A DNA stretch of 64,000 nt from Saprospiraceae bacterium (GTDB lineage: Bacteria; Bacteroidota; Bacteroidia; Chitinophagales; Saprospiraceae), in contig JAHDGJ010000013.1 of the NCBI GenBank assembly GCA_020627705.1, forward strand, positions 1-64,000, in the 5' to 3' direction. Under the pieces are notes generated by a model. That model was not told where the DNA came from. It made no database searches and saw only the letters and a program-made list of their open reading frames with translations. Below are positions 1 through 64,000 of the stretch, piece after piece (within the stretch, counting starts at the first letter, position 1; each line of letters starts with the position of its first letter). Both the position numbers and the translations under genes were made by a program.

Positions 1-52
1 CCCGACCCGCTGATTACAAATCAGCTGCTCTGGCCAACTGAGCTACATCGGC
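1..52 (-). tRNA. tRNA-Thr (anticodon TGT), 5' part only
   Basis: Read on the minus strand the segment begins GCCGATGTAGCTCAG, a typical acceptor and D-arm start. It continues with an anticodon stem GCTGA/TCAGC closing a seven-base loop TTTGTAA, so the anticodon is TGT (Thr, ACA codons). The T-arm and 3' acceptor lie beyond the left edge. The gene follows the recombinase gene on the same strand, a neighbourhood that in many Bacteroidota continues into a tRNA/tuf/secE cluster (general knowledge; not visible here). Confidence 0.92.
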
Positions 53-175
53 AATACTCTATCAATACACTAAATCACCATGAGCTCTCCTCAAAGCGAA
101 TGCAAAAATAGTCTTTTTTTCATAATTGTAAAGGGCTTACATATTTTTTTTTACATATGAAAAAAGGACCAAACA

Positions 176-1066
176 CTAAGCTTTAGCCTTAGGGTGTGCC
201 TTTCGGTATACTTCCTTTAACCTTTCTATAGAATTATGGGTATAAATCTGTGTAGCCGCTAGATTGGCATGTCCTAATAAGTCTTTTACAGCATTTAGTT
301 CTGCTCCATTATTGGTAAGATGTGTAGCAAAACTATGTCTTAAAATATGAGGGCTTTTTTTCTTTGCACTGCTCACTGTTGCCAGTGACGTTTTTACTAA
401 ATTATAGACCAGCTTATCATACATTTTTTTACCCTTATCAGTTAGAAATAAAAAAGAATCTTTCTCTTCAAATTTCTCAAGGCTTTTCAATTTTGCCAAC
501 TTTTCGAAAAAAATCGGATTAATTGGTATGATTCGCTCTTTATTCCCTTTTCCTAAAACCTTGATTTCAAAATTAACCATATCGACATCGGACCATTTCA
601 AATGAATTAGTTCTGATCTACGCATTCCGGTTAGATAAAGCATTTCTACAATCAAAAGGTTACGCAGTGGAGCATAATCTTCGATTTCTTGATGGTTGTA
701 GTCTAACAATTTAGAAATTCTATCTTCTTGGACATATTCCGGCAAGCGTTTGCCGACTTTGGGTGCAACAATTTTTAAGGTAGGATTCGTAGAAATTTCT
801 TTCGTTTTTTTGAGGTACTTAAAGAAGCTCTTAAGAGTAGAAATTTTTCGATTTATAGACTTTGCACTCACCTTTCGTTGCATCATAGCAACAATCCATG
901 ACCGTATATGTGTATGCTTGATGGATTGTATGGCTTCAAATTGATATTGAATCAGCAAGAAATTGCGGAATGCATCCAAGTCTGTAGAATAAGACAAGAC
1001 GGTATGATCTGAATAACGCTTTTCGTATCTTAGATATTCAGAAAATTTATGAATAAGAGTTTTCAT
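176..1066 (-). CDS. xerC: Tyrosine recombinase XerC/XerD family
   Basis: A site-specific recombinase of the kind that resolves chromosome dimers at dif. The 296-residue length is normal for Xer proteins. The N-terminal SAM-like core-binding domain covers about residues 1-95 and the catalytic domain about 105-290. The expected catalytic residues are all visible: Arg149 in TGMRRSEL, a Lys in LGKGNKER, His240 and Arg243 in HILRHSFATH, His266 in LLGHANLAATQ and the nucleophile Tyr275 in IYTH. It is divergent from the lipoprotein that starts 30 bases away. XerC and XerD cannot be told apart with certainty here. The neighbouring tRNA might suggest an integrative element, but the protein looks like a housekeeping Xer and no attachment repeats were seen. 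Confidence 0.88.
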   Translation of the reverse strand: MKTLIHKFSEYLRYEKRYSDHTVLSYSTDLDAFRNFLLIQYQFEAIQSIKHTHIRSWIVAMMQRKVSAKSINRKISTLKSFFKYLKKTKEISTNPTLKIVAPKVGKRLPEYVQEDRISKLLDYNHQEIEDYAPLRNLLIVEMLYLTGMRRSELIHLKWSDVDMVNFEIKVLGKGNKERIIPINPIFFEKLAKLKSLEKFEEKDSFLFLTDKGKKMYDKLVYNLVKTSLATVSSAKKKSPHILRHSFATHLTNNGAELNAVKDLLGHANLAATQIYTHNSIERLKEVYRKAHPKAKA

Positions 1067-1096
1067 ATTAAAAATAAAGATAATATATTTTATACC

Positions 1097-1621
1097 ATGA
1101 AATCACAGTCCTCCCAAAAATACGTATGGTTTCCTTTCGCACTATTTATTCTATTTACTCTTAGTTTAATTTCTTGCAAAGAATCAACCACACCTGTATT
1201 GCGCATTGAATATCATAAAGCAACTCCAGTTCCTGACTCGGCTTGGGTTCAAATTGATGAGTACAAAATGATCCACAGTCCCCATGATTTTGAATGGAAG
1301 CCAAAAAACTTTTTCCCTAATGAAAATGGAGAAGGAATGTATAGTTTTATCCCAACCTCTAGAGTGTTTTATTATCATCCCCAAAATCAAGAAAAAAGAG
1401 TCATGGAGAAGATTACGAGTTTTCACATTCTAAAGAACTTGGGCACCAAATTACTTTCGCTAAAAAAGGATGGAAAAAACATTTACAAAGTGGTTAATCC
1501 AACAGAGTATCTTACAAGTGGCGTGGCTAAAATCGCTAGAGTGGACAACCAGCCAATCAAGGCCAGCGCATCAAAAGAGAACCCAATACGCTTGGATCAA
1601 TTACATTTATCGCTGAAGTAA
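1097..1621 (+). CDS. Small lipoprotein of unknown function
   Basis: A 174-residue protein I do not recognise. I chose the ATG at 1097 because the sequence from there is a clean lipoprotein signal: MKSQSSQ, a hydrophobic stretch, then LISC with the lipid-accepting cysteine near residue 27. A longer reading from 1049 would put 16 extra residues before the signal and overlap the divergent recombinase. The mature part is mixed alpha/beta-looking with no obvious motif. Its end overlaps the 3' end of the opposite-strand surface protein by 15 bases, so the two transcripts converge. Confidence 0.72.
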   Translation: MKSQSSQKYVWFPFALFILFTLSLISCKESTTPVLRIEYHKATPVPDSAWVQIDEYKMIHSPHDFEWKPKNFFPNENGEGMYSFIPTSRVFYYHPQNQEKRVMEKITSFHILKNLGTKLLSLKKDGKNIYKVVNPTEYLTSGVAKIARVDNQPIKASASKENPIRLDQLHLSLK

Positions 1622-3955
1622 AAAATTAGAGCTGGTCACTACTTCTTTAATCCCTTCAACATCTTCGACTTCTATTTCGATAAGGGCTACATATACCCCA
1701 GTCATAAGGTACTTACCATTAAGTTTTCCATTCCATCCTGTTTCTAAATCTTCAATGGTTGCCACTAGACTACCGTAACGGTCATATATTTTCATCGATC
1801 CAGAAATAAATTCCACATTGTCAGGTATCCCAATTTTATAAAAATCATTGACTCCATCCCTATTGGGAGAGAAGACATTTGGCAAATAGAGCTCAACTTC
1901 TTTACAAAACTTGAAGTAAACATATGTCGAATCAGTAAATGTGCAATATTGATCATTTGCGACTAAGATCAACAACTCTTCTTCATCCAACTCATTACTT
2001 GAACTGGTTGATCCATCAGACCATTGGTAAGAAATAAGATTGGGATGAAATGCTTCGATCTTGTTGCCTTCTCCTTTGCAGGTCGTCAATTGCTCAGGCA
2101 TGTTTAAATCTATATTTTCACGATTGGCAACAGATATACTATCCACGACCAAACAACGATCAACGGTTATGGTTACATTATAATCACCTTCTTCTTGAAT
2201 ATTTAAGGTAGAAGCAGAAGATCCACCACTCCATTTATACTGTGCATCCTCTACATCTATTTCGAATTGAAGTTCGTCCTGGAAACATTTTAAGGTATCA
2301 TCGGGCAAAGGATTTTGGGGAACATCAAACTGCAATACCCGCAACGAATCCCTAAACATACAGCCATCCTGCATGTATTCTAAAAAGTAGTTTCCTGATT
2401 CTTGGAAATCCCTTATTGAAGCATTACTGCCATCGCTCCAAACAATGTCTGTTATTCCTTGAATTTGCGATAAATCTACCTGAAGTATTTCATTGTTACA
2501 AAGCACAGAATCAGGGGGCAAAACACTATTGCTTTCGATATAATCAATAACAGAAAAATCTTGGATGTATTCACAGGATCCTTGGTTTATTTTAACCCAA
2601 TATTCTCCTGGCTCATCAATAACAATACTTGTATCCATCGAACCATTAAACCATGTAATTTGATCATAGCAATCTTCAACAGAGAATTCTACCGTTTGGC
2701 CTTCACACAAAGAGAATGCATTTACTAAGTCATAATCTTCTATAAACTGCAATTCGTTGGCTGGCAAAACTTGATTAGAAAATTTAATCGAAGTAGTCTC
2801 CCCAGGACAATTTAGATATTGCGATGTATAAAGGCAGTTGCTTCCTTTTACATTAGGTCTTCGTATAGCATCAATCCAAGATGTGCCAAACCGACTTAAA
2901 AATAGTTTGCCATTGGGCGTGGTCTTAATCTGACCAATAGGGTCATCTTCTATGGTATATGAAGCCAATTTAATTTTTGAAGATTCGTATAAGCTGTTTT
3001 CATCCTTGTTAAAGCGATACTGAAAAACACTAAACGCCGTATAACAAACGAGTTGTTCGCAATAACCATAGCGCTCAACCGTATACACCAGTTGGTTGTC
3101 AGGAGAAAAGGTAGATGAGATAATGTTAGAATTGTATTCTGGACTAAAAGGAGGATCCGGAATCACTTTTGAAGAATACTCAAATTCACCGGTTACTCTA
3201 TCAAATGACAGCACGTACATTGGCAAACCATCAAACAATAAACCATCTTGAATAAAGAACATGGTAGTACCATCAGGAGAAAATTGCGTACGGTACTGCA
3301 ATCCTCTCAAATCATCAATGGGAATTATAGAAATCACTGGATCCTTAATCTCTTTGGGGCCTACTTCAAAAGCATACAAGGCAATATTAGCATCATCAAA
3401 TCCAGCAACACCAACCAACCAATTTGAACTAATACCAGTCACCACTTTTACAGTTCGAAAAGGTGCTTGATACAAAACACGATCCTTCTGACCCATTGGA
3501 ATGCCTCCCATCCCATTATCTAAAGTCATATCTACGATACTATAAAATAAGGTGCCTGAGCTACCAGAAAGTTGGCCTTGATAGAACAAGTAATATTTAT
3601 CACATTCTTGAGGCAAAGCAACAGCTTCTAGAACAACCAATCCACCGGCCTGAGCAACCAAATTATCTCCATTTAGCAGAACTTCATGATCTCTGTTCCA
3701 TACGTTTAACCCATTGCTATAAAATAATAGGGAACCGTTTTTGTCAGAGTATGCTGTAAATTCAGAAGGGGTAACAGTGAAGCTTGGTACATTTACCACT
3801 GTTTCTTCTGGGGTGCCGCCAGGCCCCATCACTGGAGGTGGGTTAAAATCTATTCCTATTCCTGAACCAAAAATCCAATGGTTGTTTTCACCTTGAGCCA
3901 GAACACTTGTCAAAGTAGCCAAAGAGAAAACGAAATACGATATGATTCTTTTCAA
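1607..3955 (-). CDS. Large secreted protein with T9SS/gliding C-terminal domain
   Basis: A 782-residue exported protein. It has a signal peptide (MKRIISYFVFSLATLTSVLAQ), an N-terminal 390-residue region with beta-propeller-like strands, then four tandem immunoglobulin/PKD-like modules recognised by a repeated W-[FS]-[DNG]-G-S core (WFNGS, WSDGS, WSGGS, WSDGS), each followed about 30 residues later by a cysteine. It closes with the gliding-motility-associated C-terminal domain (LPNVFSPNRDGVNDFYKI, ending NFLLQR), the type B sorting signal of the Bacteroidota type IX secretion system. Expected location is the cell surface or medium. It is last in the SusCD-haloperoxidase-CRTAC1 run, 37 bases after the preceding gene, so probably co-transcribed. 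Function is unknown beyond an extracellular binding or adhesion role. Confidence 0.85.
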   Translation of the reverse strand: MKRIISYFVFSLATLTSVLAQGENNHWIFGSGIGIDFNPPPVMGPGGTPEETVVNVPSFTVTPSEFTAYSDKNGSLLFYSNGLNVWNRDHEVLLNGDNLVAQAGGLVVLEAVALPQECDKYYLFYQGQLSGSSGTLFYSIVDMTLDNGMGGIPMGQKDRVLYQAPFRTVKVVTGISSNWLVGVAGFDDANIALYAFEVGPKEIKDPVISIIPIDDLRGLQYRTQFSPDGTTMFFIQDGLLFDGLPMYVLSFDRVTGEFEYSSKVIPDPPFSPEYNSNIISSTFSPDNQLVYTVERYGYCEQLVCYTAFSVFQYRFNKDENSLYESSKIKLASYTIEDDPIGQIKTTPNGKLFLSRFGTSWIDAIRRPNVKGSNCLYTSQYLNCPGETTSIKFSNQVLPANELQFIEDYDLVNAFSLCEGQTVEFSVEDCYDQITWFNGSMDTSIVIDEPGEYWVKINQGSCEYIQDFSVIDYIESNSVLPPDSVLCNNEILQVDLSQIQGITDIVWSDGSNASIRDFQESGNYFLEYMQDGCMFRDSLRVLQFDVPQNPLPDDTLKCFQDELQFEIDVEDAQYKWSGGSSASTLNIQEEGDYNVTITVDRCLVVDSISVANRENIDLNMPEQLTTCKGEGNKIEAFHPNLISYQWSDGSTSSSNELDEEELLILVANDQYCTFTDSTYVYFKFCKEVELYLPNVFSPNRDGVNDFYKIGIPDNVEFISGSMKIYDRYGSLVATIEDLETGWNGKLNGKYLMTGVYVALIEIEVEDVEGIKEVVTSSNFLLQR

Positions 3956-3992
3956 TGGATTATTTGTAAATCATCAAATTAGACTTAATCTG

Positions 3993-6900
3993 TTAAGAAT
4001 TCAATCTTAGCGTTTTTATTCTAGTGTTATTACAGCCAATAATGAGTGTGTTATGTCCTCCATGCTCCATCCATTCAATAGATCGGATTTGATCCTCAAC
4101 AACGACACCCAATTCCTTCAAGCTTAACGTTCTGAATTGACCTTTGTTTAAATATTCGATACACGTTAATTTTCCGGCATCATACGGTCCAGATTCAATA
4201 TTTGCTTGATCATTGTTTCCGCCAAGCAAAACAAACATCTTATTATCTTTCTTAAAGTAATTGATTGCATAAATTGGAGAGAATTGTGCCTCTATCGGTA
4301 AGTCATACCCGACAAAATTTCCATCATTATTTAAAAACAACATGGATGAGAACCTATATGCTTTTAATACGGTTGCTTTCTCTAACTGAGCAGGACTTAT
4401 AATTTCTTCCATTTTGCTGTCTGCATATTTACCATAGTTTTTAAGGCGCCTTTGCAACACAGGCAACTGCTTCAACAAATCCCCTCTCGCTGGAATGGGA
4501 TAAAATCCATCTTTATACTCCATGCAGGCAATAGGATCCACTCGACCATTGTCATCGAAATCGTAAGCAAAAAGAGTATATGGAGAATCCAGGCTTGATT
4601 TATATTTCGCATTCAAGCCTAGATTACCTGCAATGAGATCTAAGTCTCCGTCATCATCAATATCCAACCATTGCATAACGTTCCACCAGCCTTCGGTTTT
4701 TTCAAATCCGGCCATTACTTTTGGAGTAAACGCTCCATCTACAAAGGAGTAGGCCTTTACAGATTCAAATTCACCAATAGTTACCAATTCATTCGTTCCG
4801 TCTCCATCGACATCAACCCAATCCGAATCAGTGATCATCCCTCCATATTGTAAAGGTCTAGCTATTTCTGTTGTCCTATCAATGAGTTTGCCTTCTTGAT
4901 TTTCTAGAACATAACTAATCGGAGATAAAGGATAATTACCAGGGAGAATTCTTCCCCCGATGAAAAGATCCAAATCTCCATCGTTATCATAGTCTAGAGA
5001 AGTTATTGCCGCACCACTTGATTGTGTTGGCGAAATGGCTGATTGATTGAGGATAAACGCTCCGTTCACATTTTCATAGAATTTATCCTGATAATTTTCG
5101 ATTTTCAAAGGGAGTGAATTACCTCCTGCCACTACATATAAATCCAAGTCCCCATCCTTGTCCAAATCAAAAAAGCACGCTCCTAAATCTTCAGTAATCT
5201 CAGTCCCTTCAAGTTCTTGATATCGACCATTAGGCAACCGAACTTTTGACTTCTGCCCTGCGGCTCCTCCAAAAAAAAGATACCCTTCGTCATTTTGATC
5301 TGAACTAATTTTCGGTCCTTGATTAGAAAAACAATGTGGTAATAAGTGTTGCGTCCTCAAGTCATCAAAATCATTTTCGACATGCTCGAAATCCAAGTCC
5401 ATATTTTGTTTAGAAAACATGGGGAAAACTTCATCAATGTTCTTCTGAGCCAAACTGGTTTTTTCAAGTTGGTCATATTTTAACGCAATCACAGAATCTA
5501 CCGCAATTGATTTACTCCAACTTTCTTCTTGGGTAGGCCATATTATTCGAATAGAATCCACCAAAGTAATGTCTGGACCCAAACCAACATTTATTCTTTT
5601 TGTCACTGAAGAAAAATACCCTCTGTTTGAAGATACCCGTTCTCTAATGATCATAGAATCGGCATAGATCTCTAGATACGTGCCAATGGCGTCTCTGTTC
5701 GAAGCTGCGCCTTCCACCACCAAAGAAATATATCGATTAGATTGTGCTGTTTTGTTTTTTAATATCAAAGGTTTGTGGTCAACATTATTGATTACAAGAT
5801 CCAATGCTCCATCATTATTTAAGTCTACACTGGCCGAACCGTTACTGAATGTTTTTTGAGTTAACCCCCATTGGCTTGACACTTCATTGAAGTGTAACTG
5901 GCCTTTATTTTGGAATAAATAATTTTGAACAGGAGTCTCCGGAATGTTTATCAATAACTCTTGAATGCTTGAAGTATTTGACTTAGAAATGGAATCAGAT
6001 TTGTACAGCGTATAATCACAATCGGACAAATCTCTTCGATAACCATTAGATATAAACACGTCTTTGCGGCCATCATTATCAAAATCGTAAATCAATGGTG
6101 CCCAGGACCAGTCTGTATTCGACATCCCAGTAAGGTGGGCAACCTCAGAAAATCTCCCTCCCCCATTATTTAGCTGCAACATGTTTCGCATATGCTGAGG
6201 AAAATAGCCCAATCTTTTGAGCGTATGATATCGCTCGTGCGTCATACTAGACACAAGTTTTTTTTGCCTTCTGCTGTCCTCCGCGATCATGTCGACAACC
6301 ATGAGATCATAGTGCCCGTCATTATTGAGATCTGCCCAATCCGAACCCATTGAATTTTCTGAAATGTGGGCAAAGTATTGATTCAGTCCATTTTTAAAGG
6401 TGCCGTCTTTTTGATTGACATACAGAATGTCCGTATCAATATAATCATTAGCCACAAAGATGTCTGGATAGTGATCTTCATTTACGTCAACGATGGAAAC
6501 ACTCAATCCAAAACCATAATTATTGATCCCTACTTTGGAGCTGACATCTATAAACTTACCCTCAGTATTTTCATAAAATTGATCTGAATCATATGGGGTC
6601 TTCGGTTCTAGGATTCTTTCGTAACCTCCTTCTAAGGTGGGTTTTACTCTAATTTTTTGGCTGCTTTTAAAATCAATCGGATGATTTAATACAAATAAAT
6701 CCAAATCTCCATCGAGGTCATAATCAAAAAATGCAGAATGGTTGCTGTGGTGATTGGAAGCAATCCCATATGCCTCAGCCGCTTCTGTAAAGCTTAAATC
6801 CTTATTGTTTACAAACAATAGATTTTTCCTTTCGTCTGGACTGGCCTTACCCGTTCTACTAATATATATGTCATCCCAGCCATCATTATTTATATCCACG

Positions 6901-7253
6901 ACACTAACACCAGTACTGAATCCTTTGGAGAATTGAAAATTCAAATCAAGCTTTTCAAATACAAAGTCACCTTTATTAATATAGACTTGATCGTCTACCA
7001 TGGTTCCAGTAAAAACCAAATCCTCTAAACCATCATTATTAAAATCCCCCACTCCAACACCTCCTCCATTATATAGGTATTCATAATTGACAACATTTAG
7101 CTCTTCTGTTTCGACAAGCTTGTTTTCGAAATGTATGTTGGATTTTTCTGGATCTATGGAAATAAATGAAGGGCTGATTACATCCATTGAAGTATCATCC
7201 CCACAGGCGAACAGAAAGAAAAGAAGCAATGAGAAATAAAAATATTTCATCAT
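3993..7253 (-). CDS. CRTAC1-like FG-GAP/VCBS repeat lipoprotein with ASPIC/UnbV domain
   Basis: A 1086-residue outer-membrane-type lipoprotein (signal ending FLFAC). Calcium-binding FG-GAP/VCBS repeats of the form DFNNDGxxD or D(L/V)DxDGDLDL recur through most of the protein, for example VGDFNNDGLEDLV, FDYDLDGDLDLFV, VVDMIAED and WLDIDDDGDLDLI. This gives an expected integrin-like beta-propeller fold. An ASPIC/UnbV segment (GLGPDITLVDSIRIIWPT) lies near residue 555. In Bacteroidota such proteins are regularly encoded beside SusC/SusD pairs and are thought to sit on the cell surface; the ligand is unknown. The start overlaps the upstream haloperoxidase-like gene by four bases (ATGA), a sign of translational coupling. 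The double Met start leaves a one-residue ambiguity. Confidence 0.87.
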   Translation of the reverse strand: MMKYFYFSLLLFFLFACGDDTSMDVISPSFISIDPEKSNIHFENKLVETEELNVVNYEYLYNGGGVGVGDFNNDGLEDLVFTGTMVDDQVYINKGDFVFEKLDLNFQFSKGFSTGVSVVDINNDGWDDIYISRTGKASPDERKNLLFVNNKDLSFTEAAEAYGIASNHHSNHSAFFDYDLDGDLDLFVLNHPIDFKSSQKIRVKPTLEGGYERILEPKTPYDSDQFYENTEGKFIDVSSKVGINNYGFGLSVSIVDVNEDHYPDIFVANDYIDTDILYVNQKDGTFKNGLNQYFAHISENSMGSDWADLNNDGHYDLMVVDMIAEDSRRQKKLVSSMTHERYHTLKRLGYFPQHMRNMLQLNNGGGRFSEVAHLTGMSNTDWSWAPLIYDFDNDGRKDVFISNGYRRDLSDCDYTLYKSDSISKSNTSSIQELLINIPETPVQNYLFQNKGQLHFNEVSSQWGLTQKTFSNGSASVDLNNDGALDLVINNVDHKPLILKNKTAQSNRYISLVVEGAASNRDAIGTYLEIYADSMIIRERVSSNRGYFSSVTKRINVGLGPDITLVDSIRIIWPTQEESWSKSIAVDSVIALKYDQLEKTSLAQKNIDEVFPMFSKQNMDLDFEHVENDFDDLRTQHLLPHCFSNQGPKISSDQNDEGYLFFGGAAGQKSKVRLPNGRYQELEGTEITEDLGACFFDLDKDGDLDLYVVAGGNSLPLKIENYQDKFYENVNGAFILNQSAISPTQSSGAAITSLDYDNDGDLDLFIGGRILPGNYPLSPISYVLENQEGKLIDRTTEIARPLQYGGMITDSDWVDVDGDGTNELVTIGEFESVKAYSFVDGAFTPKVMAGFEKTEGWWNVMQWLDIDDDGDLDLIAGNLGLNAKYKSSLDSPYTLFAYDFDDNGRVDPIACMEYKDGFYPIPARGDLLKQLPVLQRRLKNYGKYADSKMEEIISPAQLEKATVLKAYRFSSMLFLNNDGNFVGYDLPIEAQFSPIYAINYFKKDNKMFVLLGGNNDQANIESGPYDAGKLTCIEYLNKGQFRTLSLKELGVVVEDQIRSIEWMEHGGHNTLIIGCNNTRIKTLRLNS

Positions 7254-8584
7254 TTTAAGTTAAATCGTTCAATAAAATAATTGCCAATACTTCTCCCTTG
7301 TTTTAATCCATCATAAATAGCAGGCTTATAATGGATACCACCATAGTAACGGCTAATTGCTGCTTCTTCTGCAGCTTGATTGAAAGAACGAAATGATCGA
7401 ATCGGCAAACCAAATTCGGTTTCTGTATCATCAATAAAAGCTACATTGTCTCCATACAATGCAGTTAACACTGTTGAGGCAACTCCAGACACCACACTGT
7501 GACCACTGGTATACTCTGGAAATGGCGGTGTATACAAAAGAGGTTTCCATTCTGGATCGATATGTAGGTTTATCAAAGTTTCAGGACGTATCAGACTGCT
7601 GTTATATTTTTCTCCCCAACAACTAATAAACCCATCCATCATTGACATAGAGAGCATGCAGTAATTGCGCAAAGTAGATTTTGCGTCAAGTTTTTTGTCT
7701 TTCGAAACTATTTTGTTTATCCCAATCCAATGGCCTCCAGGAGTAATCTTTTTCACGCTGCGCATAAAATGACCGTTGTGTTCAACCACGAATGGATTAC
7801 AATCCCAAAATTCTGCTATTTCTGTTTTCGTTTCATCTAGACTGTCCCGAGTATAAGAATACAACTCTTGTAAATCCGTATAAAATCTAGAAGAGCTGTT
7901 CATGTCATATTTCACCTGAAGTTTGGGAGCAAATTGACTCGAAGAATCCAAATACAAAGGCACAATTTTAGACCAGTGTGGCTCAAGGGCATCTAAGTAA
8001 TCCGGAGGCGTTGGAATCCACTGACCCGGCTTAGGATTTTTAATTTCGTACTTCTGCATCGTTCTAGTTTCAGCATAATTATCTACCGAAATAAGCTGAC
8101 GCTTAAGCGCTCCAAGGATTTGACTTGCGGCTTCTGATGAAGCTGCAATGACTTTGGGATTTAAATTAATTTCATCTGTAAGGCTATCCAATTTTACTCG
8201 ATATGCCTCCAAATAATTTCTCGAAAAAACCAATTCTCTAGATACCTTTTCCATTGCGTATAAAGCAGTAAGCAAGGGATCATAATCTCCATTTAATGAG
8301 ATATCCAACTTGGTGTTTAATCCACTTATCTCCAAACTTTGATTAAGCCTATCAAAGGGAATATAGCCTGCTAAATAAGTATAGGCATATATTCGAGAAG
8401 CAACAGGAGGAGAAAAGATATCGTTTACAATTGCTTTATTTAAATCATCTGTAAAAGCATGAATCCATTCGACATTTTCTTTTGAATCTACAAAAGAATT
8501 TACAACTGGCTTTTGTTTACATCCGAAAACTAAAAATAGGGATAGCCAAAAAGAACAAACCAATGAAATAGCTTTCATTTTCAT
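7250..8584 (-). CDS. Vanadium-dependent haloperoxidase / PAP2-like lipoprotein
   Basis: A 444-residue lipoprotein (MKMKAISLVCSFWLSLFLVFGC) of the vanadium haloperoxidase/PAP2 acid phosphatase superfamily. The C-terminal third carries the family signatures in order: a basic segment with RPETL, then FPEYTSGHSVVSG (phosphate/vanadate-binding loop with acid-base His), then SRYYGGIHY (Arg and His of the second motif). The N-terminal half is helical. Whether it oxidises halides or hydrolyses phosphate esters cannot be read from sequence. The gene is coupled by ATGA overlap to the CRTAC1-like gene. It starts 23 bases after a strong terminator that closes the SusD gene, so its expression probably depends on read-through. 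Confidence 0.85.
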   Translation of the reverse strand: MKMKAISLVCSFWLSLFLVFGCKQKPVVNSFVDSKENVEWIHAFTDDLNKAIVNDIFSPPVASRIYAYTYLAGYIPFDRLNQSLEISGLNTKLDISLNGDYDPLLTALYAMEKVSRELVFSRNYLEAYRVKLDSLTDEINLNPKVIAASSEAASQILGALKRQLISVDNYAETRTMQKYEIKNPKPGQWIPTPPDYLDALEPHWSKIVPLYLDSSSQFAPKLQVKYDMNSSSRFYTDLQELYSYTRDSLDETKTEIAEFWDCNPFVVEHNGHFMRSVKKITPGGHWIGINKIVSKDKKLDAKSTLRNYCMLSMSMMDGFISCWGEKYNSSLIRPETLINLHIDPEWKPLLYTPPFPEYTSGHSVVSGVASTVLTALYGDNVAFIDDTETEFGLPIRSFRSFNQAAEEAAISRYYGGIHYKPAIYDGLKQGRSIGNYFIERFNLK

Positions 8585-8607
8585 CTTTTTAATGCAATTA
8601 TTTTGAG

Positions 8608-8640
8608 AAAAAAAAAGAGGAAGTCGAAAACGACTTCCTC
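8608..8640 (-). terminator. Intrinsic terminator between SusD-like and haloperoxidase-like genes
   Basis: On the minus strand a perfect 10-bp stem GAGGAAGTCG/CGACTTCCTC with a TTTT loop is followed directly by nine Ts. It lies just after the SusD-like stop and 23 bases before the next start codon, so it should reduce expression of the distal genes relative to SusC/SusD. Confidence 0.88.
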
Positions 8641-8665
8641 CACTTTATATTTGAAAATATAATTG

Positions 8666-10180
8666 TTATTTCCAAGCATTAGAACCATCAGCAGTTCCTT
8701 CTTCTCCTCCTCTACCTGCACCACCAAAGGTGTACAAGCTTTCTCCTAAAATTTCCAATTCGAAAGCAGGAACAGGAAGATGTAAGTATGAACCTTCTTG
8801 AAGTCTATCCCATCTTCTCATGTATGCTAAAGCGATTGCAGAACCATTACTGTGGTTACCTACAATATTTTCATAATAAATAGCATCTGCTAAAGTATCA
8901 AATGAATCATCAGCTAAAGCAGGCAAACCACCTCTTGTAGTTCTGTCTCCAGCATCAATAACTGCTTTACATGCAGCATTGTTACCCAAGTGTAATTCTG
9001 CCTCTGCCAATAACATTTGATTTTCTGAAGCCGTAACGATGTGCATTGGATTACCAGTGTTAGAAACTGCATAGTCATATGCATATCTCTGGAACGTATA
9101 GTTTGAGAATATTGACCTGTTTCGATCTTCTCTTAACCACCCTACAGAAGGAGTAAACTCAAAGTCATGTTGCACTCCATCATCAAATGTACCAAAACGA
9201 GCATCATCCGTAGTTACTTCACCTAAAAACTCTCCTGGAGTAGTTGGGTAAGATTTTGGATATGAAGGATCTGCTAAGTTACAAATGTGAAGATCTGTAG
9301 GAAGATAAGCAGCCCCTTCTGCATCTACAACAAACGTATTCCAAGAATGCTGTCCGTTGTAAATAATGTTTTCATCTGATGTAGGACTGTAATCTGATTG
9401 TAGACCACCCTCTGCATATGATTTCACTGCAGCCCAGTTTAGGCCAGCTCTTTCGGCAGAGGTTCTTGCATTACCTGCAATAAATCGTGCAGCATAAGTT
9501 CTACACAATGCAGCAGCTTCTTCATTTGTCAAGTTAGAATCTGTGATCCAATCAAAGTTTGCATCTGCATTAGCAGAAAACAATGCAATCGCTTGATCTA
9601 AGTTAGACAATGAAGCAGCTAACATATCTTGATATGACACAAACTCTAATGCCAACAAGTCACTATCAGCATCAACAACAAAACCTTTGTCGTAAATCAT
9701 ACTAATATATCCTTGCGCCAATCCTTTCATGAAATATGCAGCAGCAAGCATTTTGTTGGTACCTTGATCAGTATCGTCAAAATTATTTCCACTGTCTACA
9801 AATCGGATGATATCATTTGCAATTGTAACAGCCGCGTTACAACCAGTCCAGATATACTCAATGTTGGCTTTATCATCAAAAGTCGTTGTATTGTCAATTC
9901 TTCTTCTAGGCTCATCTGCATCTCCCCAATAATTTGAGAATGCATTTGTAGAAGTGATGATATCAGCCTGTAAATCGAAATTTACATTCTGAAATGTAAG
10001 TATGGTCCAAGATAAATCAACCATACCCCCCTGAACCAAACCTACCAAATCCGAAGGAGATGATAATGCGTTAGCCGTATCAGGGTTGTTTACGTTCTCT
10101 ACATCTAGATCTGCACATGCATTGAAACTTAAACTCAGTACTGCGATGAGAGAAAATGTGATTAAATTTTTGAATTTCAT
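8666..10180 (-). CDS. RagB/SusD family surface lipoprotein
   Basis: A 504-residue SusD-type substrate-binding lipoprotein, the lid partner of the SusC-like transporter encoded immediately upstream (31 bases apart). The signal peptide ends LSLSFNAC and the mature protein starts with the typical DLDVENVNNPD segment. The helical tetratricopeptide-like core has AAAYFMKGLAQGYI and EEAAALCRTYAARFIAG. The C-terminus contains YMRRWDRLQEG, the conserved RWDRL-type motif of this family. The transported nutrient cannot be inferred: no glycoside hydrolase, peptidase or sensor lies nearby. The pair is therefore best described as an orphan SusCD system linked to haloperoxidase and CRTAC1-like lipoproteins. 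Confidence 0.93.
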   Translation of the reverse strand: MKFKNLITFSLIAVLSLSFNACADLDVENVNNPDTANALSSPSDLVGLVQGGMVDLSWTILTFQNVNFDLQADIITSTNAFSNYWGDADEPRRRIDNTTTFDDKANIEYIWTGCNAAVTIANDIIRFVDSGNNFDDTDQGTNKMLAAAYFMKGLAQGYISMIYDKGFVVDADSDLLALEFVSYQDMLAASLSNLDQAIALFSANADANFDWITDSNLTNEEAAALCRTYAARFIAGNARTSAERAGLNWAAVKSYAEGGLQSDYSPTSDENIIYNGQHSWNTFVVDAEGAAYLPTDLHICNLADPSYPKSYPTTPGEFLGEVTTDDARFGTFDDGVQHDFEFTPSVGWLREDRNRSIFSNYTFQRYAYDYAVSNTGNPMHIVTASENQMLLAEAELHLGNNAACKAVIDAGDRTTRGGLPALADDSFDTLADAIYYENIVGNHSNGSAIALAYMRRWDRLQEGSYLHLPVPAFELEILGESLYTFGGAGRGGEEGTADGSNAWK

Positions 10181-10211
10181 AATTCCTTTTATTTAAAAAT
10201 TTTAATAAATA

Positions 10212-13200
10212 TTAAAATTCAACTGTTAACGTTCCGGTAAATGTTCTATAGTTTGGATAAGAGTACTCATCAAATCTAAAGTTTGTTGGATTGTCTCTTA
10301 ATGCAACTTCTGGATCCCATCCTGAATAGTCTGTCCAAGTAACGAGGTTTCTTCCTGAAACCGCAACTTTCACCTTATTAAAGATATCAGAAAGTCCGCC
10401 AAGCTGACTATTCTTGAATGTATAACCAACAGAAACCTCTCTTAGTTTAGTAAATGTACCATCTTCTACGAAATGACTAGAAGCTGATGCCAAGTTATAC
10501 AAGTTAGATGCACCATTTGAATATTGTGTATGCTTCCCTTGAGCACCGTAATCTTGTAGATCTTGGTGTCTATCGTTGAAGTATAAAAGTTGCTTCGTAT
10601 AGTTATAGATATCTCCACCTTGTTGGTGATCTACTAATACGTATAAGAAAGCTCCTTTGTAATCTAAGGTAGTACTTAAACCAAGATTCCATTCAGGGTT
10701 ACTGTTACCAATATTTGTAGCAATCTTAGTACCTGTTTCGTCAGCCAAATACACTGGTTGCTCGAATTCTGTACCAACTGAAGAAACGATGTTACCATTT
10801 TCATCTAAAGTCTTTGGAATAACATATCCGTCTGAATTGATTTCAAACATATCTGTCGTTAATTCCATTCCTCCGATTGGGTTACCACCTACACCATTTA
10901 CAACTACTCCATCTACAACTGTAAGTTGAGAGATGTCAGTTAGTAATTGGTTTCCATACATTGCACCATATGGTAAATCTTCCTCTACTCTAAACAAGTC
11001 AAATGCAGTATTTGTATTTCTTGTAAAGGCAGGAATACCACCTAAGTCAGTAATTTCTTGAGTAATCTTATCCCAGTTAAGCGTTGCCGTCCAGTTTAGG
11101 TCTCTTTTCTTAACGATATCTGCTGTCAATCCAAATTCAAGAGCAGTAGATTGGATTTCTCCAACATTCTGCCACTGAGCAGTAAATCCTGCAACAGATG
11201 ATAAAGGAACAAGAATGTAATCATTTTGAGTACTAGACACAGCATAGTTTGCTTCAAGAGAGAATCTTCCTCCGAATCTAATGTCCGTACCGACCTCCAA
11301 TTCTTGTACTGTAGAAGGCTTAAGGTCTTTGTTACCCAAGATGTTTCTTGATGTACCTGTTTGGTTTACAGAAAATGTCTCATACTGTGCTGAGAATGGA
11401 GGTCTTTGACCCGACGTACCAAATGACGCTCTGAGTTTCCACTCATCCACACCATTGATGTCCATATCTTCAGTGAGTCTGTAAGCCAATGATCCTCTGT
11501 AGTACCACTGTCTTCTTTCGTTTTCACCAAAAGAAGATGATCCATCATTTCTAATCATACCACCAATGATCAATTTGTCTTGGTAATCTAGTTGAGCATC
11601 AAAGAAAACGTTTTCAGCAATTTCTCTGAAGAAGAATGATCCTGCATTGATGTTTTCTAATGCTCCAATATTCTGAATTCCATTGGCCACAAAGTTAGTT
11701 CCACCTATGTTATACAAGTCTCCTTGCAAATCTTCATACAAATACTTCAAAGTAAACACACCATTAAAATCAGTACCTAATTCTGTGTCATATTGTAATT
11801 GACCAGAAGCAACTGATTTATTTTGTCTTTCATTGAACAGCTGCATTCCTCCTTGGTTTTCAACAAATGCACTCGCATCAAAGAAGTTCTTTGGTCTTAC
11901 AAAAAATCCATCTTCGTTTGTTTTATCAATAGAGTAAGAAACTTCTGCAGAAAGGTTATCTGTTAATGCATATTCCGCTGAAAGTATTCCTAGGATTCTC
12001 TCTCTTTCGAACCCCCAATCCAACGCAGTTGCATTATATAGTGGACTCTCCGCATTGGTAGTGCTGATAGCAAAACCATCTGGCGTTGGGTCATATTCAG
12101 AAATTGAGGCATCATAATTATCAGAGAAATTTCCTCCTGCATCCAAATCAATAAATGGCTCATAAGTTAATAAGCCGAAGAACAAGTTCTCTCCCTGTCC
12201 TTGCTCAGCAACTTCAACACCATCGGTCAAACCGTACATTGATCTAAATTTCAATGTTAGTTTATCTGTTGGTCTCATGTCCAAGTTTGCTCTGAAGTTT
12301 CTTCTTTTGTATGAAGGCAAAGCGTCAATTACACCATCAGATACTTGATTTGAGAATGAAAGCAAATAATTTACTTTCTGACCTGTATTTCTTAAACTAA
12401 TGTTGTTGTTGTAAAATGCTCCTCCAGACATGAATCTGTCAACATTGTCAAATGTTGGAGATAAGAAGTCATTTACGAATCGGCTCTCTGGATCTAATGT
12501 AATTACTGTTGATCCTGTCAAATCGAAACCAAAGTTTGATGTTTCTGGAGTAGTAGGATCTTGATCCCAATCTCCCATTCTAACACCCATAGGGTCGTTA
12601 GCAAAAGGATGCTTTGTAGCAATTGGGTATGCATTTGCAATTTGTGAAAATCCGTACTCATTCTTTAATGAAACTCTCAGTCCATCACCATCGCTGTTAC
12701 CAGTTTTAGTGATAATCTGAATTACACCATTACCAGCCAAAGAACCATAAAGAGCTGATGCAGCTGCACCTTTAATTACCTCCATAGATTCTACGTCATC
12801 CATGTTGATGTCTCTCAAATCTCCTTCCGTCAAAATTCCATCGATGATGATCAATGGTCTTTGAGAACCAGAAATTGAGCTAGAACCCCTTAGTCTTATT
12901 TCTGAAGCATAAGACGGGTTACCAGAAGCTTGAACAATACGTACACCAGGAGCTTTACTTCTCAAAGCGTTACCTGGATCAACACCAGGTACTTTTTCGA
13001 GTGCTTCCTCGTTTACTTTACTCACGGCAAATCCTAATTTTTTTGTGGATGTACCTTTACCTACCCCGGTAATTACGATTTCATCAATTAATTCTCCTTC
13101 AGACATAGAAATGTCAATATTGCTGACTCCAGCAATACTAACTGTTTGTGTTCCATAACCTGTGTAAGAAATTACCAAATTGTCACTGCCATCTGGTACT

Positions 13201-13382
13201 TCTAATGAAAATTTTCCATCAATGTCAGTAATCGTTCCCAAGGCAGTGTTTTCGATGATTACGTTTGCTCCAATTACTGGAAGACCTGTTTCATCAATAA
13301 CTGTCCCTGTTACTGTCCTTTGCGCTGCAGCATATCCTACTGCTAATACCATAGCAAAAAACAGCATAGAAAGTTTTTTCAT
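10212..13382 (-). CDS. SusC/RagA family TonB-linked outer-membrane transporter
   Basis: A 1056-residue TonB-dependent transporter. In order: signal peptide (residues 1-20), carboxypeptidase-regulatory-like domain (about 22-105, RTVTGTVIDETGLPVIGANV), TonB-box/plug domain with the SusC signature (about 115-230, including VESMEVIKGAAASALYG and GVIQIITKTG), and a 22-strand barrel to the terminal aromatic residue (TGTLTVEF). It should import a substrate captured by the SusD-like lipoprotein encoded next. It is the first gene of the minus-strand operon. I saw no clear TAnnTTTG promoter in the 170 bases before it and no anti-sigma or sigma gene adjacent, so its regulation is unknown. Confidence 0.95.
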   Translation of the reverse strand: MKKLSMLFFAMVLAVGYAAAQRTVTGTVIDETGLPVIGANVIIENTALGTITDIDGKFSLEVPDGSDNLVISYTGYGTQTVSIAGVSNIDISMSEGELIDEIVITGVGKGTSTKKLGFAVSKVNEEALEKVPGVDPGNALRSKAPGVRIVQASGNPSYASEIRLRGSSSISGSQRPLIIIDGILTEGDLRDINMDDVESMEVIKGAAASALYGSLAGNGVIQIITKTGNSDGDGLRVSLKNEYGFSQIANAYPIATKHPFANDPMGVRMGDWDQDPTTPETSNFGFDLTGSTVITLDPESRFVNDFLSPTFDNVDRFMSGGAFYNNNISLRNTGQKVNYLLSFSNQVSDGVIDALPSYKRRNFRANLDMRPTDKLTLKFRSMYGLTDGVEVAEQGQGENLFFGLLTYEPFIDLDAGGNFSDNYDASISEYDPTPDGFAISTTNAESPLYNATALDWGFERERILGILSAEYALTDNLSAEVSYSIDKTNEDGFFVRPKNFFDASAFVENQGGMQLFNERQNKSVASGQLQYDTELGTDFNGVFTLKYLYEDLQGDLYNIGGTNFVANGIQNIGALENINAGSFFFREIAENVFFDAQLDYQDKLIIGGMIRNDGSSSFGENERRQWYYRGSLAYRLTEDMDINGVDEWKLRASFGTSGQRPPFSAQYETFSVNQTGTSRNILGNKDLKPSTVQELEVGTDIRFGGRFSLEANYAVSSTQNDYILVPLSSVAGFTAQWQNVGEIQSTALEFGLTADIVKKRDLNWTATLNWDKITQEITDLGGIPAFTRNTNTAFDLFRVEEDLPYGAMYGNQLLTDISQLTVVDGVVVNGVGGNPIGGMELTTDMFEINSDGYVIPKTLDENGNIVSSVGTEFEQPVYLADETGTKIATNIGNSNPEWNLGLSTTLDYKGAFLYVLVDHQQGGDIYNYTKQLLYFNDRHQDLQDYGAQGKHTQYSNGASNLYNLASASSHFVEDGTFTKLREVSVGYTFKNSQLGGLSDIFNKVKVAVSGRNLVTWTDYSGWDPEVALRDNPTNFRFDEYSYPNYRTFTGTLTVEF

Positions 13383-13552
13383 ATTAAGCTGATTTTAGTT
13401 AATAATAGATTGTAAATAGTTTATTTCAATTTTTTCTAAATAACGTTAATGCAATGTTAACGAAAATATTAAAAACACAGAACCAAATAGAAGAAAAGCT
13501 GAACCTTTGTTCGATTCTCTCAAAGGCTATTCTCTGTGGTTAATTGTTCATA

Positions 13553-14269
13553 TTACTTTTTCAACTCATGTGTATACATCTGAATTACATTATGTAAGCC
13601 AAAATATAACGCATCGCAAATCAAAGCATGCCCTATAGAAACTTCTAAAAGCCCCAGAACGCTGCTTTTATAAAAATGCAAATTTTCAAGATTTAAGTCA
13701 TGTCCGGCGTTAACACCAATTTCACATTTGCTGGCCTCTTTAGATGCAAGTACATGGTCAGATACTGCTAATTCTTTGCCAAAGGCGTAATTTTTCGCAT
13801 ATTTTCCAGTGTAAAACTCGACGCGATCAGCTCCCGTCTCCTTGGCTGCTTTCACAAAATCAATCTTAGGATCAAGAAATAAAGAAACTCGAATACCCTG
13901 ATCTTTTAATTTTGCAACAACTTCCTTCAATAAGGCAGCATTGTTTATGGTATCCCACCCCTCTGAACTGGTAAGAACCCCGGGAGGATCGGGCACCAAG
14001 GTGCATTGGTCAGGCCTCACCTCACATACCATTTTTAAAAAATCATCACTTGGATAACCTTCGATGTTAAATTCAGTTTGAACAACTTCTTTTAACATAG
14101 GAATGTCGCTATATCTAATATGCCTTTCGTCAGGGCGCGGATGAACGGTTATGCCTTCTGCGCCAAATTCTTCGCAATCCTTGGCCACTTGAATGAGATT
14201 CGGTTGATCTTCTCCCCGAGAATTACGAATGAGAGCAACTTTATTGATATTTACGCTTAGTCTAGTCAT
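13553..14269 (-). CDS. pdxJ: Pyridoxine 5'-phosphate synthase
   Basis: Condenses 3-amino-2-oxopropyl phosphate with deoxyxylulose 5-phosphate in the DXP-dependent vitamin B6 pathway. The 238-residue TIM-barrel protein shows the family hallmarks: LSVNINKVALIRNSRG at the N-terminus, EGITVHPRPDERHI (substrate-binding His and Arg), CTLVPD, a conserved RVEFYTG segment, and GVNAGHDLNLENL plus EVSIGHALICDA near the end. Length is normal. It is transcribed away from cdsA, 41 bases apart, so the two start regions are shared. Confidence 0.95.
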   Translation of the reverse strand: MTRLSVNINKVALIRNSRGEDQPNLIQVAKDCEEFGAEGITVHPRPDERHIRYSDIPMLKEVVQTEFNIEGYPSDDFLKMVCEVRPDQCTLVPDPPGVLTSSEGWDTINNAALLKEVVAKLKDQGIRVSLFLDPKIDFVKAAKETGADRVEFYTGKYAKNYAFGKELAVSDHVLASKEASKCEIGVNAGHDLNLENLHFYKSSVLGLLEVSIGHALICDALYFGLHNVIQMYTHELKK

Positions 14270-14310
14270 AACAAAGCTAATTTTGGTACGTTAAATTGTA
14301 ATTTTAAATC

Positions 14311-15156
14311 ATGAGTGAAAGTAAAAAGGAGAAGCTGATTAAACGAAGCATCACTGCTATTCTTTTTGGCTCGGTTTCTCTCTTCTTGCTCTATTGGTCA
14401 TTTAATACGAATATCCTTTTTGTCGCCTTAGTCTGTTTGCTTTGTTATCGAGAGCTGTTTCTTTTGGATCCCAGAAATAAACCTTTGGATCAGGATAGGT
14501 TCAATCTTGGAATGACAACCGCTATCAATATTATATATGCCGTCTTTTTTTTTGCTTTTGGTTATTATAACGAAGGATTTTCTCTTTTTTGGCAAATACT
14601 AATTTACATCTCTTTGCTCTATGGTCTTCTCACGATCATAAATCTATTTCGAGATGTACCATTCTTTGATTTTAAAGTGCATTTATCAAAGCATTGTGGA
14701 TTTATTGTTTTACACCCAATGCTGCTAGCCTTGTATTGCATGAACGTGCATGAATCCTCCACGTATTTTCTTTTGAAGTGTGTTGTTCTGATATGGATCG
14801 CGGATTCCATGGCCTATTTGGTCGGTTCTTTTTTCGGCAAAACAAAATTGCTGCCATCCATTTCTCCAAATAAAACTTGGGAAGGAGCACTAGGCGGCAT
14901 GTCGTTCACGATACTTGCTGGAATGGGCATTGCAAAGATTTCACAGGAGAGCCTTTTCTTTTGGACGGTCCTTGCTTTTATCATATTTGTCTTTGGCCTA
15001 TTTGGTGATCTTGGGATATCCAAACTTAAAAGAACTTTAGGTGTTAAGGATACAGGCAATCTTTTACCAGGTCATGGAGGTTTCCTTGATCGTTTTGATG
15101 CCTTTTTATTTATTTGGCCTTTCGTCGCCTTTATTCTAACTTTCATACAACCATGA
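14311..15156 (+). CDS. cdsA: Phosphatidate cytidylyltransferase (CDP-diglyceride synthase)
   Basis: Makes CDP-diacylglycerol from phosphatidic acid and CTP at the inner membrane, the branch point of phospholipid synthesis. The 281-residue polytopic protein contains the conserved DSMAYLVGSFFGKTKL and SPNKTWEGALGG segments. It ends with the CDS signature: KLKRTLGVKD, then LPGHGGFLDRFD. It opens a lipid operon; its TGA overlaps the ATG of the phosphatidylserine decarboxylase gene (ATGA), indicating coupled translation. Confidence 0.95.
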   Translation: MSESKKEKLIKRSITAILFGSVSLFLLYWSFNTNILFVALVCLLCYRELFLLDPRNKPLDQDRFNLGMTTAINIIYAVFFFAFGYYNEGFSLFWQILIYISLLYGLLTIINLFRDVPFFDFKVHLSKHCGFIVLHPMLLALYCMNVHESSTYFLLKCVVLIWIADSMAYLVGSFFGKTKLLPSISPNKTWEGALGGMSFTILAGMGIAKISQESLFFWTVLAFIIFVFGLFGDLGISKLKRTLGVKDTGNLLPGHGGFLDRFDAFLFIWPFVAFILTFIQP

Positions 15157-15800
15157 TACATAAAGAAGGAACAGCAACCATATTAGTCGGTCTCGTAATA
15201 TCTGCACTGCTTATAATGGGTTTTAAATATTTCGCCCCTGGATTTATCTGGATAGGAATTGTACTCTCATTGCTTCTGATGGTGATCATTCTTCAGTTCT
15301 TCAGAAATCCGAAAAGAACCATTGCAGAATACAACGACAACTGGGTATATGCTCCTGCTGATGGGAAAGTCGTGATCATTGAAGAAACGGAAGAGTCGGA
15401 GTACTTTAAGGACAAAAGATTGATGGTTAGCATATTTATGTCACCTATTAATGTCCATGTAAATCGGTCTCCCATTTCGGGCAAAGTCAATTATCAGAAA
15501 TATCATAAGGGTCAATACTTGGTGGCGTGGCATCCTAAATCTTCTACAGAAAATGAACGCACTACGGTAGTGTTTGACAATGGTTCCAAAGAAGTTTTGG
15601 TGCGACAAGTTGCCGGTGCTTTAGCCCGAAGGATCTGCTGTTATGTGCAAAGTGGCAGCGAGGTTAGGCAAGGAGAAGATTTTGGCTTTATCAAATTTGG
15701 ATCGCGGGTAGATCTTTATTTGCCTTTGGATTCCAAAATCAAGGTTAAGCTGAATGAGGTTGTCAAAGGAAATAAAAACATAATAGCAGAATTAGTATAA
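15153..15800 (+). CDS. psd: Phosphatidylserine decarboxylase proenzyme
   Basis: Decarboxylates phosphatidylserine to phosphatidylethanolamine with a self-generated pyruvoyl group. I start it at the ATG at 15153, which overlaps the cdsA stop (ATGA) and gives 215 residues; a longer reading inside cdsA is unlikely. Two N-terminal membrane segments are followed by FRNPKR, YAPADGKVV and FMSPINVHVNRSP. The autocleavage site is the Gly-Ser in FIKFGSRVDLYLP near residue 185. The short length fits the compact archaeal/Bacteroidota-type Psd. CdsA upstream supplies the precursor; a phosphatidylserine synthase gene is not in the window. Confidence 0.92.
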   Translation: MIHKEGTATILVGLVISALLIMGFKYFAPGFIWIGIVLSLLLMVIILQFFRNPKRTIAEYNDNWVYAPADGKVVIIEETEESEYFKDKRLMVSIFMSPINVHVNRSPISGKVNYQKYHKGQYLVAWHPKSSTENERTTVVFDNGSKEVLVRQVAGALARRICCYVQSGSEVRQGEDFGFIKFGSRVDLYLPLDSKIKVKLNEVVKGNKNIIAELV

Positions 15801-15804
15801 ATGT

Positions 15805-16566
15805 ATGAGTAAGAAAATCCTAGTAACCAATGATGATGGAATAGACAGCAAAGGTATTGCCGCTTTAATAGAGGTTGCAAAATCCTTTGGAGATGTTTTG
15901 GTCGTCGCCCCAGACAAACCACAATCTGGTCAAGGTCATGCAATTACCTTGGTCGAACCTATACGAGTCGAGCCCTATCTTCATTTTAAAAATGTAACGG
16001 CATTTAAATGTTCGGGCACACCCGTGGATTGTGTGAAAATGGCGAAAAGCGTTCTATTCAAAAATGAGAAAATTGATCTCTGTGTTTCTGGAATTAATCA
16101 TGGGAGCAATGCTTCTCTAAACATTATATATTCTGGCACCATGTCCGCTGCAATGGAAGCAAGCATTGATAATATTAATTCTATAGGATTCTCACTTTTA
16201 GATTACTCAAGTAATGCAGATTTTACAGCTTCTAAGCATTATGCCTCTATTTTGATAGAAAAAATGCTTTCGTATAAAAATGGTCATGGAACTTTATTAA
16301 ATGTCAACATTCCAAAATCCGATATAGCAGATATTCAAGGTTGGAAAATTTGTAAACAAGGTAAAGGTGGATGGATTGAACATTTTCAAGAGGGTCAAGA
16401 CCCTAGAGGCGGTAAATATTATTGGATGGGTGGAACTTTTGAAAACAATAAGAATCATCCAGACACGGACCTGTGGGCATTAGAAAATAATTTTGTGTCA
16501 GTAGTGCCGTGCATGCATGACTTAACCGATTACGACGCAATGGAGACACTCAAAAGTTTAGAATAA
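15805..16566 (+). CDS. surE: 5'/3'-nucleotidase SurE
   Basis: A metal-dependent nucleoside-monophosphate phosphatase of the survival protein SurE family, 253 residues. The N-terminal ILVTNDDGIDSKGI holds the metal-binding Asp pair. It is followed by VVAPDKPQSGQGHAIT, CSGTPVDCVKMA and GINHGSNASLNIIYSGTMSAAMEA, all diagnostic. A tiny out-of-phase reading at 15801 ends after three codons, so the ATG at 15805 is the start. It sits four bases after psd and seven before the small membrane protein gene, so it is probably in the same operon. Confidence 0.95.
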   Translation: MSKKILVTNDDGIDSKGIAALIEVAKSFGDVLVVAPDKPQSGQGHAITLVEPIRVEPYLHFKNVTAFKCSGTPVDCVKMAKSVLFKNEKIDLCVSGINHGSNASLNIIYSGTMSAAMEASIDNINSIGFSLLDYSSNADFTASKHYASILIEKMLSYKNGHGTLLNVNIPKSDIADIQGWKICKQGKGGWIEHFQEGQDPRGGKYYWMGGTFENNKNHPDTDLWALENNFVSVVPCMHDLTDYDAMETLKSLE

Positions 16567-16573
16567 ATCCAAT

Positions 16574-16882
16574 ATGAACAAACATACATTCGACCATGTT
16601 ATTACCGGCCTCATTTTGGCTTTTGCCGTAGCTGCTTTAGGCTCATTAATGCTGACGGGGGTATCTCAGTTTTTTGAGCAAGCAGGTGTTATGGATGAAA
16701 CTACTTCTAGTATATCCGGAAGAAGGTCAAGAACTACCTATTTGGTTGCAATTTGTTTAAACATAATCACCATTAATTATTTAAAAAGAATTCGATGGTT
16801 GGAGGCACAGCGAGGAACCGTTGTAGGCACCTTTATTTGTGCGATTGTTTGGTTTTATATTTACAAAGATTACCTCTTATAA
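16574..16882 (+). CDS. Small three-helix membrane protein
   Basis: A 102-residue protein with three predicted membrane segments (about residues 9-30, 55-70 and 82-98) and a polar loop between the first two. I do not recognise a named family, but its place between surE and lpxB and the tight spacing (seven bases before, two bases after) suggest it belongs to the lipid/envelope operon. No catalytic motif is visible. Confidence 0.75.
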   Translation: MNKHTFDHVITGLILAFAVAALGSLMLTGVSQFFEQAGVMDETTSSISGRRSRTTYLVAICLNIITINYLKRIRWLEAQRGTVVGTFICAIVWFYIYKDYLL

Positions 16883-16884
16883 AA

Positions 16885-17970
16885 TTGAAATTATACCTCA
16901 TAGCTGGTGAAGCTTCGGGTGATCTTCACGGTGCAAATCTTATTAGAGCATTAAAAACTAAAAATCCTTCGATACGATTTCGAGCTTGGGGAGGCGATCA
17001 AATTGGGGAGACTGGGACTCCTCTTGTAAAGCATGTCAAAGACTTGGCCTTTATGGGGTTTGTAGAGGTTCTTAAAAACATCAGAATCATAAAAAAGAAT
17101 TTTGAACTCTGCAAAAAAGACATTCAATCCTTCGCACCCGACGCTATAATCTTCATTGATTATCCCGGATTTAATTTAAGGATTGCCAAATGGGCAAAAG
17201 CTAAAAATTATAAAACCATATACTACATATCCCCACAGGTTTGGGCATGGAATTCAAACCGTGTGCAAAAAATGAAGAAGTTTATCGACAGAATGATTTG
17301 CATACTTCCCTTCGAAAAAGCCTTTTATAAAAAATACGACTGGAACGTTTCATATGTAGGCCACCCTTTGCTTGACCATGTAAATAAGCTTAAACGTAAA
17401 CCGGTACATGATCCTTATCCTAAAGAGCAACTTCTCGTCTTAATGCCAGGCAGTCGGAAACAAGAAATTCGTAAAATATTGCCCACCATGCTTGAGGCAT
17501 CGAAGAGATTAGAGGGATTCAAAGTCATACTTGCCGCCATGCAATCCATTGGTAAAAGTTTTTATGAAAAATTTGAGTTGGGCAATACAAAACTCGTATT
17601 TGATCAAAGCGACAATTTGCTTCAAAGAACCCAAGTAGCTTGGATCAGTTCTGGAACTGCCACCCTGCAGGCCGCCATGCACCAAACTCCTCAAGTCGTA
17701 TGCTATAAGGCAAACAAGATTTCATATAGTATAGCCAAGAAACTTATCAATGTTCCGTATATCTCATTGGTAAATCTTATCGCAAACAAAAAGATCGTTG
17801 TAGAATTAATCCAAGGAGAATTTACAGTTGAAAATCTTCTTTCGGAAACAAAAAAAGTGGAATCCAGTAAAACAGATTTAAAGCATTTGTATCAAACCGA
17901 GGTTCTTAATAAACTAGGGCAAGGCTCTGCCTCTTTAGAGGCGGCACAAATCATATTGGCGGAGATATAA
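16885..17970 (+). CDS. lpxB: Lipid-A-disaccharide synthase (TTG start)
   Basis: Joins UDP-2,3-diacylglucosamine and lipid X in lipid A synthesis at the inner membrane. The only upstream ATG in frame (16795) lies inside the preceding gene and would add 30 residues unlike LpxB. TTG at 16885, two bases after the previous stop, gives the canonical N-terminus (M)KLYLIAGEASGD and 361 residues. Family motifs follow: GEASGDLHGANLI, YISPQVWAWNSNRV, YVGHPLLDHV, LMPGSRKQEI and SSGTATLQAA. Its end lies seven bases from the convergent topA. Confidence 0.93.
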   Translation: MKLYLIAGEASGDLHGANLIRALKTKNPSIRFRAWGGDQIGETGTPLVKHVKDLAFMGFVEVLKNIRIIKKNFELCKKDIQSFAPDAIIFIDYPGFNLRIAKWAKAKNYKTIYYISPQVWAWNSNRVQKMKKFIDRMICILPFEKAFYKKYDWNVSYVGHPLLDHVNKLKRKPVHDPYPKEQLLVLMPGSRKQEIRKILPTMLEASKRLEGFKVILAAMQSIGKSFYEKFELGNTKLVFDQSDNLLQRTQVAWISSGTATLQAAMHQTPQVVCYKANKISYSIAKKLINVPYISLVNLIANKKIVVELIQGEFTVENLLSETKKVESSKTDLKHLYQTEVLNKLGQGSASLEAAQIILAEI

Positions 17971-17977
17971 ACTATTT

Positions 17978-20521
17978 TTAAGCTTCTTCCTTTTGCATTT
18001 TGGAAACACGCTCGATCATCGATTTAGGTTGTTCGCCTTCAATAATCTTTTGCGCTTCTTCAAGTGTTATCGACTTGGCCTGTTCTGAGGTAATTCGAAC
18101 GTCGTTTATTTTTTCAATTTTGAAACTCTTCTTTTTAAATCGAATAAAAGGCCCCCATCTTCCGTTTTCGACAGCAATTTTCTCCTTGTCCCAAACAGTA
18201 ATATATCTGTTTGCTTCTTTTTCTTCTTTTGCTTTGATCAACTCCAGCATATCCTCTTCAGAAATTGTTTCTGGATCAAATTTTCTTGGAATGTTGACAA
18301 ACATTCCATTCCATTTAAAATAAGGCCCAAATCTACCTTTACCTTTAGTGATAGGGAGTTCCTTGTAATGACCCAAAGGCCGCAATTCTTTTTTCTTTTC
18401 TTCTACTAACTCCAGCACTCTTTCGCGCGACATTTCGTTGGGCTCTTCCCCTTTAGGAATCGAAATAAATACTTCGCCAAATTTTATATACGGTCCATAA
18501 CGACCAGAATTAATACTAAGTTCAAGTCCATCGTATTCTCCCATATCTTTTGGAAGCTTGAAGAGTTCCATGGCTTCTTCATAAGTAATATTGCTGATGG
18601 ACTGCCCCACTCTTAAAGAAGCAAACCTTGGCTTACCTTCTTCCCCTACTTCATCTACCGTACCCATTTGAACCACAGGTCCAAATCTTGACATCTGGGC
18701 CAAGACACTATGTCCAGTCTCCGGATCTTTACCTAAAATACGTGTCCCTTTTGCTCTTTGCGCTTCTTCTATCGTTTTTTCTACTCTTCCATGAAACGGA
18801 TCATAGAAATCATCTAACATCTCTTTCCATTGTTCACGCCCAGCAGCAATATCATCCAGTTTGTTTTCTATCTCTGCAGTAAAACTATAGTTCATAATAT
18901 CAGTAAAATGTTCACTTAAAAAATCTGTGACCACTTCTCCGATATCACTGGCATAAAGTCTATTTGAAGTCGAGCCTGTTGTTTCTGTTAACTCTTGCTT
19001 TGCTACTTCTCCGTTTTGTAAAGCATATTGATTGTACTTTCTCTCCCAACCATCTCGACTTTCTTTTGTTACATAGCCCCTATCTTTTTGCGTAATCCTA
19101 GATATAGTTGGTGCATATGTTGATGGCCTACCGATACCTAGCTCTTCTAACTTCTTCACTAAAGTTGCTTCCGTATATCTAGATGGAGGGCGTGTAAATC
19201 TTTCGGTTGCTTGTAATATTTTCAAATCCAATTCTTGCCCAACGTTTACAGGTGGCAATATTCCTTTTGCTTCTCCTTCGGCATCATCATCTTTGGCTTC
19301 CATATACAATTTGAGAAACCCATCAAATTTTATTACTTCTCCTTGTGCTGTGAGTATTTGTCCTGGATTGGATGAAATTTCAATTTCAACGGTTGTTTTT
19401 TCTAGCTCGGCTTGTGCCATCTGAGAGGCTACAGCTCGCTTCCAAATGAGTTCATACAATCTTTGCTGATCACCATCCGACCCTGCATTTTTTCTTTCAA
19501 AATATGTTGGCCGAATCCCCTCATGCGCTTCTTGCGCATCTTTCTTTTTTGACTTAAATCTTCTTGGCTCAGAATACTTTTCTCCAAAATCTTGAATGAT
19601 TTGTTTCTCTATACCCGCAATTGCCAATTCGCTCATATTGGGAGAATCCGTACGCATATAGGTAATCAAACCTTGCTCATACAATCTTTGGGCAATACTC
19701 ATCGTACGGCTCACACTATAACCAAACCTTCGACTGGCTTCTTGCTGAAGTGTTGAAGTAATAAATGGTGCGGCAGGTTTTCTCTTTGACGGACGTACTT
19801 TAATGTCTACTATTTTATGAATACCCGTCTTTGCTTTCTCTAAGAATTCTTGAGCTTCTTGCTCAGTTTCTAAATTCTTTTTCAATTCTGCCTTCAGCTC
19901 TACTTGAATACCATTACTGCTTTTGACATTATATAAAGCCACAACTTTGTAAAACGCCTCAGCCTCGAATGCACGTATTTCTTTTTCTCTTTCTACGATC
20001 AGTTTTACAGCAACGGATTGTACTCTTCCTGCAGAAAGTTTATTTTTTACTTTTCGCCACAAGACCCCTGACAACTCAAATCCAACCAATCGATCTAATA
20101 TTCTTCGAGCTTGCTGAGCATTGACCAAATCCAAGTCAACTTTACCAGGATTTTGTACCGCTTTTTGAATAGCTGGTTTCGTAATTTCTCTAAATACGAT
20201 TCGTTTAGTTGTGGCTGGATCTAGGCCTAGCTCGTTGCACAAGTGCCACGCAATGGCTTCTCCTTCTCGATCCTCATCCGTCGCTAGCCAAACTTCAGAT
20301 GCGCCCTTAGCAGCAGATTTTAGCTCTTTTACAACCTTAACTTTTTCTGGTGATACTACGTAACTGGGTTCGAATTTATTTTCGATGTCTATCCCTTTGC
20401 TCCCTTTCTCGAGGTCACGGATATGGCCATAACTTGATTTGACTTTAAAGTCTTCTCCTAAGTATTTCTCTATGGTTTTTGCTTTGGCTGGGGACTCAAC
20501 AATTAGTAAATTCTTTGGCAT
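17978..20521 (-). CDS. topA: DNA topoisomerase I
   Basis: Relaxes negative supercoils through a transient 5'-phosphotyrosine. The 847-residue type IA enzyme has the N-terminal TOPRIM domain (LLIVESPAKAKTIEKYLG, with acidic WLATDEDREGEAIAWHL). The central catalytic domain carries the active Tyr in GLITYMRTDSPN. The C-terminus contains repeated topoisomerase C-terminal modules (recurrent GRYGPYIKFG, GRFGPYFKWNG, GRWGPFIRFKK) in place of the four-cysteine zinc fingers of E. coli TopA, as is usual in Bacteroidota. Confidence 0.96.
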   Translation of the reverse strand: MPKNLLIVESPAKAKTIEKYLGEDFKVKSSYGHIRDLEKGSKGIDIENKFEPSYVVSPEKVKVVKELKSAAKGASEVWLATDEDREGEAIAWHLCNELGLDPATTKRIVFREITKPAIQKAVQNPGKVDLDLVNAQQARRILDRLVGFELSGVLWRKVKNKLSAGRVQSVAVKLIVEREKEIRAFEAEAFYKVVALYNVKSSNGIQVELKAELKKNLETEQEAQEFLEKAKTGIHKIVDIKVRPSKRKPAAPFITSTLQQEASRRFGYSVSRTMSIAQRLYEQGLITYMRTDSPNMSELAIAGIEKQIIQDFGEKYSEPRRFKSKKKDAQEAHEGIRPTYFERKNAGSDGDQQRLYELIWKRAVASQMAQAELEKTTVEIEISSNPGQILTAQGEVIKFDGFLKLYMEAKDDDAEGEAKGILPPVNVGQELDLKILQATERFTRPPSRYTEATLVKKLEELGIGRPSTYAPTISRITQKDRGYVTKESRDGWERKYNQYALQNGEVAKQELTETTGSTSNRLYASDIGEVVTDFLSEHFTDIMNYSFTAEIENKLDDIAAGREQWKEMLDDFYDPFHGRVEKTIEEAQRAKGTRILGKDPETGHSVLAQMSRFGPVVQMGTVDEVGEEGKPRFASLRVGQSISNITYEEAMELFKLPKDMGEYDGLELSINSGRYGPYIKFGEVFISIPKGEEPNEMSRERVLELVEEKKKELRPLGHYKELPITKGKGRFGPYFKWNGMFVNIPRKFDPETISEEDMLELIKAKEEKEANRYITVWDKEKIAVENGRWGPFIRFKKKSFKIEKINDVRITSEQAKSITLEEAQKIIEGEQPKSMIERVSKMQKEEA

Positions 20522-20679
20522 ATTACTATATCTCTATTTCAAATCAATGCATTCTTTGTAATTAGATTCTACAAAAAAGGCTCCATTTGTTTGATTCATT
20601 TAAATGAAAATGGGAGGCAAATGTATATAAATTATACATTTCAATATTTAGAATATGACACGAGTAGTTTAATAGCCAC

Positions 20680-21219
20680 TTAATTTTTATCCACTTTTCT
20701 TGTTTCGGTGGAGATTATTTTTCGCTCTTTTCTGCGCTCCGCAAGTTTTTGTTCTCGTACTTTTTTATATTCTTGAATGAGTTTTTGTTCTTCCAAAGGA
20801 AGCTCATTTAGATGCCTATGAAACGTCCTTAAGACGAACTGAGCCATATCATCTGGATGACTCAATCCTTTTGTTTTTAATTTATGACTAAACCGTGATC
20901 CAGTGTAAAAGCACCATTTAGAAATCATCCATTTCCCTAAACCATGGTGTAATTTTTTTGCTACTATGTCTTCATCTGCGTTTTTAAATTTTACAATGGA
21001 TTCTTCTGGAGACAATGCAATAATTTCCTCAAAGGCATCTTGCAAATCTTTGGGGATGTAAATTCCATTAATCTTAGACTTTCGTATATTCTTTTTATAC
21101 TGTTCTTGAAACTCTGCCTCAGAATTTGCGCTTGTAGGTCCTTTTATAAAAAAATCATCCTTTTGCGCATGAAGCATACTAATGCTGCCCATCAATACAA
21201 AGAATAGTATGTGTTTCAT
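20680..21219 (-). CDS. Small secreted protein, DUF6794-like
   Basis: A 179-residue protein with a short signal peptide (cleavage after MLHAQ). The motif YIPKDLQDAFEEIIAL, followed by a tryptophan and FHRHLNE, resembles small Bacteroidota domain DUF6794; that assignment is from memory and moderate. The C-terminal 40 residues are very basic and predicted helical (LAERRKERKII), which may bind RNA or a partner. Flanked by topA and ubiX on the same strand but with 65-158 base gaps, so probably monocistronic. Confidence 0.65.
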   Translation of the reverse strand: MKHILFFVLMGSISMLHAQKDDFFIKGPTSANSEAEFQEQYKKNIRKSKINGIYIPKDLQDAFEEIIALSPEESIVKFKNADEDIVAKKLHHGLGKWMISKWCFYTGSRFSHKLKTKGLSHPDDMAQFVLRTFHRHLNELPLEEQKLIQEYKKVREQKLAERRKERKIISTETRKVDKN

Positions 21220-21292
21220 TATGACAATTTGTTTTCTTTAAAGCGAAATAAATAAAATGGTTGTTTACTACAAAGCAGAACTTAACATTAGT

Positions 21293-21847
21293 TTAATTCG
21301 AGCCCCAACGATATCCGTCATTTTTTAATTGGGCTAAATCCAAGATGCGTTCTACTACTGTATCAACTAATTCGTTTATGTCTTTTGGTTTAGAATAAAA
21401 CGAAGGACTTGCAGGACAAATTATGCCCCCAGCTTCAGTAATACTTGTCATATTTTTTAGATGAATTAAACTAAAAGGTGCTTCACGAGGAACCAAGATT
21501 AATTTTCTTCTTTCTTTTAGCATCACATCTGCTGCTCTTGTCATCAAGTCTGATGATATGCCAGCAGCAATTCGGCCTACTACACCCATAGAGCAAGGAC
21601 ATATTATCATCGTATCATATTGCGCTGACCCACTAGCGAATGGAGCGAAAAAGTCGTTTTTATCATAAAGCTTGAACCCAATTTCTTTTTGATCAAAAGG
21701 CCCAATTTCTATCTCCCAATTTAAAATTGCATTGGGACTTGCAACAACTCCAACTGCAACATCACTTCTATCCTTTAACTTAGATAAAAGTCTTTGTGCA
21801 TAAATTGATCCACTGGATCCTCCAATAGCTACAACTATTTTTCGCAT
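21293..21847 (-). CDS. ubiX: Flavin prenyltransferase UbiX
   Basis: Attaches a dimethylallyl group to FMN to make the prenylated flavin cofactor of UbiD-type decarboxylases. The 184-residue flavoprotein has the N-terminal IVVAIGGSSGSIYAQRLL, the internal MIICPCSMGVVGRIAAGISSD (split by the family's conserved Ser) and RRKLILVPREAPFSLIHLKNM, which are diagnostic. No ubiD gene lies in the window, so the client enzyme is elsewhere. Confidence 0.92.
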   Translation of the reverse strand: MRKIVVAIGGSSGSIYAQRLLSKLKDRSDVAVGVVASPNAILNWEIEIGPFDQKEIGFKLYDKNDFFAPFASGSAQYDTMIICPCSMGVVGRIAAGISSDLMTRAADVMLKERRKLILVPREAPFSLIHLKNMTSITEAGGIICPASPSFYSKPKDINELVDTVVERILDLAQLKNDGYRWGSN

Positions 21848-21976
21848 ATACTAAGTAAAGCAAAAATATTGCTAGAATGTTCAATCCAATAAAAATGTAA
21901 TCCAACAATTACAAACGCAGGCAATAAGTACCGGTCTCAACACTGCATTTATTATCACTGAAATACGTAAGACATG

Positions 21977-21993
21977 TTACATGTTTTATGTAA
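21977..21993. promoter_or_regulatory. Inverted repeat upstream of the AAA-type ATPase gene
   Basis: TTACAT and ATGTAA form a perfect 6-bp inverted repeat around a 5-base centre, 24 bases before the ATPase ATG. ATGTAA recurs 14 bases further on. It could be an operator or simply part of an AT-rich leader; no regulator can be assigned. Confidence 0.3.
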
Positions 21994-22016
21994 TGTATTT
22001 TATGTAAATTTAAACA

Positions 22017-23153
22017 ATGAAGGAATTAGCACAATTAATCTTTCCATTGGACAGATACACGGGGCCAGATAATTTTTGCGACCGAAAAAAAGAACTCAAC
22101 CGATTGTTCGAGATATTTACAGAAGGAAGAAACGTCGTATTATACTCAATAAGAAGACTAGGCAAAACTGGTTTAATTCATCATTTCCATCACAGCTTGT
22201 CCAAACGAAAAAAAGTAGTACCCGTTTATTTGGATGTAATGGATACAAATTCTGACAGCGAGTTTGCCAACAAACTTATATCCGCTTGTATCAATGCATT
22301 AGAAAAAAAGAAAAAAGGCTTTTTGCAAAACTCAATCCAGCTCTTCTCTCGTTTTCGACCAATTATAAGTTTTGACCCCATTACCAACAGCCCCAGCATT
22401 CAATTGGATATAGAAAAACCAGCAGATATTAAACTTTCTATTCAAACCTTAATTCAATTGCTCGGCCAACAGAAATATTCCTTTCAAATAGCAATTGATG
22501 AATTTCAACAAATAAGCAAGTATGAAACAACCCGCATTGACGCAACACTGCGGTCACATTTTCAAACTGCAACAAATATTCATTATTTGTTTTCTGGCAG
22601 TGAAAACAACCTATTAAGTCATTTGTTTTTCGATGCCAACAAACCACTTTTTGGTTCAGTGGAACTTATGGAACTCGGGTTTATAGAAAGAGAGGAATAT
22701 GCAAGCTTCATTCAATCACAACTCAAAAAATTAAAAAAATCCATTTCGCTGGACCTATGTCATCAGATATTAGAATGGACCGAAGGCCACACCTTTTATA
22801 CACAATATTTTTGCAATAAACTTAATGGAAAACGCATTAGTAAAATTTCTGAATTGGATCTCAAAGAGCTTCAAAATGAAATCCTATATCAATATGAAGT
22901 CATCTATATTAATTACAAAAAATTACTTAGCAAAAATCAATGGAAGATGCTTGTCGGCATCGCTAAGGAAGGCACTGTAAAAGAATATAGCGCTCGAAGT
23001 TTTTTATCAAAATATAACTTAGCACAAGCCAGCGCGCAACAATCTATTGAAGCCTTACTTAAAAAATCAATGATCAGAGAAGAACTTAGAGCACCTGTTG
23101 GGTACAAGGTCTATGATGTCTATTTAAAACGCTGGATCGAACGCTTCGTTTAA
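22017..23153 (+). CDS. P-loop ATPase of the archaeal-type/STAND-like AAA group
   Basis: A 378-residue ATP-binding protein. Residues 10-35 show the usual lead-in of this group (PLDRYTGPDNFCDRKKEL). The Walker A is the atypical SIRRLGKTGLI (RRxGKT form) and the Walker B is FQIAIDEFQQI. A later GSENNLLSHLFFD segment matches the sensor region, and a C-terminal winged-helix-like region follows. Proteins of this type are common in Bacteroidota and archaea; roles suggested for relatives include signalling and mobile-element or toxin functions, and none can be chosen here. The gene converges with the LexA-like repressor, overlapping by four bases. Confidence 0.75.
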   Translation: MKELAQLIFPLDRYTGPDNFCDRKKELNRLFEIFTEGRNVVLYSIRRLGKTGLIHHFHHSLSKRKKVVPVYLDVMDTNSDSEFANKLISACINALEKKKKGFLQNSIQLFSRFRPIISFDPITNSPSIQLDIEKPADIKLSIQTLIQLLGQQKYSFQIAIDEFQQISKYETTRIDATLRSHFQTATNIHYLFSGSENNLLSHLFFDANKPLFGSVELMELGFIEREEYASFIQSQLKKLKKSISLDLCHQILEWTEGHTFYTQYFCNKLNGKRISKISELDLKELQNEILYQYEVIYINYKKLLSKNQWKMLVGIAKEGTVKEYSARSFLSKYNLAQASAQQSIEALLKKSMIREELRAPVGYKVYDVYLKRWIERFV

Positions 23154-23896
23154 AGTGTTGCTTTTAAGTGCTTCACATCAGCACGAATCTCTTGAAGCAA
23201 TTGCCGCTCCGTTATAAAATCGATTGCAGTGCTAAGCACACTATGAAAAGACCATAATTCTTGAATGTCAGAGGGCTCAATTTCTACAGGCTCATAGGAC
23301 TCATTCAAAGATTCCAACCACCACTCCTCTCCATTAAGTTGTAGTTTTTTAATCCTCAATCCATCTTTTTCTACAAAAACATACACTTTACCATGCTTTG
23401 CATCTTTCAAAGACTCAACAGCACGAGCAATCACCCAATCGCCTTCTTTAATTGCGGGCATCATACTGTCTCCTTTAACTTGAAAACCTCTAAAGGATGC
23501 ATTGCGGTATTCCGTCAATGGAATACTAAACACCGGCAAATCGGCAATGAAATTTTCTTGATCCAAATTGCCCGCATAACCCGCTGCTGCTTTGGCATTA
23601 ACCATTAAAATATTTTCTTGACCCACCCCATCTACGCTAATCATTTTTGGTGCAGGATTATGGGGCTTCTGTTTTAAGCTTTTTTGTTGGCTCTGACCAT
23701 AAAGCCACATAGGATTAATGTGATATTGCCGCGCCAACTCCATGACGACCTTTCCAGACAACTTTACTTTCCCTCGTTCTAGATCTACCGTTGAATGCTT
23801 TACTCCTAACGATTCAGCAAATGCAGCTTGTGTTAATCCCAGTTCTTCTCGAACTTCTCGTAATCGTTTTACTTCTATGGTTAATGCACTGCTCAT
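23150..23896 (-). CDS. LexA-like transcriptional repressor (XRE HTH plus S24 peptidase)
   Basis: A 248-residue self-cleaving repressor. Residues 7-65 are a Cro/CI-type helix-turn-helix (LGLTQAAFAESLGVKHSTVD) and residues 100-235 an S24 peptidase fold. Cleavage machinery is present: candidate Ala-Gly scissile bond in AKAAAGYAGN (A105-G106), nucleophile Ser144 in KGDSMMPAI and general base Lys183 in GLRIKKL, 39 residues later, matching LexA geometry. It should lose DNA binding on DNA damage by RecA-stimulated cleavage (family knowledge). It is the distal gene of a two-gene operon, coupled by ATGA overlap to a membrane protein, and divergent from dinB across two inverted repeats that are good operator candidates. 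It is not a canonical winged-helix LexA. Confidence 0.88.
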   Translation of the reverse strand: MSSALTIEVKRLREVREELGLTQAAFAESLGVKHSTVDLERGKVKLSGKVVMELARQYHINPMWLYGQSQQKSLKQKPHNPAPKMISVDGVGQENILMVNAKAAAGYAGNLDQENFIADLPVFSIPLTEYRNASFRGFQVKGDSMMPAIKEGDWVIARAVESLKDAKHGKVYVFVEKDGLRIKKLQLNGEEWWLESLNESYEPVEIEPSDIQELWSFHSVLSTAIDFITERQLLQEIRADVKHLKATL

Positions 23897-24366
23897 TCCA
23901 TTTTACCGTCTAAGTTTGCATGATGTATAGCTTTAAGCATAAACTTCTTATCCGCCTTTACTCGATCAATGAGGTAAGAAACTTTTTCTATATCCTTTCG
24001 GGTTTGCGCATTGATCATTATCCCATCCGCTTCTGGATCTAGTTCAACGCGCTCTAATAATTGTGGGTCTGTTATTTTAATGGCACCATATAATATTCCC
24101 TCCCAAGAATACCCTCCTCCTTGATATCCTTGTTGGTTGAGGTAAGCATAATCAGTATCCTTTTCTTGCACATCATAATAGGCTAAACTGTAATCCTTAG
24201 TATACTCTGTAGGCTCTATGACTACTCCTCTCATTTTTAGCTTTTGCATCACCTTTGGTGGCTTGATCTTTTTGGCCCTTTCTGGCTTTCGCTCAGGCGT
24301 CTCTCTAAACAAAAAGTGTACAATCACAGCGGTCAGGAGAAAGATTAAAAAAAGTTTAATGAGCAT
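23893..24366 (-). CDS. Single-pass membrane protein co-expressed with the LexA-like repressor
   Basis: A 157-residue protein of no family I recognise. Residues 2-20 form one strongly hydrophobic membrane segment (MLIKLFLIFLLTAVIVHFLF), followed by a basic proline-rich linker (RETPERKPERAKKIKPP). Then comes a soluble domain with a Tyr/Gly-rich patch (AYLNQQGYQGGGYSWEG) and a helical C-terminus. Its stop overlaps the repressor start (ATGA), so the two are translated together from a promoter that faces dinB across the putative operators. This makes it a candidate damage-induced membrane effector, but the role is inference only. Confidence 0.72.
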   Translation of the reverse strand: MLIKLFLIFLLTAVIVHFLFRETPERKPERAKKIKPPKVMQKLKMRGVVIEPTEYTKDYSLAYYDVQEKDTDYAYLNQQGYQGGGYSWEGILYGAIKITDPQLLERVELDPEADGIMINAQTRKDIEKVSYLIDRVKADKKFMLKAIHHANLDGKME

Positions 24367-24426
24367 ATTGCTTATATATTTTAGTCTCTGTCTTCTAAAT
24401 TGACTTTTTCACGCATTAATTGCAAT

Positions 24427-24492
24427 CAAAAATACAAATAAAAAATTAAGTATGGAATATTTCCATGCATTTGGAATATTTCCATACATTTG
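24427..24492. promoter_or_regulatory. Divergent SOS-type control region: two operators between two -7 boxes
   Basis: Two copies of TGGAATATTTCCA (inverted repeat TGGAA-TAT-TTCCA) lie at 24453-24465 and 24472-24484, 19 bases centre to centre; the first extends to ATGGAA...TTCCAT. TACATTTG at 24485-24492 matches the Bacteroidota -7 consensus TAnnTTTG and abuts the second operator, 18 bases before the dinB ATG. On the minus strand TATTTTTG (24427-24434) is a matching -7 box for the repressor operon. A repressor on these sites would block both promoters. No correctly spaced -33 TTG was found for either. Confidence 0.72.
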
Positions 24493-24509
24493 TTTTATCG
24501 AATGATAAT

Positions 24510-25724
24510 ATGCAACGTACTATCCTACATATGGACCTTGACAGCTTCTTCGTCTCCGTAGAACGCTTGATTGATAGCCGCCTAAACGGCAAGCCTATAT
24601 TAGTAGGAGGCACTGGAGATCGAGGCGTGGTCTCTACTGCCAGTTATGAAGCACGCAAATTTGGAGCACACTCTGGCATGCCCATGCGTATGGCTCGTGC
24701 ACTTTGTCCAGAGGCGATTGTGATTAGAGGAAACGCAGGTAATTACACCAAGTATTCTAAAGCGGTGACGGAGATCATCAAAGGAGAGGTTCCACTACTC
24801 GAAAAAGCGAGCATAGATGAGTTTTATGCAGACCTCTCTGGGATGGACAAATATGTAGGCTGTTATAAGTTTTCGAGCGAACTGCGACAACAAATTATAA
24901 AAGAAACAGGACTCCCTATTTCTTTTGGCCTTTCGGCGAATAAGACCGTATCCAAAGTAGCTACTGGAGAAGCCAAACCCAACAATCAGATCAAGATAGA
25001 TTCGGGCTACGAAAAACCTTTTTTGGCTCCCCTATCTATCAAGAAAATTCCGATGGTTGGCGACAAAATGTTTCAAACCTTTTGCAACTTAGGCATCAAG
25101 CGAGTACAAAAAGTGCAACAGATGCCCGTAGAGATGATGGAGTCTGTTTTTGGTAAAAACGGAAGGACTGTTTGGAAACGATCTAACGGCATAGACGATC
25201 GCCCCTTAATCGAATACCACGAACGCAAATCGATCTCCAGCGAGCGAACGTTTGGAAAAGACACCACCAATGTCTACAAGCTCAAAACGATCATACGTGC
25301 TATGGCCGAAGACTTGGCTTTTCAACTTCGCAACGGCAACCGATTGACTTCTTGTGTGGCTGTCAAAATCAGATACTCCGACTTCAACACCTACAGCAAA
25401 CAAATGAAGATCCCCTACACCTCAGCTGACCACAATCTGATCGATCGAGTGTTAGAACTCTTCAATAGTCTATACAACCGCCGTCTACTCGTCAGGTTGA
25501 TCGGTGTACGGTTTAGCAGCCTCGTAGAAGGAAACTATCAAATCAATCTTTTTGAAAACACGACCAAAACGGTCAATTTATATAAAGCAATGGATAACAT
25601 ACGAAACAAGTACGGAAGCAGAAGTGTCATTCGTGCTTCGACCTACGGGGCAAAAACCATCGGTGGGTTTACTAATCCCTTTAATGGAGAACCCCCTGTT
25701 GTTTTGGCGCATAGGCATCAGTAG
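24510..25724 (+). CDS. dinB: Y-family translesion DNA polymerase (DNA polymerase IV)
   Basis: Error-prone lesion-bypass polymerase, 404 residues. I start at the ATG at 24510 (MQRTILHMDLDSFF). An earlier ATG in frame (24465) lies within the proposed operator and upstream of the -7 box, so it cannot be in the transcript. Palm residues are Asp9 and the SIDEF acidic pair (Asp103, Glu104); the steric/YEAR segment is STASYEARKFGAHSGMPM. Helix-hairpin-helix and little-finger domains follow, with a candidate sliding-clamp motif QINLF (residues 344-348). It heads the mutagenesis operon opposite the LexA-like repressor. A heptamer repeat begins one base after its stop. Confidence 0.94.
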   Translation: MQRTILHMDLDSFFVSVERLIDSRLNGKPILVGGTGDRGVVSTASYEARKFGAHSGMPMRMARALCPEAIVIRGNAGNYTKYSKAVTEIIKGEVPLLEKASIDEFYADLSGMDKYVGCYKFSSELRQQIIKETGLPISFGLSANKTVSKVATGEAKPNNQIKIDSGYEKPFLAPLSIKKIPMVGDKMFQTFCNLGIKRVQKVQQMPVEMMESVFGKNGRTVWKRSNGIDDRPLIEYHERKSISSERTFGKDTTNVYKLKTIIRAMAEDLAFQLRNGNRLTSCVAVKIRYSDFNTYSKQMKIPYTSADHNLIDRVLELFNSLYNRRLLVRLIGVRFSSLVEGNYQINLFENTTKTVNLYKAMDNIRNKYGSRSVIRASTYGAKTIGGFTNPFNGEPPVVLAHRHQ

Positions 25725-25725
25725 C

Positions 25726-25757
25726 GGGGTTCGGGGTTCGGGGTTCGGGGTTCGGTT
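25726..25757 (+). repeat. Heptamer array (GGGGTTC)4, left arm
   Basis: Four exact tandem copies of GGGGTTC plus a partial fifth unit, beginning one base after the dinB stop codon. Four G4 runs separated by TTC fit a G-quadruplex on the coding strand. The array is followed by TTTAAAGAAATTA, almost the same flank as the second direct array at 28435. It is complementary to the degenerate C-rich array at 26192-26258 on the other side of the four-helix-bundle ORF. Confidence 0.9.
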
Positions 25758-25794
25758 TAAAGAAATTACTATATGGTATTAAGGGTAAAACGAT

Positions 25795-26148
25795 ATGGGA
25801 AATTTTCGAAAACTACATGTTTGGTTGATGTCAAAAGATTTGGCTGTATCTATCTATAAGCTAACTCGTAGTAACACAGAACTAAGAAAGGATTTTCGCC
25901 TTAAGCAACAGATATGTTCATCGGCTGTTTCTATCGCCTCAAATATTGCTGAAGGAGAAATGCTAAGCAGTTATAAACAACGAAACAGACATTTTTACAT
26001 TGCTAAAGGATCAGCAGCAGAATTGATCACTCAACTAATGATTGCTAATGAAATAGAATATATTACAAAAGATAAAAGCGAAAAACTAATTGATCGATGT
26101 GATCATATCGCTGCGACACTTCAAAAATTAATTAACATTCATAGTTAA
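25795..26148 (+). CDS. Four-helix-bundle protein (S23 / 23S-IVS / Avd-like family)
   Basis: A 117-residue all-helical protein of the family that includes proteins encoded in 23S rRNA intervening sequences and the Avd accessory protein of diversity-generating retroelements. Typical features are the start FRKLHVWLMSKDLAVSIYKLT, the central QICSSAVSIASNIAEG motif and the RNRHFYIAKGSAAELITQL helix. Family members form positively charged pentameric barrels that bind nucleic acid (family knowledge). Here it is alone, with no reverse transcriptase or rRNA. It sits between two short-unit arrays of opposite orientation, inside the mutagenesis operon, which suggests it arrived as an insertion. Confidence 0.9.
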   Translation: MGNFRKLHVWLMSKDLAVSIYKLTRSNTELRKDFRLKQQICSSAVSIASNIAEGEMLSSYKQRNRHFYIAKGSAAELITQLMIANEIEYITKDKSEKLIDRCDHIAATLQKLINIHS

Positions 26149-26191
26149 AACATATGACCATACAACTAACAAAACATAATCCCTACGATCA

Positions 26192-26258
26192 CCGAAATCC
26201 GAACACCGAACACCGAAACCCGAAACCCGAAACCCGAACACCTAAATTCGAATACCGC
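26192..26258 (+). repeat. Degenerate inverted heptamer array (CCGAAAC/CCGAACA), right arm
   Basis: Nine consecutive 7-base units with consensus CCGAA(A/C)(C/A), the last two degenerate (CCTAAAT, TCGAATA), then CCGC. The reverse complement of GGGGTTC is GAACCCC, so this array can pair with the left arm at 25726, bringing the four-helix-bundle ORF into the loop of a large imperfect hairpin of about 530 bases. It ends 18 bases before the SRAP start codon. Confidence 0.88.
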
Positions 26259-26276
26259 TAATTACACCGCTAAATC

Positions 26277-27122
26277 ATGTGTGGAAGATATACCGTAATC
26301 ACCAAAATGAAAGTCGTCGAAAAAAGATTTCAAGTCGATGCAACTGAGGTAAAAGAGCATTTTACCCACAACGTCAATGTAGCTCCTGGAGACAAAGCGC
26401 CTGTCATCACCAGTGCTGAGCCACACAAGCTTCAGCTCTTTAATTTTGGCATATCTCCTTCGTGGGCTAAAAAACGCATGTACCTTATCAATGCCCGAAG
26501 TGAAGGGGATCACAACAAAGAAAATGACCCCAATTACAAGGGCTCTAAAGGCATCATTCGAAAGCCCAGCTTTCGAAAACCTATTCGATCGCAACGATGC
26601 TTAGTGATCGCAGATGCCTTTATTGAAGGTCCCGAAAAAGAACGCTTAAACAAACCGTATTTGGTCTACTCCAAAGACAAAAAAAGACCCTTTGCTCTTG
26701 CTGGAATTTGGGACGAATGGGTCGATCAAAGCACAGGAGAAGTGCATCAAGGCTTTGCGATTATCACCACCACTCCCAATGCCCTTATTCAAAAGCTAGG
26801 ACACCACCGCAGTCCTGTAATCATCGAGAGAGAAGACGAACACAAGTGGTTGGACATCAACACCCCACTCCATGAAGTAACGAGCATACTCAAACCTTTT
26901 CCACCGGAAGATTTCAATGCTTACCCCATTTCTACCGACATCAAAAAAGCACACAACAAAGATGTAAGCCTACTCCAACCCACAGGTCAACGTCTTGTGA
27001 CTGAGTACGATTATATTCTTTTTCAAGAATTAGATCTTCAAGGCATGGGCGAATCTCAAGCCAAACGAAGACGAGAAAAAGAAGACAAAGACAACACCCA
27101 ATTGGATTTATTTAGCAACTAA
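26277..27122 (+). CDS. SOS response-associated peptidase (SRAP, YedK/HMCES family)
   Basis: Forms a thiazolidine crosslink with abasic sites in single-stranded DNA to protect them. The 281-residue protein begins MCGRYT, giving the required Cys2 after Met removal. Other active-site positions are Asn72 in INARSEG, Glu117 in ADAFIEG and His166 in GHHRSPVI. The usual FYEW around the glutamate is FIEG here. The C-terminus ends QLDLFSN (residues 275-281), a good match to bacterial sliding-clamp-binding peptides, fitting a role at stalled forks. It is followed after nine bases by a DinB-superfamily gene, and is part of the damage-response cluster. Confidence 0.93.
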   Translation: MCGRYTVITKMKVVEKRFQVDATEVKEHFTHNVNVAPGDKAPVITSAEPHKLQLFNFGISPSWAKKRMYLINARSEGDHNKENDPNYKGSKGIIRKPSFRKPIRSQRCLVIADAFIEGPEKERLNKPYLVYSKDKKRPFALAGIWDEWVDQSTGEVHQGFAIITTTPNALIQKLGHHRSPVIIEREDEHKWLDINTPLHEVTSILKPFPPEDFNAYPISTDIKKAHNKDVSLLQPTGQRLVTEYDYILFQELDLQGMGESQAKRRREKEDKDNTQLDLFSN

Positions 27123-27131
27123 TATTTTAAA

Positions 27132-27656
27132 ATGAAATTTAACATAGATAAATCGATAGAAATACTAGAAAGGACGCCAACCGTATTAGAGCACTTATTA
27201 AGCGGCTTATCCAATGAATGGACAACAAGCAACGAAGGCGAAAACACCTGGAGTCCCTACGATGTCATAGGCCACCTAATCCATGGAGAAAAAACAGATT
27301 GGATCCCAAGAGCACAAATAATTTTATCAGATGCACCCAACAAAACATTTGAACCCTTTGATCGATTTGCTCAAATGAGTGCTGACAAACAAAAATCTCT
27401 AGAAGAGTTACTGGCCGAATTCAAAGCATTGAGGAGCGAAAATATCAATTTATTAAAAGCTTTCTCTGTCAATAAAAAAACACTGACTCAAACTGGAATA
27501 CATCCAGAGCTTGGGCAAACAAATCTCAAAAACCTACTCGCGACTTGGGTCGTACATGACCTAGGACACATCACTCAAATTTCACGAGTCATGGCCAAAC
27601 AGTACAAAACAGAAGTTGGGCCCTGGGAACAATTCCTAACTATTTTAAAAAGCTAA
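27132..27656 (+). CDS. DinB-superfamily metal-binding protein
   Basis: A 174-residue four-helix protein of the DinB/YfiT-like superfamily (unrelated to polymerase DinB despite the name). The family's metal site is indicated by a His in DVIGHLIHGEKTDWIPRA and the pair in WVVHDLGHITQISRV. Relatives include damage-inducible proteins of unknown substrate and thiol-transferases. Three bases separate it from the alkylation-repair gene, so co-transcription is likely. A damage-related role is suggested by position only. Confidence 0.85.
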   Translation: MKFNIDKSIEILERTPTVLEHLLSGLSNEWTTSNEGENTWSPYDVIGHLIHGEKTDWIPRAQIILSDAPNKTFEPFDRFAQMSADKQKSLEELLAEFKALRSENINLLKAFSVNKKTLTQTGIHPELGQTNLKNLLATWVVHDLGHITQISRVMAKQYKTEVGPWEQFLTILKS

Positions 27657-27659
27657 TCA

Positions 27660-28430
27660 ATGGCAAAAAAACTAAAACTCTGGTTTGACAAGGACCTCGC
27701 AAAGATGCTAAGTGAAAAACTTAGCACTGTAGATAAAAGCTTTGACAGCACTGCTTTTATCAAAGCTGTAGATAAGGGAGTACAGCCCCTTGAACTAAAA
27801 GCACGGGTCGAACTCATCGCAGATTTACTCCACCAACACCTTGGAGGGAAATATCCTAAGGCCATCAAAACACTCTCTAAAATATTTGGGCCCGAAAACC
27901 CCAACGAAACCGGAATGTTTACCGAATTCTATTGGTTGATGCCAGCAGCAAAATATGTAGAAAAGTATGGCCTAGACGACTACGACCTCTCCATGAAAGC
28001 GCTCAAAGAAATCACTAAACGGCACACGAGTGAATATACGATACGCCCATTCATCCGCACAGAAACAAAAAAGACATTAGACACCCTAAAGGCTTGGGCA
28101 AAAGAAGAGAATTTTCACGTTAGAAGACTAGCATGCGAAGGCGTTAGACCCAAACTTCCATGGGCAAGCAAACTCCAACGCTTCATTGACAATCCCAAAC
28201 CAATCATTCCTATACTAAACAGTCTCAAAGATGACCCCTCTAAGTATGTTCAAAAATCAGTTGCCAATTGCATCAACGACATACTTAAAGACAACCCTGC
28301 CATTGGCAAAGATTTGATCGAAAAATGGAACGGTCCAAAAATTAGTGCTCAACGCAAATGGATTATCAAACATGCGCTTCGTAACCACCTAAAAAAAGAA
28401 GATCCTTGGGCAATGAAAATGATTGAATGA
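27660..28430 (+). CDS. DNA alkylation repair protein, AlkC/AlkD HEAT-repeat family
   Basis: A 256-residue alpha-helical protein of the HEAT-like DNA glycosylase superfamily that removes positively charged N3/N7-alkylated purines. The conserved segment FHVRRLACEGVRPKLPWA (around residue 155) is the hallmark of the AlkC-type branch. It is followed by HEAT-type repeats (PILNSLKDDPSKYVQKSVANCIND) and a basic C-terminus (RKWIIKHALRNHL). Length fits. It lies in the damage operon, and its stop is followed four bases later by the eight-copy heptamer array. AlkC versus AlkD cannot be settled without alignment. Confidence 0.87.
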   Translation: MAKKLKLWFDKDLAKMLSEKLSTVDKSFDSTAFIKAVDKGVQPLELKARVELIADLLHQHLGGKYPKAIKTLSKIFGPENPNETGMFTEFYWLMPAAKYVEKYGLDDYDLSMKALKEITKRHTSEYTIRPFIRTETKKTLDTLKAWAKEENFHVRRLACEGVRPKLPWASKLQRFIDNPKPIIPILNSLKDDPSKYVQKSVANCINDILKDNPAIGKDLIEKWNGPKISAQRKWIIKHALRNHLKKEDPWAMKMIE

Positions 28431-28434
28431 AAGC

Positions 28435-28490
28435 GGGGTTCGGGGTTCGGGGTTCGGGGTTCGGGGTTCGGGGTTCGGGGTTCGGGGTTC
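28435..28490 (+). repeat. Heptamer array (GGGGTTC)8
   Basis: Eight exact tandem GGGGTTC units, starting four bases after the alkylation-repair stop. Like the array at 25726 it is preceded by AGC and followed within a few bases by TAAAAGAAATTA. The remaining 130 bases to the polymerase start are AT-rich; no second inverted array is visible there, so this copy lacks the right arm and the ORF. It could form two G-quadruplexes in the coding strand or mRNA. Confidence 0.92.
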
Positions 28491-28622
28491 GCTAAAAGAA
28501 ATTATTGATTTCCAAATTTCTAAACAAACACATAAGAAAGAAAAAAACACTAGAATACAAAACGCCAATATTTATTATAGAGCCTTTCTAGCACCGATTA
28601 CCTAACCACTAATTCCACCTCC

Positions 28623-31604
28623 GTGTACATCAATAACCACAGTTATTACAGCCTTCGTTATGGCATGTTTTCTGAAAAGGAATTGCTCGAAACTGCAGCA
28701 CAATATGGGCTAAAGCGCTTTGCACTGACTGACATCAACAATACCTCAGCAGCATTAAACTTCATACGCCTTGCACCCAGTTACCACATCAAACCCATTG
28801 TAGGCATTGACTTTCGAAATGGCATAAAACAACATTACGTTGGTCTTGCCAAAAACAACAAAGGATACTTGGCCTTAAATAATTTCTTAAGCAAACACAT
28901 ACACCACAACACCCCTTTCCCAGATGAAGCTCCTGTGTTTGAAAACGCTTTTATCGTCTACCCTTTTGAACAAGCCCTACTCATAGACAAGCAAACATTT
29001 CTACCTCACGAGTACATCGGTATACGCCTGAGTGACTTGCGAAAAGTAAACTATTCCAAACTCAGCAGTTACCAAGATAAAATGGTGCTGCTCCACACGG
29101 TAAGCTTTAGAAACCAGCGAGACTTCAACACCCATCGCCTACTGCGTGCTGTTGACAAAAACGTATTACTCAGCAAACTTCCACTATCCGAACAAGCAGA
29201 TCCTACTCAAACCTTTGTACACCCTAAAGCGCTCAAAGCAGCTCTAGAACACTTTCCAATATTGATATACAATACAGAGAAGCTGATGGAGACATGCGAA
29301 ATCCACTTTGACTTCAGCGAAAAAAGACCGCCACAAAACCTCAAGACTTATACCGGTACACAACAAGGCGACATGGAAATGCTCAACCAACTCTGCACAG
29401 AAGGGCTACGATATCGCTATCCAAACATTACAGAAGAAATAGAAAATCGAGTAGAAAAAGAATTGGGGCTGATTCGCCAAATGAACTTCATGTCATTCTT
29501 CCTGACCAACTGGGACATTGTCGATTACGCCAAACGAATGGGCTACTACCATGTTGGAAGAGGTAGTGGTGCCAACAGCATCATCGCATACCTTTTGGGT
29601 ATTACGGATGTAGATCCAATAGATCTAGACTTATACTTTGAACGTTTCATGAATCTCTACAGAAAAAGTCCTCCAGACTTCGACATTGATTTTTCGTGGA
29701 GAGATCGTCAAGATGTAACCCGCTATATATTTGATCGTTTTAGCGGCGAGCACGGACGCGTAGCACTCTTAGGGACCTACAACACCTTTAAACATAAAGG
29801 TGCAGTACGAGAACTAGGGAAAGTTTTTGGATTACCCAAACACGAAATGGACATCCTCAGCAGTGGAAAGTTTGATTTCCGAAAACTTGAAAAACTACCA
29901 CAGCTGGTAATACGCTACACAGAATTCATCAAAGGAATGCCCAATCTCCTTAGTGTACATTCTGCCGGCATTGTCATTTCTGAGAAGCCCATACATTATT
30001 TTACGGCAACAAACCTTCCTCCGAAAGGGTTTCCGACCACGCATTTTGACATGATCTCCGCGGAAGATGTAGGGCTATACAAATATGACATTCTAGGGCA
30101 ACGAGGACTAGGAAAAATAAAAGATGCCATACAGATCGTAGAAAAAAACTACCCCGAAGCACCTAAGATTGACATACATGACGTTAAGCCTTTTATGGAA
30201 GACCCAAAGATCAATCGCATGGTTAGTCAAGCAGAATGCATTGGCTGCTTTTACGTAGAATCACCTGCTATGCGGATGCTCCTCAAGAAATTAGAAGTGG
30301 ACAATTATTTGGGATTGGTAGCAGCCAGTTCTATCATACGTCCTGGAGTATCGCAAAGCGGTATGATGAAGGAATACATTCTTCGCCACAAAAATCCTGA
30401 ACGTCGTAACAGAGCACACCCTGTAATGATGCAACTCATGGAAGACACCTATGGGGTCATGGTATATCAAGAGGACGTCATCAAAGTCGCCCATCATTTT
30501 GCTGGCTTAAGCCTCGGAGAATCAGATGTATTGAGAAGAGCCATGAGTGGCAAATACAGATCACGAGAAGAATTTCAAAAAGTTAAAGACAAGTTTTTCA
30601 ACAACTGTAAAGAGCGCGGCTATGAAGATCGTTTGACCAATGAAGTATGGCTACAGATCGAAAGCTTTGCAGGATACGCATTCGCTAAAGGACACTCGGC
30701 TTCATATGCGGTAGAAAGCTATCAGAGTCTGTTCTTAAAAACCTATTATCCCTTGGAATTTATGGTCGCAGTACTCAACAATGGTGGAGGCTTTTACCGA
30801 GCAGAGACCTACATACACGAAACCCGTAGATTAGGAGGGATCATACACGGCCCCTGCGTCAATACCAGCCTTTACGAAACCACGATCAAAGGCAAGAACA
30901 TCTACCTAGGCTTTCAGCATCTGCAAGGGCTTGACTCAAAATTAGCGTATAGAATCACCAAAGAACGGCTACTTAACGGCTCATATAAATCTGTAGATGA
31001 CTTAGTAAACAGAATCCCGATTGGCATTGAAAACTTGGATATACTTATTCGGATTAATGCTTTTCGATTTACAGGAATGGACAAACGCACCTTACTATGG
31101 AAAGGCCACTTCAAAACCAATCGGCAAATAAAAAGAACCGCGCAACGTCCATTGTTTGATTTTGACATCAAAGAATTTGATTTGCCCGAATTCAGCATAA
31201 CAAGCCTAGAAAATGCCTTTGACGAAATAGAGCTGCTAGGGTTTCCATTGAGTGATCCATTCCTTTTACTCGAAAAAGCCTTACCCTCTTCCCTCTTAGC
31301 CATAGACATGAAGGATCGACTAAATCAAAACATGGTACTCTACGGATATTTGGTTACAATAAAAAACACTAAAACAAAGAAAGGTACACGTATGTACTTT
31401 GGAACTTTTCTTGATCAAGCAGGAGAATGGATTGACACCGTTCATTTTCCTCCCGTTGCCAAGGCCTTTCCATTTAGAGGTAGAGGCATTTATCGTCTCG
31501 AAGGACAAGTCATGGAAGAATTTGGCTTTTTAACCTTAGAAGTAAAAAAAATGCATCGTCTTAACTATATAGAAGACCCAAGATTTGCACTTAATGCCTC
31601 ATAA
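28623..31604 (+). CDS. DNA polymerase III alpha-type subunit, DnaE2/mutasome-like (GTG start)
   Basis: A C-family polymerase of 993 residues, shorter than replicative DnaE. The start is GTG, giving MYINNHSYYSLRYG, aligned with the PHP domain start of the family, where replicative DnaE has an HxH metal motif; here it reads NNHS, so the PHP site looks degenerate. Polymerase aspartates are present: Asp352 and Asp354 in PPDFDIDF and Asp489 in LYKYDILG. A helix-hairpin-helix region is followed by QRPLF (841-845), a candidate clamp-binding motif, and then an OB-fold. Linkage to a LexA-like repressor and dinB supports an accessory, error-prone role like DnaE2 rather than the main replicase. Confidence 0.9.
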   Translation: MYINNHSYYSLRYGMFSEKELLETAAQYGLKRFALTDINNTSAALNFIRLAPSYHIKPIVGIDFRNGIKQHYVGLAKNNKGYLALNNFLSKHIHHNTPFPDEAPVFENAFIVYPFEQALLIDKQTFLPHEYIGIRLSDLRKVNYSKLSSYQDKMVLLHTVSFRNQRDFNTHRLLRAVDKNVLLSKLPLSEQADPTQTFVHPKALKAALEHFPILIYNTEKLMETCEIHFDFSEKRPPQNLKTYTGTQQGDMEMLNQLCTEGLRYRYPNITEEIENRVEKELGLIRQMNFMSFFLTNWDIVDYAKRMGYYHVGRGSGANSIIAYLLGITDVDPIDLDLYFERFMNLYRKSPPDFDIDFSWRDRQDVTRYIFDRFSGEHGRVALLGTYNTFKHKGAVRELGKVFGLPKHEMDILSSGKFDFRKLEKLPQLVIRYTEFIKGMPNLLSVHSAGIVISEKPIHYFTATNLPPKGFPTTHFDMISAEDVGLYKYDILGQRGLGKIKDAIQIVEKNYPEAPKIDIHDVKPFMEDPKINRMVSQAECIGCFYVESPAMRMLLKKLEVDNYLGLVAASSIIRPGVSQSGMMKEYILRHKNPERRNRAHPVMMQLMEDTYGVMVYQEDVIKVAHHFAGLSLGESDVLRRAMSGKYRSREEFQKVKDKFFNNCKERGYEDRLTNEVWLQIESFAGYAFAKGHSASYAVESYQSLFLKTYYPLEFMVAVLNNGGGFYRAETYIHETRRLGGIIHGPCVNTSLYETTIKGKNIYLGFQHLQGLDSKLAYRITKERLLNGSYKSVDDLVNRIPIGIENLDILIRINAFRFTGMDKRTLLWKGHFKTNRQIKRTAQRPLFDFDIKEFDLPEFSITSLENAFDEIELLGFPLSDPFLLLEKALPSSLLAIDMKDRLNQNMVLYGYLVTIKNTKTKKGTRMYFGTFLDQAGEWIDTVHFPPVAKAFPFRGRGIYRLEGQVMEEFGFLTLEVKKMHRLNYIEDPRFALNAS

Positions 31605-31681
31605 AAGCCTCAAAAAGGACAAATAATGCAAAACAAATATTAAAACCCTCAAACTGTTACCACACATATAAAGTTTTCTAA

Positions 31682-31689
31682 TACATTTG
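31682..31689 (+). promoter_or_regulatory. Candidate -7 box of the helicase gene
   Basis: TACATTTG matches TAnnTTTG and is identical to the -7 box proposed for dinB; it lies 36 bases before the GTG start. No TTG at the usual 17-23 base distance was found upstream and no TGGAA-TAT-TTCCA operator is present, so SOS control of this gene is not supported by the sequence. Confidence 0.45.
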
Positions 31690-31725
31690 CTAATTGCTTG
31701 ATACCAAACCACCATAAGTAGAAGC

Positions 31726-33216
31726 GTGATAAAAGGAAGAAGAAAGGAATTATACGATTACCAAAAAGAAGACCTAGAAAAAGTTTTCAAGAAAATTGTA
31801 GAGAGCCCACCTCACTACAATATCGTCTACCAGTTACCCACAGGAGGAGGAAAGACGGTAATTTTCTCAGAGCTCACTAGAAGGTATATAGAACAATTTC
31901 AAAAGCGGGTACTAATTCTTACTCATCGAATCGAACTGAGTGAACAAACATCAAAAATGCTTTCCGATTTTGGTGTGAACAATATGGTCATTAATGCTAA
32001 AGTAAAGCACTTGCCCGAAAACGACACCCACCAGGCGTATGTTGCCATGGTTGAGACCTTAAATAATCGATTAAAGTATGATGAGTGGGAATTAAAAAAC
32101 ATCGGACTAGTCATAATCGATGAAGCTCATTACAACTCGTTTCGAAAGTTATTTCAATATTTCGAAGACAGTATGATCCTTGGAGTTACAGCAACTCCAC
32201 TCAGCTCCAACATTAAGCTTCCCATGCATGAAGTGTACAATGAGTTAATCGTTGGAAGCAATATTTCGAATTTAATAGAGAAAGGCTACTTATCAAAAGC
32301 TACAATATACAGTTATGAGGTAGGCTTAGGTACCTTAACTATAGGTATCAACGGCGATTATACCGTAAAATCTTCCGAGGAGTTATACAGCTCTGACAAG
32401 ATGCAAAACAAGCTCATTTATGCCTACAACGAAATTGCGAAAGGTAAGAAAACCCTAATCTTTAATAATGGAATTGGAACCTCCAGAGCAGTCTACCATA
32501 CCTTTAGAGAGGCCGGAATCAACATCAAGCACCTGGACAGCAAAATGGGCAAAAACGAAAGAAAGGAAGTGCTCGAATGGTTCCGAAATACTCCTGATGC
32601 AGTTTTAACCTCTGTAGGAATTTTGACTACCGGATTTGACGAACCTACGATCGAGGTCATCATAATGAATAGAGCAACAAGATCTTTGACACTTTATTTC
32701 CAAATGATCGGAAGAGGATCCCGAGTGTTGCCAAACAAAAGCACTTTTGAGGTCATCGACATGGGGAATAATTCGCTGCGGTTTGGACAATGGTCAGCAG
32801 AAATTGACTGGTACAAAATTTTCCGATCTCCTCAATATTTCTTGGAGAATTTGATTTCTGATGCTGAGATAGAAAAACGCTTTATTTACAAAGTTCCGAG
32901 AATTATAAAAGAAAAATTCCCGAACAGCGAAACTATTGATTTTGACATTAAGAAAGCCCATAAAGAGGTAATCGCCCAAAGATTAAAAACCTCAGCAATT
33001 CTAGAAATGTCGATGGAAAACCATTTTGAAATCATCACCGACAACGCAGATACGTTTGAGCATGCCCTTGATCTAATGAATATATTAGAAGACGAAATTG
33101 GCGATAGGATAAGGAGATACTCGTATTGCCTAGTCAACACGACCAAAAACTACAGGGATTGGGTGGAAGAAGAATACAAGAAAAAGCTTAAAAGAAAATT
33201 GATGCTATCGTACTAA
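31726..33216 (+). CDS. SF2 DEAD/DEAH-box helicase, RadD/SSL2-like (GTG start)
   Basis: A 496-residue superfamily 2 helicase. Motifs in order: Q-motif-like LYDYQKEDL, Walker A PTGGGKTVIF, Ia LTHRIELSEQ, DEAH box VIIDEAHYNSF, motif III GVTATPL, and motif VI MIGRGSRVL. The architecture resembles RadD (YejH) and related repair helicases that act on branched DNA. The start is GTG at 31726. It is separated from the polymerase by 121 bases with its own candidate promoter, so it is a neighbour of the damage cluster and possibly not part of its operon. Its end overlaps the convergent crtY by 12 bases. Confidence 0.85.
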   Translation: MIKGRRKELYDYQKEDLEKVFKKIVESPPHYNIVYQLPTGGGKTVIFSELTRRYIEQFQKRVLILTHRIELSEQTSKMLSDFGVNNMVINAKVKHLPENDTHQAYVAMVETLNNRLKYDEWELKNIGLVIIDEAHYNSFRKLFQYFEDSMILGVTATPLSSNIKLPMHEVYNELIVGSNISNLIEKGYLSKATIYSYEVGLGTLTIGINGDYTVKSSEELYSSDKMQNKLIYAYNEIAKGKKTLIFNNGIGTSRAVYHTFREAGINIKHLDSKMGKNERKEVLEWFRNTPDAVLTSVGILTTGFDEPTIEVIIMNRATRSLTLYFQMIGRGSRVLPNKSTFEVIDMGNNSLRFGQWSAEIDWYKIFRSPQYFLENLISDAEIEKRFIYKVPRIIKEKFPNSETIDFDIKKAHKEVIAQRLKTSAILEMSMENHFEIITDNADTFEHALDLMNILEDEIGDRIRRYSYCLVNTTKNYRDWVEEEYKKKLKRKLMLSY

Positions 33217-34350
33217 AATCTCTTCAAAAAAAGCTTTCGAAAAAGCCCATGTAGGGGGTCCAGTGAAGAGTCGAATATTTTCGATTAGGTTTGTTTTTTC
33301 ATCTAAAAACTTAAAAATCAATTGAGGGGGTAGACCTTTAAAAAGCCCTGAGAAAACCTCTTCACCATTCGTTTTACCGCTAAGTATGGCATTTAAAAAG
33401 ACCTGATCGAAAAATCTAAATTTATTTTTTGCAGTTAGAACTTCATCAACATTCCGTCTATTATCAAGGGCTTCAGCTAAAAGTTTGGCTTTACTCAAAA
33501 TACGTGTAAAGGCATAGCCAGAAGATGCTTTGACCCAACCTCCAGCTGTACCAATATATTTAATTCGATTGCTGTTGTGCTTTTCGAAAGGATAAGTTGT
33601 CATGGGTATAATCCCAAATTCATCTTCCAAAATCTTAAATCGATCAATTTTCAAAGACTGCTGGATGTAATTTTTGAGTACTTCATCATAGTCATCATTA
33701 GACCAAATTTCATTCGAGAAAACGGCAAGCTCCACCAATGCACTATTTTCATTACTTGGCAAAACATACATAAAACGCACATCCTTTAATTGCTTAATCT
33801 TAAAGTCCATAAACGTCGCACAACTTGGATCAAAAAAGGGCTCTTCTGTTTCTATAATCCATCCTTTAAAATGCTGAAGAACATTTTGGTGCTTTCCGTA
33901 ATGAATATCTTTGAAGTGAATTGAACTAAACGCCATTGAAGTATGTACTTCCCTACTCTCCAAACGTACAATGCATTCGTTTTCATTTTCTTGAACACCA
34001 AGAACTTGGTCAAATAATATTTCGAAACGTTTATCTTTTTTTAATGTGTCCCAAATAAATTGGTAAAAAGCCTTAGACCGAATCATTTTATATTGGTAAG
34101 GGGCAATGTCAAGGCTTTTTTCTACGGAAGAGGAAAGGAATCGAATATGAGAATATTTGTTTTCTACAATGGTTTCAAATTCACTTGTCCCTTTTTGCCA
34201 AAAAGACCAGGTTCGATCATTCATTTGTTTTAGATCCTTATCAATCAGCAAACAGCGAAACTGTTGTTGACTTTGCTTACTTAGAAAATAAGCTAGACTT
34301 AAACCAGCACATCCTGCCCCTAAAATGATATAATCGTAACTTGTGGTCAT
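33205..34350 (-). CDS. crtY: Lycopene beta-cyclase family protein
   Basis: Cyclises lycopene ends to beta-rings in carotenoid synthesis. I start it at 34350 (MTTSYDYIILGAGCAGLSLAYFLS), giving 381 residues with the dinucleotide-binding GxGxxG at the very N-terminus; seven earlier codons are possible but unlikely. Other family segments are DRTWSFW, GWIIETEEPFFD, FMYVLP and GTAGGWVKASSGYAFTRI. The ending FTGPPTWAFSKAFFEEIL is typical of the CrtY C-terminus. No other carotenoid gene is in the window. Confidence 0.9.
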   Translation of the reverse strand: MTTSYDYIILGAGCAGLSLAYFLSKQSQQQFRCLLIDKDLKQMNDRTWSFWQKGTSEFETIVENKYSHIRFLSSSVEKSLDIAPYQYKMIRSKAFYQFIWDTLKKDKRFEILFDQVLGVQENENECIVRLESREVHTSMAFSSIHFKDIHYGKHQNVLQHFKGWIIETEEPFFDPSCATFMDFKIKQLKDVRFMYVLPSNENSALVELAVFSNEIWSNDDYDEVLKNYIQQSLKIDRFKILEDEFGIIPMTTYPFEKHNSNRIKYIGTAGGWVKASSGYAFTRILSKAKLLAEALDNRRNVDEVLTAKNKFRFFDQVFLNAILSGKTNGEEVFSGLFKGLPPQLIFKFLDEKTNLIENIRLFTGPPTWAFSKAFFEEILVR

Positions 34351-34381
34351 TGCAATTAAATAAATATACACTCAAATAGTT

Positions 34382-35611
34382 TTGAAATTTAAATCTTATT
34401 CTACTTGCCTTAAATTTTTATTTAGCCAATTGCCCATGTACCAAAGAGAAGGCAAAACGGCATTTAAGAAAGACTTGAAAAACATCAGACTGTTATGCAA
34501 GGCTATTGGCAACCCTCAAGACAAATTCAAATCCATACACATCGCTGGCACCAATGGAAAAGGATCGGTTTCTCATCTTATTGCTTCAGGCTTGATACAA
34601 AGAGGTTTCAAAGTAGGTCTATATACCTCACCGCATTACAAAGATTTTCGCGAAAGAATTAAAATAGGCAATACGTTTATTAGTCAGCGTGCAGTGCAAT
34701 CTTTTGTCAACGAGCACTACGACTTGATTACCAAAATCAAACCTTCTTTTTTCGAAATCACAGTAGCCATCGCTTTCAATTATTTTGCGAAGCAAGAAGT
34801 AGATGTAGCTATCATAGAAACAGGTTTAGGTGGTAGATTAGACAGCACTAATGTCTTGAAGCCAGAGCTGAGTGTTATCACCAACATTTCTTTTGATCAT
34901 GAGGCAATGCTTGGTAACACCTTGAAAAAAATTGCCAATGAAAAAGCCGGGATAATCAAAAGAAAAACTCCAGTAATAATTGGTGAGTACCAACGAAAAG
35001 TATCTTCGGTCTTCAAGCAAAGGGCAAAAAAAGTAGAAGCCGAAATACATTATTCTAAAATAATTTTCAGCAAGAAAAAATGGAAGAGAATTGCGACCAA
35101 AGCCACAGATGCTCATCAACTTAAAAACTTTCAAACAGCATCATATGTGCTTTATCAAATTTTAAAAAAATATCGAAGCAGTGATTTTGAAAAAGCAGTG
35201 GAGAACCTTCATCAAAATACTTATTTCATCGGCAGATGGCATAAGATTCAAGATGATCCTAAAATCATTGCAGATAGCGCACACAATCCGTCTGGCTTAA
35301 AGCCGATTCTCAAAAAACTAAGAAAGAACACGAAAGGCAAACTTCATATAGTTATGGGCTTTGTCAATGACAAAAGACTTTCTAAAGTCCTTCATCTTTT
35401 TCCTGAAGAAGCCGAGTATTATTTTACCAAGGCCAAAATACCTAGAGCCTTAGATCCAAAAGAACTACAACTTGTGGCCAAACACTTTAATCTGTTTGGA
35501 AGTTCGCACACATCAGTTAGGTCCGCTTTGAACGCAGCGAAAAGAAAAGCTCAAAAAGATGATTTAATATTCATTGGTGGAAGCATCTTTGTAGTGGCAG
35601 AAATTCTATAA
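34382..35611 (+). CDS. folC: Folylpolyglutamate / dihydrofolate synthase (TTG start)
   Basis: Adds glutamate to folates and to dihydropteroate. It is read from TTG at 34382 because the residues before the first ATG (YSTCLKFLFSQLPMYQREG) already match the conserved FolC N-terminus; starting at the ATG would remove them. P-loop IAGTNGKGSVSHLIAS, then SPHYKDFRERI, IIETGLGGRLDSTN, SVITNISFDHEAMLG and ADSAHNPSGL are all diagnostic. 409 residues. The stop codon is directly followed by the rarA ATG (TAAATG). Confidence 0.93.
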   Translation: MKFKSYSTCLKFLFSQLPMYQREGKTAFKKDLKNIRLLCKAIGNPQDKFKSIHIAGTNGKGSVSHLIASGLIQRGFKVGLYTSPHYKDFRERIKIGNTFISQRAVQSFVNEHYDLITKIKPSFFEITVAIAFNYFAKQEVDVAIIETGLGGRLDSTNVLKPELSVITNISFDHEAMLGNTLKKIANEKAGIIKRKTPVIIGEYQRKVSSVFKQRAKKVEAEIHYSKIIFSKKKWKRIATKATDAHQLKNFQTASYVLYQILKKYRSSDFEKAVENLHQNTYFIGRWHKIQDDPKIIADSAHNPSGLKPILKKLRKNTKGKLHIVMGFVNDKRLSKVLHLFPEEAEYYFTKAKIPRALDPKELQLVAKHFNLFGSSHTSVRSALNAAKRKAQKDDLIFIGGSIFVVAEIL

Positions 35612-36886
35612 ATGGAACCCTTAGCAGAACGCATGCGTCCTCGCACCTTAGAGGAATATATCGGTCAAGAACATCTACTGGGAGAAAATGGTGTCTTGAG
35701 GAATATTATCGAATCTGGCAAAGTACCATCCTTTATACTTTGGGGACCGCCCGGTGTAGGTAAAACAAGTATTGCCTCTGTTATTTCTGAGCAATTAGAC
35801 ACAACGTATTTTTCGCTAAGTGCAGTCAACTCCGGTGTAAAAGATGTAAGACAAACGATTGAAGCAGCCAAAAAGCAAAAGTTTTTTAATAGCAATCCTC
35901 CCATTTTATTTATTGACGAGATTCATCGTTTTAGTAAATCTCAACAGGACTCGCTTCTTATGGCTGTCGAAAAAGGCATTGTCACTTTAATTGGTGCAAC
36001 AACCGAAAATCCGTCGTTCGAAGTTATCTCTGCCCTACTTTCTCGATGTCAGGTTTTCGTGCTTAAAGCGCTGGAGAAAGATCATTTGGTTGCCTTAATT
36101 AATAACGCCCTTACAAAAGACACTTTCCTTAAGTCTCAAAAAATCGAACTCAGAGAATTTGATGCCTTATTGAAATTTTCTGGTGGAGATGCTCGGAAAT
36201 TGTATAATTCACTAGAGATAGTTTGTAATCAATTTGGAGAAGACGAGCAAAAAGTGATTACCAACGAATTGGTTGAGAAAAGCATCCAGCAAAATATTCA
36301 ACAATACGACAAAACCGGAGAAAATCATTACGACACTGTTTCTGCCTTTATAAAATCCATACGAGGTAGCGATCCAAATGCAGCAGTATACTATTTAGCA
36401 AGGATGATTGAAGGTGGTGAGGATCCAAAGTTTATATGTCGAAGAATGATCATTTTGGCCTCAGAAGATATTGGACTTGCCAACCCAAATGCCCTTTTAT
36501 TGGCTACCAACTGCTTTAGTGCCATCGAAAAAATTGGTATGCCTGAAGGAAGAATTGTGATGTCCCAAACAGCAATTTATTTGGCAGCGTCACCAAAAAG
36601 CAATTCGGCTTATCAAGCCATTGGCGCTGCTCAAAAGCTTGTGAGAGAAACCGGTCCTTTATCCATTCCATTGCACCTACGAAATGCTCCTACAGAATTA
36701 ATGAAAAATTTAGATTATGGTAAAGACTACAAATATGCCCATGATGGAGAAGACAACTTTGTGTTAGATCAATATCTTCCTACAGAGCTTTCTAATGCAT
36801 CTCTTTACCGGGCAGGCAAAAACCAAACAGAACGAAAGCTGACAGAACGATTGGCCAAATTGTGGAATGGGAAATACACCTTTTGA
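35612..36886 (+). CDS. rarA: Replication-associated recombination protein A (MgsA/RarA)
   Basis: A 424-residue clamp-loader-like AAA+ ATPase that acts at stalled replication forks and interacts with SSB in relatives. PLAERMRPRTLEEYIGQEHLLG begins the protein, followed by Walker A LWGPPGVGKTSIA, Walker B ILFIDEIHRF, sensor GATTENPSFEVISALLSRC, and the C-terminal tetramerisation domain (DPNAAVYYLARMIEGGEDPKFICRRM). It is in a tight operon: zero spacing to folC and a one-base overlap (TGATG) with the acyltransferase gene. It adds to the repair functions nearby but is not in the damage island. Confidence 0.95.
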   Translation: MEPLAERMRPRTLEEYIGQEHLLGENGVLRNIIESGKVPSFILWGPPGVGKTSIASVISEQLDTTYFSLSAVNSGVKDVRQTIEAAKKQKFFNSNPPILFIDEIHRFSKSQQDSLLMAVEKGIVTLIGATTENPSFEVISALLSRCQVFVLKALEKDHLVALINNALTKDTFLKSQKIELREFDALLKFSGGDARKLYNSLEIVCNQFGEDEQKVITNELVEKSIQQNIQQYDKTGENHYDTVSAFIKSIRGSDPNAAVYYLARMIEGGEDPKFICRRMIILASEDIGLANPNALLLATNCFSAIEKIGMPEGRIVMSQTAIYLAASPKSNSAYQAIGAAQKLVRETGPLSIPLHLRNAPTELMKNLDYGKDYKYAHDGEDNFVLDQYLPTELSNASLYRAGKNQTERKLTERLAKLWNGKYTF

Positions 36887-37773
36887 TGAAAGATCAAATA
36901 AGCTTCTTTTTTTTCAAGGTATTGGTTTGGTTCTTTTCGTTAATCCCATTTGCCCTAATGTACAAAATTTCGGACCTTCTAGCTTGGCTATTGCGCGCGG
37001 TCTTTAAATATAGAGTAGAAACAGCAAACGAAAACCTTCGTCGATCCTTTCCTAAAAAAAGCAAAAAAGAACTTAAACATATACTCAAGGCGAGCTACAA
37101 AAACTTATCCGATGTTTTACTAGAGGGAATAAAAGGATTCAGTATGAGCCCGAGCACTGCCAACACTAGATACCGTTGGATTAATCCAGAAATTGCGGAT
37201 CGCTTTTTTTACGAACAAAAAAATGCAGTCCTGTTTGCTAGTCATTATGCCAATTGGGAATGGGGCACACAAACCATTGGACATCAGTTAAAGCATCGAA
37301 CACTTGGAATAGTCAAATTAGTCAAAAACCCATTGCTCAATTCTTATCTGCAAAAAAATAGATGTGCAAAAAATGTATTTGTTACTGACATCTCTGAAAC
37401 TAGATCATCTATAGAAAGATTTAAAGATGCCCCTACGCTATTTGTATTTATAGCAGATCAAGGACCAAGAAATATTAAAAAAGCACAGTGGGTCGACTTC
37501 TTAAATCAAAAGACCCCATGTTTGTATGGTGCAGATCGTATTGCAAGAGAATATGATTGGCCCGCTTTGGTTGTTGAAACCTCTAGGATTAAAAGAGGAT
37601 ATTACGAGCTCAATCTTAAAGTCTTAGAGGAGCATAGCTCTACTACAATAGATGGCGCGATCACCGCCAAATACATGAAATCCCTGGAACATCAAATTAT
37701 TGAAAAACCTGAAGATTGGCTCTGGACACATAGAAGATGGAAACGGGCGAATGAAAAAATCTCTACGCAATAG
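36886..37773 (+). CDS. Lauroyl/myristoyl-type lipid A acyltransferase (LpxL/HtrB family)
   Basis: Transfers a secondary acyl chain to the lipid A precursor, a membrane-associated step. The start at 36886 overlaps the rarA stop by one base and gives 295 residues beginning MKDQISFFFFKVLVWFFSLI, a membrane anchor. The acyltransferase motif is ASHYANWEWG (His-x4-Glu), followed by IADQGP and the typical ending PEDWLWTHRRWK. Which acyl position and chain it uses is not visible. Confidence 0.9.
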   Translation: MKDQISFFFFKVLVWFFSLIPFALMYKISDLLAWLLRAVFKYRVETANENLRRSFPKKSKKELKHILKASYKNLSDVLLEGIKGFSMSPSTANTRYRWINPEIADRFFYEQKNAVLFASHYANWEWGTQTIGHQLKHRTLGIVKLVKNPLLNSYLQKNRCAKNVFVTDISETRSSIERFKDAPTLFVFIADQGPRNIKKAQWVDFLNQKTPCLYGADRIAREYDWPALVVETSRIKRGYYELNLKVLEEHSSTTIDGAITAKYMKSLEHQIIEKPEDWLWTHRRWKRANEKISTQ

Positions 37774-37823
37774 CCCAACCCTTACATAGCCAAACCGAGT
37801 CTATCTAAATTAAAAGGCTGATC

Positions 37824-38261
37824 ATGAAAAATACAATACTAATTTTCATTTTGACCTGCATAGGAGTATTAAGTTGTAAAACAGAAAATCCAATTGAAGG
37901 GAATCTACCAAATCTAAACAATCAATGGTCTCTAATCAACTATGCCAACATTAACGGCGAAGTTCGTTGTGAATTTGAGCCAGGCCAAATCATTTGGGAC
38001 TTTAGAGGTGACATCCTACATATTAAAGGCCGACTTGTTACTCCTTGGGCCTTTGTACCTTGTTATGAAGTTGATTCTGCTTATACCAATGAAGTGGAAT
38101 ATACTATTAAACAAGAAAACAATGAAAAGATCATTACCATAACCGATTTAGGCCTTGTTGCTAAAATTAGTGAAGAGGACAACCTGATTATTGAAATTAT
38201 TTCGAGCACTACGTTTAGACCACAAACGGCTGGGGTTAAGGTATTTTTTGAGAGAATTTAG
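37824..38261 (+). CDS. Lipocalin-like small lipoprotein
   Basis: A 145-residue lipoprotein with a clear signal (ILTCIGVLSCK). The mature chain has alternating beta-strand segments beginning with LNNQWSLINYANINGE, a pattern seen in lipocalin-like Bacteroidota lipoproteins (fold inferred). Two internal cysteines (VRCEFE and VPCYEVD) could form a disulfide. It lies alone between the acyltransferase and the Nudix gene. No function assigned. Confidence 0.7.
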   Translation: MKNTILIFILTCIGVLSCKTENPIEGNLPNLNNQWSLINYANINGEVRCEFEPGQIIWDFRGDILHIKGRLVTPWAFVPCYEVDSAYTNEVEYTIKQENNEKIITITDLGLVAKISEEDNLIIEIISSTTFRPQTAGVKVFFERI

Positions 38262-38288
38262 ATAGCTCTGTTTAGGATATCAAGATAG

Positions 38289-38948
38289 TTAAAAGTAAGG
38301 TTCAAAATCCTCCTGTTCGCTAAGCTTCATCTGGAACAAATCTAAAATTTCTAAAATATTAGAATACACAGGGCGTTCTTCCGAATAGAATTTTTCAAGA
38401 GTCATCCATTCTGCTTTGACAATATCTTCTTCCGTTTGCGGCACCGTTTCTTGCTTATAGGTATTCATCAAATACCAATGCGAAACTTTTAAAATTCGTT
38501 TGTCGCTCGAATTTCGATACGAATGGTTCGAAACACCAATTTTGCCTCCTATGCTCATATGCTGTACTCCGGTCTCCTCTCTAACTTCACGTAAAGCTGC
38601 CATCTTTTTTTTCTCGCTGCTCTCTATTTTACCTTTGGGCAAATCCCAAAAGCCCCTACGAAAAATAAAAAGTATCTCGCCTTCTTCATTTAGAACCAGT
38701 CCTCCCGCGGCTAAGATCACCTTATACAAACTTTTGAGATCATCCTTCATTGTTTTAAACTCAGCCGAGTAGATGACCACTTCATCGTAATCATCCCCTT
38801 TCTCCATCATATCAATATAATTGAGTAAGGTTTTTTTCTTGCCAGAGTACCGCACAATTAATTGCTTTCGGTCCTGATTTTTCACGAAACTAACTTTATC
38901 TGTCGGGCATAAAATCATGGGTGAGTCATTGATGTAGATTTTGTACAT
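38289..38948 (-). CDS. Nudix hydrolase
   Basis: A 219-residue pyrophosphohydrolase. The start at 38948 (MYKIYINDSPMIL) is preferred over one eight codons earlier. The Nudix box is complete: G-x5-E-x7-REVREETGV (GKIESSEKKKMAALREVREE). The N-terminal 65 residues form an extra domain before the catalytic fold. The substrate is unknown. It is divergent from pyrE with 29 bases between starts. Confidence 0.9.
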   Translation of the reverse strand: MYKIYINDSPMILCPTDKVSFVKNQDRKQLIVRYSGKKKTLLNYIDMMEKGDDYDEVVIYSAEFKTMKDDLKSLYKVILAAGGLVLNEEGEILFIFRRGFWDLPKGKIESSEKKKMAALREVREETGVQHMSIGGKIGVSNHSYRNSSDKRILKVSHWYLMNTYKQETVPQTEEDIVKAEWMTLEKFYSEERPVYSNILEILDLFQMKLSEQEDFEPYF

Positions 38949-38977
38949 TTGGCAGCTGAATTTTAAGCACAAAATTA

Positions 38978-39613
38978 ATGAATATAGCTACAGAGCTTGC
39001 TCAAAACCTTTTGAAAATTCAAGCCGTAAAATTGCAAGTTACGGAGCCATTTACATGGGCCTCTGGTATGCGATCCCCAATTTATTGCGACAATCGAATT
39101 ACTCTTGCTTATCCAAATGTGAGGGATTTGATAAAGCATGCCTTTGCTGAGGAAGCAAAAAGGTTTCAAAACATTGACGCCATTGTTGGTGTAGCAACCG
39201 CAGGAATAGCACATGGTGCTTTACTGGCTGATGTTCTTGGGCTACCCTTTGCCTATGTACGAAGCAAAGCCAAAGCGCATGGTCGGCAAAATTTAATTGA
39301 AGGCAAATTAAATGAGGGCCAGCATGTGTTGGTAATCGAAGATTTAATTTCGACAGGAGGCAGTTCGCTCCAGGCGGTCGAGGCCCTGCGCAAACTAGGA
39401 ATTAAAGTGATTGCTGTCGGTGCTATATTCGATTATGGCTTTAAAACTTCACAGCAAAACTTTGAAAAAGCTAAGTGCACATACTTTAGTCTTTCTAATT
39501 ATCAAATTTTAACACAAGAGGCCGAAAAGATTGAATATATTACAGGCCATGAAAGATCCATTTTGAGTGACTGGAACAACGAACCTCAAACATGGTACGC
39601 GAAAAACCACTAA
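38978..39613 (+). CDS. pyrE: Orotate phosphoribosyltransferase
   Basis: Makes OMP from orotate and PRPP in pyrimidine synthesis. A 211-residue protein with PFTWASGMRSPIYCDNR, YVRSKAKAHG (catalytic Lys loop) and the PRPP-binding VLVIEDLISTGGSS. Length is typical. Three bases separate it from the M42 peptidase gene. Confidence 0.95.
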   Translation: MNIATELAQNLLKIQAVKLQVTEPFTWASGMRSPIYCDNRITLAYPNVRDLIKHAFAEEAKRFQNIDAIVGVATAGIAHGALLADVLGLPFAYVRSKAKAHGRQNLIEGKLNEGQHVLVIEDLISTGGSSLQAVEALRKLGIKVIAVGAIFDYGFKTSQQNFEKAKCTYFSLSNYQILTQEAEKIEYITGHERSILSDWNNEPQTWYAKNH

Positions 39614-39616
39614 CGA

Positions 39617-40696
39617 ATGTCAATAATCACCAAAACTTCCGAAAAATTCTTAAAGAGCTATTTAAACAATGCTTCTCCTACTGGTTTTGAAGCAGCTGGA
39701 CAAAAAATATGGTTGAAATATATCAAACCATACATAGATGAATGGCAACTAGACAATTACGGTACGGTGTACGGAGTTATTAATCCCGGCAAACCGTACA
39801 AAGTTGTTATTGAAGCACATGCCGACGAAATTTCTTGGTTTGTAAATCATATTTCTGAAGATGGCTTTATCAACGTTATCCGCAATGGTGGATCTGATCA
39901 CACCATCGCCCCTTCAAAAAGAGTAGACATACACACAAAAAAAGGAATAGTCAAAGGCATATTTGGCTGGCCCGCAATACATACCCGAAAAGGTAAAAAT
40001 ATGAACATGGCACCGACTACCGATAACATCTTCATTGATGTAGGCGCCAAGGATAAGGAAGAGGTACTTAACATGGGCATTCACGTGGGTTGTGTTATTA
40101 CTTATGAGGACGAAATGACGATCTTAAATGATCGCTATTATGTTGGAAAAGCCTTAGACAATAAGATTGGCGGCTTTTGTATTGCAGAAGTTGCTCGATT
40201 ATTGAAGAAGAACAAAAAGAAGCTTCCGTATACTCTCTATGTAGTAAATGCGGTTCAAGAAGAAATTGGACTCAGAGGGGCAGAAATGATCGCACAAACG
40301 ATTAAACCAGATGTTGCAATAGTAACAGATGTAACGCACGATACGCGCACGCCTTTGATTGACAAAAAGAAGCAAGGAGATTGTCAGGCCGGATTAGGGC
40401 CTTCCCTAACCTTTGCTCCAGCTGTTCAGACCAATCTTTTAGAGCTAGTCGTAGACACGGCGAAGAAAAAGAAAATCCCATTTCAATATGCGGCCTCGTC
40501 CAGAAGCACGGGTACTGACACCGATGCTTTTGCTTACAGCAATGGTGGTGTGCCTAGTGTATTGATATCTATGCCTTTACGCTATATGCATACGACTGTA
40601 GAGATGGCACATAAAGACGATGTGGAGAATGTCATTAAGTTGATATATGAATCATTGCTCAGAATTAAGAGGAACCACAACTTTAAATACTTTTAA
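39617..40696 (+). CDS. M42 family metallo-aminopeptidase
   Basis: A 359-residue dizinc aminopeptidase of the glutamyl-aminopeptidase/tetrahedral aminopeptidase family. The metal ligands and catalytic residues can be followed: His in IEAHADEISW, bridging Asp in ALDNKIGGF, the Glu pair in VQEEIGLRGA, Asp in VTDVTHDT and a late His in MHTTVEMAH. It probably trims peptides in the cytoplasm. It follows pyrE closely, which may reflect only co-transcription. Confidence 0.92.
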   Translation: MSIITKTSEKFLKSYLNNASPTGFEAAGQKIWLKYIKPYIDEWQLDNYGTVYGVINPGKPYKVVIEAHADEISWFVNHISEDGFINVIRNGGSDHTIAPSKRVDIHTKKGIVKGIFGWPAIHTRKGKNMNMAPTTDNIFIDVGAKDKEEVLNMGIHVGCVITYEDEMTILNDRYYVGKALDNKIGGFCIAEVARLLKKNKKKLPYTLYVVNAVQEEIGLRGAEMIAQTIKPDVAIVTDVTHDTRTPLIDKKKQGDCQAGLGPSLTFAPAVQTNLLELVVDTAKKKKIPFQYAASSRSTGTDTDAFAYSNGGVPSVLISMPLRYMHTTVEMAHKDDVENVIKLIYESLLRIKRNHNFKYF

Positions 40697-40742
40697 AGGT
40701 TTAACTGTTAGGTCAAAGACAATGTCTGGATCATTCTTCATT

Positions 40743-40750
40743 TAATTTTG
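40743..40750 (+). promoter_or_regulatory. Candidate -7 box of arsM
   Basis: TAATTTTG fits TAnnTTTG and ends 15 bases before the ATG at 40766. Because the box overlaps a possible TTG start at 40748, the later ATG must be the true start if this promoter is used. No ArsR-type palindrome was noticed nearby. Confidence 0.45.
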
Positions 40751-40765
40751 GCATTCAATCTTTTT

Positions 40766-41812
40766 ATGGAAACCAAGCATCAAGAAGTTCAAGAATATTA
40801 CGGCAAGGAATTAAGCTCTAGCCAAGATTTAAAAACTACCGTGTGTTGTACGCCAGTTGCCCCTCCAAAGTACATCTTAGACATTCTCAAACGTGTGCAT
40901 GATGAAGTCTTAGATAAATACTATGGTTGTGGACTAACCTTGCCCAATCAATTGGAAGGCCAAAGAATCTTAGACCTAGGATCTGGCAGCGGAAGAGACT
41001 GCTTCATTGCCTCGAAACTTGTGGGAGAAAGCGGTTTTGTCACTGGCATTGACATGACAGATGAACAGCTAAAAGTGGCGAATAAGCACATTGACTATCA
41101 CACCCATGAATTTGGCTTTTCTCAACCAAATGTTGATTTCAAAAAAGGAAATATTGATCACCTTGATAAGATTGATTTACCCAAAAACAGTTATGACATT
41201 ATCATCTCTAATTGCGTCATTAACCTTGCCGTAAACAAACAAAAGGTGCTAAACGATGCCTTTGAGCTTTTAAAAGAAGGGGGTGAAATGTACTTCAGTG
41301 ATATTTATTGCGATCGTAGGCTTTCAAAAGAATTGCAGAATGATCCCGTACTGTGGGGCGAGTGTTTAAGTGGAGCCTTGTATTGGAATGACTTTTTATC
41401 TATGGCAAAAAAAGCAGGATTTACCGATCCTAGAGTGGTTGAAAATCACCCGGTGCTAGTAGAGAACGAAGAGCTACAAGAAAAACTTGGTGACGCCAAA
41501 TTCTTTTCAGTAACCTATCGACTATTTAAAATAAATGGATTAGAATTCGATTGTGAAGACTACGGGCAAGCCGTACGATACAAAGGAACCATTGATCAAA
41601 ATCCAAACAGCTTTGTCTTAGATAATGGCCACACCTTCCCAAAAGGCAAAATGATTACGGTATGTGGTAATTCGTACAAAATGTTGAAAGACACCAGATT
41701 CGAAGCTCATTTTGAGTTTTTCGGAAATTGGGATACGCATTATGGCATATTTGAAGGATGCGGCGGCAACATGCCCTTTGATGAAGACGGCGAAGGAGCT
41801 GCTTGTTGTTGA
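40766..41812 (+). CDS. arsM: Arsenite S-adenosylmethionine methyltransferase
   Basis: Methylates trivalent arsenic, giving volatile or less toxic forms. 348 residues from the ATG at 40766. The SAM-binding motif is ILDLGSGSGRD (68-78). Cys55 (YYGCGLT), Cys150 (ISNCVINL) and Cys200 (WGECLSGAL) match the three arsenic-binding cysteines of characterised ArsM, with the same 50-residue gap between the last two. An N-terminal VCC pair and a C-terminal GCGGNMP...AACC tail add further thiols. It is transcribed alone, 9 kb from the ArsC/aquaporin pair. Confidence 0.93.
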   Translation: METKHQEVQEYYGKELSSSQDLKTTVCCTPVAPPKYILDILKRVHDEVLDKYYGCGLTLPNQLEGQRILDLGSGSGRDCFIASKLVGESGFVTGIDMTDEQLKVANKHIDYHTHEFGFSQPNVDFKKGNIDHLDKIDLPKNSYDIIISNCVINLAVNKQKVLNDAFELLKEGGEMYFSDIYCDRRLSKELQNDPVLWGECLSGALYWNDFLSMAKKAGFTDPRVVENHPVLVENEELQEKLGDAKFFSVTYRLFKINGLEFDCEDYGQAVRYKGTIDQNPNSFVLDNGHTFPKGKMITVCGNSYKMLKDTRFEAHFEFFGNWDTHYGIFEGCGGNMPFDEDGEGAACC

Positions 41813-41822
41813 TTTTATTCGT

Positions 41823-41957
41823 GATTGGTTGATTGGTTGATTGGTTGATTGGTTGATTGGTTGATTGGTTGATTGGTTGATTGGTTATAAAACTATTTTA
41901 TCCATCCCAATAACCGATAATCAATAACCAATAATCAATAACCAATAACGATTAACG
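41823..41957. repeat. Octamer array (GATTGGTT)8 facing a 14-mer inverted array
   Basis: Eight exact tandem GATTGGTT units (41823-41886), a 22-base AT-rich spacer, then three 14-base units AATAACC(G/A)ATAATC (41909-41950) and a decaying remnant. The second block is nearly the reverse complement of the first with an AT for TG shift, so the region can fold into a long imperfect hairpin. It occupies almost the whole gap between convergent arsM and chrA and could end both transcripts. Confidence 0.85.
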
Positions 41958-41962
41958 ATCTT

Positions 41963-43075
41963 CTACAATAAGCTTAAAACATAGCCTAAAACTCCCCCTC
42001 CCAAAATCAAGTAGAGTGCATTAATCTTTTTATAAAAGAAATACACAAACGAACTCAAAGCAAAAATGACGATCGTACGCCAATCCACTAATATGCTTTC
42101 GGTCATATTAATCGTCACCACCACCATCACAGCAACCGCTGCAACATTTACCGCTTCTAAAAATGTACGCAAGATTTTGGACTCTTGCATTTTCTTCACA
42201 AAATTATTGAGGATCCAAACGTAGAAAAACGATGGTAGAAATATACCCAAGGTTGCCAAAGTAGCACCTCCAAATCCTCCGACTTTATACCCAACAAACG
42301 TAGCAGTAGACAATACTGGACCGGGAGTAATTTGTCCGATCGCAATCGCTTCAACAAGCTCCGGATGCGTCAACCATCCTGTTCCTTCAATCAGCTCGCC
42401 ATCTAAGTAAGCGAACAAAACGTATCCGCTTCCAAATAGAACCAATCCAACTTTGAGGAATATCAAAAACAGTTTAAGGTGGGTATAAGAAACCTTGGCT
42501 AAAAAGAAAAGTGGAAATAAAGCAACTGAAGCAAATCCATCTCTTTTAAGCGCCATGCGCAACAACATCATGAGTATACCGGCAGATAGGATTAATATAA
42601 CCTCATTAATGCCAAATAAGGCAAGACCGATGATCAGCAATCCTAAGATTACATGCTGATAATTCTTAACCGCTTTTTTCCCAAGCTTATAGATGGCGCC
42701 CAAAATAAAAGCAATCACTGCAGCTTTAATGCCTTCAACAATGGGTACGACCCATTCGATCGAACTGAATTTTTCGAAGAAAACAGCAATCAAAAGGGTT
42801 ATGCAAACCGCTGGAAAAATAAAACTCATTCCGGCAATAAACAATCCCTTTACCCCAGCTCGGTGATACCCACAGTGCATGGTCATCTCTGTAGAATTTG
42901 GCCCAGGGATCAAATTGGTTGCGCCCATGTAATCTAAAAACTCCTGGGTAGACAACCACTTTTTCCTTTCAACAAGATCGTCTTGCATCATAGCGACATG
43001 GGCAGCGGGACCGCCAAATGCAATAAATCCTAGTTTAAAAAAATAAGAAAAAACCTCTTTTGCTCTCGTAGCCAT
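41963..43075 (-). CDS. chrA: Chromate transporter, two-domain ChrA
   Basis: A 370-residue inner-membrane protein of the CHR family with both homologous halves: FGGPAAHVAMMQDDLV and GATNLIPGPNSTEM in the N-terminal half, FGSGYVLFAYL and AIGQITPGPVLSTATFVGY in the C-terminal half. Two-domain members export chromate; sulfate or other oxyanions are alternative substrates. It is the last gene of a minus-strand run after the Na/Pi cotransporter (47 bases apart), so it may share the Pho-box-like promoter upstream of that run. Confidence 0.92.
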   Translation of the reverse strand: MATRAKEVFSYFFKLGFIAFGGPAAHVAMMQDDLVERKKWLSTQEFLDYMGATNLIPGPNSTEMTMHCGYHRAGVKGLFIAGMSFIFPAVCITLLIAVFFEKFSSIEWVVPIVEGIKAAVIAFILGAIYKLGKKAVKNYQHVILGLLIIGLALFGINEVILILSAGILMMLLRMALKRDGFASVALFPLFFLAKVSYTHLKLFLIFLKVGLVLFGSGYVLFAYLDGELIEGTGWLTHPELVEAIAIGQITPGPVLSTATFVGYKVGGFGGATLATLGIFLPSFFYVWILNNFVKKMQESKILRTFLEAVNVAAVAVMVVVTINMTESILVDWRTIVIFALSSFVYFFYKKINALYLILGGGVLGYVLSLL

Positions 43076-43122
43076 TTCAAATGAGTAACTGAAAATGCTA
43101 ATTAAAAACTGAGCTCAATGTA

Positions 43123-44937
43123 TTATATCTCTCCTGCAACGGACTCGTTAATATTGACCAAATGATCTCCAATTCTTTCTAAAGAAGAAAACAAATTTGT
43201 AAAGACCAAAGCAGAATTGACATTATATTCCTTGGAGTTTAAATTGGCCTGATTAAAATCTCGCATTTTATTTCGTTGGTTGTTTATATCGTCCTCTAAC
43301 TCATAACAACGTTCCAAAGTGGCTTGGTCATACGAAATCAAATTTAAGTTGTTATTCATTTCTTCAAACGCTGTTCGCACTATCTCAATCAAGTCATTCA
43401 TTTGATTCCGCTGCTCTGGGGTAAAATATATTTTCCGCGTTATTTTGCCTTCCATTGTCTTTCCTAGCTGATAAAAGATATCCCCTATCCTCTCCATATC
43501 ATTGCAGATATTAAAAAAGCTTCGTAATCGCACACTCGTCCTATGAGACATTTCCTTATCCGATAGATTGGTAATGTACTCTGTGATTTCTTTTTCAAAG
43601 CGATCCGTAATGTCTTCGTACTTCTTTAATTTGTTAATTAGTCCTATGCTTTCTTCATCATTTGTACAATTAATCAGATCCTTACTAAAATCCAACATTC
43701 GCGTGGTAATCTCACCATATCTGGCAACTTCCTTTTGTAATTCTACCGTAGCTAATTCAGGTGTTTTAACGGAGGAATCTATAAATTTAAGAGAATCAAA
43801 TTCATCTTCTTCTCCTCCAGGCTTAACAATTCGACCCGTCAGGCGTACGAAGAATCCCACAAAGCCAAACAATAAGGTGAGGTTAATAATATTAAACACA
43901 GTATGGAAGGCCGCCAGTGAGTCAGAAGTCGCCTGTCTAAATTTTGTATCTAGTGCTTCCTTTTCAGAAAGAATTTGGGCCTGAGACAAATTTGAATTTT
44001 GAATCGCTTCTAATTGACTGGCATACTTGGCATCATCCATATACGTAATAAAAGGCAATACCGTGCTCAGATATTCTACAAATACAAATAAACCTTTTAT
44101 AAAAAAGGGCATGAGTATGACCATCCAAATCACTCCAAACACATTAAACATGGTATGAAACCATGCTGCACGTTTGGCATTTCTGTTACCAATCAGAGCG
44201 GCGAACTGAGCCGTAATTGTTGTACCAATATTCTCACCCAAAACCATAGCAGCGGCAATATCAAAACTTAACCATCCGTTGATCACCATGGTTAAGGTAA
44301 TAGCCATTGCAGCCGAAGAAGATTGTACGATGATTGTCATCAAGGTTCCAACAAAAACGAAAAACAATCGTGAAAAGAATCCCCATTGGGCAAACTGATT
44401 TAAGAATGCCAAAGCTTCCGTATTGGCTTTCATATCTGGAACTGAGCCTTTCAAAAAACTGAGTCCTAAGAACAAGATGGCAAAACCGATAATAAATTCA
44501 CCCCAATGTTTTAGTCTTTCTTTGTTGCTCAACAACATGGGCAAGCCAAAGGCAAAGAGGGGCACCGAAATGGTACTCAAGCCAAACTTAAAACCAAAAA
44601 TGGTGATGATCCAAGCAGTTATAGTAGTCCCAACATTTGCTCCCATCATTACTCCAGCTGCTTCTACCAAACTTAGTAGGCCGGCATTGACAAAAGAAAC
44701 CGTCATTACTGTAGTTGCCGAAGAGGATTGCACAACGGCTGTAGTAAAAAAACCTGTAAAGACGCCAAGTATTCTGTTCTTGGTCATGGTTCTCAGAATA
44801 CTTCTCAATTGCGATCCAGCGGCTTTTTGAATACCATCGCTCATCATTTTCATCCCGTAGATGAAAAAACAAAGTGATCCTAAAATTTGAAAAACATCCC
44901 AGAGACCAAATTCCATTGCATACAGATTAGAATGCAA
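43123..44937 (-). CDS. Na/Pi cotransporter family protein with PhoU-like C-terminus
   Basis: A 604-residue phosphate transporter of the NptA/YjbB type. Two Na/Pi repeats carry the signature Gln-Ser-Ser-Ser (VVQSSSATTVMTV and IIVQSSSAAMAIT), each after glycine-rich helices (MMGANVGTTITAW, LGENIGTTITAQF). The last 200 residues are helical and PhoU-like (MERIGDIFYQLGKTME, LERIGDHLVNINES). Likely Na-driven phosphate movement across the inner membrane; some relatives export rather than import Pi. It is 59 bases downstream of the aspartic protease gene on the same strand, under the putative Pho-box promoter. Confidence 0.92.
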   Translation of the reverse strand: MHSNLYAMEFGLWDVFQILGSLCFFIYGMKMMSDGIQKAAGSQLRSILRTMTKNRILGVFTGFFTTAVVQSSSATTVMTVSFVNAGLLSLVEAAGVMMGANVGTTITAWIITIFGFKFGLSTISVPLFAFGLPMLLSNKERLKHWGEFIIGFAILFLGLSFLKGSVPDMKANTEALAFLNQFAQWGFFSRLFFVFVGTLMTIIVQSSSAAMAITLTMVINGWLSFDIAAAMVLGENIGTTITAQFAALIGNRNAKRAAWFHTMFNVFGVIWMVILMPFFIKGLFVFVEYLSTVLPFITYMDDAKYASQLEAIQNSNLSQAQILSEKEALDTKFRQATSDSLAAFHTVFNIINLTLLFGFVGFFVRLTGRIVKPGGEEDEFDSLKFIDSSVKTPELATVELQKEVARYGEITTRMLDFSKDLINCTNDEESIGLINKLKKYEDITDRFEKEITEYITNLSDKEMSHRTSVRLRSFFNICNDMERIGDIFYQLGKTMEGKITRKIYFTPEQRNQMNDLIEIVRTAFEEMNNNLNLISYDQATLERCYELEDDINNQRNKMRDFNQANLNSKEYNVNSALVFTNLFSSLERIGDHLVNINESVAGEI

Positions 44938-44996
44938 AGGTACTCAAGCAAAATCGAAATTAATCCGATTCAGACGACTTAAACTTTAAGAAATCA

Positions 44997-45854
44997 TTAT
45001 TGAATCAAGTATAGGTTTTTGGCTTGAAAGTCAAAAATGACTTCCTTCATCCCCAATTGATTCAAACTTAGAATTCCATCTAATTCTATCTCCATCTCTT
45101 GATTAAGAGAAGAAAAATTTTGGAAACTTATTTCGAAATTGCTAAATGCATGACTATTGAGCTTTACCCGCTCTAAACTAAACACAGAATTTTCCTTATT
45201 TGAATTTGAAGCCGTTTGAAGGATAATGTCTCTAGTATAACCAAGGTTTTTAATTTTTGCTTTGTGCTTTTGAGCCATAAAACTGATAGAAGCACCAGTA
45301 TCTAGTCCCACCAGGTATTGTTTCCCTTCAATTTCGATATTTAGAAGCGGCATTCCAGCTTCTAAATAAAAGTCTGTTTTGATGTATTTCTTTTCGCGAA
45401 GTTTTCGCTCCTCAAAGCGATTATTTAGACGAATTTGATTACTAGCATGATCAATATGAATGGTCCAATCTTCAAGAAAAGAAGAGCCCAAAATGCCTAA
45501 AATCCTTTTATTAGTCAAAAGCTCGAGCTCTTGTAAATCCATCGTATAAGCATCAATATCGATGAGATTCAAGTTGCCCAAGCGCACTTTATCGACATGT
45601 GCAACACCAGCTTCAGCCACGCCGGAAAGGGTTTGAAAGGCATCTAATTTATTAGAAGTAGTTTGGTTTAGAATAAGTTCATCCGCCCCAGTGTCAAAAA
45701 CTACATATCCTACTTCGTCTAAGATTTCGGCTTCCAAAAATATTAATCCGTGGGATTGATTAAATGGTATCGTGTGGGCTGCAGGTGACGTAGCAAAAGA
45801 GACATATGTACATGCACCAAAAAGTAGTATTAAGCTTATCGTTTTAAAACCCAT
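44997..45854 (-). CDS. Exported retropepsin-like aspartic protease with two DTG motifs
   Basis: A 285-residue protein with an N-terminal signal or anchor (MGFKTISLILLFGA) and two aspartic-protease half-domains in one chain: VVFDTGADELIL (Asp54 region) and VGLDTGASISF (Asp185 region), each followed by the hydrophobic strand pattern ILGSSFLEDW / ILSLNQLGM. This suggests an intramolecular dimer like pepsin but built from retropepsin-type halves. The substrate is unknown. It heads the operon with the Na/Pi cotransporter and probably chrA, behind the clearest promoter with Pho-box-like repeats in the window. Confidence 0.85.
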   Translation of the reverse strand: MGFKTISLILLFGACTYVSFATSPAAHTIPFNQSHGLIFLEAEILDEVGYVVFDTGADELILNQTTSNKLDAFQTLSGVAEAGVAHVDKVRLGNLNLIDIDAYTMDLQELELLTNKRILGILGSSFLEDWTIHIDHASNQIRLNNRFEERKLREKKYIKTDFYLEAGMPLLNIEIEGKQYLVGLDTGASISFMAQKHKAKIKNLGYTRDIILQTASNSNKENSVFSLERVKLNSHAFSNFEISFQNFSSLNQEMEIELDGILSLNQLGMKEVIFDFQAKNLYLIQ

Positions 45855-45870
45855 AACCTAACGATTTACT

Positions 45871-45952
45871 CAAATGTAACGAGAAAATGCTAGCAAATCA
45901 ACATTTGAGTAACCTTTTGTTAACATTAGGTTAACATTAAGCTTATATTTAC
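45871..45952 (-). promoter_or_regulatory. Promoter with tandem Pho-box-like 11-bp repeats
   Basis: On the minus strand TACATTTG (45871-45878) is a -7 box, with a TTG 20 bases upstream (45899-45901), 16 bases before the protease start codon. From 45898 to 45952 the plus strand shows five in-phase 11-base units opening TCAACA, GTAACC, TTAACA, TTAACA, CTTATA. Direct TTAACA repeats at 11-base spacing match the PhoP box of Bacillus and resemble cyanobacterial Pho boxes; the run begins on the -33 element, where an activator of this class binds. Confidence 0.68.
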
Positions 45953-46044
45953 ATGATATAGATGTACATTTACATCAAAGAGTAAGCCCCACTGAAATCA
46001 TCAATAGGGCTTCCATTCCAAATTATTGGAAAAATTGCAAGCTT

Positions 46045-46064
46045 GCCTCCGATATATCGGGGGC
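46045..46064 (-). terminator. Hairpin after the TonB receptor gene
   Basis: An 8-bp stem with core CCGATATATCGG lies 16 bases past the TonB receptor stop; on the transcript it is followed by a second small palindrome (GCAAGCTTGC) and five Ts. A likely but imperfect terminator, with one A-C mismatch on this strand. A further hairpin (AAGCCC/GGGCTT, 45984-46012) lies beyond it. Confidence 0.45.
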
Positions 46065-46079
46065 ATTTTACTTTCGATA

Positions 46080-48962
46080 CTATAATAATCTAAAGCCGAA
46101 GCTTATTCCAAAACTTAGACCTGGATCAAAACTTGAAAAAATTTGATCTGCTGCATTATATGACTGAAAAACAGACTCTCTTGAGCTATTCAAAATGTTG
46201 TTTACATTAAGACTCATTTTGACTTTCTCATCCTCTCCAAATGAATTATTCAAACTGAAGTTTAAACTGTGAAATGGCCGAGCATATACATCAGGAAACA
46301 ATCCCCCTCCTACCACGGCAAGTGTTCTCCCTTTAACGTTGTAAAACAATCCCATATCCAAAGGTTTGTTTTTAGCTTGATAGCTAAGTCCTGCATTTAC
46401 AATAAACGGCGCTTGCCCTGCCATTTGTCTAGAATCATTAATTGTCTCCCCTTCTTTTTCGAAGGCCTTTCTAGAATCATACTCCAATGCTGTCATCTCT
46501 ATACTCGATTCAACAACAGTTACATTGGTATTAAAACTTAAACCTTCCAATTTTGGCGAGAGAAAATCCAAGGCTTTTCGAACTTCCATTTCTATTCCGA
46601 ATACTTGGCCATCTCCTACATTTCGAGGTTGAAATTCGTTGGATGTTTGAGCCGCAGGAATTCGTACTAATTCGATCGGATTATCAAAAGTCTTGACAAA
46701 GGCACTAATCGAATACAATTGACCACGGTCTTGATACATCTCCCATCTCAAATCAAAGTTATTGATTCGTGTCTCAGATAAATTACCTCCCCAATCCTCA
46801 TATTGAAACAATGATCCATTGAAAATTCTATTCGAAATTGGATCCAAGATCTGAGCGAATGACAATTCCTTGAAGCTTGGTCTTGCGATTGATCTTGAAT
46901 ATGATACTCTTACATTTTGTTTGTCGGATATTGATTGGACCAAATTGAGCGAGGGAAATAAATCCAAAGAATCCAATACTTTCTGATTTTCCAAATTATT
47001 ACCCGTTCCAAAATTCGCATATTCAATATCCCTACCTGTATGACGTTGGGTAAATTTTTCCGCTCGTAATCCTGCAATCATCTTTAGCTTACTTGTCAGA
47101 TTTAAATCTGCGGAAACATAAGCTGAAGTATTGTTTACGTTTGAATTATACTCATTGGGATTCGGCGTATTGTTCCCTGAAGCATAATATATAACACCAC
47201 CGGGATAGATATTTTCTGGTGTCAACACTTCTGAAGGGTTACCTGTCCATGTAGGCTGTGTTCCAAAAAACTGCATATCAAAGGCTAAGATGTTATAGTC
47301 TCTTTCTTTATATACATGGCCAAATCCAAATTTCAATTTAGCTTCTTCTCCTTTGAATTGAAACTTTTTAGTCAAATCTACTTTTCCATTTAGGTTGACT
47401 TCATCCAAGTATCTCCAAAGTCTACTTGGGTTTCCTCCAGCACCTGCCACAAATTGCTGATTGTCTCCACCGAAGAAAGAATACGCTGTTTTCCGAATGT
47501 CAGGATCTGTTAGAGAAGACCAAGTTGGAGAAACCCTCCAGTCCAAATCCCAATTGGAATCTTTTGATGTATATCTACCATTCAACAACACATTTGTGAT
47601 TCGACGTTGTGAATATTCTAGATTATCTGAATTTGCTAAATATCCTGATTGACCTATAGCATCACTGTTATTATCAATAGCAAATTCGGCCGCTTTCGAT
47701 TCTCCGTTTTGTAGGTGAAGTACATTCAATTTATGTTTAGTGTATTTGGTCTTAAATGCCAAACCTGCCATACCACCGACTAAAATGTTTTCTTCTCCAA
47801 CATCGCCTTGCAAAGTAGTTGAATAAACTTGCTCATATTCATCAGAAGCAATAGGCTTTTGATATTCTCCATATTGAAGTTCTTGGTATAAACTTCTAGA
47901 GCTTCTATAAGCACCCGAAAAGATATATCCTAAGCTGTTGTCGTTTTTAAAATTTTTCTGATCTCCATAAGATAAGCCAATACTAAAATCAGGCATACTT
48001 GTTTTGGTTGTCGCATCCAAGGTTGGATTAAACGCACTGACAAAAGACTGAACAGTTGGTTGGTTATGACCACTAATAGGACTCGGCACAGTTTCCTCAA
48101 ACGCCAACTGTTGCAACTTTCGAGTGCCATCATCAATGCCCAACCAATCGGTCGATCCCCCTGCGTATGTCAAAAACTCACTGTTCAAATGCATGCTTGG
48201 ATTAAATCCAAGACCCAAGGATAATTCCATCATTCGCTCTTCCGGAAAATCTTTGGTTTCTATGTTGACCAAACCTCCTGTAAAATCTGCTGGCAATTCA
48301 GCCAAGGAAGACTTATACACCACCATGTTGTTTATTAGGTTGGTAGGAAAAATATCAATTTGCAAACTGTTTCTATCAGGATCCAAACCCGGAATCTCTA
48401 CTCCATTTAACATTGTTTTGGAGTATCGATCTCCCAATCCTCGAACGAAAACGTATTTGCCTCCCTCTACAGATACTCCAGTAACTCGTTTAACAGCATC
48501 TGCAGCATTAGAATCTCCAATCTTCTTGAATTTCGCGGCAGATATTCCGTCCAATAAGTTGGTCGCTTTTCGTTTAACCGTTGTGAGTGCAATTTCGGTA
48601 TTTCGGGATTGTGTAGCAGTGATCACTACTTCTTCTATCATCTCGGATTCTTCTTGAAGTCTGCCATTCACTTCGGTTATCTCGCCAGCCGTAACTACAA
48701 TATCACTAACTACTAGGTCAGCATAACTAATGTAGGAAAACACCAGTGTGTAAGTACCTGGATCAAGGCTGAGAGAAAACGCTCCATCAAGATCAGTGTC
48801 AGTCCCTGTACTAGTTTCTTTAACTAAAACAGTCCCAAACATAATCGGCTCACCAGATAGGTCGTCATAAACTTTTCCTCGAATGGTACCTTTTTGCGCA
48901 GTCAATGAAACCGCCATTAAAAACAAACAAAGAGTAAGTAACTTTTTTTGCAATTTTTCCAT
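46080..48962 (-). CDS. TonB-dependent outer-membrane receptor
   Basis: A 960-residue receptor: signal peptide (about 1-22), carboxypeptidase-regulatory-like domain (TIRGKVYDDLSGEPIMFGTV), TonB-box/plug (DSNAADAVKRVTGVSVEGGKYVFVRG split across the plug, then NGVEIPGLDPDR and FTGGLVNIETKD) and an outer-membrane barrel ending FGISFGFRLL. It is not of the SusC class, lacking its signature, and has no SusD partner. It is encoded after a beta-helix-like lipoprotein, a pairing seen in Bacteroidota near phosphate genes (recollection, not proof). A strong terminator lies 11 bases before its start codon, so expression depends on read-through. Confidence 0.92.
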   Translation of the reverse strand: MEKLQKKLLTLCLFLMAVSLTAQKGTIRGKVYDDLSGEPIMFGTVLVKETSTGTDTDLDGAFSLSLDPGTYTLVFSYISYADLVVSDIVVTAGEITEVNGRLQEESEMIEEVVITATQSRNTEIALTTVKRKATNLLDGISAAKFKKIGDSNAADAVKRVTGVSVEGGKYVFVRGLGDRYSKTMLNGVEIPGLDPDRNSLQIDIFPTNLINNMVVYKSSLAELPADFTGGLVNIETKDFPEERMMELSLGLGFNPSMHLNSEFLTYAGGSTDWLGIDDGTRKLQQLAFEETVPSPISGHNQPTVQSFVSAFNPTLDATTKTSMPDFSIGLSYGDQKNFKNDNSLGYIFSGAYRSSRSLYQELQYGEYQKPIASDEYEQVYSTTLQGDVGEENILVGGMAGLAFKTKYTKHKLNVLHLQNGESKAAEFAIDNNSDAIGQSGYLANSDNLEYSQRRITNVLLNGRYTSKDSNWDLDWRVSPTWSSLTDPDIRKTAYSFFGGDNQQFVAGAGGNPSRLWRYLDEVNLNGKVDLTKKFQFKGEEAKLKFGFGHVYKERDYNILAFDMQFFGTQPTWTGNPSEVLTPENIYPGGVIYYASGNNTPNPNEYNSNVNNTSAYVSADLNLTSKLKMIAGLRAEKFTQRHTGRDIEYANFGTGNNLENQKVLDSLDLFPSLNLVQSISDKQNVRVSYSRSIARPSFKELSFAQILDPISNRIFNGSLFQYEDWGGNLSETRINNFDLRWEMYQDRGQLYSISAFVKTFDNPIELVRIPAAQTSNEFQPRNVGDGQVFGIEMEVRKALDFLSPKLEGLSFNTNVTVVESSIEMTALEYDSRKAFEKEGETINDSRQMAGQAPFIVNAGLSYQAKNKPLDMGLFYNVKGRTLAVVGGGLFPDVYARPFHSLNFSLNNSFGEDEKVKMSLNVNNILNSSRESVFQSYNAADQIFSSFDPGLSFGISFGFRLL

Positions 48963-48973
48963 GTTACATGTTT

Positions 48974-49003
48974 AAAAAAGGAGTTTAGTTTTTTCCAAAC
49001 TCC
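48974..49003 (-). terminator. Terminator/attenuator just before the TonB receptor start
   Basis: On the minus strand GGAGTTTGG and CTAAACTCC form a nine-position stem (one mismatch) around AAAAAA, followed by TTTTTT. The T-run ends 11 bases before the TonB receptor ATG. There is no room for a promoter between them, so it can only attenuate read-through from the lipoprotein gene or shape the receptor's ribosome-binding region. Confidence 0.82.
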
Positions 49004-49031
49004 ATGTCTTTTTTTACTATTTCAAAATATT

Positions 49032-50384
49032 TTATAATCCTATAGAATTCAATGTGCCCGATGTTGCTCCCCAAGTCCAACCAAATTCAGAAGCATTTGG
49101 TCCAACTGTATTCGCATTCATTCCCACCTCAGTTCCTGCTCCAGCAGGAAAATCGACAAACATCGTTGCTGCGTCAAATCCCGCAGGTGCTGTAAATTCC
49201 CATGTGCCTGATGCACATAATCCATCTCCTCCAAAGCTTTCAATTCCAGCATTTGCATCGTAGCCCGCGTCAATCCCAAAAATGTATAAATTCGTAATTC
49301 CACTGTTGGTGTTGTCGTCCCAATCCACAAAGTGATCAATAGCTGCACCACCGTAAATAATTCCATTATCGAATGAGTTACACCCTTGAGTATAAGTACC
49401 CTCTGGACCATCCAATTCCATTGCACTTCCACCTTGAGGCAAAGCCACAATCCAATTGCTACAGGTTCCATTCCAAGCTTGATCAGTATCTAAACCGTCA
49501 TCACCACAATTCCAAACCAAAACATTTTCGAGACTTACTGTCCCACCAAACCATTCTATTCCATCATCTGCATTTGCCACAACCTCCACATTATTTATTT
49601 CTGTACCTGATCCAACACCTCCTAGTGTTAATCCATTTATCTCGTTACCCGCTCCGATGTTGGTACCACCATGTCTGATCGAAATGTAAGTAATACACCC
49701 TGAGTTATCCTCAGGATTATTCCCTCCATACAAGCCGTTAGAATCGGAGGTAGGAATTCCCTCTATTTGTAATTCTGCAACATCTTGGTCATTTTCGTTT
49801 TGAGCTGAAATTGGAGCATTTCCAAGAATTATCAACCCACCCCATAGACCTGGAACATTAGGCTCCAAATTTGGAGATGCAAAATTCCCTGCCGCTACCA
49901 TTTCAGGTGTTAATTCGTCTGCAATTGATGTCAATATAATTGGAGCTTCAGCAGTTCCTTTCGCATTAAGTTTACCTCCACGAGCAATCAACAAAGCGCT
50001 TGAGCTAGCACCTGCGCCAGCCTCGCCTTTTACGACAGTTCCTGCCTCGATGGTCAAGGTTACTCCAGATTCAACAGCCACTCTACCACCCAGTATCCAT
50101 GTTTTATCATTCGTCCATGTGACATCCGATGCAATGTTTGCTTCTACCCTTTCAATCGTTGGGTCACCTTCCTCTACGCAATCACAATCGGCTGTCAATA
50201 TTTCTCCTGGTGCACAAATCACCCCATCACAAGGACCCGCAGTACTCATACATGTACAATCCAATAGTTGCAAAGAACCTTCAGGGCATGTGTTATCACA
50301 TTCATTGTCACCATCGCCACATGAGGTAATAATCAATAATGAAGCAAAAAGAAGAATTGATAGTTGAGAGAATCGTTTTAACAT
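49032..50384 (-). CDS. Surface lipoprotein with Cys-rich modules and beta-helix-like body
   Basis: 450 residues from the ATG at 50384, which begins the lipoprotein signal (MLKRFSQLSILLFASLLIITSC); an earlier ATG at 50438 would precede the predicted transcription start. After the lipid anchor come two short Cys-rich repeats (CDNTCPEGSLQLLDCTC and CDGVICAPGEILTADCDC). Next is a region with VTLTIEAGTVVKGE and APIILTS, typical of a right-handed beta-helix seen in adhesins and carbohydrate-active proteins. It is probably the partner or substrate-binding lipoprotein of the TonB receptor encoded next. Possible Pho-box control is described separately. Confidence 0.8.
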   Translation of the reverse strand: MLKRFSQLSILLFASLLIITSCGDGDNECDNTCPEGSLQLLDCTCMSTAGPCDGVICAPGEILTADCDCVEEGDPTIERVEANIASDVTWTNDKTWILGGRVAVESGVTLTIEAGTVVKGEAGAGASSSALLIARGGKLNAKGTAEAPIILTSIADELTPEMVAAGNFASPNLEPNVPGLWGGLIILGNAPISAQNENDQDVAELQIEGIPTSDSNGLYGGNNPEDNSGCITYISIRHGGTNIGAGNEINGLTLGGVGSGTEINNVEVVANADDGIEWFGGTVSLENVLVWNCGDDGLDTDQAWNGTCSNWIVALPQGGSAMELDGPEGTYTQGCNSFDNGIIYGGAAIDHFVDWDDNTNSGITNLYIFGIDAGYDANAGIESFGGDGLCASGTWEFTAPAGFDAATMFVDFPAGAGTEVGMNANTVGPNASEFGWTWGATSGTLNSIGL

Positions 50385-50442
50385 CTTTGATTTCGTTTTT
50401 ATTAGTGAATATTTGACTCTTGCAATTTTTCCATTCACACTG

Positions 50443-50547
50443 CAAAATTAGGTGTGATTAAGAGCTGCTGAGTTTGGGGTATGTTATTTGTCTATTATGC
50501 GAGTGTTAAGCTTTATAAGCGTAGCTTAACCTTGGGTTAACATTAGA
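50443..50547 (-). promoter_or_regulatory. Promoter and distal Pho-box-like repeat of the lipoprotein/TonB operon
   Basis: TAATTTTG (minus strand, 50443-50450) is a TAnnTTTG match 58 bases before the lipoprotein ATG. Further upstream TTAACC (50526) and TTAACA (50537) are exactly 11 bases apart, the same arrangement and orientation as the stronger array at 45898. The 75-base distance to the -7 box is longer than usual for a Pho activator, so the link is tentative. An inverted repeat GTTAAGC/GCTTAAC (50505-50530) overlaps it. Confidence 0.42.
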
Positions 50548-50663
50548 CATCTTATGCACATCTAAACGACTGATTCACTGCGTTTTAAATCTTTGCAGAA
50601 GACTTTGTAAAGTAATTTACATTTGTTAACTCCAAATCCATCTAAAGGAGTTTTACATGTTAT

Positions 50664-50689
50664 TTAGTAGAGAATATTAGTAGAGAATA
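50664..50689 (+). repeat. 13-bp tandem duplication
   Basis: TTAGTAGAGAATA occurs twice in direct succession in the gap beyond the aquaporin stop. It is a simple duplication with no visible role. The same gap (50548-50707) also holds an AACTCC/GGAGTT inverted repeat (50628-50653) and no gene. Confidence 0.8.
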
Positions 50690-50707
50690 ATGTGCTTTTT
50701 AATGTGT

Positions 50708-51343
50708 TCAATCCTTAAAATACCACCATGTAACAGAGGCCATGATTGCACCAAGAATGGGTGCCAAAACATACATCCATAAGTCACTGAACTCCATCGA
50801 AACGACAGCAGGCCCTAGGGATCTTGCTGGGTTCATCGAGGCTCCAGTTATGGGTCCAGCAAAAATGGCTTCTACCCCTACAGTCGCGCCCACAGCTAAC
50901 CCTGTAAATGCTTCAATCTTTTTGTTTTGGCTTACAAACAGTATGACAAGCATTAAAATGTAAGTTAGAATAAGCTCGAGCACAAACGTTTGTATCCAAC
51001 TGCCTGAAGATCTGGTGGAGCCGAAGGAATCATGATTCGGAAACAATAAAGCCAAAATTACAGAAGCTAAAAGGGCCCCAGTACATTGTCCGATCAAGTA
51101 GCCCATCAAATTCCTCCGATTGAACCTATCCGTAAAAGCAAACGCAATGCTTACCGCTGGATTTATATGTGCTCCAGAGATTCTTCCAAATGTATAGATC
51201 ATGGCCATGACGATAAAACCAAACGTGATCCCAATTCCGACATTGGTTACGGCTCCAGACGATACGTCATCAATTACGATCGCCCCTGTTCCACAAAATA
51301 CAAGAGCAAAGGTGCCAATCAATTCGGCCAAATACTTTTTCAT
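50708..51343 (-). CDS. MIP family channel (aquaporin / AqpS-like)
   Basis: A 211-residue six-helix channel with both pore motifs, Asn-Pro-Ala at 61-63 (SGAHINPAVS) and 171-173 (GASMNPARSLGP), the second followed by the selectivity-filter Arg. Aquaporins encoded with ArsC (AqpS) let arsenite leave the cell down its gradient after arsenate reduction. The gene overlaps the arsenate reductase gene by four bases (ATGA), which strongly supports that role over general water transport, though specificity is inferred from context. Confidence 0.9.
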   Translation of the reverse strand: MKKYLAELIGTFALVFCGTGAIVIDDVSSGAVTNVGIGITFGFIVMAMIYTFGRISGAHINPAVSIAFAFTDRFNRRNLMGYLIGQCTGALLASVILALLFPNHDSFGSTRSSGSWIQTFVLELILTYILMLVILFVSQNKKIEAFTGLAVGATVGVEAIFAGPITGASMNPARSLGPAVVSMEFSDLWMYVLAPILGAIMASVTWWYFKD

Positions 51344-51963
51344 TCAAGTTCGACTTGGCTCATAACGAAAAGCATTTCTTTCCCAATCTGCTTAGCTCGT
51401 TCGAGATACATTTGGTCCGCCAAATCAGTGTCATCATACGCTTTAGGGTCTTCAAAAGGCAAGGCTAATCTAAAGTCACATCCCTGTACCATCGGACAGC
51501 CATGATCTGCTTCTGTGCAGACCATGATCGCTCCAAATTTTTCTAATGGATTAGATGAAGCATCGTACTTCTTAGAGAATGCTGGATAAGGCTCCTTGTC
51601 TTTTTTCCAGGCAATTTGATATACAGGATTGTCCACTGAGCCATCCTCTAGAGAAACAGAAAAGCCAATTTTTTGAATTGCTTTTACTGCACGTTGATTA
51701 AAAGCAGTTGCCTCTGTTCCTCCAGAATAGGTTCCAATTTCAGGAAGCTGATAGTACTCCGCAGCAGCAGCCAACCACAATTGCCCCATATGACTTCTTC
51801 TAGAATTGTGCGTACAGATCACAATGAGTTTCGGCGTGATGCCATGACGATACCTATCTGAAAGATAGGCACTCAACTTTTCTAATTGTGCTCTCCTATT
51901 CAAATCAATGGATTCAAACTCTCCAATTAATTCGGTACAAACTTTATATAATCCCTCAAGCAT
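51340..51963 (-). CDS. arsC: Arsenate reductase, thioredoxin-coupled LMW-phosphatase type
   Basis: Reduces arsenate to arsenite using a thiol cascade. The 207-residue protein has the phosphatase P-loop C-x5-R as CTHNSRR (Cys50 nucleophile, Arg56). It also has the redox pair Cys149 and Cys156 in VCTEADHGCPMV, the same six-residue spacing as Cys82/Cys89 of Staphylococcus ArsC, followed by LPFEDPKAYDDT like its conserved acidic loop. This makes it a reductase rather than a tyrosine phosphatase. A 40-residue N-terminal helical extension precedes the core. It is coupled to the aquaporin gene. No arsR is visible in the window. Confidence 0.9.
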   Translation of the reverse strand: MLEGLYKVCTELIGEFESIDLNRRAQLEKLSAYLSDRYRHGITPKLIVICTHNSRRSHMGQLWLAAAAEYYQLPEIGTYSGGTEATAFNQRAVKAIQKIGFSVSLEDGSVDNPVYQIAWKKDKEPYPAFSKKYDASSNPLEKFGAIMVCTEADHGCPMVQGCDFRLALPFEDPKAYDDTDLADQMYLERAKQIGKEMLFVMSQVELE

Positions 51964-52141
51964 AATAATTCTTCCTCTAAAATGATGTCCTATTACAAAA
52001 CTTAAATTCTAATCCTCAAAAATACCTATACTTTGAAATCCACATGTTATCAATTCATTATATCGCATGTATCAGCTGAATATAAAATGGTTGACCTACC
52101 TTCATCTTTTATAACTTTAAAAAAGGCAATAACATTCCACC

Positions 52142-52990
52142 TTGATCAAAAAAGCACTAAATCTATATATCTACAGTAGTCTCCATATTGCACTTGGTGC
52201 TGTGTGCTTGAGCTTGCACAGCTACGTTTTAAATATCGATTTGGTCAATTGGAACTACATTTGGTTTTTATTTTGTTCCACTATTGCCTTATATGGATTA
52301 CATCGTCTAATTGGTATTAGAAAACTTAGAGATGTTCCAAATCAAGGTCGATTTGAGATAATTACGATTTACTACAAACACATTCTTTTCTATACTGCTA
52401 CATCGTCCTTGGCACTCCTTTATTTTATTTCTCAACTGGATCTTTCTACAATCAAAATCGCTTCTGTTCCGGTCCTACTTTCATTGATTTATGTTTTACC
52501 AGTTTTGGGAAATGGAAAGAGATTGCGTGATTTGCATTTCGTAAAAATTTTCCTAATTGCTCTTTCTTGGTCATGGCTGACCAGTTTTATCCCACTTTTC
52601 CAAACGGGATTTGTAAAACTCGCCTATCTCATGTCCATAGAACGCTTTCTTTTCTTTATTGCCATTACCATTCCTTTTGATGTTAGGGATTTTCAGATTG
52701 ACAAACGCTCAAATGTAAAAACCTTAGTTAGTGCACTAGGAGTAAATACAAGTTATCTCTTGAGTCATATCATTCTTCTCTTAGCAAGTGTTTTAGCTTT
52801 GGTATTAATCATCCTAAAAGGGTGCTCCATTCCATATGGGCTTTCGCTTTTAGGCACACATGTACTTACTCATATGTGCATTCATTGGAGTAAAGGATCA
52901 CAAAACGATTATTATTTTTCAGGTCTTTTAGATGCTACTATGTTTCTCCCTTTCTTAATTTATAACTTATTAGTTTATTTATTTTTATAA
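52142..52990 (+). CDS. UbiA-like polytopic membrane protein with degenerate first motif (TTG start)
   Basis: A 282-residue protein with eight or nine membrane segments. DVRDFQIDKRSNVKTL (around residue 178) resembles the second Asp-rich motif of UbiA prenyltransferases. The position of the first NDxxD motif reads LYGLHRLIGIRKLRD, lacking the acidic residues. Either the substrate differs or the enzyme is inactive. The start is taken as TTG at 52142, the first in-frame initiator, giving a basic N-terminus before the first helix. The next gene begins one base after its stop. Confidence 0.72.
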   Translation: MIKKALNLYIYSSLHIALGAVCLSLHSYVLNIDLVNWNYIWFLFCSTIALYGLHRLIGIRKLRDVPNQGRFEIITIYYKHILFYTATSSLALLYFISQLDLSTIKIASVPVLLSLIYVLPVLGNGKRLRDLHFVKIFLIALSWSWLTSFIPLFQTGFVKLAYLMSIERFLFFIAITIPFDVRDFQIDKRSNVKTLVSALGVNTSYLLSHIILLLASVLALVLIILKGCSIPYGLSLLGTHVLTHMCIHWSKGSQNDYYFSGLLDATMFLPFLIYNLLVYLFL

Positions 52991-52991
52991 G

Positions 52992-53996
52992 ATGAATAAA
53001 GGCTTACTCTTGCTTTCAGTTATCTTACTGTGCTTTAGCTGCGGAGACAATCCGCTGAGAAGAGAATGGAGTATTCCGGTAGAAGATATTTCGACGGGAC
53101 TTAATGCTGATGATGATATACCAAGCATTGATTCACCCGAATTTATAGATATAGCGGATGTTGATTTTCTTGAGGAGAATGATGAAGTTATTTTGGTCAA
53201 AGTAGGAAATCAAATAAAGGTGTATCCACTCAAAATTTTGGAGTGGCACGAAATGGTCAATGACAGCATTGCTGGAATTCAAATTGCGGTTTCGCACTCT
53301 ACATTATCAGGCACAACCAGCATTTGGAACAGATCAATTGAAGGCTCCGTCTTGACTTTTGGCGTTTCTCGATATCAATACAAAAACAATCAAATCAGCT
53401 TTGATCGAGAAACTTTAAATTATTGGTCTCAATTACTTTCGAGATCTGTTTCTGGAAATCGTAGAGATTTCGAATTAGAAATCATTCCTCATATTCAAAT
53501 CCCTTGGATTGCAGTAGTTAGTCAATTTTCTTCGGCCAAGGTCCTTTCTTCAAATACAGGATTTTCTCGAGATTATGATGTCTTTCCCTATGACGATTAC
53601 AAAACCAACAATGCATATTACATCTATGATCCTATTGAATTGGATACCACTTTAGAAAGCAAAGATCTTGTTTTAGGAATCAACAGCAACGATTTGAAAA
53701 CATTCTACGCTTGGGACTATAGTAATGTGCAATCAAACATTCAACACAGTACTTTTGATGGGAAGGATTTGATAATATTTAGCAACTCTCAACTCAAATT
53801 ACATCAAATCTTTCTTGACCCCAAAGACAGAAACTTTGAAGTCAATTTTACAAACCCATTAATGTTTGGCGACGATCTTGGCAACACCTACAATTTGCTA
53901 GGAGAAATAATAGAAGGGCCAAATACAGGCGAAAAACTTAGCCTACAAGAATCTAAAAGAATGTATTGGTTTGTTTGGGCTGATCATTCGTTTTGA
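52992..53996 (+). CDS. DUF3179 family lipoprotein
   Basis: A 334-residue lipoprotein (signal ending LLCFSCGD). The core matches DUF3179: VKVGNQIKVYPLKILEWHEMVND, followed by the strand where most members have TYCPLTG; here it reads AVSHSTLSGTTSIW, so the usual Cys-Pro is replaced. The domain's function is unknown, but the conserved family cysteine is often assumed to matter, so this copy may be divergent. It is one base from the UbiA-like gene and overlaps the convergent trmD end by 13 bases. Confidence 0.82.
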   Translation: MNKGLLLLSVILLCFSCGDNPLRREWSIPVEDISTGLNADDDIPSIDSPEFIDIADVDFLEENDEVILVKVGNQIKVYPLKILEWHEMVNDSIAGIQIAVSHSTLSGTTSIWNRSIEGSVLTFGVSRYQYKNNQISFDRETLNYWSQLLSRSVSGNRRDFELEIIPHIQIPWIAVVSQFSSAKVLSSNTGFSRDYDVFPYDDYKTNNAYYIYDPIELDTTLESKDLVLGINSNDLKTFYAWDYSNVQSNIQHSTFDGKDLIIFSNSQLKLHQIFLDPKDRNFEVNFTNPLMFGDDLGNTYNLLGEIIEGPNTGEKLSLQESKRMYWFVWADHSF

Positions 53997-54670
53997 TCGC
54001 TACTGAATTGTTTCTTTCTCTTAAGCGTTCGAGATTGAGATTGCTCATACCTCCAGTCTGAAATGTTTTTATCATGCCCTGACAAAAGCACCTTAGGTAC
54101 AGTCCAGCCATTAAAATTCTCCGGCCTCGTATACACAGGAGGAGCGATCATATCATCCTGAAAACTATCAAACAATGCACTGGTACTGTCATTAAGAACC
54201 CCGGGTATTAGCCGAGCGATAGAATCAACTAATACGGCAGCAGCCAATTCTCCTCCAGAAAGTACATATTCTCCAATACTGATCTCCATGGTAACTACGT
54301 GCTCTCGCAGTCTATCATCAATGCCTTTGTAATGGCCGCAAATCAAAATTATGTTGCCGCACAAACTCAACTTATTGGAGATCGCTTGATTTAAAACATC
54401 TCCGTCCGGAGTCATATAAATAACATGCTCATAGACACGTTCTTTTTTGAGGGACTCGATGCAGTTAAAAAGAGGCTCGATCATCATGACCATACCTGCA
54501 CCACCACCATATTGATAATCATCAATTTGACGGTGAGGGCCTAAGCCAAAGTTTCTAAGATTTATCAAATTGATCTCTACCAATCCCTTGTCCTGAGCCC
54601 TTTGCATTATCGAATGACTTAGTGGGCTTTCGAGCAATTCAGGAATGGCAGAGATAATATCGATTCGCAT
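53984..54670 (-). CDS. trmD: tRNA (guanine-N1)-methyltransferase
   Basis: Methylates G37 next to the anticodon to prevent frameshifting. A 228-residue SPOUT knot protein starting MRIDIISAIPELLESPL. The diagnostic segments are YGGGAGMVMMIEPL, MTPDGDVLNQ, LICGHYKGIDDRLREH and MEISIGEYVLSGGELAA, which form the trefoil knot and SAM pocket. It is usually linked to ribosomal genes elsewhere; here it follows an FKBP gene with seven bases between. Confidence 0.96.
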   Translation of the reverse strand: MRIDIISAIPELLESPLSHSIMQRAQDKGLVEINLINLRNFGLGPHRQIDDYQYGGGAGMVMMIEPLFNCIESLKKERVYEHVIYMTPDGDVLNQAISNKLSLCGNIILICGHYKGIDDRLREHVVTMEISIGEYVLSGGELAAAVLVDSIARLIPGVLNDSTSALFDSFQDDMIAPPVYTRPENFNGWTVPKVLLSGHDKNISDWRYEQSQSRTLKRKKQFSSDQNE

Positions 54671-54677
54671 AGAATAA

Positions 54678-55358
54678 TTATTCGATGCCCAATAGTTCTA
54701 CTTCGAAAATCAACGTAGAATGAGGGCCAATTTTTGGACCTGCTCCTCTTGCCCCATAAGCCAACTCAGAAGGTATAAACAACCTCCATTTGTCTCCTAC
54801 TTGCATAAGTTGCAATGCTTCGGTCCATCCTTTAATCACTCCACCCACTGGAAAGGAAATCGGCTCTCCTCTATCTACCGAACTGTCAAAAACTTCTCCC
54901 GAAATAAGTGTACCGTGATAATGTGTTTTTACTTTAGAATTAATGGTTGGTGTCTCTCCCGCACCTTTTTGGAGTACTTCATATTGTAAACCACTTTCTA
55001 AGGTCGTCACTTCTGGGCGCTTTCCATTTTCTGCTAAGAATTTTTCGCCAGCCATTCGATTTCCTGCAGAAGCCATTTCTGCTTTTTTCTCTTGAGAGGC
55101 TCTAATTAAAGCTTTCGCCTCATTTATTTCCATTTTTACTTCACCTCTAAAAACATCCGTAAATGCAGCTTGTAAAACTTCTACATTAAATTCGGTGCCT
55201 TCATTCTTGATTTGACTAGCCATTAACAACCCATATGCATAGCTCACTTTGTCCTTTTCGTTCATTGTGTTTTGTTTATTTAAATTGGTTTCATTCTGTG
55301 CGCTTAGGGTACCTACTATACATACCAAAAGCATAACAAAAAAATTCTTCATAATCAT
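54678..55358 (-). CDS. FKBP-type peptidyl-prolyl isomerase, exported (Mip/FkpA-like)
   Basis: A 226-residue periplasmic or envelope foldase. The signal peptide ends TLSAQ. Residues 35-110 are the helical dimerisation domain of FkpA/Mip proteins (VSYAYGLLMASQIKNEG), and residues 130-226 the FKBP domain with VKTHYHGTLISGEVFDSS, VIKGWTEALQLM and ELAYGARGAGPKIGPHSTLIFEVELL. A second Met two codons in (MKNFF) is an equally good start. It sits one base after the M20 peptidase stop, in an operon with trmD. Confidence 0.92.
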   Translation of the reverse strand: MIMKNFFVMLLVCIVGTLSAQNETNLNKQNTMNEKDKVSYAYGLLMASQIKNEGTEFNVEVLQAAFTDVFRGEVKMEINEAKALIRASQEKKAEMASAGNRMAGEKFLAENGKRPEVTTLESGLQYEVLQKGAGETPTINSKVKTHYHGTLISGEVFDSSVDRGEPISFPVGGVIKGWTEALQLMQVGDKWRLFIPSELAYGARGAGPKIGPHSTLIFEVELLGIE

Positions 55359-55359
55359 T

Positions 55360-56736
55360 TTAAGATTTTAACTGTGCGTAATGTTTAAAGAACATTGGGA
55401 TGGTTTCAATTCCTTTAAAAAAATTGAAAAGCCCAAAATGTTCGTTCGGTGAATGGATCGCATCACTGTCAAGACCAAATCCCATCAATACTGTTTTTAC
55501 ATTTAGCACCTCTTCAAATAAAGCAACAATAGGGATAGATCCTCCTGAACGCTGAGGAATGGGCTTTTTACCAAAAGCTTCTTCCATGGCTTTGCTCGCC
55601 GCTAAATATTCAACCGTATCCGTAGGCGTAACCGAAGGCAACCCACCGTGATGTGGCTTAACTTCAATCTTGACGCTTTCAGGCGCCAATTGTTTTAAAT
55701 ATTGCTCAAATAATTCGATTATTTTTTCTGGCGTTTGATTTGGGACCAAACGCATACTGATTTTGGCGAATGCTTTTGATGGCAGTACTGTTTTGGCACC
55801 TTCCCCTATGTAACCTCCCCACATTCCATTGACATCTAAGGTTGGACGGATAGAGGTTCTTTCTAAGGTCGTATACCCTTCCTCCCCTCTTATTTCATCT
55901 ATTTCTAAATCGCTTTTGTACGATTCCAAATTAAACGGGGCTTTATTCATCTCCTCTCTTTCTTCAATACTGATGAGCTCTACGTCTTCATAAAATCCAG
56001 GAATCGTGATCTCGTTTTTATCATTATGCAACTGCCCTATAAGCTTCGACAGGATGTTTACCGGATTAGCCACTGCACCCCCATAAACACCAGAATGTAG
56101 ATCTCTATTTGGGCCTGTTAATTCTACCTCAACATATGCCAACCCACGCAATCCAGTAGTTATCGAAGGGACATCATTAGCAATAATAGAGGTATCAGAA
56201 ACAAGGACTACATCACAAGCCAACTTGTCTTTGTATTTTTCACAAAACGGACCAAGGTTTTCGCTGCCCACTTCTTCTTCACCTTCAAGCATAAACTTGA
56301 CATTACAAGGAAGAGTATTATTTTCCATCATCAGCTCAAAGGCTTTTATATGCATATACATCTGCCCTTTGTCATCGCAAGCACCTCTTGCAAAAATGGC
56401 GCCTTCTGGATGCAATGGAGTATTCTTTAATACCGGTTCAAAAGGAGGCGAATTCCAAAGTTCTATAGGGTCTGGCGGCTGTACATCATAATGCCCATAA
56501 ACTAAAACTGTCGGCAATGACGAGTCAATGATTTTCTCACCAAAGACAATTGGAAAACCATTTGTCTCCATTATTTCAACATTATCTGCGCCAGCTTGCT
56601 CCAATTTCTCGGCGATATAAGAGGCAGTATTTCTGACATCCTCTGCGTATTCCGGATCAGCACTTACTGAAGGAATTTTAAGCAATTCAATCAATTCACC
56701 TAAAAACTGATCTTTGCGTTCTTCGCTTAATTTCAT
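55360..56736 (-). CDS. M20 family dipeptidase
   Basis: A 458-residue dizinc peptidase of the CNDP/PepV-like M20 group. Metal ligands and catalytic residues: His in VLVYGHYDVQPPDP, bridging Asp in GACDDKGQ, Glu pair in EGEEEVGS, Asp in LVSDTSII and the late His in DSDAIHSPNEHF; the dimerisation lid lies between about 195 and 345. It hydrolyses dipeptides or aminoacyl substrates in the cytoplasm. It is contiguous with cdaA (no bases between stop and start) and with the FKBP gene. Confidence 0.93.
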   Translation of the reverse strand: MKLSEERKDQFLGELIELLKIPSVSADPEYAEDVRNTASYIAEKLEQAGADNVEIMETNGFPIVFGEKIIDSSLPTVLVYGHYDVQPPDPIELWNSPPFEPVLKNTPLHPEGAIFARGACDDKGQMYMHIKAFELMMENNTLPCNVKFMLEGEEEVGSENLGPFCEKYKDKLACDVVLVSDTSIIANDVPSITTGLRGLAYVEVELTGPNRDLHSGVYGGAVANPVNILSKLIGQLHNDKNEITIPGFYEDVELISIEEREEMNKAPFNLESYKSDLEIDEIRGEEGYTTLERTSIRPTLDVNGMWGGYIGEGAKTVLPSKAFAKISMRLVPNQTPEKIIELFEQYLKQLAPESVKIEVKPHHGGLPSVTPTDTVEYLAASKAMEEAFGKKPIPQRSGGSIPIVALFEEVLNVKTVLMGFGLDSDAIHSPNEHFGLFNFFKGIETIPMFFKHYAQLKS

Positions 56737-57546
56737 TTAATGTAATTTTTTAAGTAGTTCATTTTTTAATTGGTCGGTACTCAATGAATCCATCAATTTT
56801 CCATCTCGTGCTATGGATATATTACCAGTCTCTTCCGATACCAACAAAGCAAGAGCTGAGGTATTTTCGGTGATACCTAGTGCAGCTCTGTGGCGTAATC
56901 CCAAATCTTGAGAAATCGTTTTATTTTGGCTTATCGGCAAAACACAACTCGCGGCCAATATTTTATCACCTGCGATGATGGCTGCGCCATCATGTAATGG
57001 TGAATTTTTGAAGAATATACTTTCGATCAAATTGGAATCAACATTTGCATTTAATTCGATGCCGTTGGAAGCATAGTTGCGCCATCCAAATTCATCGGTT
57101 AATACAAGCAATGCTCCGGTCCTTGTTTTTGCTAATTTTTCTACCGCTTTTAAAATTTCATTTACGGAAGCCTCATTTTCGTATGATTTTGATGATTTAC
57201 TCCAGCCAAAATAATTGTCTAAAAATTTGAGTCGACCTTTCATGTTGTTTCCGGTGAGGAGTAAAAACCGCCGTACTTCAGGTTGAAATATGATGACCAA
57301 AATCAAAAATCCAATACTAACAAATGTCCCTAAAACAGTTTTGAGTAAAGGCATCTCTAAAAAATCAACCAACAAATAGACCAGATAAAAAAGAACAACG
57401 CCCATAAAAATGTTCATTGCCATAGTACCTCGTAACAACTTGTATAGCATGAAAATCAAGTATGCCACGATGACTATGTCAAGTATGTCCAAAATTCTTA
57501 TGTCGGAGAGACTGATTAAAATGACGATTGATTTTTGATGAATCAA
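56737..57546 (-). CDS. cdaA: Diadenylate cyclase CdaA
   Basis: Makes the second messenger c-di-AMP, which controls potassium, osmotic and wall homeostasis. The 269-residue protein has three N-terminal membrane helices (about 12-30, 41-57, 62-85) and the DAC domain. That domain has the two hallmark motifs, Asp-Gly-Ala in SPLHDGAAII and Arg-His-Arg in GLRHRAALGI. No cdaR or phosphodiesterase gene is nearby. It begins the minus-strand run into the M20 peptidase, FKBP and trmD genes. Confidence 0.95.
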   Translation of the reverse strand: MIHQKSIVILISLSDIRILDILDIVIVAYLIFMLYKLLRGTMAMNIFMGVVLFYLVYLLVDFLEMPLLKTVLGTFVSIGFLILVIIFQPEVRRFLLLTGNNMKGRLKFLDNYFGWSKSSKSYENEASVNEILKAVEKLAKTRTGALLVLTDEFGWRNYASNGIELNANVDSNLIESIFFKNSPLHDGAAIIAGDKILAASCVLPISQNKTISQDLGLRHRAALGITENTSALALLVSEETGNISIARDGKLMDSLSTDQLKNELLKKLH

Positions 57547-57647
57547 ATATTACCCCGAAGGTAGTTATAATCAAAGTCATTAGAAAGTGAAGTGTTTTTG
57601 TAATTTTTCAAGGATATTTGCGTCCAAACAAGGCAAACACCTCGTAC

Positions 57648-58214
57648 ATGACAAGATTTAGACTCATTTCTTTGCTCCTATGTCTTCTTTCTGTGCATCT
57701 AAGTACCGCACAAGAGGATTCGGACTGCAATGTCTTTTTTACTGGTATAGATCCTCAGTTAAAAGAATCAAGAATTGATATTGCCCAAGAGCATGTTTTT
57801 GCACATACCAATAAGAAATTAAAGCCCAGCTTTAAAGAACGAGATATGGTTGTTGGCAAAGCCAACCTAACTAAAGTGGGTAAGAGTACTTTTTTGAGAC
57901 TCGAAATTGAAATAGCCTCTAGAAATGCTTTTTCTTCCTATGGCTATATCCCTAAAATAAATGTGCTTACAGTTCATTTCCTAAATGGCAACAAAGTTTA
58001 TCTCTATTCTGCCTCTGATTCTAAAGGAGTCTATAACGCTGAAAAAGACAAAACAATTTATAATGTCTTTTACCTTATAGACAAGGAGAAACCATTTGTA
58101 AAAGATGAACTTGATAAGATAGGTGTATTTTGGTCCACTGGATATGAAGAATATATTGTTTATGATGTTGATCTTCTTAAAAGACAATATTCTTGCCTTA
58201 AAAAACAAAGCTAA
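57648..58214 (+). CDS. Secreted protein of unknown function upstream of miaE
   Basis: 188 residues from the ATG at 57648, where the signal peptide starts (MTRFRLISLLLCLLSVHLSTAQ); an upstream TTG would add ten polar residues before the signal. The mature chain looks like an alternating beta-sandwich (LTKVGKSTFLRLEIEIAS, VLTVHFLNGNKVYLYSA). Two cysteines lie near the termini. No family recognised. Its TAA overlaps the miaE ATG by one base (TAATG), so they are translated together although no functional link is obvious. Confidence 0.72.
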   Translation: MTRFRLISLLLCLLSVHLSTAQEDSDCNVFFTGIDPQLKESRIDIAQEHVFAHTNKKLKPSFKERDMVVGKANLTKVGKSTFLRLEIEIASRNAFSSYGYIPKINVLTVHFLNGNKVYLYSASDSKGVYNAEKDKTIYNVFYLIDKEKPFVKDELDKIGVFWSTGYEEYIVYDVDLLKRQYSCLKKQS

Positions 58215-58792
58215 TGCTTGGTCTTAAACTTCCCACAGATCCAAGATGGGTCAATCTTGCCGAAATGTCTTTAGAGGATATCCTAACTGACCATGCCTAC
58301 TGTGAGCAAAAGGCAGCAACATCTTGTATTTCGTTAATTCAAGGAAACCCTGGGCGTCATCGTTTGGTTCGTGAATTAAGTCCGATCGTTACCGAAGAAT
58401 GGGGCCATTTTAGACAGGTACTTCGTGAATTGGATAATAGAGGGCTAACCTTAGGTAGACAACGAAAAGATGAATACGTCTTAGAGCTTTTAAAATTTCA
58501 AGAAAAAGGTGGTGGTCGAACAAAATCATTGGTCGAAAAATTATTAACCAATGCATTGATTGAGGCAAGAAGTTGCGAGCGTTTTCGCTTGTTATCTATT
58601 CATTTAAAAGAGAAAGAATTAAAAGACTTTTACCATTCCTTTATGGTTTCGGAGGCAGGACATTATAGACTTTTCTTGGATTTGGCCATAGAATACGGAG
58701 GCGAAGAAGTTAAAACCCGCTGGCAAGAATACCTTACTTACGAAAAAGAAGTAATGGAAAGGATTGATCCCAGGGGCGATCGAATGCATTAA
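58214..58792 (+). CDS. miaE: tRNA-(ms2io6A)-hydroxylase MiaE
   Basis: A ferritin-like diiron monooxygenase that hydroxylates the isopentenyl group of modified adenosine 37 in tRNA. The 192-residue helical protein has the carboxylate/His iron ligands in two pairs: Glu in DHAYCEQKAATS with EEWGHFRQV, and Glu in IEARSCERF with SEAGHYRLF. Length and start (MLGLKLPTDPRWVNLAEMSLE) match the family. It is coupled to the preceding secreted-protein gene. Confidence 0.93.
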   Translation: MLGLKLPTDPRWVNLAEMSLEDILTDHAYCEQKAATSCISLIQGNPGRHRLVRELSPIVTEEWGHFRQVLRELDNRGLTLGRQRKDEYVLELLKFQEKGGGRTKSLVEKLLTNALIEARSCERFRLLSIHLKEKELKDFYHSFMVSEAGHYRLFLDLAIEYGGEEVKTRWQEYLTYEKEVMERIDPRGDRMH

Positions 58793-58819
58793 AAAAGGGA
58801 TGTTGATTACCAACACCCC
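58791..58819 (-). terminator. Terminator between convergent miaE and PD40/SPOR genes
   Basis: The stem is GGGATGTTG/CAACACCCC with loop ATTAC (one mismatch). On the minus strand it is followed by six Ts, giving a good terminator for the envelope-protein gene; on the plus strand the T-run is only three, so it works weakly for miaE. It overlaps the miaE stop. Confidence 0.8.
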
Positions 58820-58849
58820 TTTGACATATATTTCAAACTTAAACTTTCC

Positions 58850-61051
58850 TTAATTTTTTACCAGTCTTTCTAACACCCCACCATTATCGATAACGAGTTC
58901 TGCTGAGACATACCCTCTATTAATGGCTTTAACTCTTGCCGATTCTGCATCTTCTAATGTTCTGTAGCCACTGAGCACAAATATGGTCCAACCTTTTTTA
59001 GTCCATTGCTCAATTTTACCTAGATCCTTTACTGAACTAAGATCAAAAAATTGAGGCTCTTCGTAAGAAGCCAATCGTACTTTATAGTTACTAGCATATG
59101 GATCGCTTTCACCGGCAGATTCGACAGCCAATTGTACCTCATGTAGATCTAATGGTTCATGCGCAATAAAAGCATCTCTAAATCCGAGTCTTCTAACATC
59201 CTCCAAGACTGCTTCTGCCTCTGTTCTATTTAGATAAAATCCTAAACGAATCTTGGTAGAATTCGTTTTGTATATTTTATAGAGGTTACCATACTTAGTT
59301 AGTGCTTTGTAATCATTTAGATTTACTTTGCTCCTAAACAGAGCAGCTACTTGTATAAAATAAACATCGTCTTGAGCCTTTAGAATTTCGTTAACTGCTA
59401 CAAGCTTTGCAGTGCTTAATTCTAAATCCAATCGCATTTCTGCTTCTGTTGCAGCGGTTGCACTAACTTCAGGGTTTACAATAACATCTGTTTTAGCAGA
59501 AGGCAGTTTGACCCTTTCAGGTACTTCGTCTGTATTTTGATAGTCAGAAATTTTAACTCTTTCTGGTACGAATGCCGTTGATTCAGAATCTTCAATTTTC
59601 GCAGAAGGCGGAATTGCCTTTACTTGATTAGACTCCAATTCACTCAATTTAAATGCCTTAGGTACTTCTAGCTCTTCGTTTACGCGCTTAGCATTGCTTG
59701 CCATGGCATCTGATTTTTGCATATCGTTCAAATTCACTGCGGTAGGCACTAATGCTTCTTCGTACACTAATAGATCCTCTTGATCAAGAGGTGTTGCTAT
59801 ATAGATGTCGTCTTTACCCCTACCACCTAAGCGATTGGATGTAAAATAAAAATCTCTAGTTCTAGGATTAACCGCGAAGAAATAATCATCAGACAAAGAA
59901 TTCACTCCTTTCCCCAAATTGTGCGCAAAACTCCATTCTCCGTCAACCACTTTTGATTTAAACACATCGAAACCTCCTAAGCCATGATGAAAATCAGAAG
60001 AGAAGTATAGATGTTGTCCATCGAAATGCGGCGTTATTTCGTTACCTGATGAGTTTACTTGTCCACCCAAATTTTCTGGGTACGTCCAGTCTCCATCTTT
60101 AAAGTAGCTCACATATATATCATAACCACCAAACCCTCCAGGTCTATTGGAAGAGAAGTATAATGCAGAGCCTCCAAACGCCAAACATGGAAAGCCTGTG
60201 GCATACCCTATTTCGTTATGTTTGAATGGAATCTCATCGGCAAAGTCCCCATTTTCATTTGCTTCTGCCAAATAGATACTTAGATCATTGTCTTTGACAC
60301 CGACAAAATCAAAACCATTTTTAAATTCATTTTTCGTATACGCACAACGACTTAGATTTGTCGCATATGATATTGGTCCCATATTTTGATCTTCCTTAAT
60401 TGCGTCTCTCAAAAGATGCAAAGGATCATTCATACTAGGATTATCACTTATCGCATATACCAATCTATTCTTAGACTTTGCACGGATGTGTTGATCCTTT
60501 CTATCTCCAACTACCCCATCCAAACTTTTCCTAAATGATGAAAACACTACTTTACCCTTGTAAAAAGAAACTCCGAAGTCAGCATATTTAGAATTTGCTC
60601 CAAACAATTGCAAATCAAATTTCTCTATGTCTTTTAGGTTGTTTTTAGCGAATTCGCAACTTTGCGCATAATGCTCACCAATGATTGGATCATGCTCCTT
60701 GTAGCCCCAGTACATTTCTTGAGCTTCATCATACTTACCAATGCCTTTAAGGGTGTGAGCATAATTTAAGTAATGAGATGGATGCTTTTCAACCGATGGA
60801 TTTGATTTTCTGTACCACTGTACAGCCTCAATCGGCCTATTGGTTTTACGATAAGACTCTGCCAACCTGAGTTTAGCTAAATCATTGTTTGCATCTTCTT
60901 CTTGTAAAGACTTGTGGTAATTTGAAATAGCCAAATTATAGGCTTTTACCTCGAATTGTTTGTTAGCCTTCTTGAATAATTTTTGCGCGTGAGATCCGGT
61001 TATTCCTAAGCCAAATAGCGCTAAAAAGACTAATGAAATCTTCTTAGACAT
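58850..61051 (-). CDS. TPR/PD40 beta-propeller envelope protein with two SPOR domains
   Basis: A 733-residue exported protein (signal ending GSHAQ). Residues 25-130 are TPR-like (AISNYHKSLQEEDANN, EAVQWYRKSN). Residues 150-430 are a PD40/WD40-like propeller (ALYFSSNRPGGFGGYDIYVS, LYFSSDFHHGLGGFDVF, FYFTSNRLGGRGKDDIYIA). Residues 430-550 are a low-complexity linker with about five degenerate VPxxVKLxD-type repeats. The end holds two SPOR-like domains (YFIQVAALFRSK, YKVRLASYEE), which bind denuded peptidoglycan. The TPR-PD40 part resembles PorE of the type IX secretion system, but PorE ends in an OmpA-like domain; here SPOR replaces it as wall anchor. Orthology to PorE is uncertain. Confidence 0.85.
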   Translation of the reverse strand: MSKKISLVFLALFGLGITGSHAQKLFKKANKQFEVKAYNLAISNYHKSLQEEDANNDLAKLRLAESYRKTNRPIEAVQWYRKSNPSVEKHPSHYLNYAHTLKGIGKYDEAQEMYWGYKEHDPIIGEHYAQSCEFAKNNLKDIEKFDLQLFGANSKYADFGVSFYKGKVVFSSFRKSLDGVVGDRKDQHIRAKSKNRLVYAISDNPSMNDPLHLLRDAIKEDQNMGPISYATNLSRCAYTKNEFKNGFDFVGVKDNDLSIYLAEANENGDFADEIPFKHNEIGYATGFPCLAFGGSALYFSSNRPGGFGGYDIYVSYFKDGDWTYPENLGGQVNSSGNEITPHFDGQHLYFSSDFHHGLGGFDVFKSKVVDGEWSFAHNLGKGVNSLSDDYFFAVNPRTRDFYFTSNRLGGRGKDDIYIATPLDQEDLLVYEEALVPTAVNLNDMQKSDAMASNAKRVNEELEVPKAFKLSELESNQVKAIPPSAKIEDSESTAFVPERVKISDYQNTDEVPERVKLPSAKTDVIVNPEVSATAATEAEMRLDLELSTAKLVAVNEILKAQDDVYFIQVAALFRSKVNLNDYKALTKYGNLYKIYKTNSTKIRLGFYLNRTEAEAVLEDVRRLGFRDAFIAHEPLDLHEVQLAVESAGESDPYASNYKVRLASYEEPQFFDLSSVKDLGKIEQWTKKGWTIFVLSGYRTLEDAESARVKAINRGYVSAELVIDNGGVLERLVKN

Positions 61052-61206
61052 TTTGTATGAGTTTTCTTATTAAATATTACAAAAATCAAATATATGAAAT
61101 ATGCTGCATACGAGGTAATAATATATGATATATTTCTATATATATAGATAATTGTAATATGTTTGGGCCCTAAAGCCCCATTTTTATTGATTTGAGCACT
61201 ATGTAA

Positions 61207-62193
61207 TTATTTTTTGTCTAGTCGACTAAGTAGGAGTACGGAGAGCAATCCGAACACAAAAGAAAGGACCACAGCAAGTATTCTGGGGTCGCTATAAAGA
61301 TATTCCGCGGGCAGTACATTCACCTCATTTAAGATCTTAAATTCGGTATTAGGGTTGTCTGCGAAAAACTGAAAGCTTGGATTTGAAATAAGATTGGAAT
61401 TTTCTTTATTTAAAATTAAGGTTGGATTTCTCCAAGGCCATATTTTAAAAAGCGAGCCCAGCATAAACCCTGTTAAAAGAGCAAAGGTCTGAAACCTGTA
61501 ATTTTTGAACGTCCAACTTAAAACCCTCGAAAAAACAATCAGCCCTATCAAGGCACCAATTCCAAAGAGTAATAACACTCTAAAGTGATCAAAAGAAGGA
61601 GAAGATATGCAACTTTTCAAGGCAGGAATAACAATGGTGTACATGCCCAGAAGCAATAAAATAAAACTCCCGGATATGCCCGGCAACATTAAAGCAGATA
61701 TGGCTATCGCACCAGAAAAAATCAGCATGAATGCACTCGTCGATCCGCCAATAGGCACTGTTTGTGTGATTCCAAAAGCAATAAAAAAACCAACTAGCAA
61801 TAGCCCAACTTTTGGTAAGTCCCAAGTTGGAATAAGTTTGGCGATATAAAAACTAGAGGAAAGAATGAGTCCGAAAAAAAAGGCCCAAAGGGGTTCCGGA
61901 AAATTGTGCAGTAAATAACTTATAAATACAGTACCCAACAATATCCCTCCGACCATACCGACAAGTAGAAGGGATAGAAACGTGCCATCAATTGCTTTCC
62001 AAAGGCCTTTAATTCCATCCTTTCGATACGTATGGATCAATGAAAAGTCAACAGATTTAATAGCATTCAACAAGCGCTCATAAATACCAGTTATAAACGC
62101 AATGGTACCTCCACTCACTCCTGGGATAACTTCTGCCATTCCCATGAGTGCGCCTTTTAATACCAAAGAAATAGGATTCGTTTTATTTTCCAT
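61207..62193 (-). CDS. DUF368 family undecaprenyl-phosphate translocase (PopT-like)
   Basis: A 328-residue polytopic inner-membrane protein. It has both repeated family signatures, GMAEVIPGVSGGTIAFITG near the N-terminus and LMLPGISGSFILLLLGMY in the middle. DUF368 proteins (PopT) were identified as translocases that return undecaprenyl phosphate to the cytoplasmic face for wall and lipopolysaccharide synthesis. The start overlaps the end of the upstream gene by 11 bases. The 155-base gap before the envelope-protein gene is AT-rich with one weak GGGC/GCCC hairpin. Confidence 0.9.
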   Translation of the reverse strand: MENKTNPISLVLKGALMGMAEVIPGVSGGTIAFITGIYERLLNAIKSVDFSLIHTYRKDGIKGLWKAIDGTFLSLLLVGMVGGILLGTVFISYLLHNFPEPLWAFFFGLILSSSFYIAKLIPTWDLPKVGLLLVGFFIAFGITQTVPIGGSTSAFMLIFSGAIAISALMLPGISGSFILLLLGMYTIVIPALKSCISSPSFDHFRVLLLFGIGALIGLIVFSRVLSWTFKNYRFQTFALLTGFMLGSLFKIWPWRNPTLILNKENSNLISNPSFQFFADNPNTEFKILNEVNVLPAEYLYSDPRILAVVLSFVFGLLSVLLLSRLDKK

Positions 62194-63328
62194 GTTCCCT
62201 TCCTAATATATTTCCACTTTCAAATTGAAGCTCTAATTTTTTTTGCTTTCTTTTATCCTCTTCACTCAATTCTACCTTACCAATGGCGTTTAGGTCTGGT
62301 TGACCAGCATTTACCCAAGCTGTATACCATAAACTGGCCAACGATAAGATGGCATCACGCATACGTTCTTCTACCATACCGTCCATTTTTTCAGCATATG
62401 CCTTTGCAAATTCCGGACACTGTATTCGCATAGTATACTCTAGCCGTTCGTCATAACACCATTGCTTGTCTGAAGGGAATGTTTGAGTCAATTCTTTTTC
62501 GATGGCAAGTACTTCGTTTAAAAGCAGATGACTATCTTCAATTACCTGCCAAAAATATTCTTCCAAATCATTGATGTAGGTTGCTTTACCAACCATAAAA
62601 TCATATTCAGCATCGGCAAATAATTCTGGAATCCGGCTTTCCCAGAAAGCATGAATACCTACTTGATTCGTCAACTGACCGTTATAATTTTCTGTGGTAT
62701 GCAATGGGACATGTGCATCTCCTATATAATGCCCCATTTCTGCAGAAATTCTCAAAATCCTTTTTTCGTCCTTCGCCTCAAAAGCTCTTGTTAATTTTTC
62801 TTGATATTGAAGCATCCAATACGGCAAAATACCATAGGAGCTAAAAACATCATCTACGTAAAAAGTTTTACCAGTACTAAGGGGTATTTCAAAGGGATTT
62901 AAATCCGGTCTATATTCTACAGTCTTTCTTATTTCTAAAATGTCATCTTTAGAAAAGGTTTCTTTTATTTGATCAAGGGATACCTTGATCGAATCTTCCT
63001 CTAAAACCAACATTGGCTCAGAATAAAACAGGATGGCTTCCCAATATTTTCGGGGTACCGTTTCAAATGGATTTTCTCCCCAATGGTCAATATCGATATA
63101 ATGCCTGACGGCTTCATGTTTGGTGGCATACCGTCTTTTGTCAGGATCTACAGCATGCTGGGTTAAAAACTCAATATTGCTTTTATAAAAGCCAAACATT
63201 TCCCATGGCAATGAAAACACTGCCATTCGGTTGATTTTTCTATGCCCATAAAAACCCCATTCTGGACCGGCGGGAATGGCGGCACAGAAAATCAAAAATA
63301 CAAGCAGTAAAAATCCCTTATGTCTCAA
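62183..63328 (-). CDS. Exported zinc-dependent phospholipase C / S1-P1 nuclease-like protein
   Basis: A 381-residue protein with a signal peptide (MRHKGFLLLVFLIFCAAIPA). After cleavage it starts near EWGFYGHRKINR, with the Trp and His that coordinate zinc in the family. Further ligands lie in HYIDIDHWG, in MGHYIGDAHVPLHTTENY (His-x3-Asp-x-x-x-His pattern) and in GIHAFWE. The fold is shared by zinc phospholipase C and S1/P1 nucleases, so the substrate may be a phospholipid or a nucleic acid; periplasmic location is expected. It overlaps the DUF368 gene by 11 bases, suggesting co-expression. Confidence 0.85.
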   Translation of the reverse strand: MRHKGFLLLVFLIFCAAIPAGPEWGFYGHRKINRMAVFSLPWEMFGFYKSNIEFLTQHAVDPDKRRYATKHEAVRHYIDIDHWGENPFETVPRKYWEAILFYSEPMLVLEEDSIKVSLDQIKETFSKDDILEIRKTVEYRPDLNPFEIPLSTGKTFYVDDVFSSYGILPYWMLQYQEKLTRAFEAKDEKRILRISAEMGHYIGDAHVPLHTTENYNGQLTNQVGIHAFWESRIPELFADAEYDFMVGKATYINDLEEYFWQVIEDSHLLLNEVLAIEKELTQTFPSDKQWCYDERLEYTMRIQCPEFAKAYAEKMDGMVEERMRDAILSLASLWYTAWVNAGQPDLNAIGKVELSEEDKRKQKKLELQFESGNILGREHGK

Positions 63329-63398
63329 AGTCTTGAATTAATAATACACATGCCTAACCGAAAGTATGAGCAAACATGCTAAATGGCAACAAGATATG

Positions 63399-64000
63399 TT
63401 ATTGTTTGCCAGGCTCAAAAAAGAATTCTGCCGGCCTCAGTATGTTTTTTACGAGACGTTGTTGTACCAAAAGAAAATCATTCCAAGAGCAATCGATAAG
63501 ATACCTTTCTATCCGAGCAGTTTGTTCTATACTCATCGTGTTTACTTCTTGCATTTCGATATCCTTCAAAGGAAACATATTAAACCATTTCGAATCGCCA
63601 TTGCTGTACTCTATGGTAAACTTAGCAAAAGGAACCAATCTCGAAATTGAATCTCGTTGGTTATGATCGTTTTCTATGGACTCAGCACCAATCTTTTCGA
63701 ATGCTCTTAGATAGGCTTGAATGGCACCTTTTCGAATATTTCTACCTCCTTTTGTTAGTGGATTTAAAGGATCCACTTTAGCATTGTCTACATCGAGCAC
63801 AAAAGAATCGCTTTGGCTCTTTGGATACTCTACTTTAATCGAAGCAATTTTTGAAACATCTTCATGTAAAAACCTTCGATCCCTCCATTGCTCCGCTGTG
63901 GGAATAAATCGTTGCCGTATGCTCCCTTCAAAGGTGGGTAATTCCATAACATAGGGTTGATTACTTCCCTCCATTTGTACATAGGTCCCACGCTCATCTG
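63399..64000 (-). CDS. Truncated protein at the right edge, DUF4340-like
   Basis: Only the C-terminal part is in the window: the frame stays open from the Met at 63974 through the edge (preceding residues read DERGTYVQ), so the start lies outside. About 200 residues are visible, with beta-rich segments such as IRQRFIPTAEQWRDRRFLHED, KVEYPKSQSDSFVLDVDN and FTIEYSNGDSKWFNMFP. The pattern resembles DUF4340 domain proteins, some of which accompany gliding/ABC export genes; this is a weak guess. It ends 71 bases before the phospholipase-like gene on the same strand. Confidence 0.55.
   Translation of the reverse strand, partial: DERGTYVQMEGSNQPYVMELPTFEGSIRQRFIPTAEQWRDRRFLHEDVSKIASIKVEYPKSQSDSFVLDVDNAKVDPLNPLTKGGRNIRKGAIQAYLRAFEKIGAESIENDHNQRDSISRLVPFAKFTIEYSNGDSKWFNMFPLKDIEMQEVNTMSIEQTARIERYLIDCSWNDFLLVQQRLVKNILRPAEFFFEPGKQ

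Follow-up and report, generated by a model that had tools for sequence, protein, structure and literature searches.

A probable compact mobile element built from a four-helix-bundle gene between inverted heptamer or octamer arrays

Small bacterial genes for a four-helix-bundle (4HB) protein frequently stand between arrays of 7- or 8-nt units that face each other as complementary arms, and we consider it probable that gene and arrays together form a compact mobile element, with an Avd-fold 4HB gene between the inverted arrays and with gene-less array pairs or single arrays as its short forms. In the full form, a G/T-rich arm would follow the stop codon of the upstream gene and the complementary arm would stand ahead of the next start codon.

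Results

The element in the window

The window, i.e., the whole stretch of 64,000 nucleotides analysed from contig JAHDGJ010000013.1 of a Saprospiraceae bacterium (genome G000), contains one such locus (Table 1). The layout claimed for it in a sequence-only reading, facing complementary heptamer arrays around a lone 4HB gene, is real, since the arrays, the profile matches and the pairing of the arms were all found, and the claimed setting between two protein genes also holds, the neighbours being an IMS-family polymerase and an SRAP protein. In profile searches the 4HB ORF matches PF05635 (E 1.6e-29, 102.7 bits, cut-off 33.8) and TIGR02436 (E 3.8e-29, 101.1 bits, cut-off 24), and it is the sole ORF of at least 60 aa between the arms. 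The right arm is made up of seven clean CCGAA-type units and two to three decayed ones, and the SRAP start codon lies 19 nt past its end. Letters near-identical to TTTAAAGAAATTA recur at the same place inside two of the other six GGGGTTC arrays of G000. Further along the window, a solitary array of the same unit is perhaps a gene-less copy of the element's left end, and the arms of a candidate gene-less pair are complementary only in part (period 8 against period 7).

Table 1 Features of the window at and around the 4HB locus
Feature	Positions	Strand	Remarks
Candidate LexA/S24-like repressor gene	23150-23896		Putative, from a reading of the translation
TGGAATATTTCCA, twice in tandem	24453-24492		Just upstream of the dinB-type gene; candidate SOS-type operator
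dinB-type (IMS-family) polymerase gene	24465..25724	+	Upstream neighbour
Left arm	25725..25755	+	(CGGGGTT)4.4, 100% matches; directly after TAG of the dinB-type gene
TTTAAAGAAATTA	25756..25768	+	Abuts the left arm on its inner side
4HB ORF	25795..26148	+	117 aa, PF05635/TIGR02436; model pLDDT 95.3
Right arm	26191..26257	+	Period 7, ~nine CCGAA(A/C)(C/A) units, complementary to the left arm; arm score 20
SRAP gene	26277..27122	+	Downstream neighbour
Solitary (CGGGGTT)8 array	28434..28504	+	Just past another stop codon; TAAAAGAAATTA follows
(TGATTGGT)8 facing CCAATAA-type units	41822..41956	.	~20 nt apart; candidate gene-less pair

Arrays and matching arms accompany 4HB genes in many phyla

4HB loci were gathered by protein similarity alone, 30 + 40 from the window's family (including L093, from the Saprospiraceae MAG G093) and 80 named loci from a species-genome scan that spanned Bacteroidota, Spirochaetota, Fibrobacterota, Cyanobacteria, Chloroflexota, Alphaproteobacteria and others. 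Once identical genes were dropped, 156 remained, 142 of them with full flanks; they are phylogenetically non-independent, 19 of the 156 representing one orthologous site. Upstream of 4HB genes, 50 of 151 stretches had a period-7 array within 300 nt and 28 of 151 a period-8 array; downstream, the counts were 49 and 20 of 147. Control stretches taken 0.9-3.9 kb off at the same loci gave 33 (period 7) and 8 (period 8) of 1379. Periods 5, 6 and 9-12 occurred beside 4HB genes just 0-2 times per side. The likeness of the two arms was scored from an alignment of the stretch before the gene to the reverse-complemented stretch after it. This arm score had a median of 19 within loci, 8 between loci and 9 for distant stretches, and it reached at least 18 at 81 of 142 loci as against 2.9% of 1136 cross pairs and none of 92 distant stretches. 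Arrays of 7/8 nt or matching inverted arms thus mark 105 of the 142 4HB genes, across many phyla, and 37 have neither; an array on at least one side was found at 30 of 69 genes of the window's family and 60 of 73 of the wider sample. The self-contained unit of 4HB gene and facing arrays that had been read from the window alone is therefore a layout that recurs at many other loci.

A Pseudomonadota sample (30 loci, two of which repeat earlier ones) gave an arm score of at least 18 in 16 loci, against 28 of 870 cross pairs and none of 27 far stretches. Around the 29 SRAP genes that served as a control, this score was never reached; with the four 4HB-bearing junctions removed, any array was present at 1 of 25 and a score of at least 18 at 0 of 25. 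Two genomes were enumerated almost completely: of 32 listed matches, 30 were taken as loci and 26 could be located, and arrays or arms were present at 12 of the 22 copies that had full flanks. Armless 4HB copies are thus common. A single scan of viral contigs yielded one 4HB locus in phage, and that locus has an array. An array census, small and with many 4HB-poor pieces being short contigs, counted 3 arrays in 295 kb of 4HB-poor genomes (all on one contig) versus 17 in 381 kb of 4HB-rich ones (in 6 of 20 pieces), of which at least three flank a 4HB gene (L327); this contrast points the right way for an association of arrays with 4HB genes.

Several loci depart from the plain layout. Draft contigs can break in or near arrays (G052 contigs C73/C95, L064, L082), so such elements may be undercounted. 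Long direct repeats, with local scores of about 46-82, flank 4HB genes at L024, L069, L082, L062, L086, L145 and L057. Three Nostoc loci (L119, L135, L157) have three arrays per 4HB gene, one of them a second G-rich array that directly follows the gene, with the C-rich arm coming 200 nt downstream, which suggests nested insertion.

Could the arrays be slippage repeats beside an unrelated small gene, inverted by hairpin-templated correction, with no mobility system at all? Two close plasmids do differ in array length by exactly one whole unit, and PMC4679880 cites a study in which 7-mers were, for most of the genomes, the most abundant class among repeats of 5-11 nt. However, arrays of period 7/8 concentrate around 4HB genes, which is seen neither around SRAP genes nor at a distance of 0.9-3.9 kb, and this link to a gene separates them from simple sequence repeats in the sense of a tandem unit without one. 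The explanation is further strained by three arm-gene-arm copies at unrelated sites of one genome and by dispersed arrays that carry the resident element's unit (both below), and we regard it as highly implausible.

The arm-gene-arm unit moves

Mobility had been offered for the window as inference only, and it is seen in relatives. In genome G018, three 4HB elements (L391, L392, L393) lie at unrelated places; from arm to arm two copies are 96% identical over 546 nt and are 86-88% identical to the third, and their outer flanks align at background level only. Since the similarity is confined to arm-gene-arm and the sites are unrelated, arm-gene-arm moves as a unit.

Cyanobacterial plasmids provide filled and empty states of two sites on closely similar backbones, and for one of these sites a gene-less state as well. 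Between an integrase gene and its neighbour, the element is present in two Calothrix brevissima plasmids and the site is empty, with three bases from stop to start, in Aulosira, Tolypothrix, Nostoc carneum and Nodularia (76-91% identity). Between a TraM-type gene and its neighbour, N. edaphicum and Nostoc C052 carry the element, two C057 plasmids and one of UHCC 0926 are without it (51-52 nt stop-to-start), and ATCC 53789 (94% identity) has nearly the same left junction and no 4HB gene, with degenerate facing arrays of the same GGGAAC kind within 260 nt. A profile search of the empty or gene-less plasmid records gave no 4HB match. By eye, neither a target duplication nor a cut site was seen at the two plasmid sites, where some target bases are replaced, and the three G018 copies likewise show no duplication. 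No transposase gene lies within the window element, which sets it apart from the insertion sequence/MITE type.

The Calothrix plasmid pair was also considered as a case of homing and dropped, as the left flank is identical too and ordinary recombination explains it. In the Nostoc pair, the element has 3 mismatches in 484 positions and the flanks 349 in 2601; because ~800 nt to the right of the element are also more alike than the remaining flank, the pair is at most consistent with recent spread.

The dinB-SRAP junction itself was compared among the window's relatives. A 4HB gene occupies it in both G000 and G052, which belong to the same genus, and the two genes are sisters in the tree (support 0.864); the arms are built from GGGGTTC in G000 versus the 8-mer GGTTTAGC in G052. 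In G042 and G224 the junction is filled by 4HB genes that are not sisters of these; the placement of G042 apart from them has moderate support, at 0.547 for the wider node and 0.942 for the group without it. G025 has only a (TTGATAA)4 array without a 4HB gene, and G010, G066 and G069 have neither array nor 4HB gene. Vertical conservation at this junction, which the sequence-only reading had weighed against a mobile element, is hence partial: the sister gene of the same genus is there with a wholly different array, and the other junctions are empty, array-only or occupied by a non-sister gene.

Gene-less arrays carry the unit of a resident element

A search of the genome and its relatives for further 4HB genes, suggested along with the original claim, returned a single PF05635 gene in G000; dispersed arrays do match a 4HB element in G052, G125 and G018. 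GGGGTTC arrays stand at seven sites of G000 itself; six of these sites lack a 4HB gene and hold solitary arrays, and TAAA(A)GAAATTA stands just inside the array at three of the seven. Six relatives, of which three belong to the same genus and two of these three are just 73% and 64% complete, lack the exact GGGGTTC unit pair. Among seven genomes, G052 alone has arrays of GGTTTAGC; they stand at four places on its contigs, two being the ends left by a break in the dinB-SRAP array.

G125 contains 124 matches to the octamer GGGTTCGG, at no fewer than 54 sites among the first 100 matches listed; the octamer is missing from the congener G018 and from six further genomes. At 10 of 15 gene-less sites inspected by eye, arms face each other across a short spacer, and the core ATTGTGTG occurs at the array in five G125 stretches. 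Two loci (L371, L372) were examined because G125 arrays there stand ~600 nt apart: L371 held a 4HB gene with exactly GGGTTCGG arms, and L372, with its arrays on one strand, held none. The other G125 4HB genes examined (L034, L373, L374) do not have these arms, so that one of the four genes examined bears the dispersed unit. In 396 kb of G018, 8 of 15 sampled arrays share their unit with the arms of a 4HB element of that genome; three of these elements have ATTAACC and one has GACTTAC, a fifth 4HB gene having no detected array, and the remaining seven are of two further kinds absent from these arms.

In four genomes, therefore, species-specific units are common to the gene-bearing element and to scattered gene-less arrays, and the 4HB element seems to be the source of the repeat arrays scattered in its host genomes. 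Gene-less pairs in the sampled Rhizobiales genomes consist of AGGGCAGT/AGGGGAGT-type octamers across a spacer of roughly 15-75 nt (by eye). At L272-L275 and L282-L284, from the Brucella/Ochrobactrum group, TATGT/ACATA stands between array blocks of gene-less pairs, as if pairs had been inserted into pairs.

Arm matching looks like a DNA-level matter

Units vary from locus to locus while the two arms of one locus match, and even copies within one genome can differ (TGAGTTA, ATTGGGT and TTGAGGG-type units in G154). The covariation could be followed at one orthologous 4HB site common to Brucella/Ochrobactrum, Mesorhizobium and Phyllobacterium relatives, where the element has been inherited over the long term: left and right arms covary in whether their octamer has C or G, with a Spearman coefficient of 0.89 (n = 19 species, which are kin and hence not 19 independent cases). 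Locus L139, included in an initial set of 20 loci (0.90), was dropped as it has no flank match to the site.

Arms of this sort might serve an IVS-like selfish RNA, whose transcript folds via the arms and is cut by RNase III, with the protein binding the RNA hairpin and pairing selected in RNA. In the intervening sequences (IVSs) of 23S rRNA, as outlined in PMC4990558, an S23/IVP ORF likewise lies between complementary ends, and these sequences are patchily distributed and suspected to be mobile; protein family and ORF-in-a-stem layout are thus common to IVS and window element. The window arms would also pair as RNA (duplex at -49.9 kcal/mol versus -31.2 +/- 4.1 in single-base shuffles, none of 500 as low), and the genes flanking the elements mostly share their strand. 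The likeness claimed for the window extends to these ends and not to position: IVSs sit in 23S rRNA helices with a simple stem, whereas the present element lies between a dinB-type and an SRAP gene, has arms made of tandem 7/8-nt arrays and is accompanied by many gene-less relatives. An RNA family search of the window locus returned a single match, far below the gathering score. Furthermore, arm mismatches at 117 loci were symmetric between sense-strand (150) and antisense-strand (139) wobble, without a G.U bias, which lends no support to selection for an RNA hairpin and leaves the RNA-level part of the sequence-only reading unsupported. With many elements having arms that are long uniform arrays rather than tuned stems, and with the G018 copies at unrelated chromosomal sites between protein genes, we judge an IVS-like RNA distinctly unlikely. 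Given the wobble symmetry, arm matching looks like a matter of DNA.

G-quadruplex formation was considered as a general basis of the arrays and rejected, as many units lack G-tracts (e.g., GTATTAG, ATTAACC). Some arrays are block-structured (L259 8360-8423, L260 18025-18072, L256 1-161), with a variant unit beside the upstream gene and the present genome-wide unit inward (in L259, GTGATTC and then GGGGTTC), as if growth were directional.

The 4HB protein and the position of its arrays

The model of the window protein is a confident four-helix bundle, whose nearest solved structures are XCC0516 (2gsc) and BT_0352 (2rld), followed by Avd (8ub7, 4dwl; TM 0.75-0.79 relative to query length, with Foldseek E values above 0.01), so the predicted fold is of the Avd type. 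A Pseudomonadota 4HB gene 69% identical to XCC0516 (L332) is flanked by GGGATTC-type heptamers, near the published Xanthomonas unit.

The likeness to Avd, a component of diversity-generating retroelements, opens the option of an RT-dependent retroelement, in which the 4HB protein acts as Avd does and a reverse transcriptase copies array RNA; a templated process of this kind would fit unit replacement as well. However, no RVT_1 match, and so no reverse transcriptase of such a retroelement, was found in G000 (98.7% complete), and none of the annotated neighbours of the window 4HB gene is a reverse transcriptase, which leaves this option very improbable. The missing G.U bias together with the missing RVT_1 match in the host favours a DNA-level element over an RNA hairpin or an RT-driven one.

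With respect to genes, 76 upstream arrays had an adjoining long ORF, on the same strand in 53 cases and the opposite in 23, and the array began at a median of 3.5 nt after the stop codon (<=15 nt in 37 of 46 with a defined stop). Downstream ORFs were on the same strand in 51 cases and the opposite in 15, with the first ATG at a median of 23.5 nt past the array (n = 50; <=40 nt in 30). Xanthomonas and Nostoc arrays are similarly placed in a passage of Rehm et al. (PMC4692102). At the Rhizobiales site, the protein is under purifying selection, with dN/dS about 0.02-0.16 in the six close pairs used (most of the 153 pairs being unusable or misaligned).

Closeness to stop and start codons, shared with the published arrays, is what one would expect of a domesticated regulator, a 4HB protein for which arrays near stop codons are binding sites of the operator or terminator kind and which is retained for this function, and purifying selection and the long stay at one operon site fit such a regulator too. 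It leaves the three G018 copies unexplained, and sequence-specific binding is unlikely given that units are wholly different between congeners. We hold this explanation to be unlikely.

Discussion

How might the mobile element work? The element has neither transposase nor reverse transcriptase and G000 has no RVT_1 match, from which we infer action of the protein on array DNA with the help of host enzymes. The arrays would be the DNA ends on which the system acts. The 4HB protein, probably an oligomer, would bind folded or single-stranded array DNA and recruit host replication or repair enzymes, and it may itself drive movement or copying. The arms may stay alike because one is copied from the other while the DNA strand is folded, with template switching from array to array; such copying between arms and arrays would also disseminate the resident unit and give rise to mixed arrays like that of L259.

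This mode of working would resemble the REPIN-RAYT system, with a protein without known catalytic domain. In REPIN-RAYT, a resident gene is flanked by a repeat that it shares with many dispersed gene-less intergenic palindromes, and the RAYT is a catalytic REP-associated tyrosine (Y1/HUH) transposase. Dispersed gene-less palindromes of the resident repeat are also found in relatives, whereas G000 shows solitary arrays only. In place of a Y1/HUH transposase, the repeats of the window element enclose, among ORFs of at least 60 aa, only the PF05635 ORF, whose product is a small bundle of helices with no catalytic residues known. Its repeat unit also changes between congeners.

Repeats of this kind have been described under several names. 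Octamer AGGGCAGT is the HOOF-print typing unit of Brucella (published in PMC7589603), and the Rhizobiales gene-less pairs carry the matching octamer. Bru-RS palindromes have, by description alone, a paired inverted layout like that of the gene-less Ochrobactrum/Brucella-group pairs (PMC2266754, PMC2267715). Both are presented as repeats or typing markers, with no link to a 4HB gene in the parts of these sources that describe them (PMC7589603, PMC2266754, PMC2267715). For Xanthomonas and Nostoc, sections of Rehm 2015 (PMC4692102) report GGGNATC heptamers near stop codons, with 70 inverted pairs in Xcc, treated as G-quadruplex repeats that were generally not found with mobile elements; the terms 'four helix' and 'S23' are absent from its text. 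The solved 4HB protein XCC0516 (2gsc) comes from the same species as the Xcc arrays. The open-access literature, judged mostly from search listings and with subscription papers and preprints mostly outside it, offered no link of PF05635/S23/4HB genes to these arrays.

We lean, by a small degree, towards a broader reading, in which a non-catalytic 4HB protein and inverted, fast-changing 7/8-nt arrays constitute a new class of bacterial mobile DNA that seeds gene-less arrays and whose remains make up much of the heptamer and octamer repeats of bacteria. These would include the Brucella octamers and Bru-RS, the GGGNATC repeats of Xanthomonas and Nostoc, and perhaps the heptamers of cyanobacteria and Beggiatoa. 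Mobile DNA of this type would be new to the literature. If true, repeat families described separately for decades would have a common origin, and a role would be found for a protein family that is very common, has two solved structures and lacks a known function. Bacteria would moreover harbor a mobile element without recognisable recombinase or reverse transcriptase, the ends of which are tandem arrays that turn over between species with both arms still matched.
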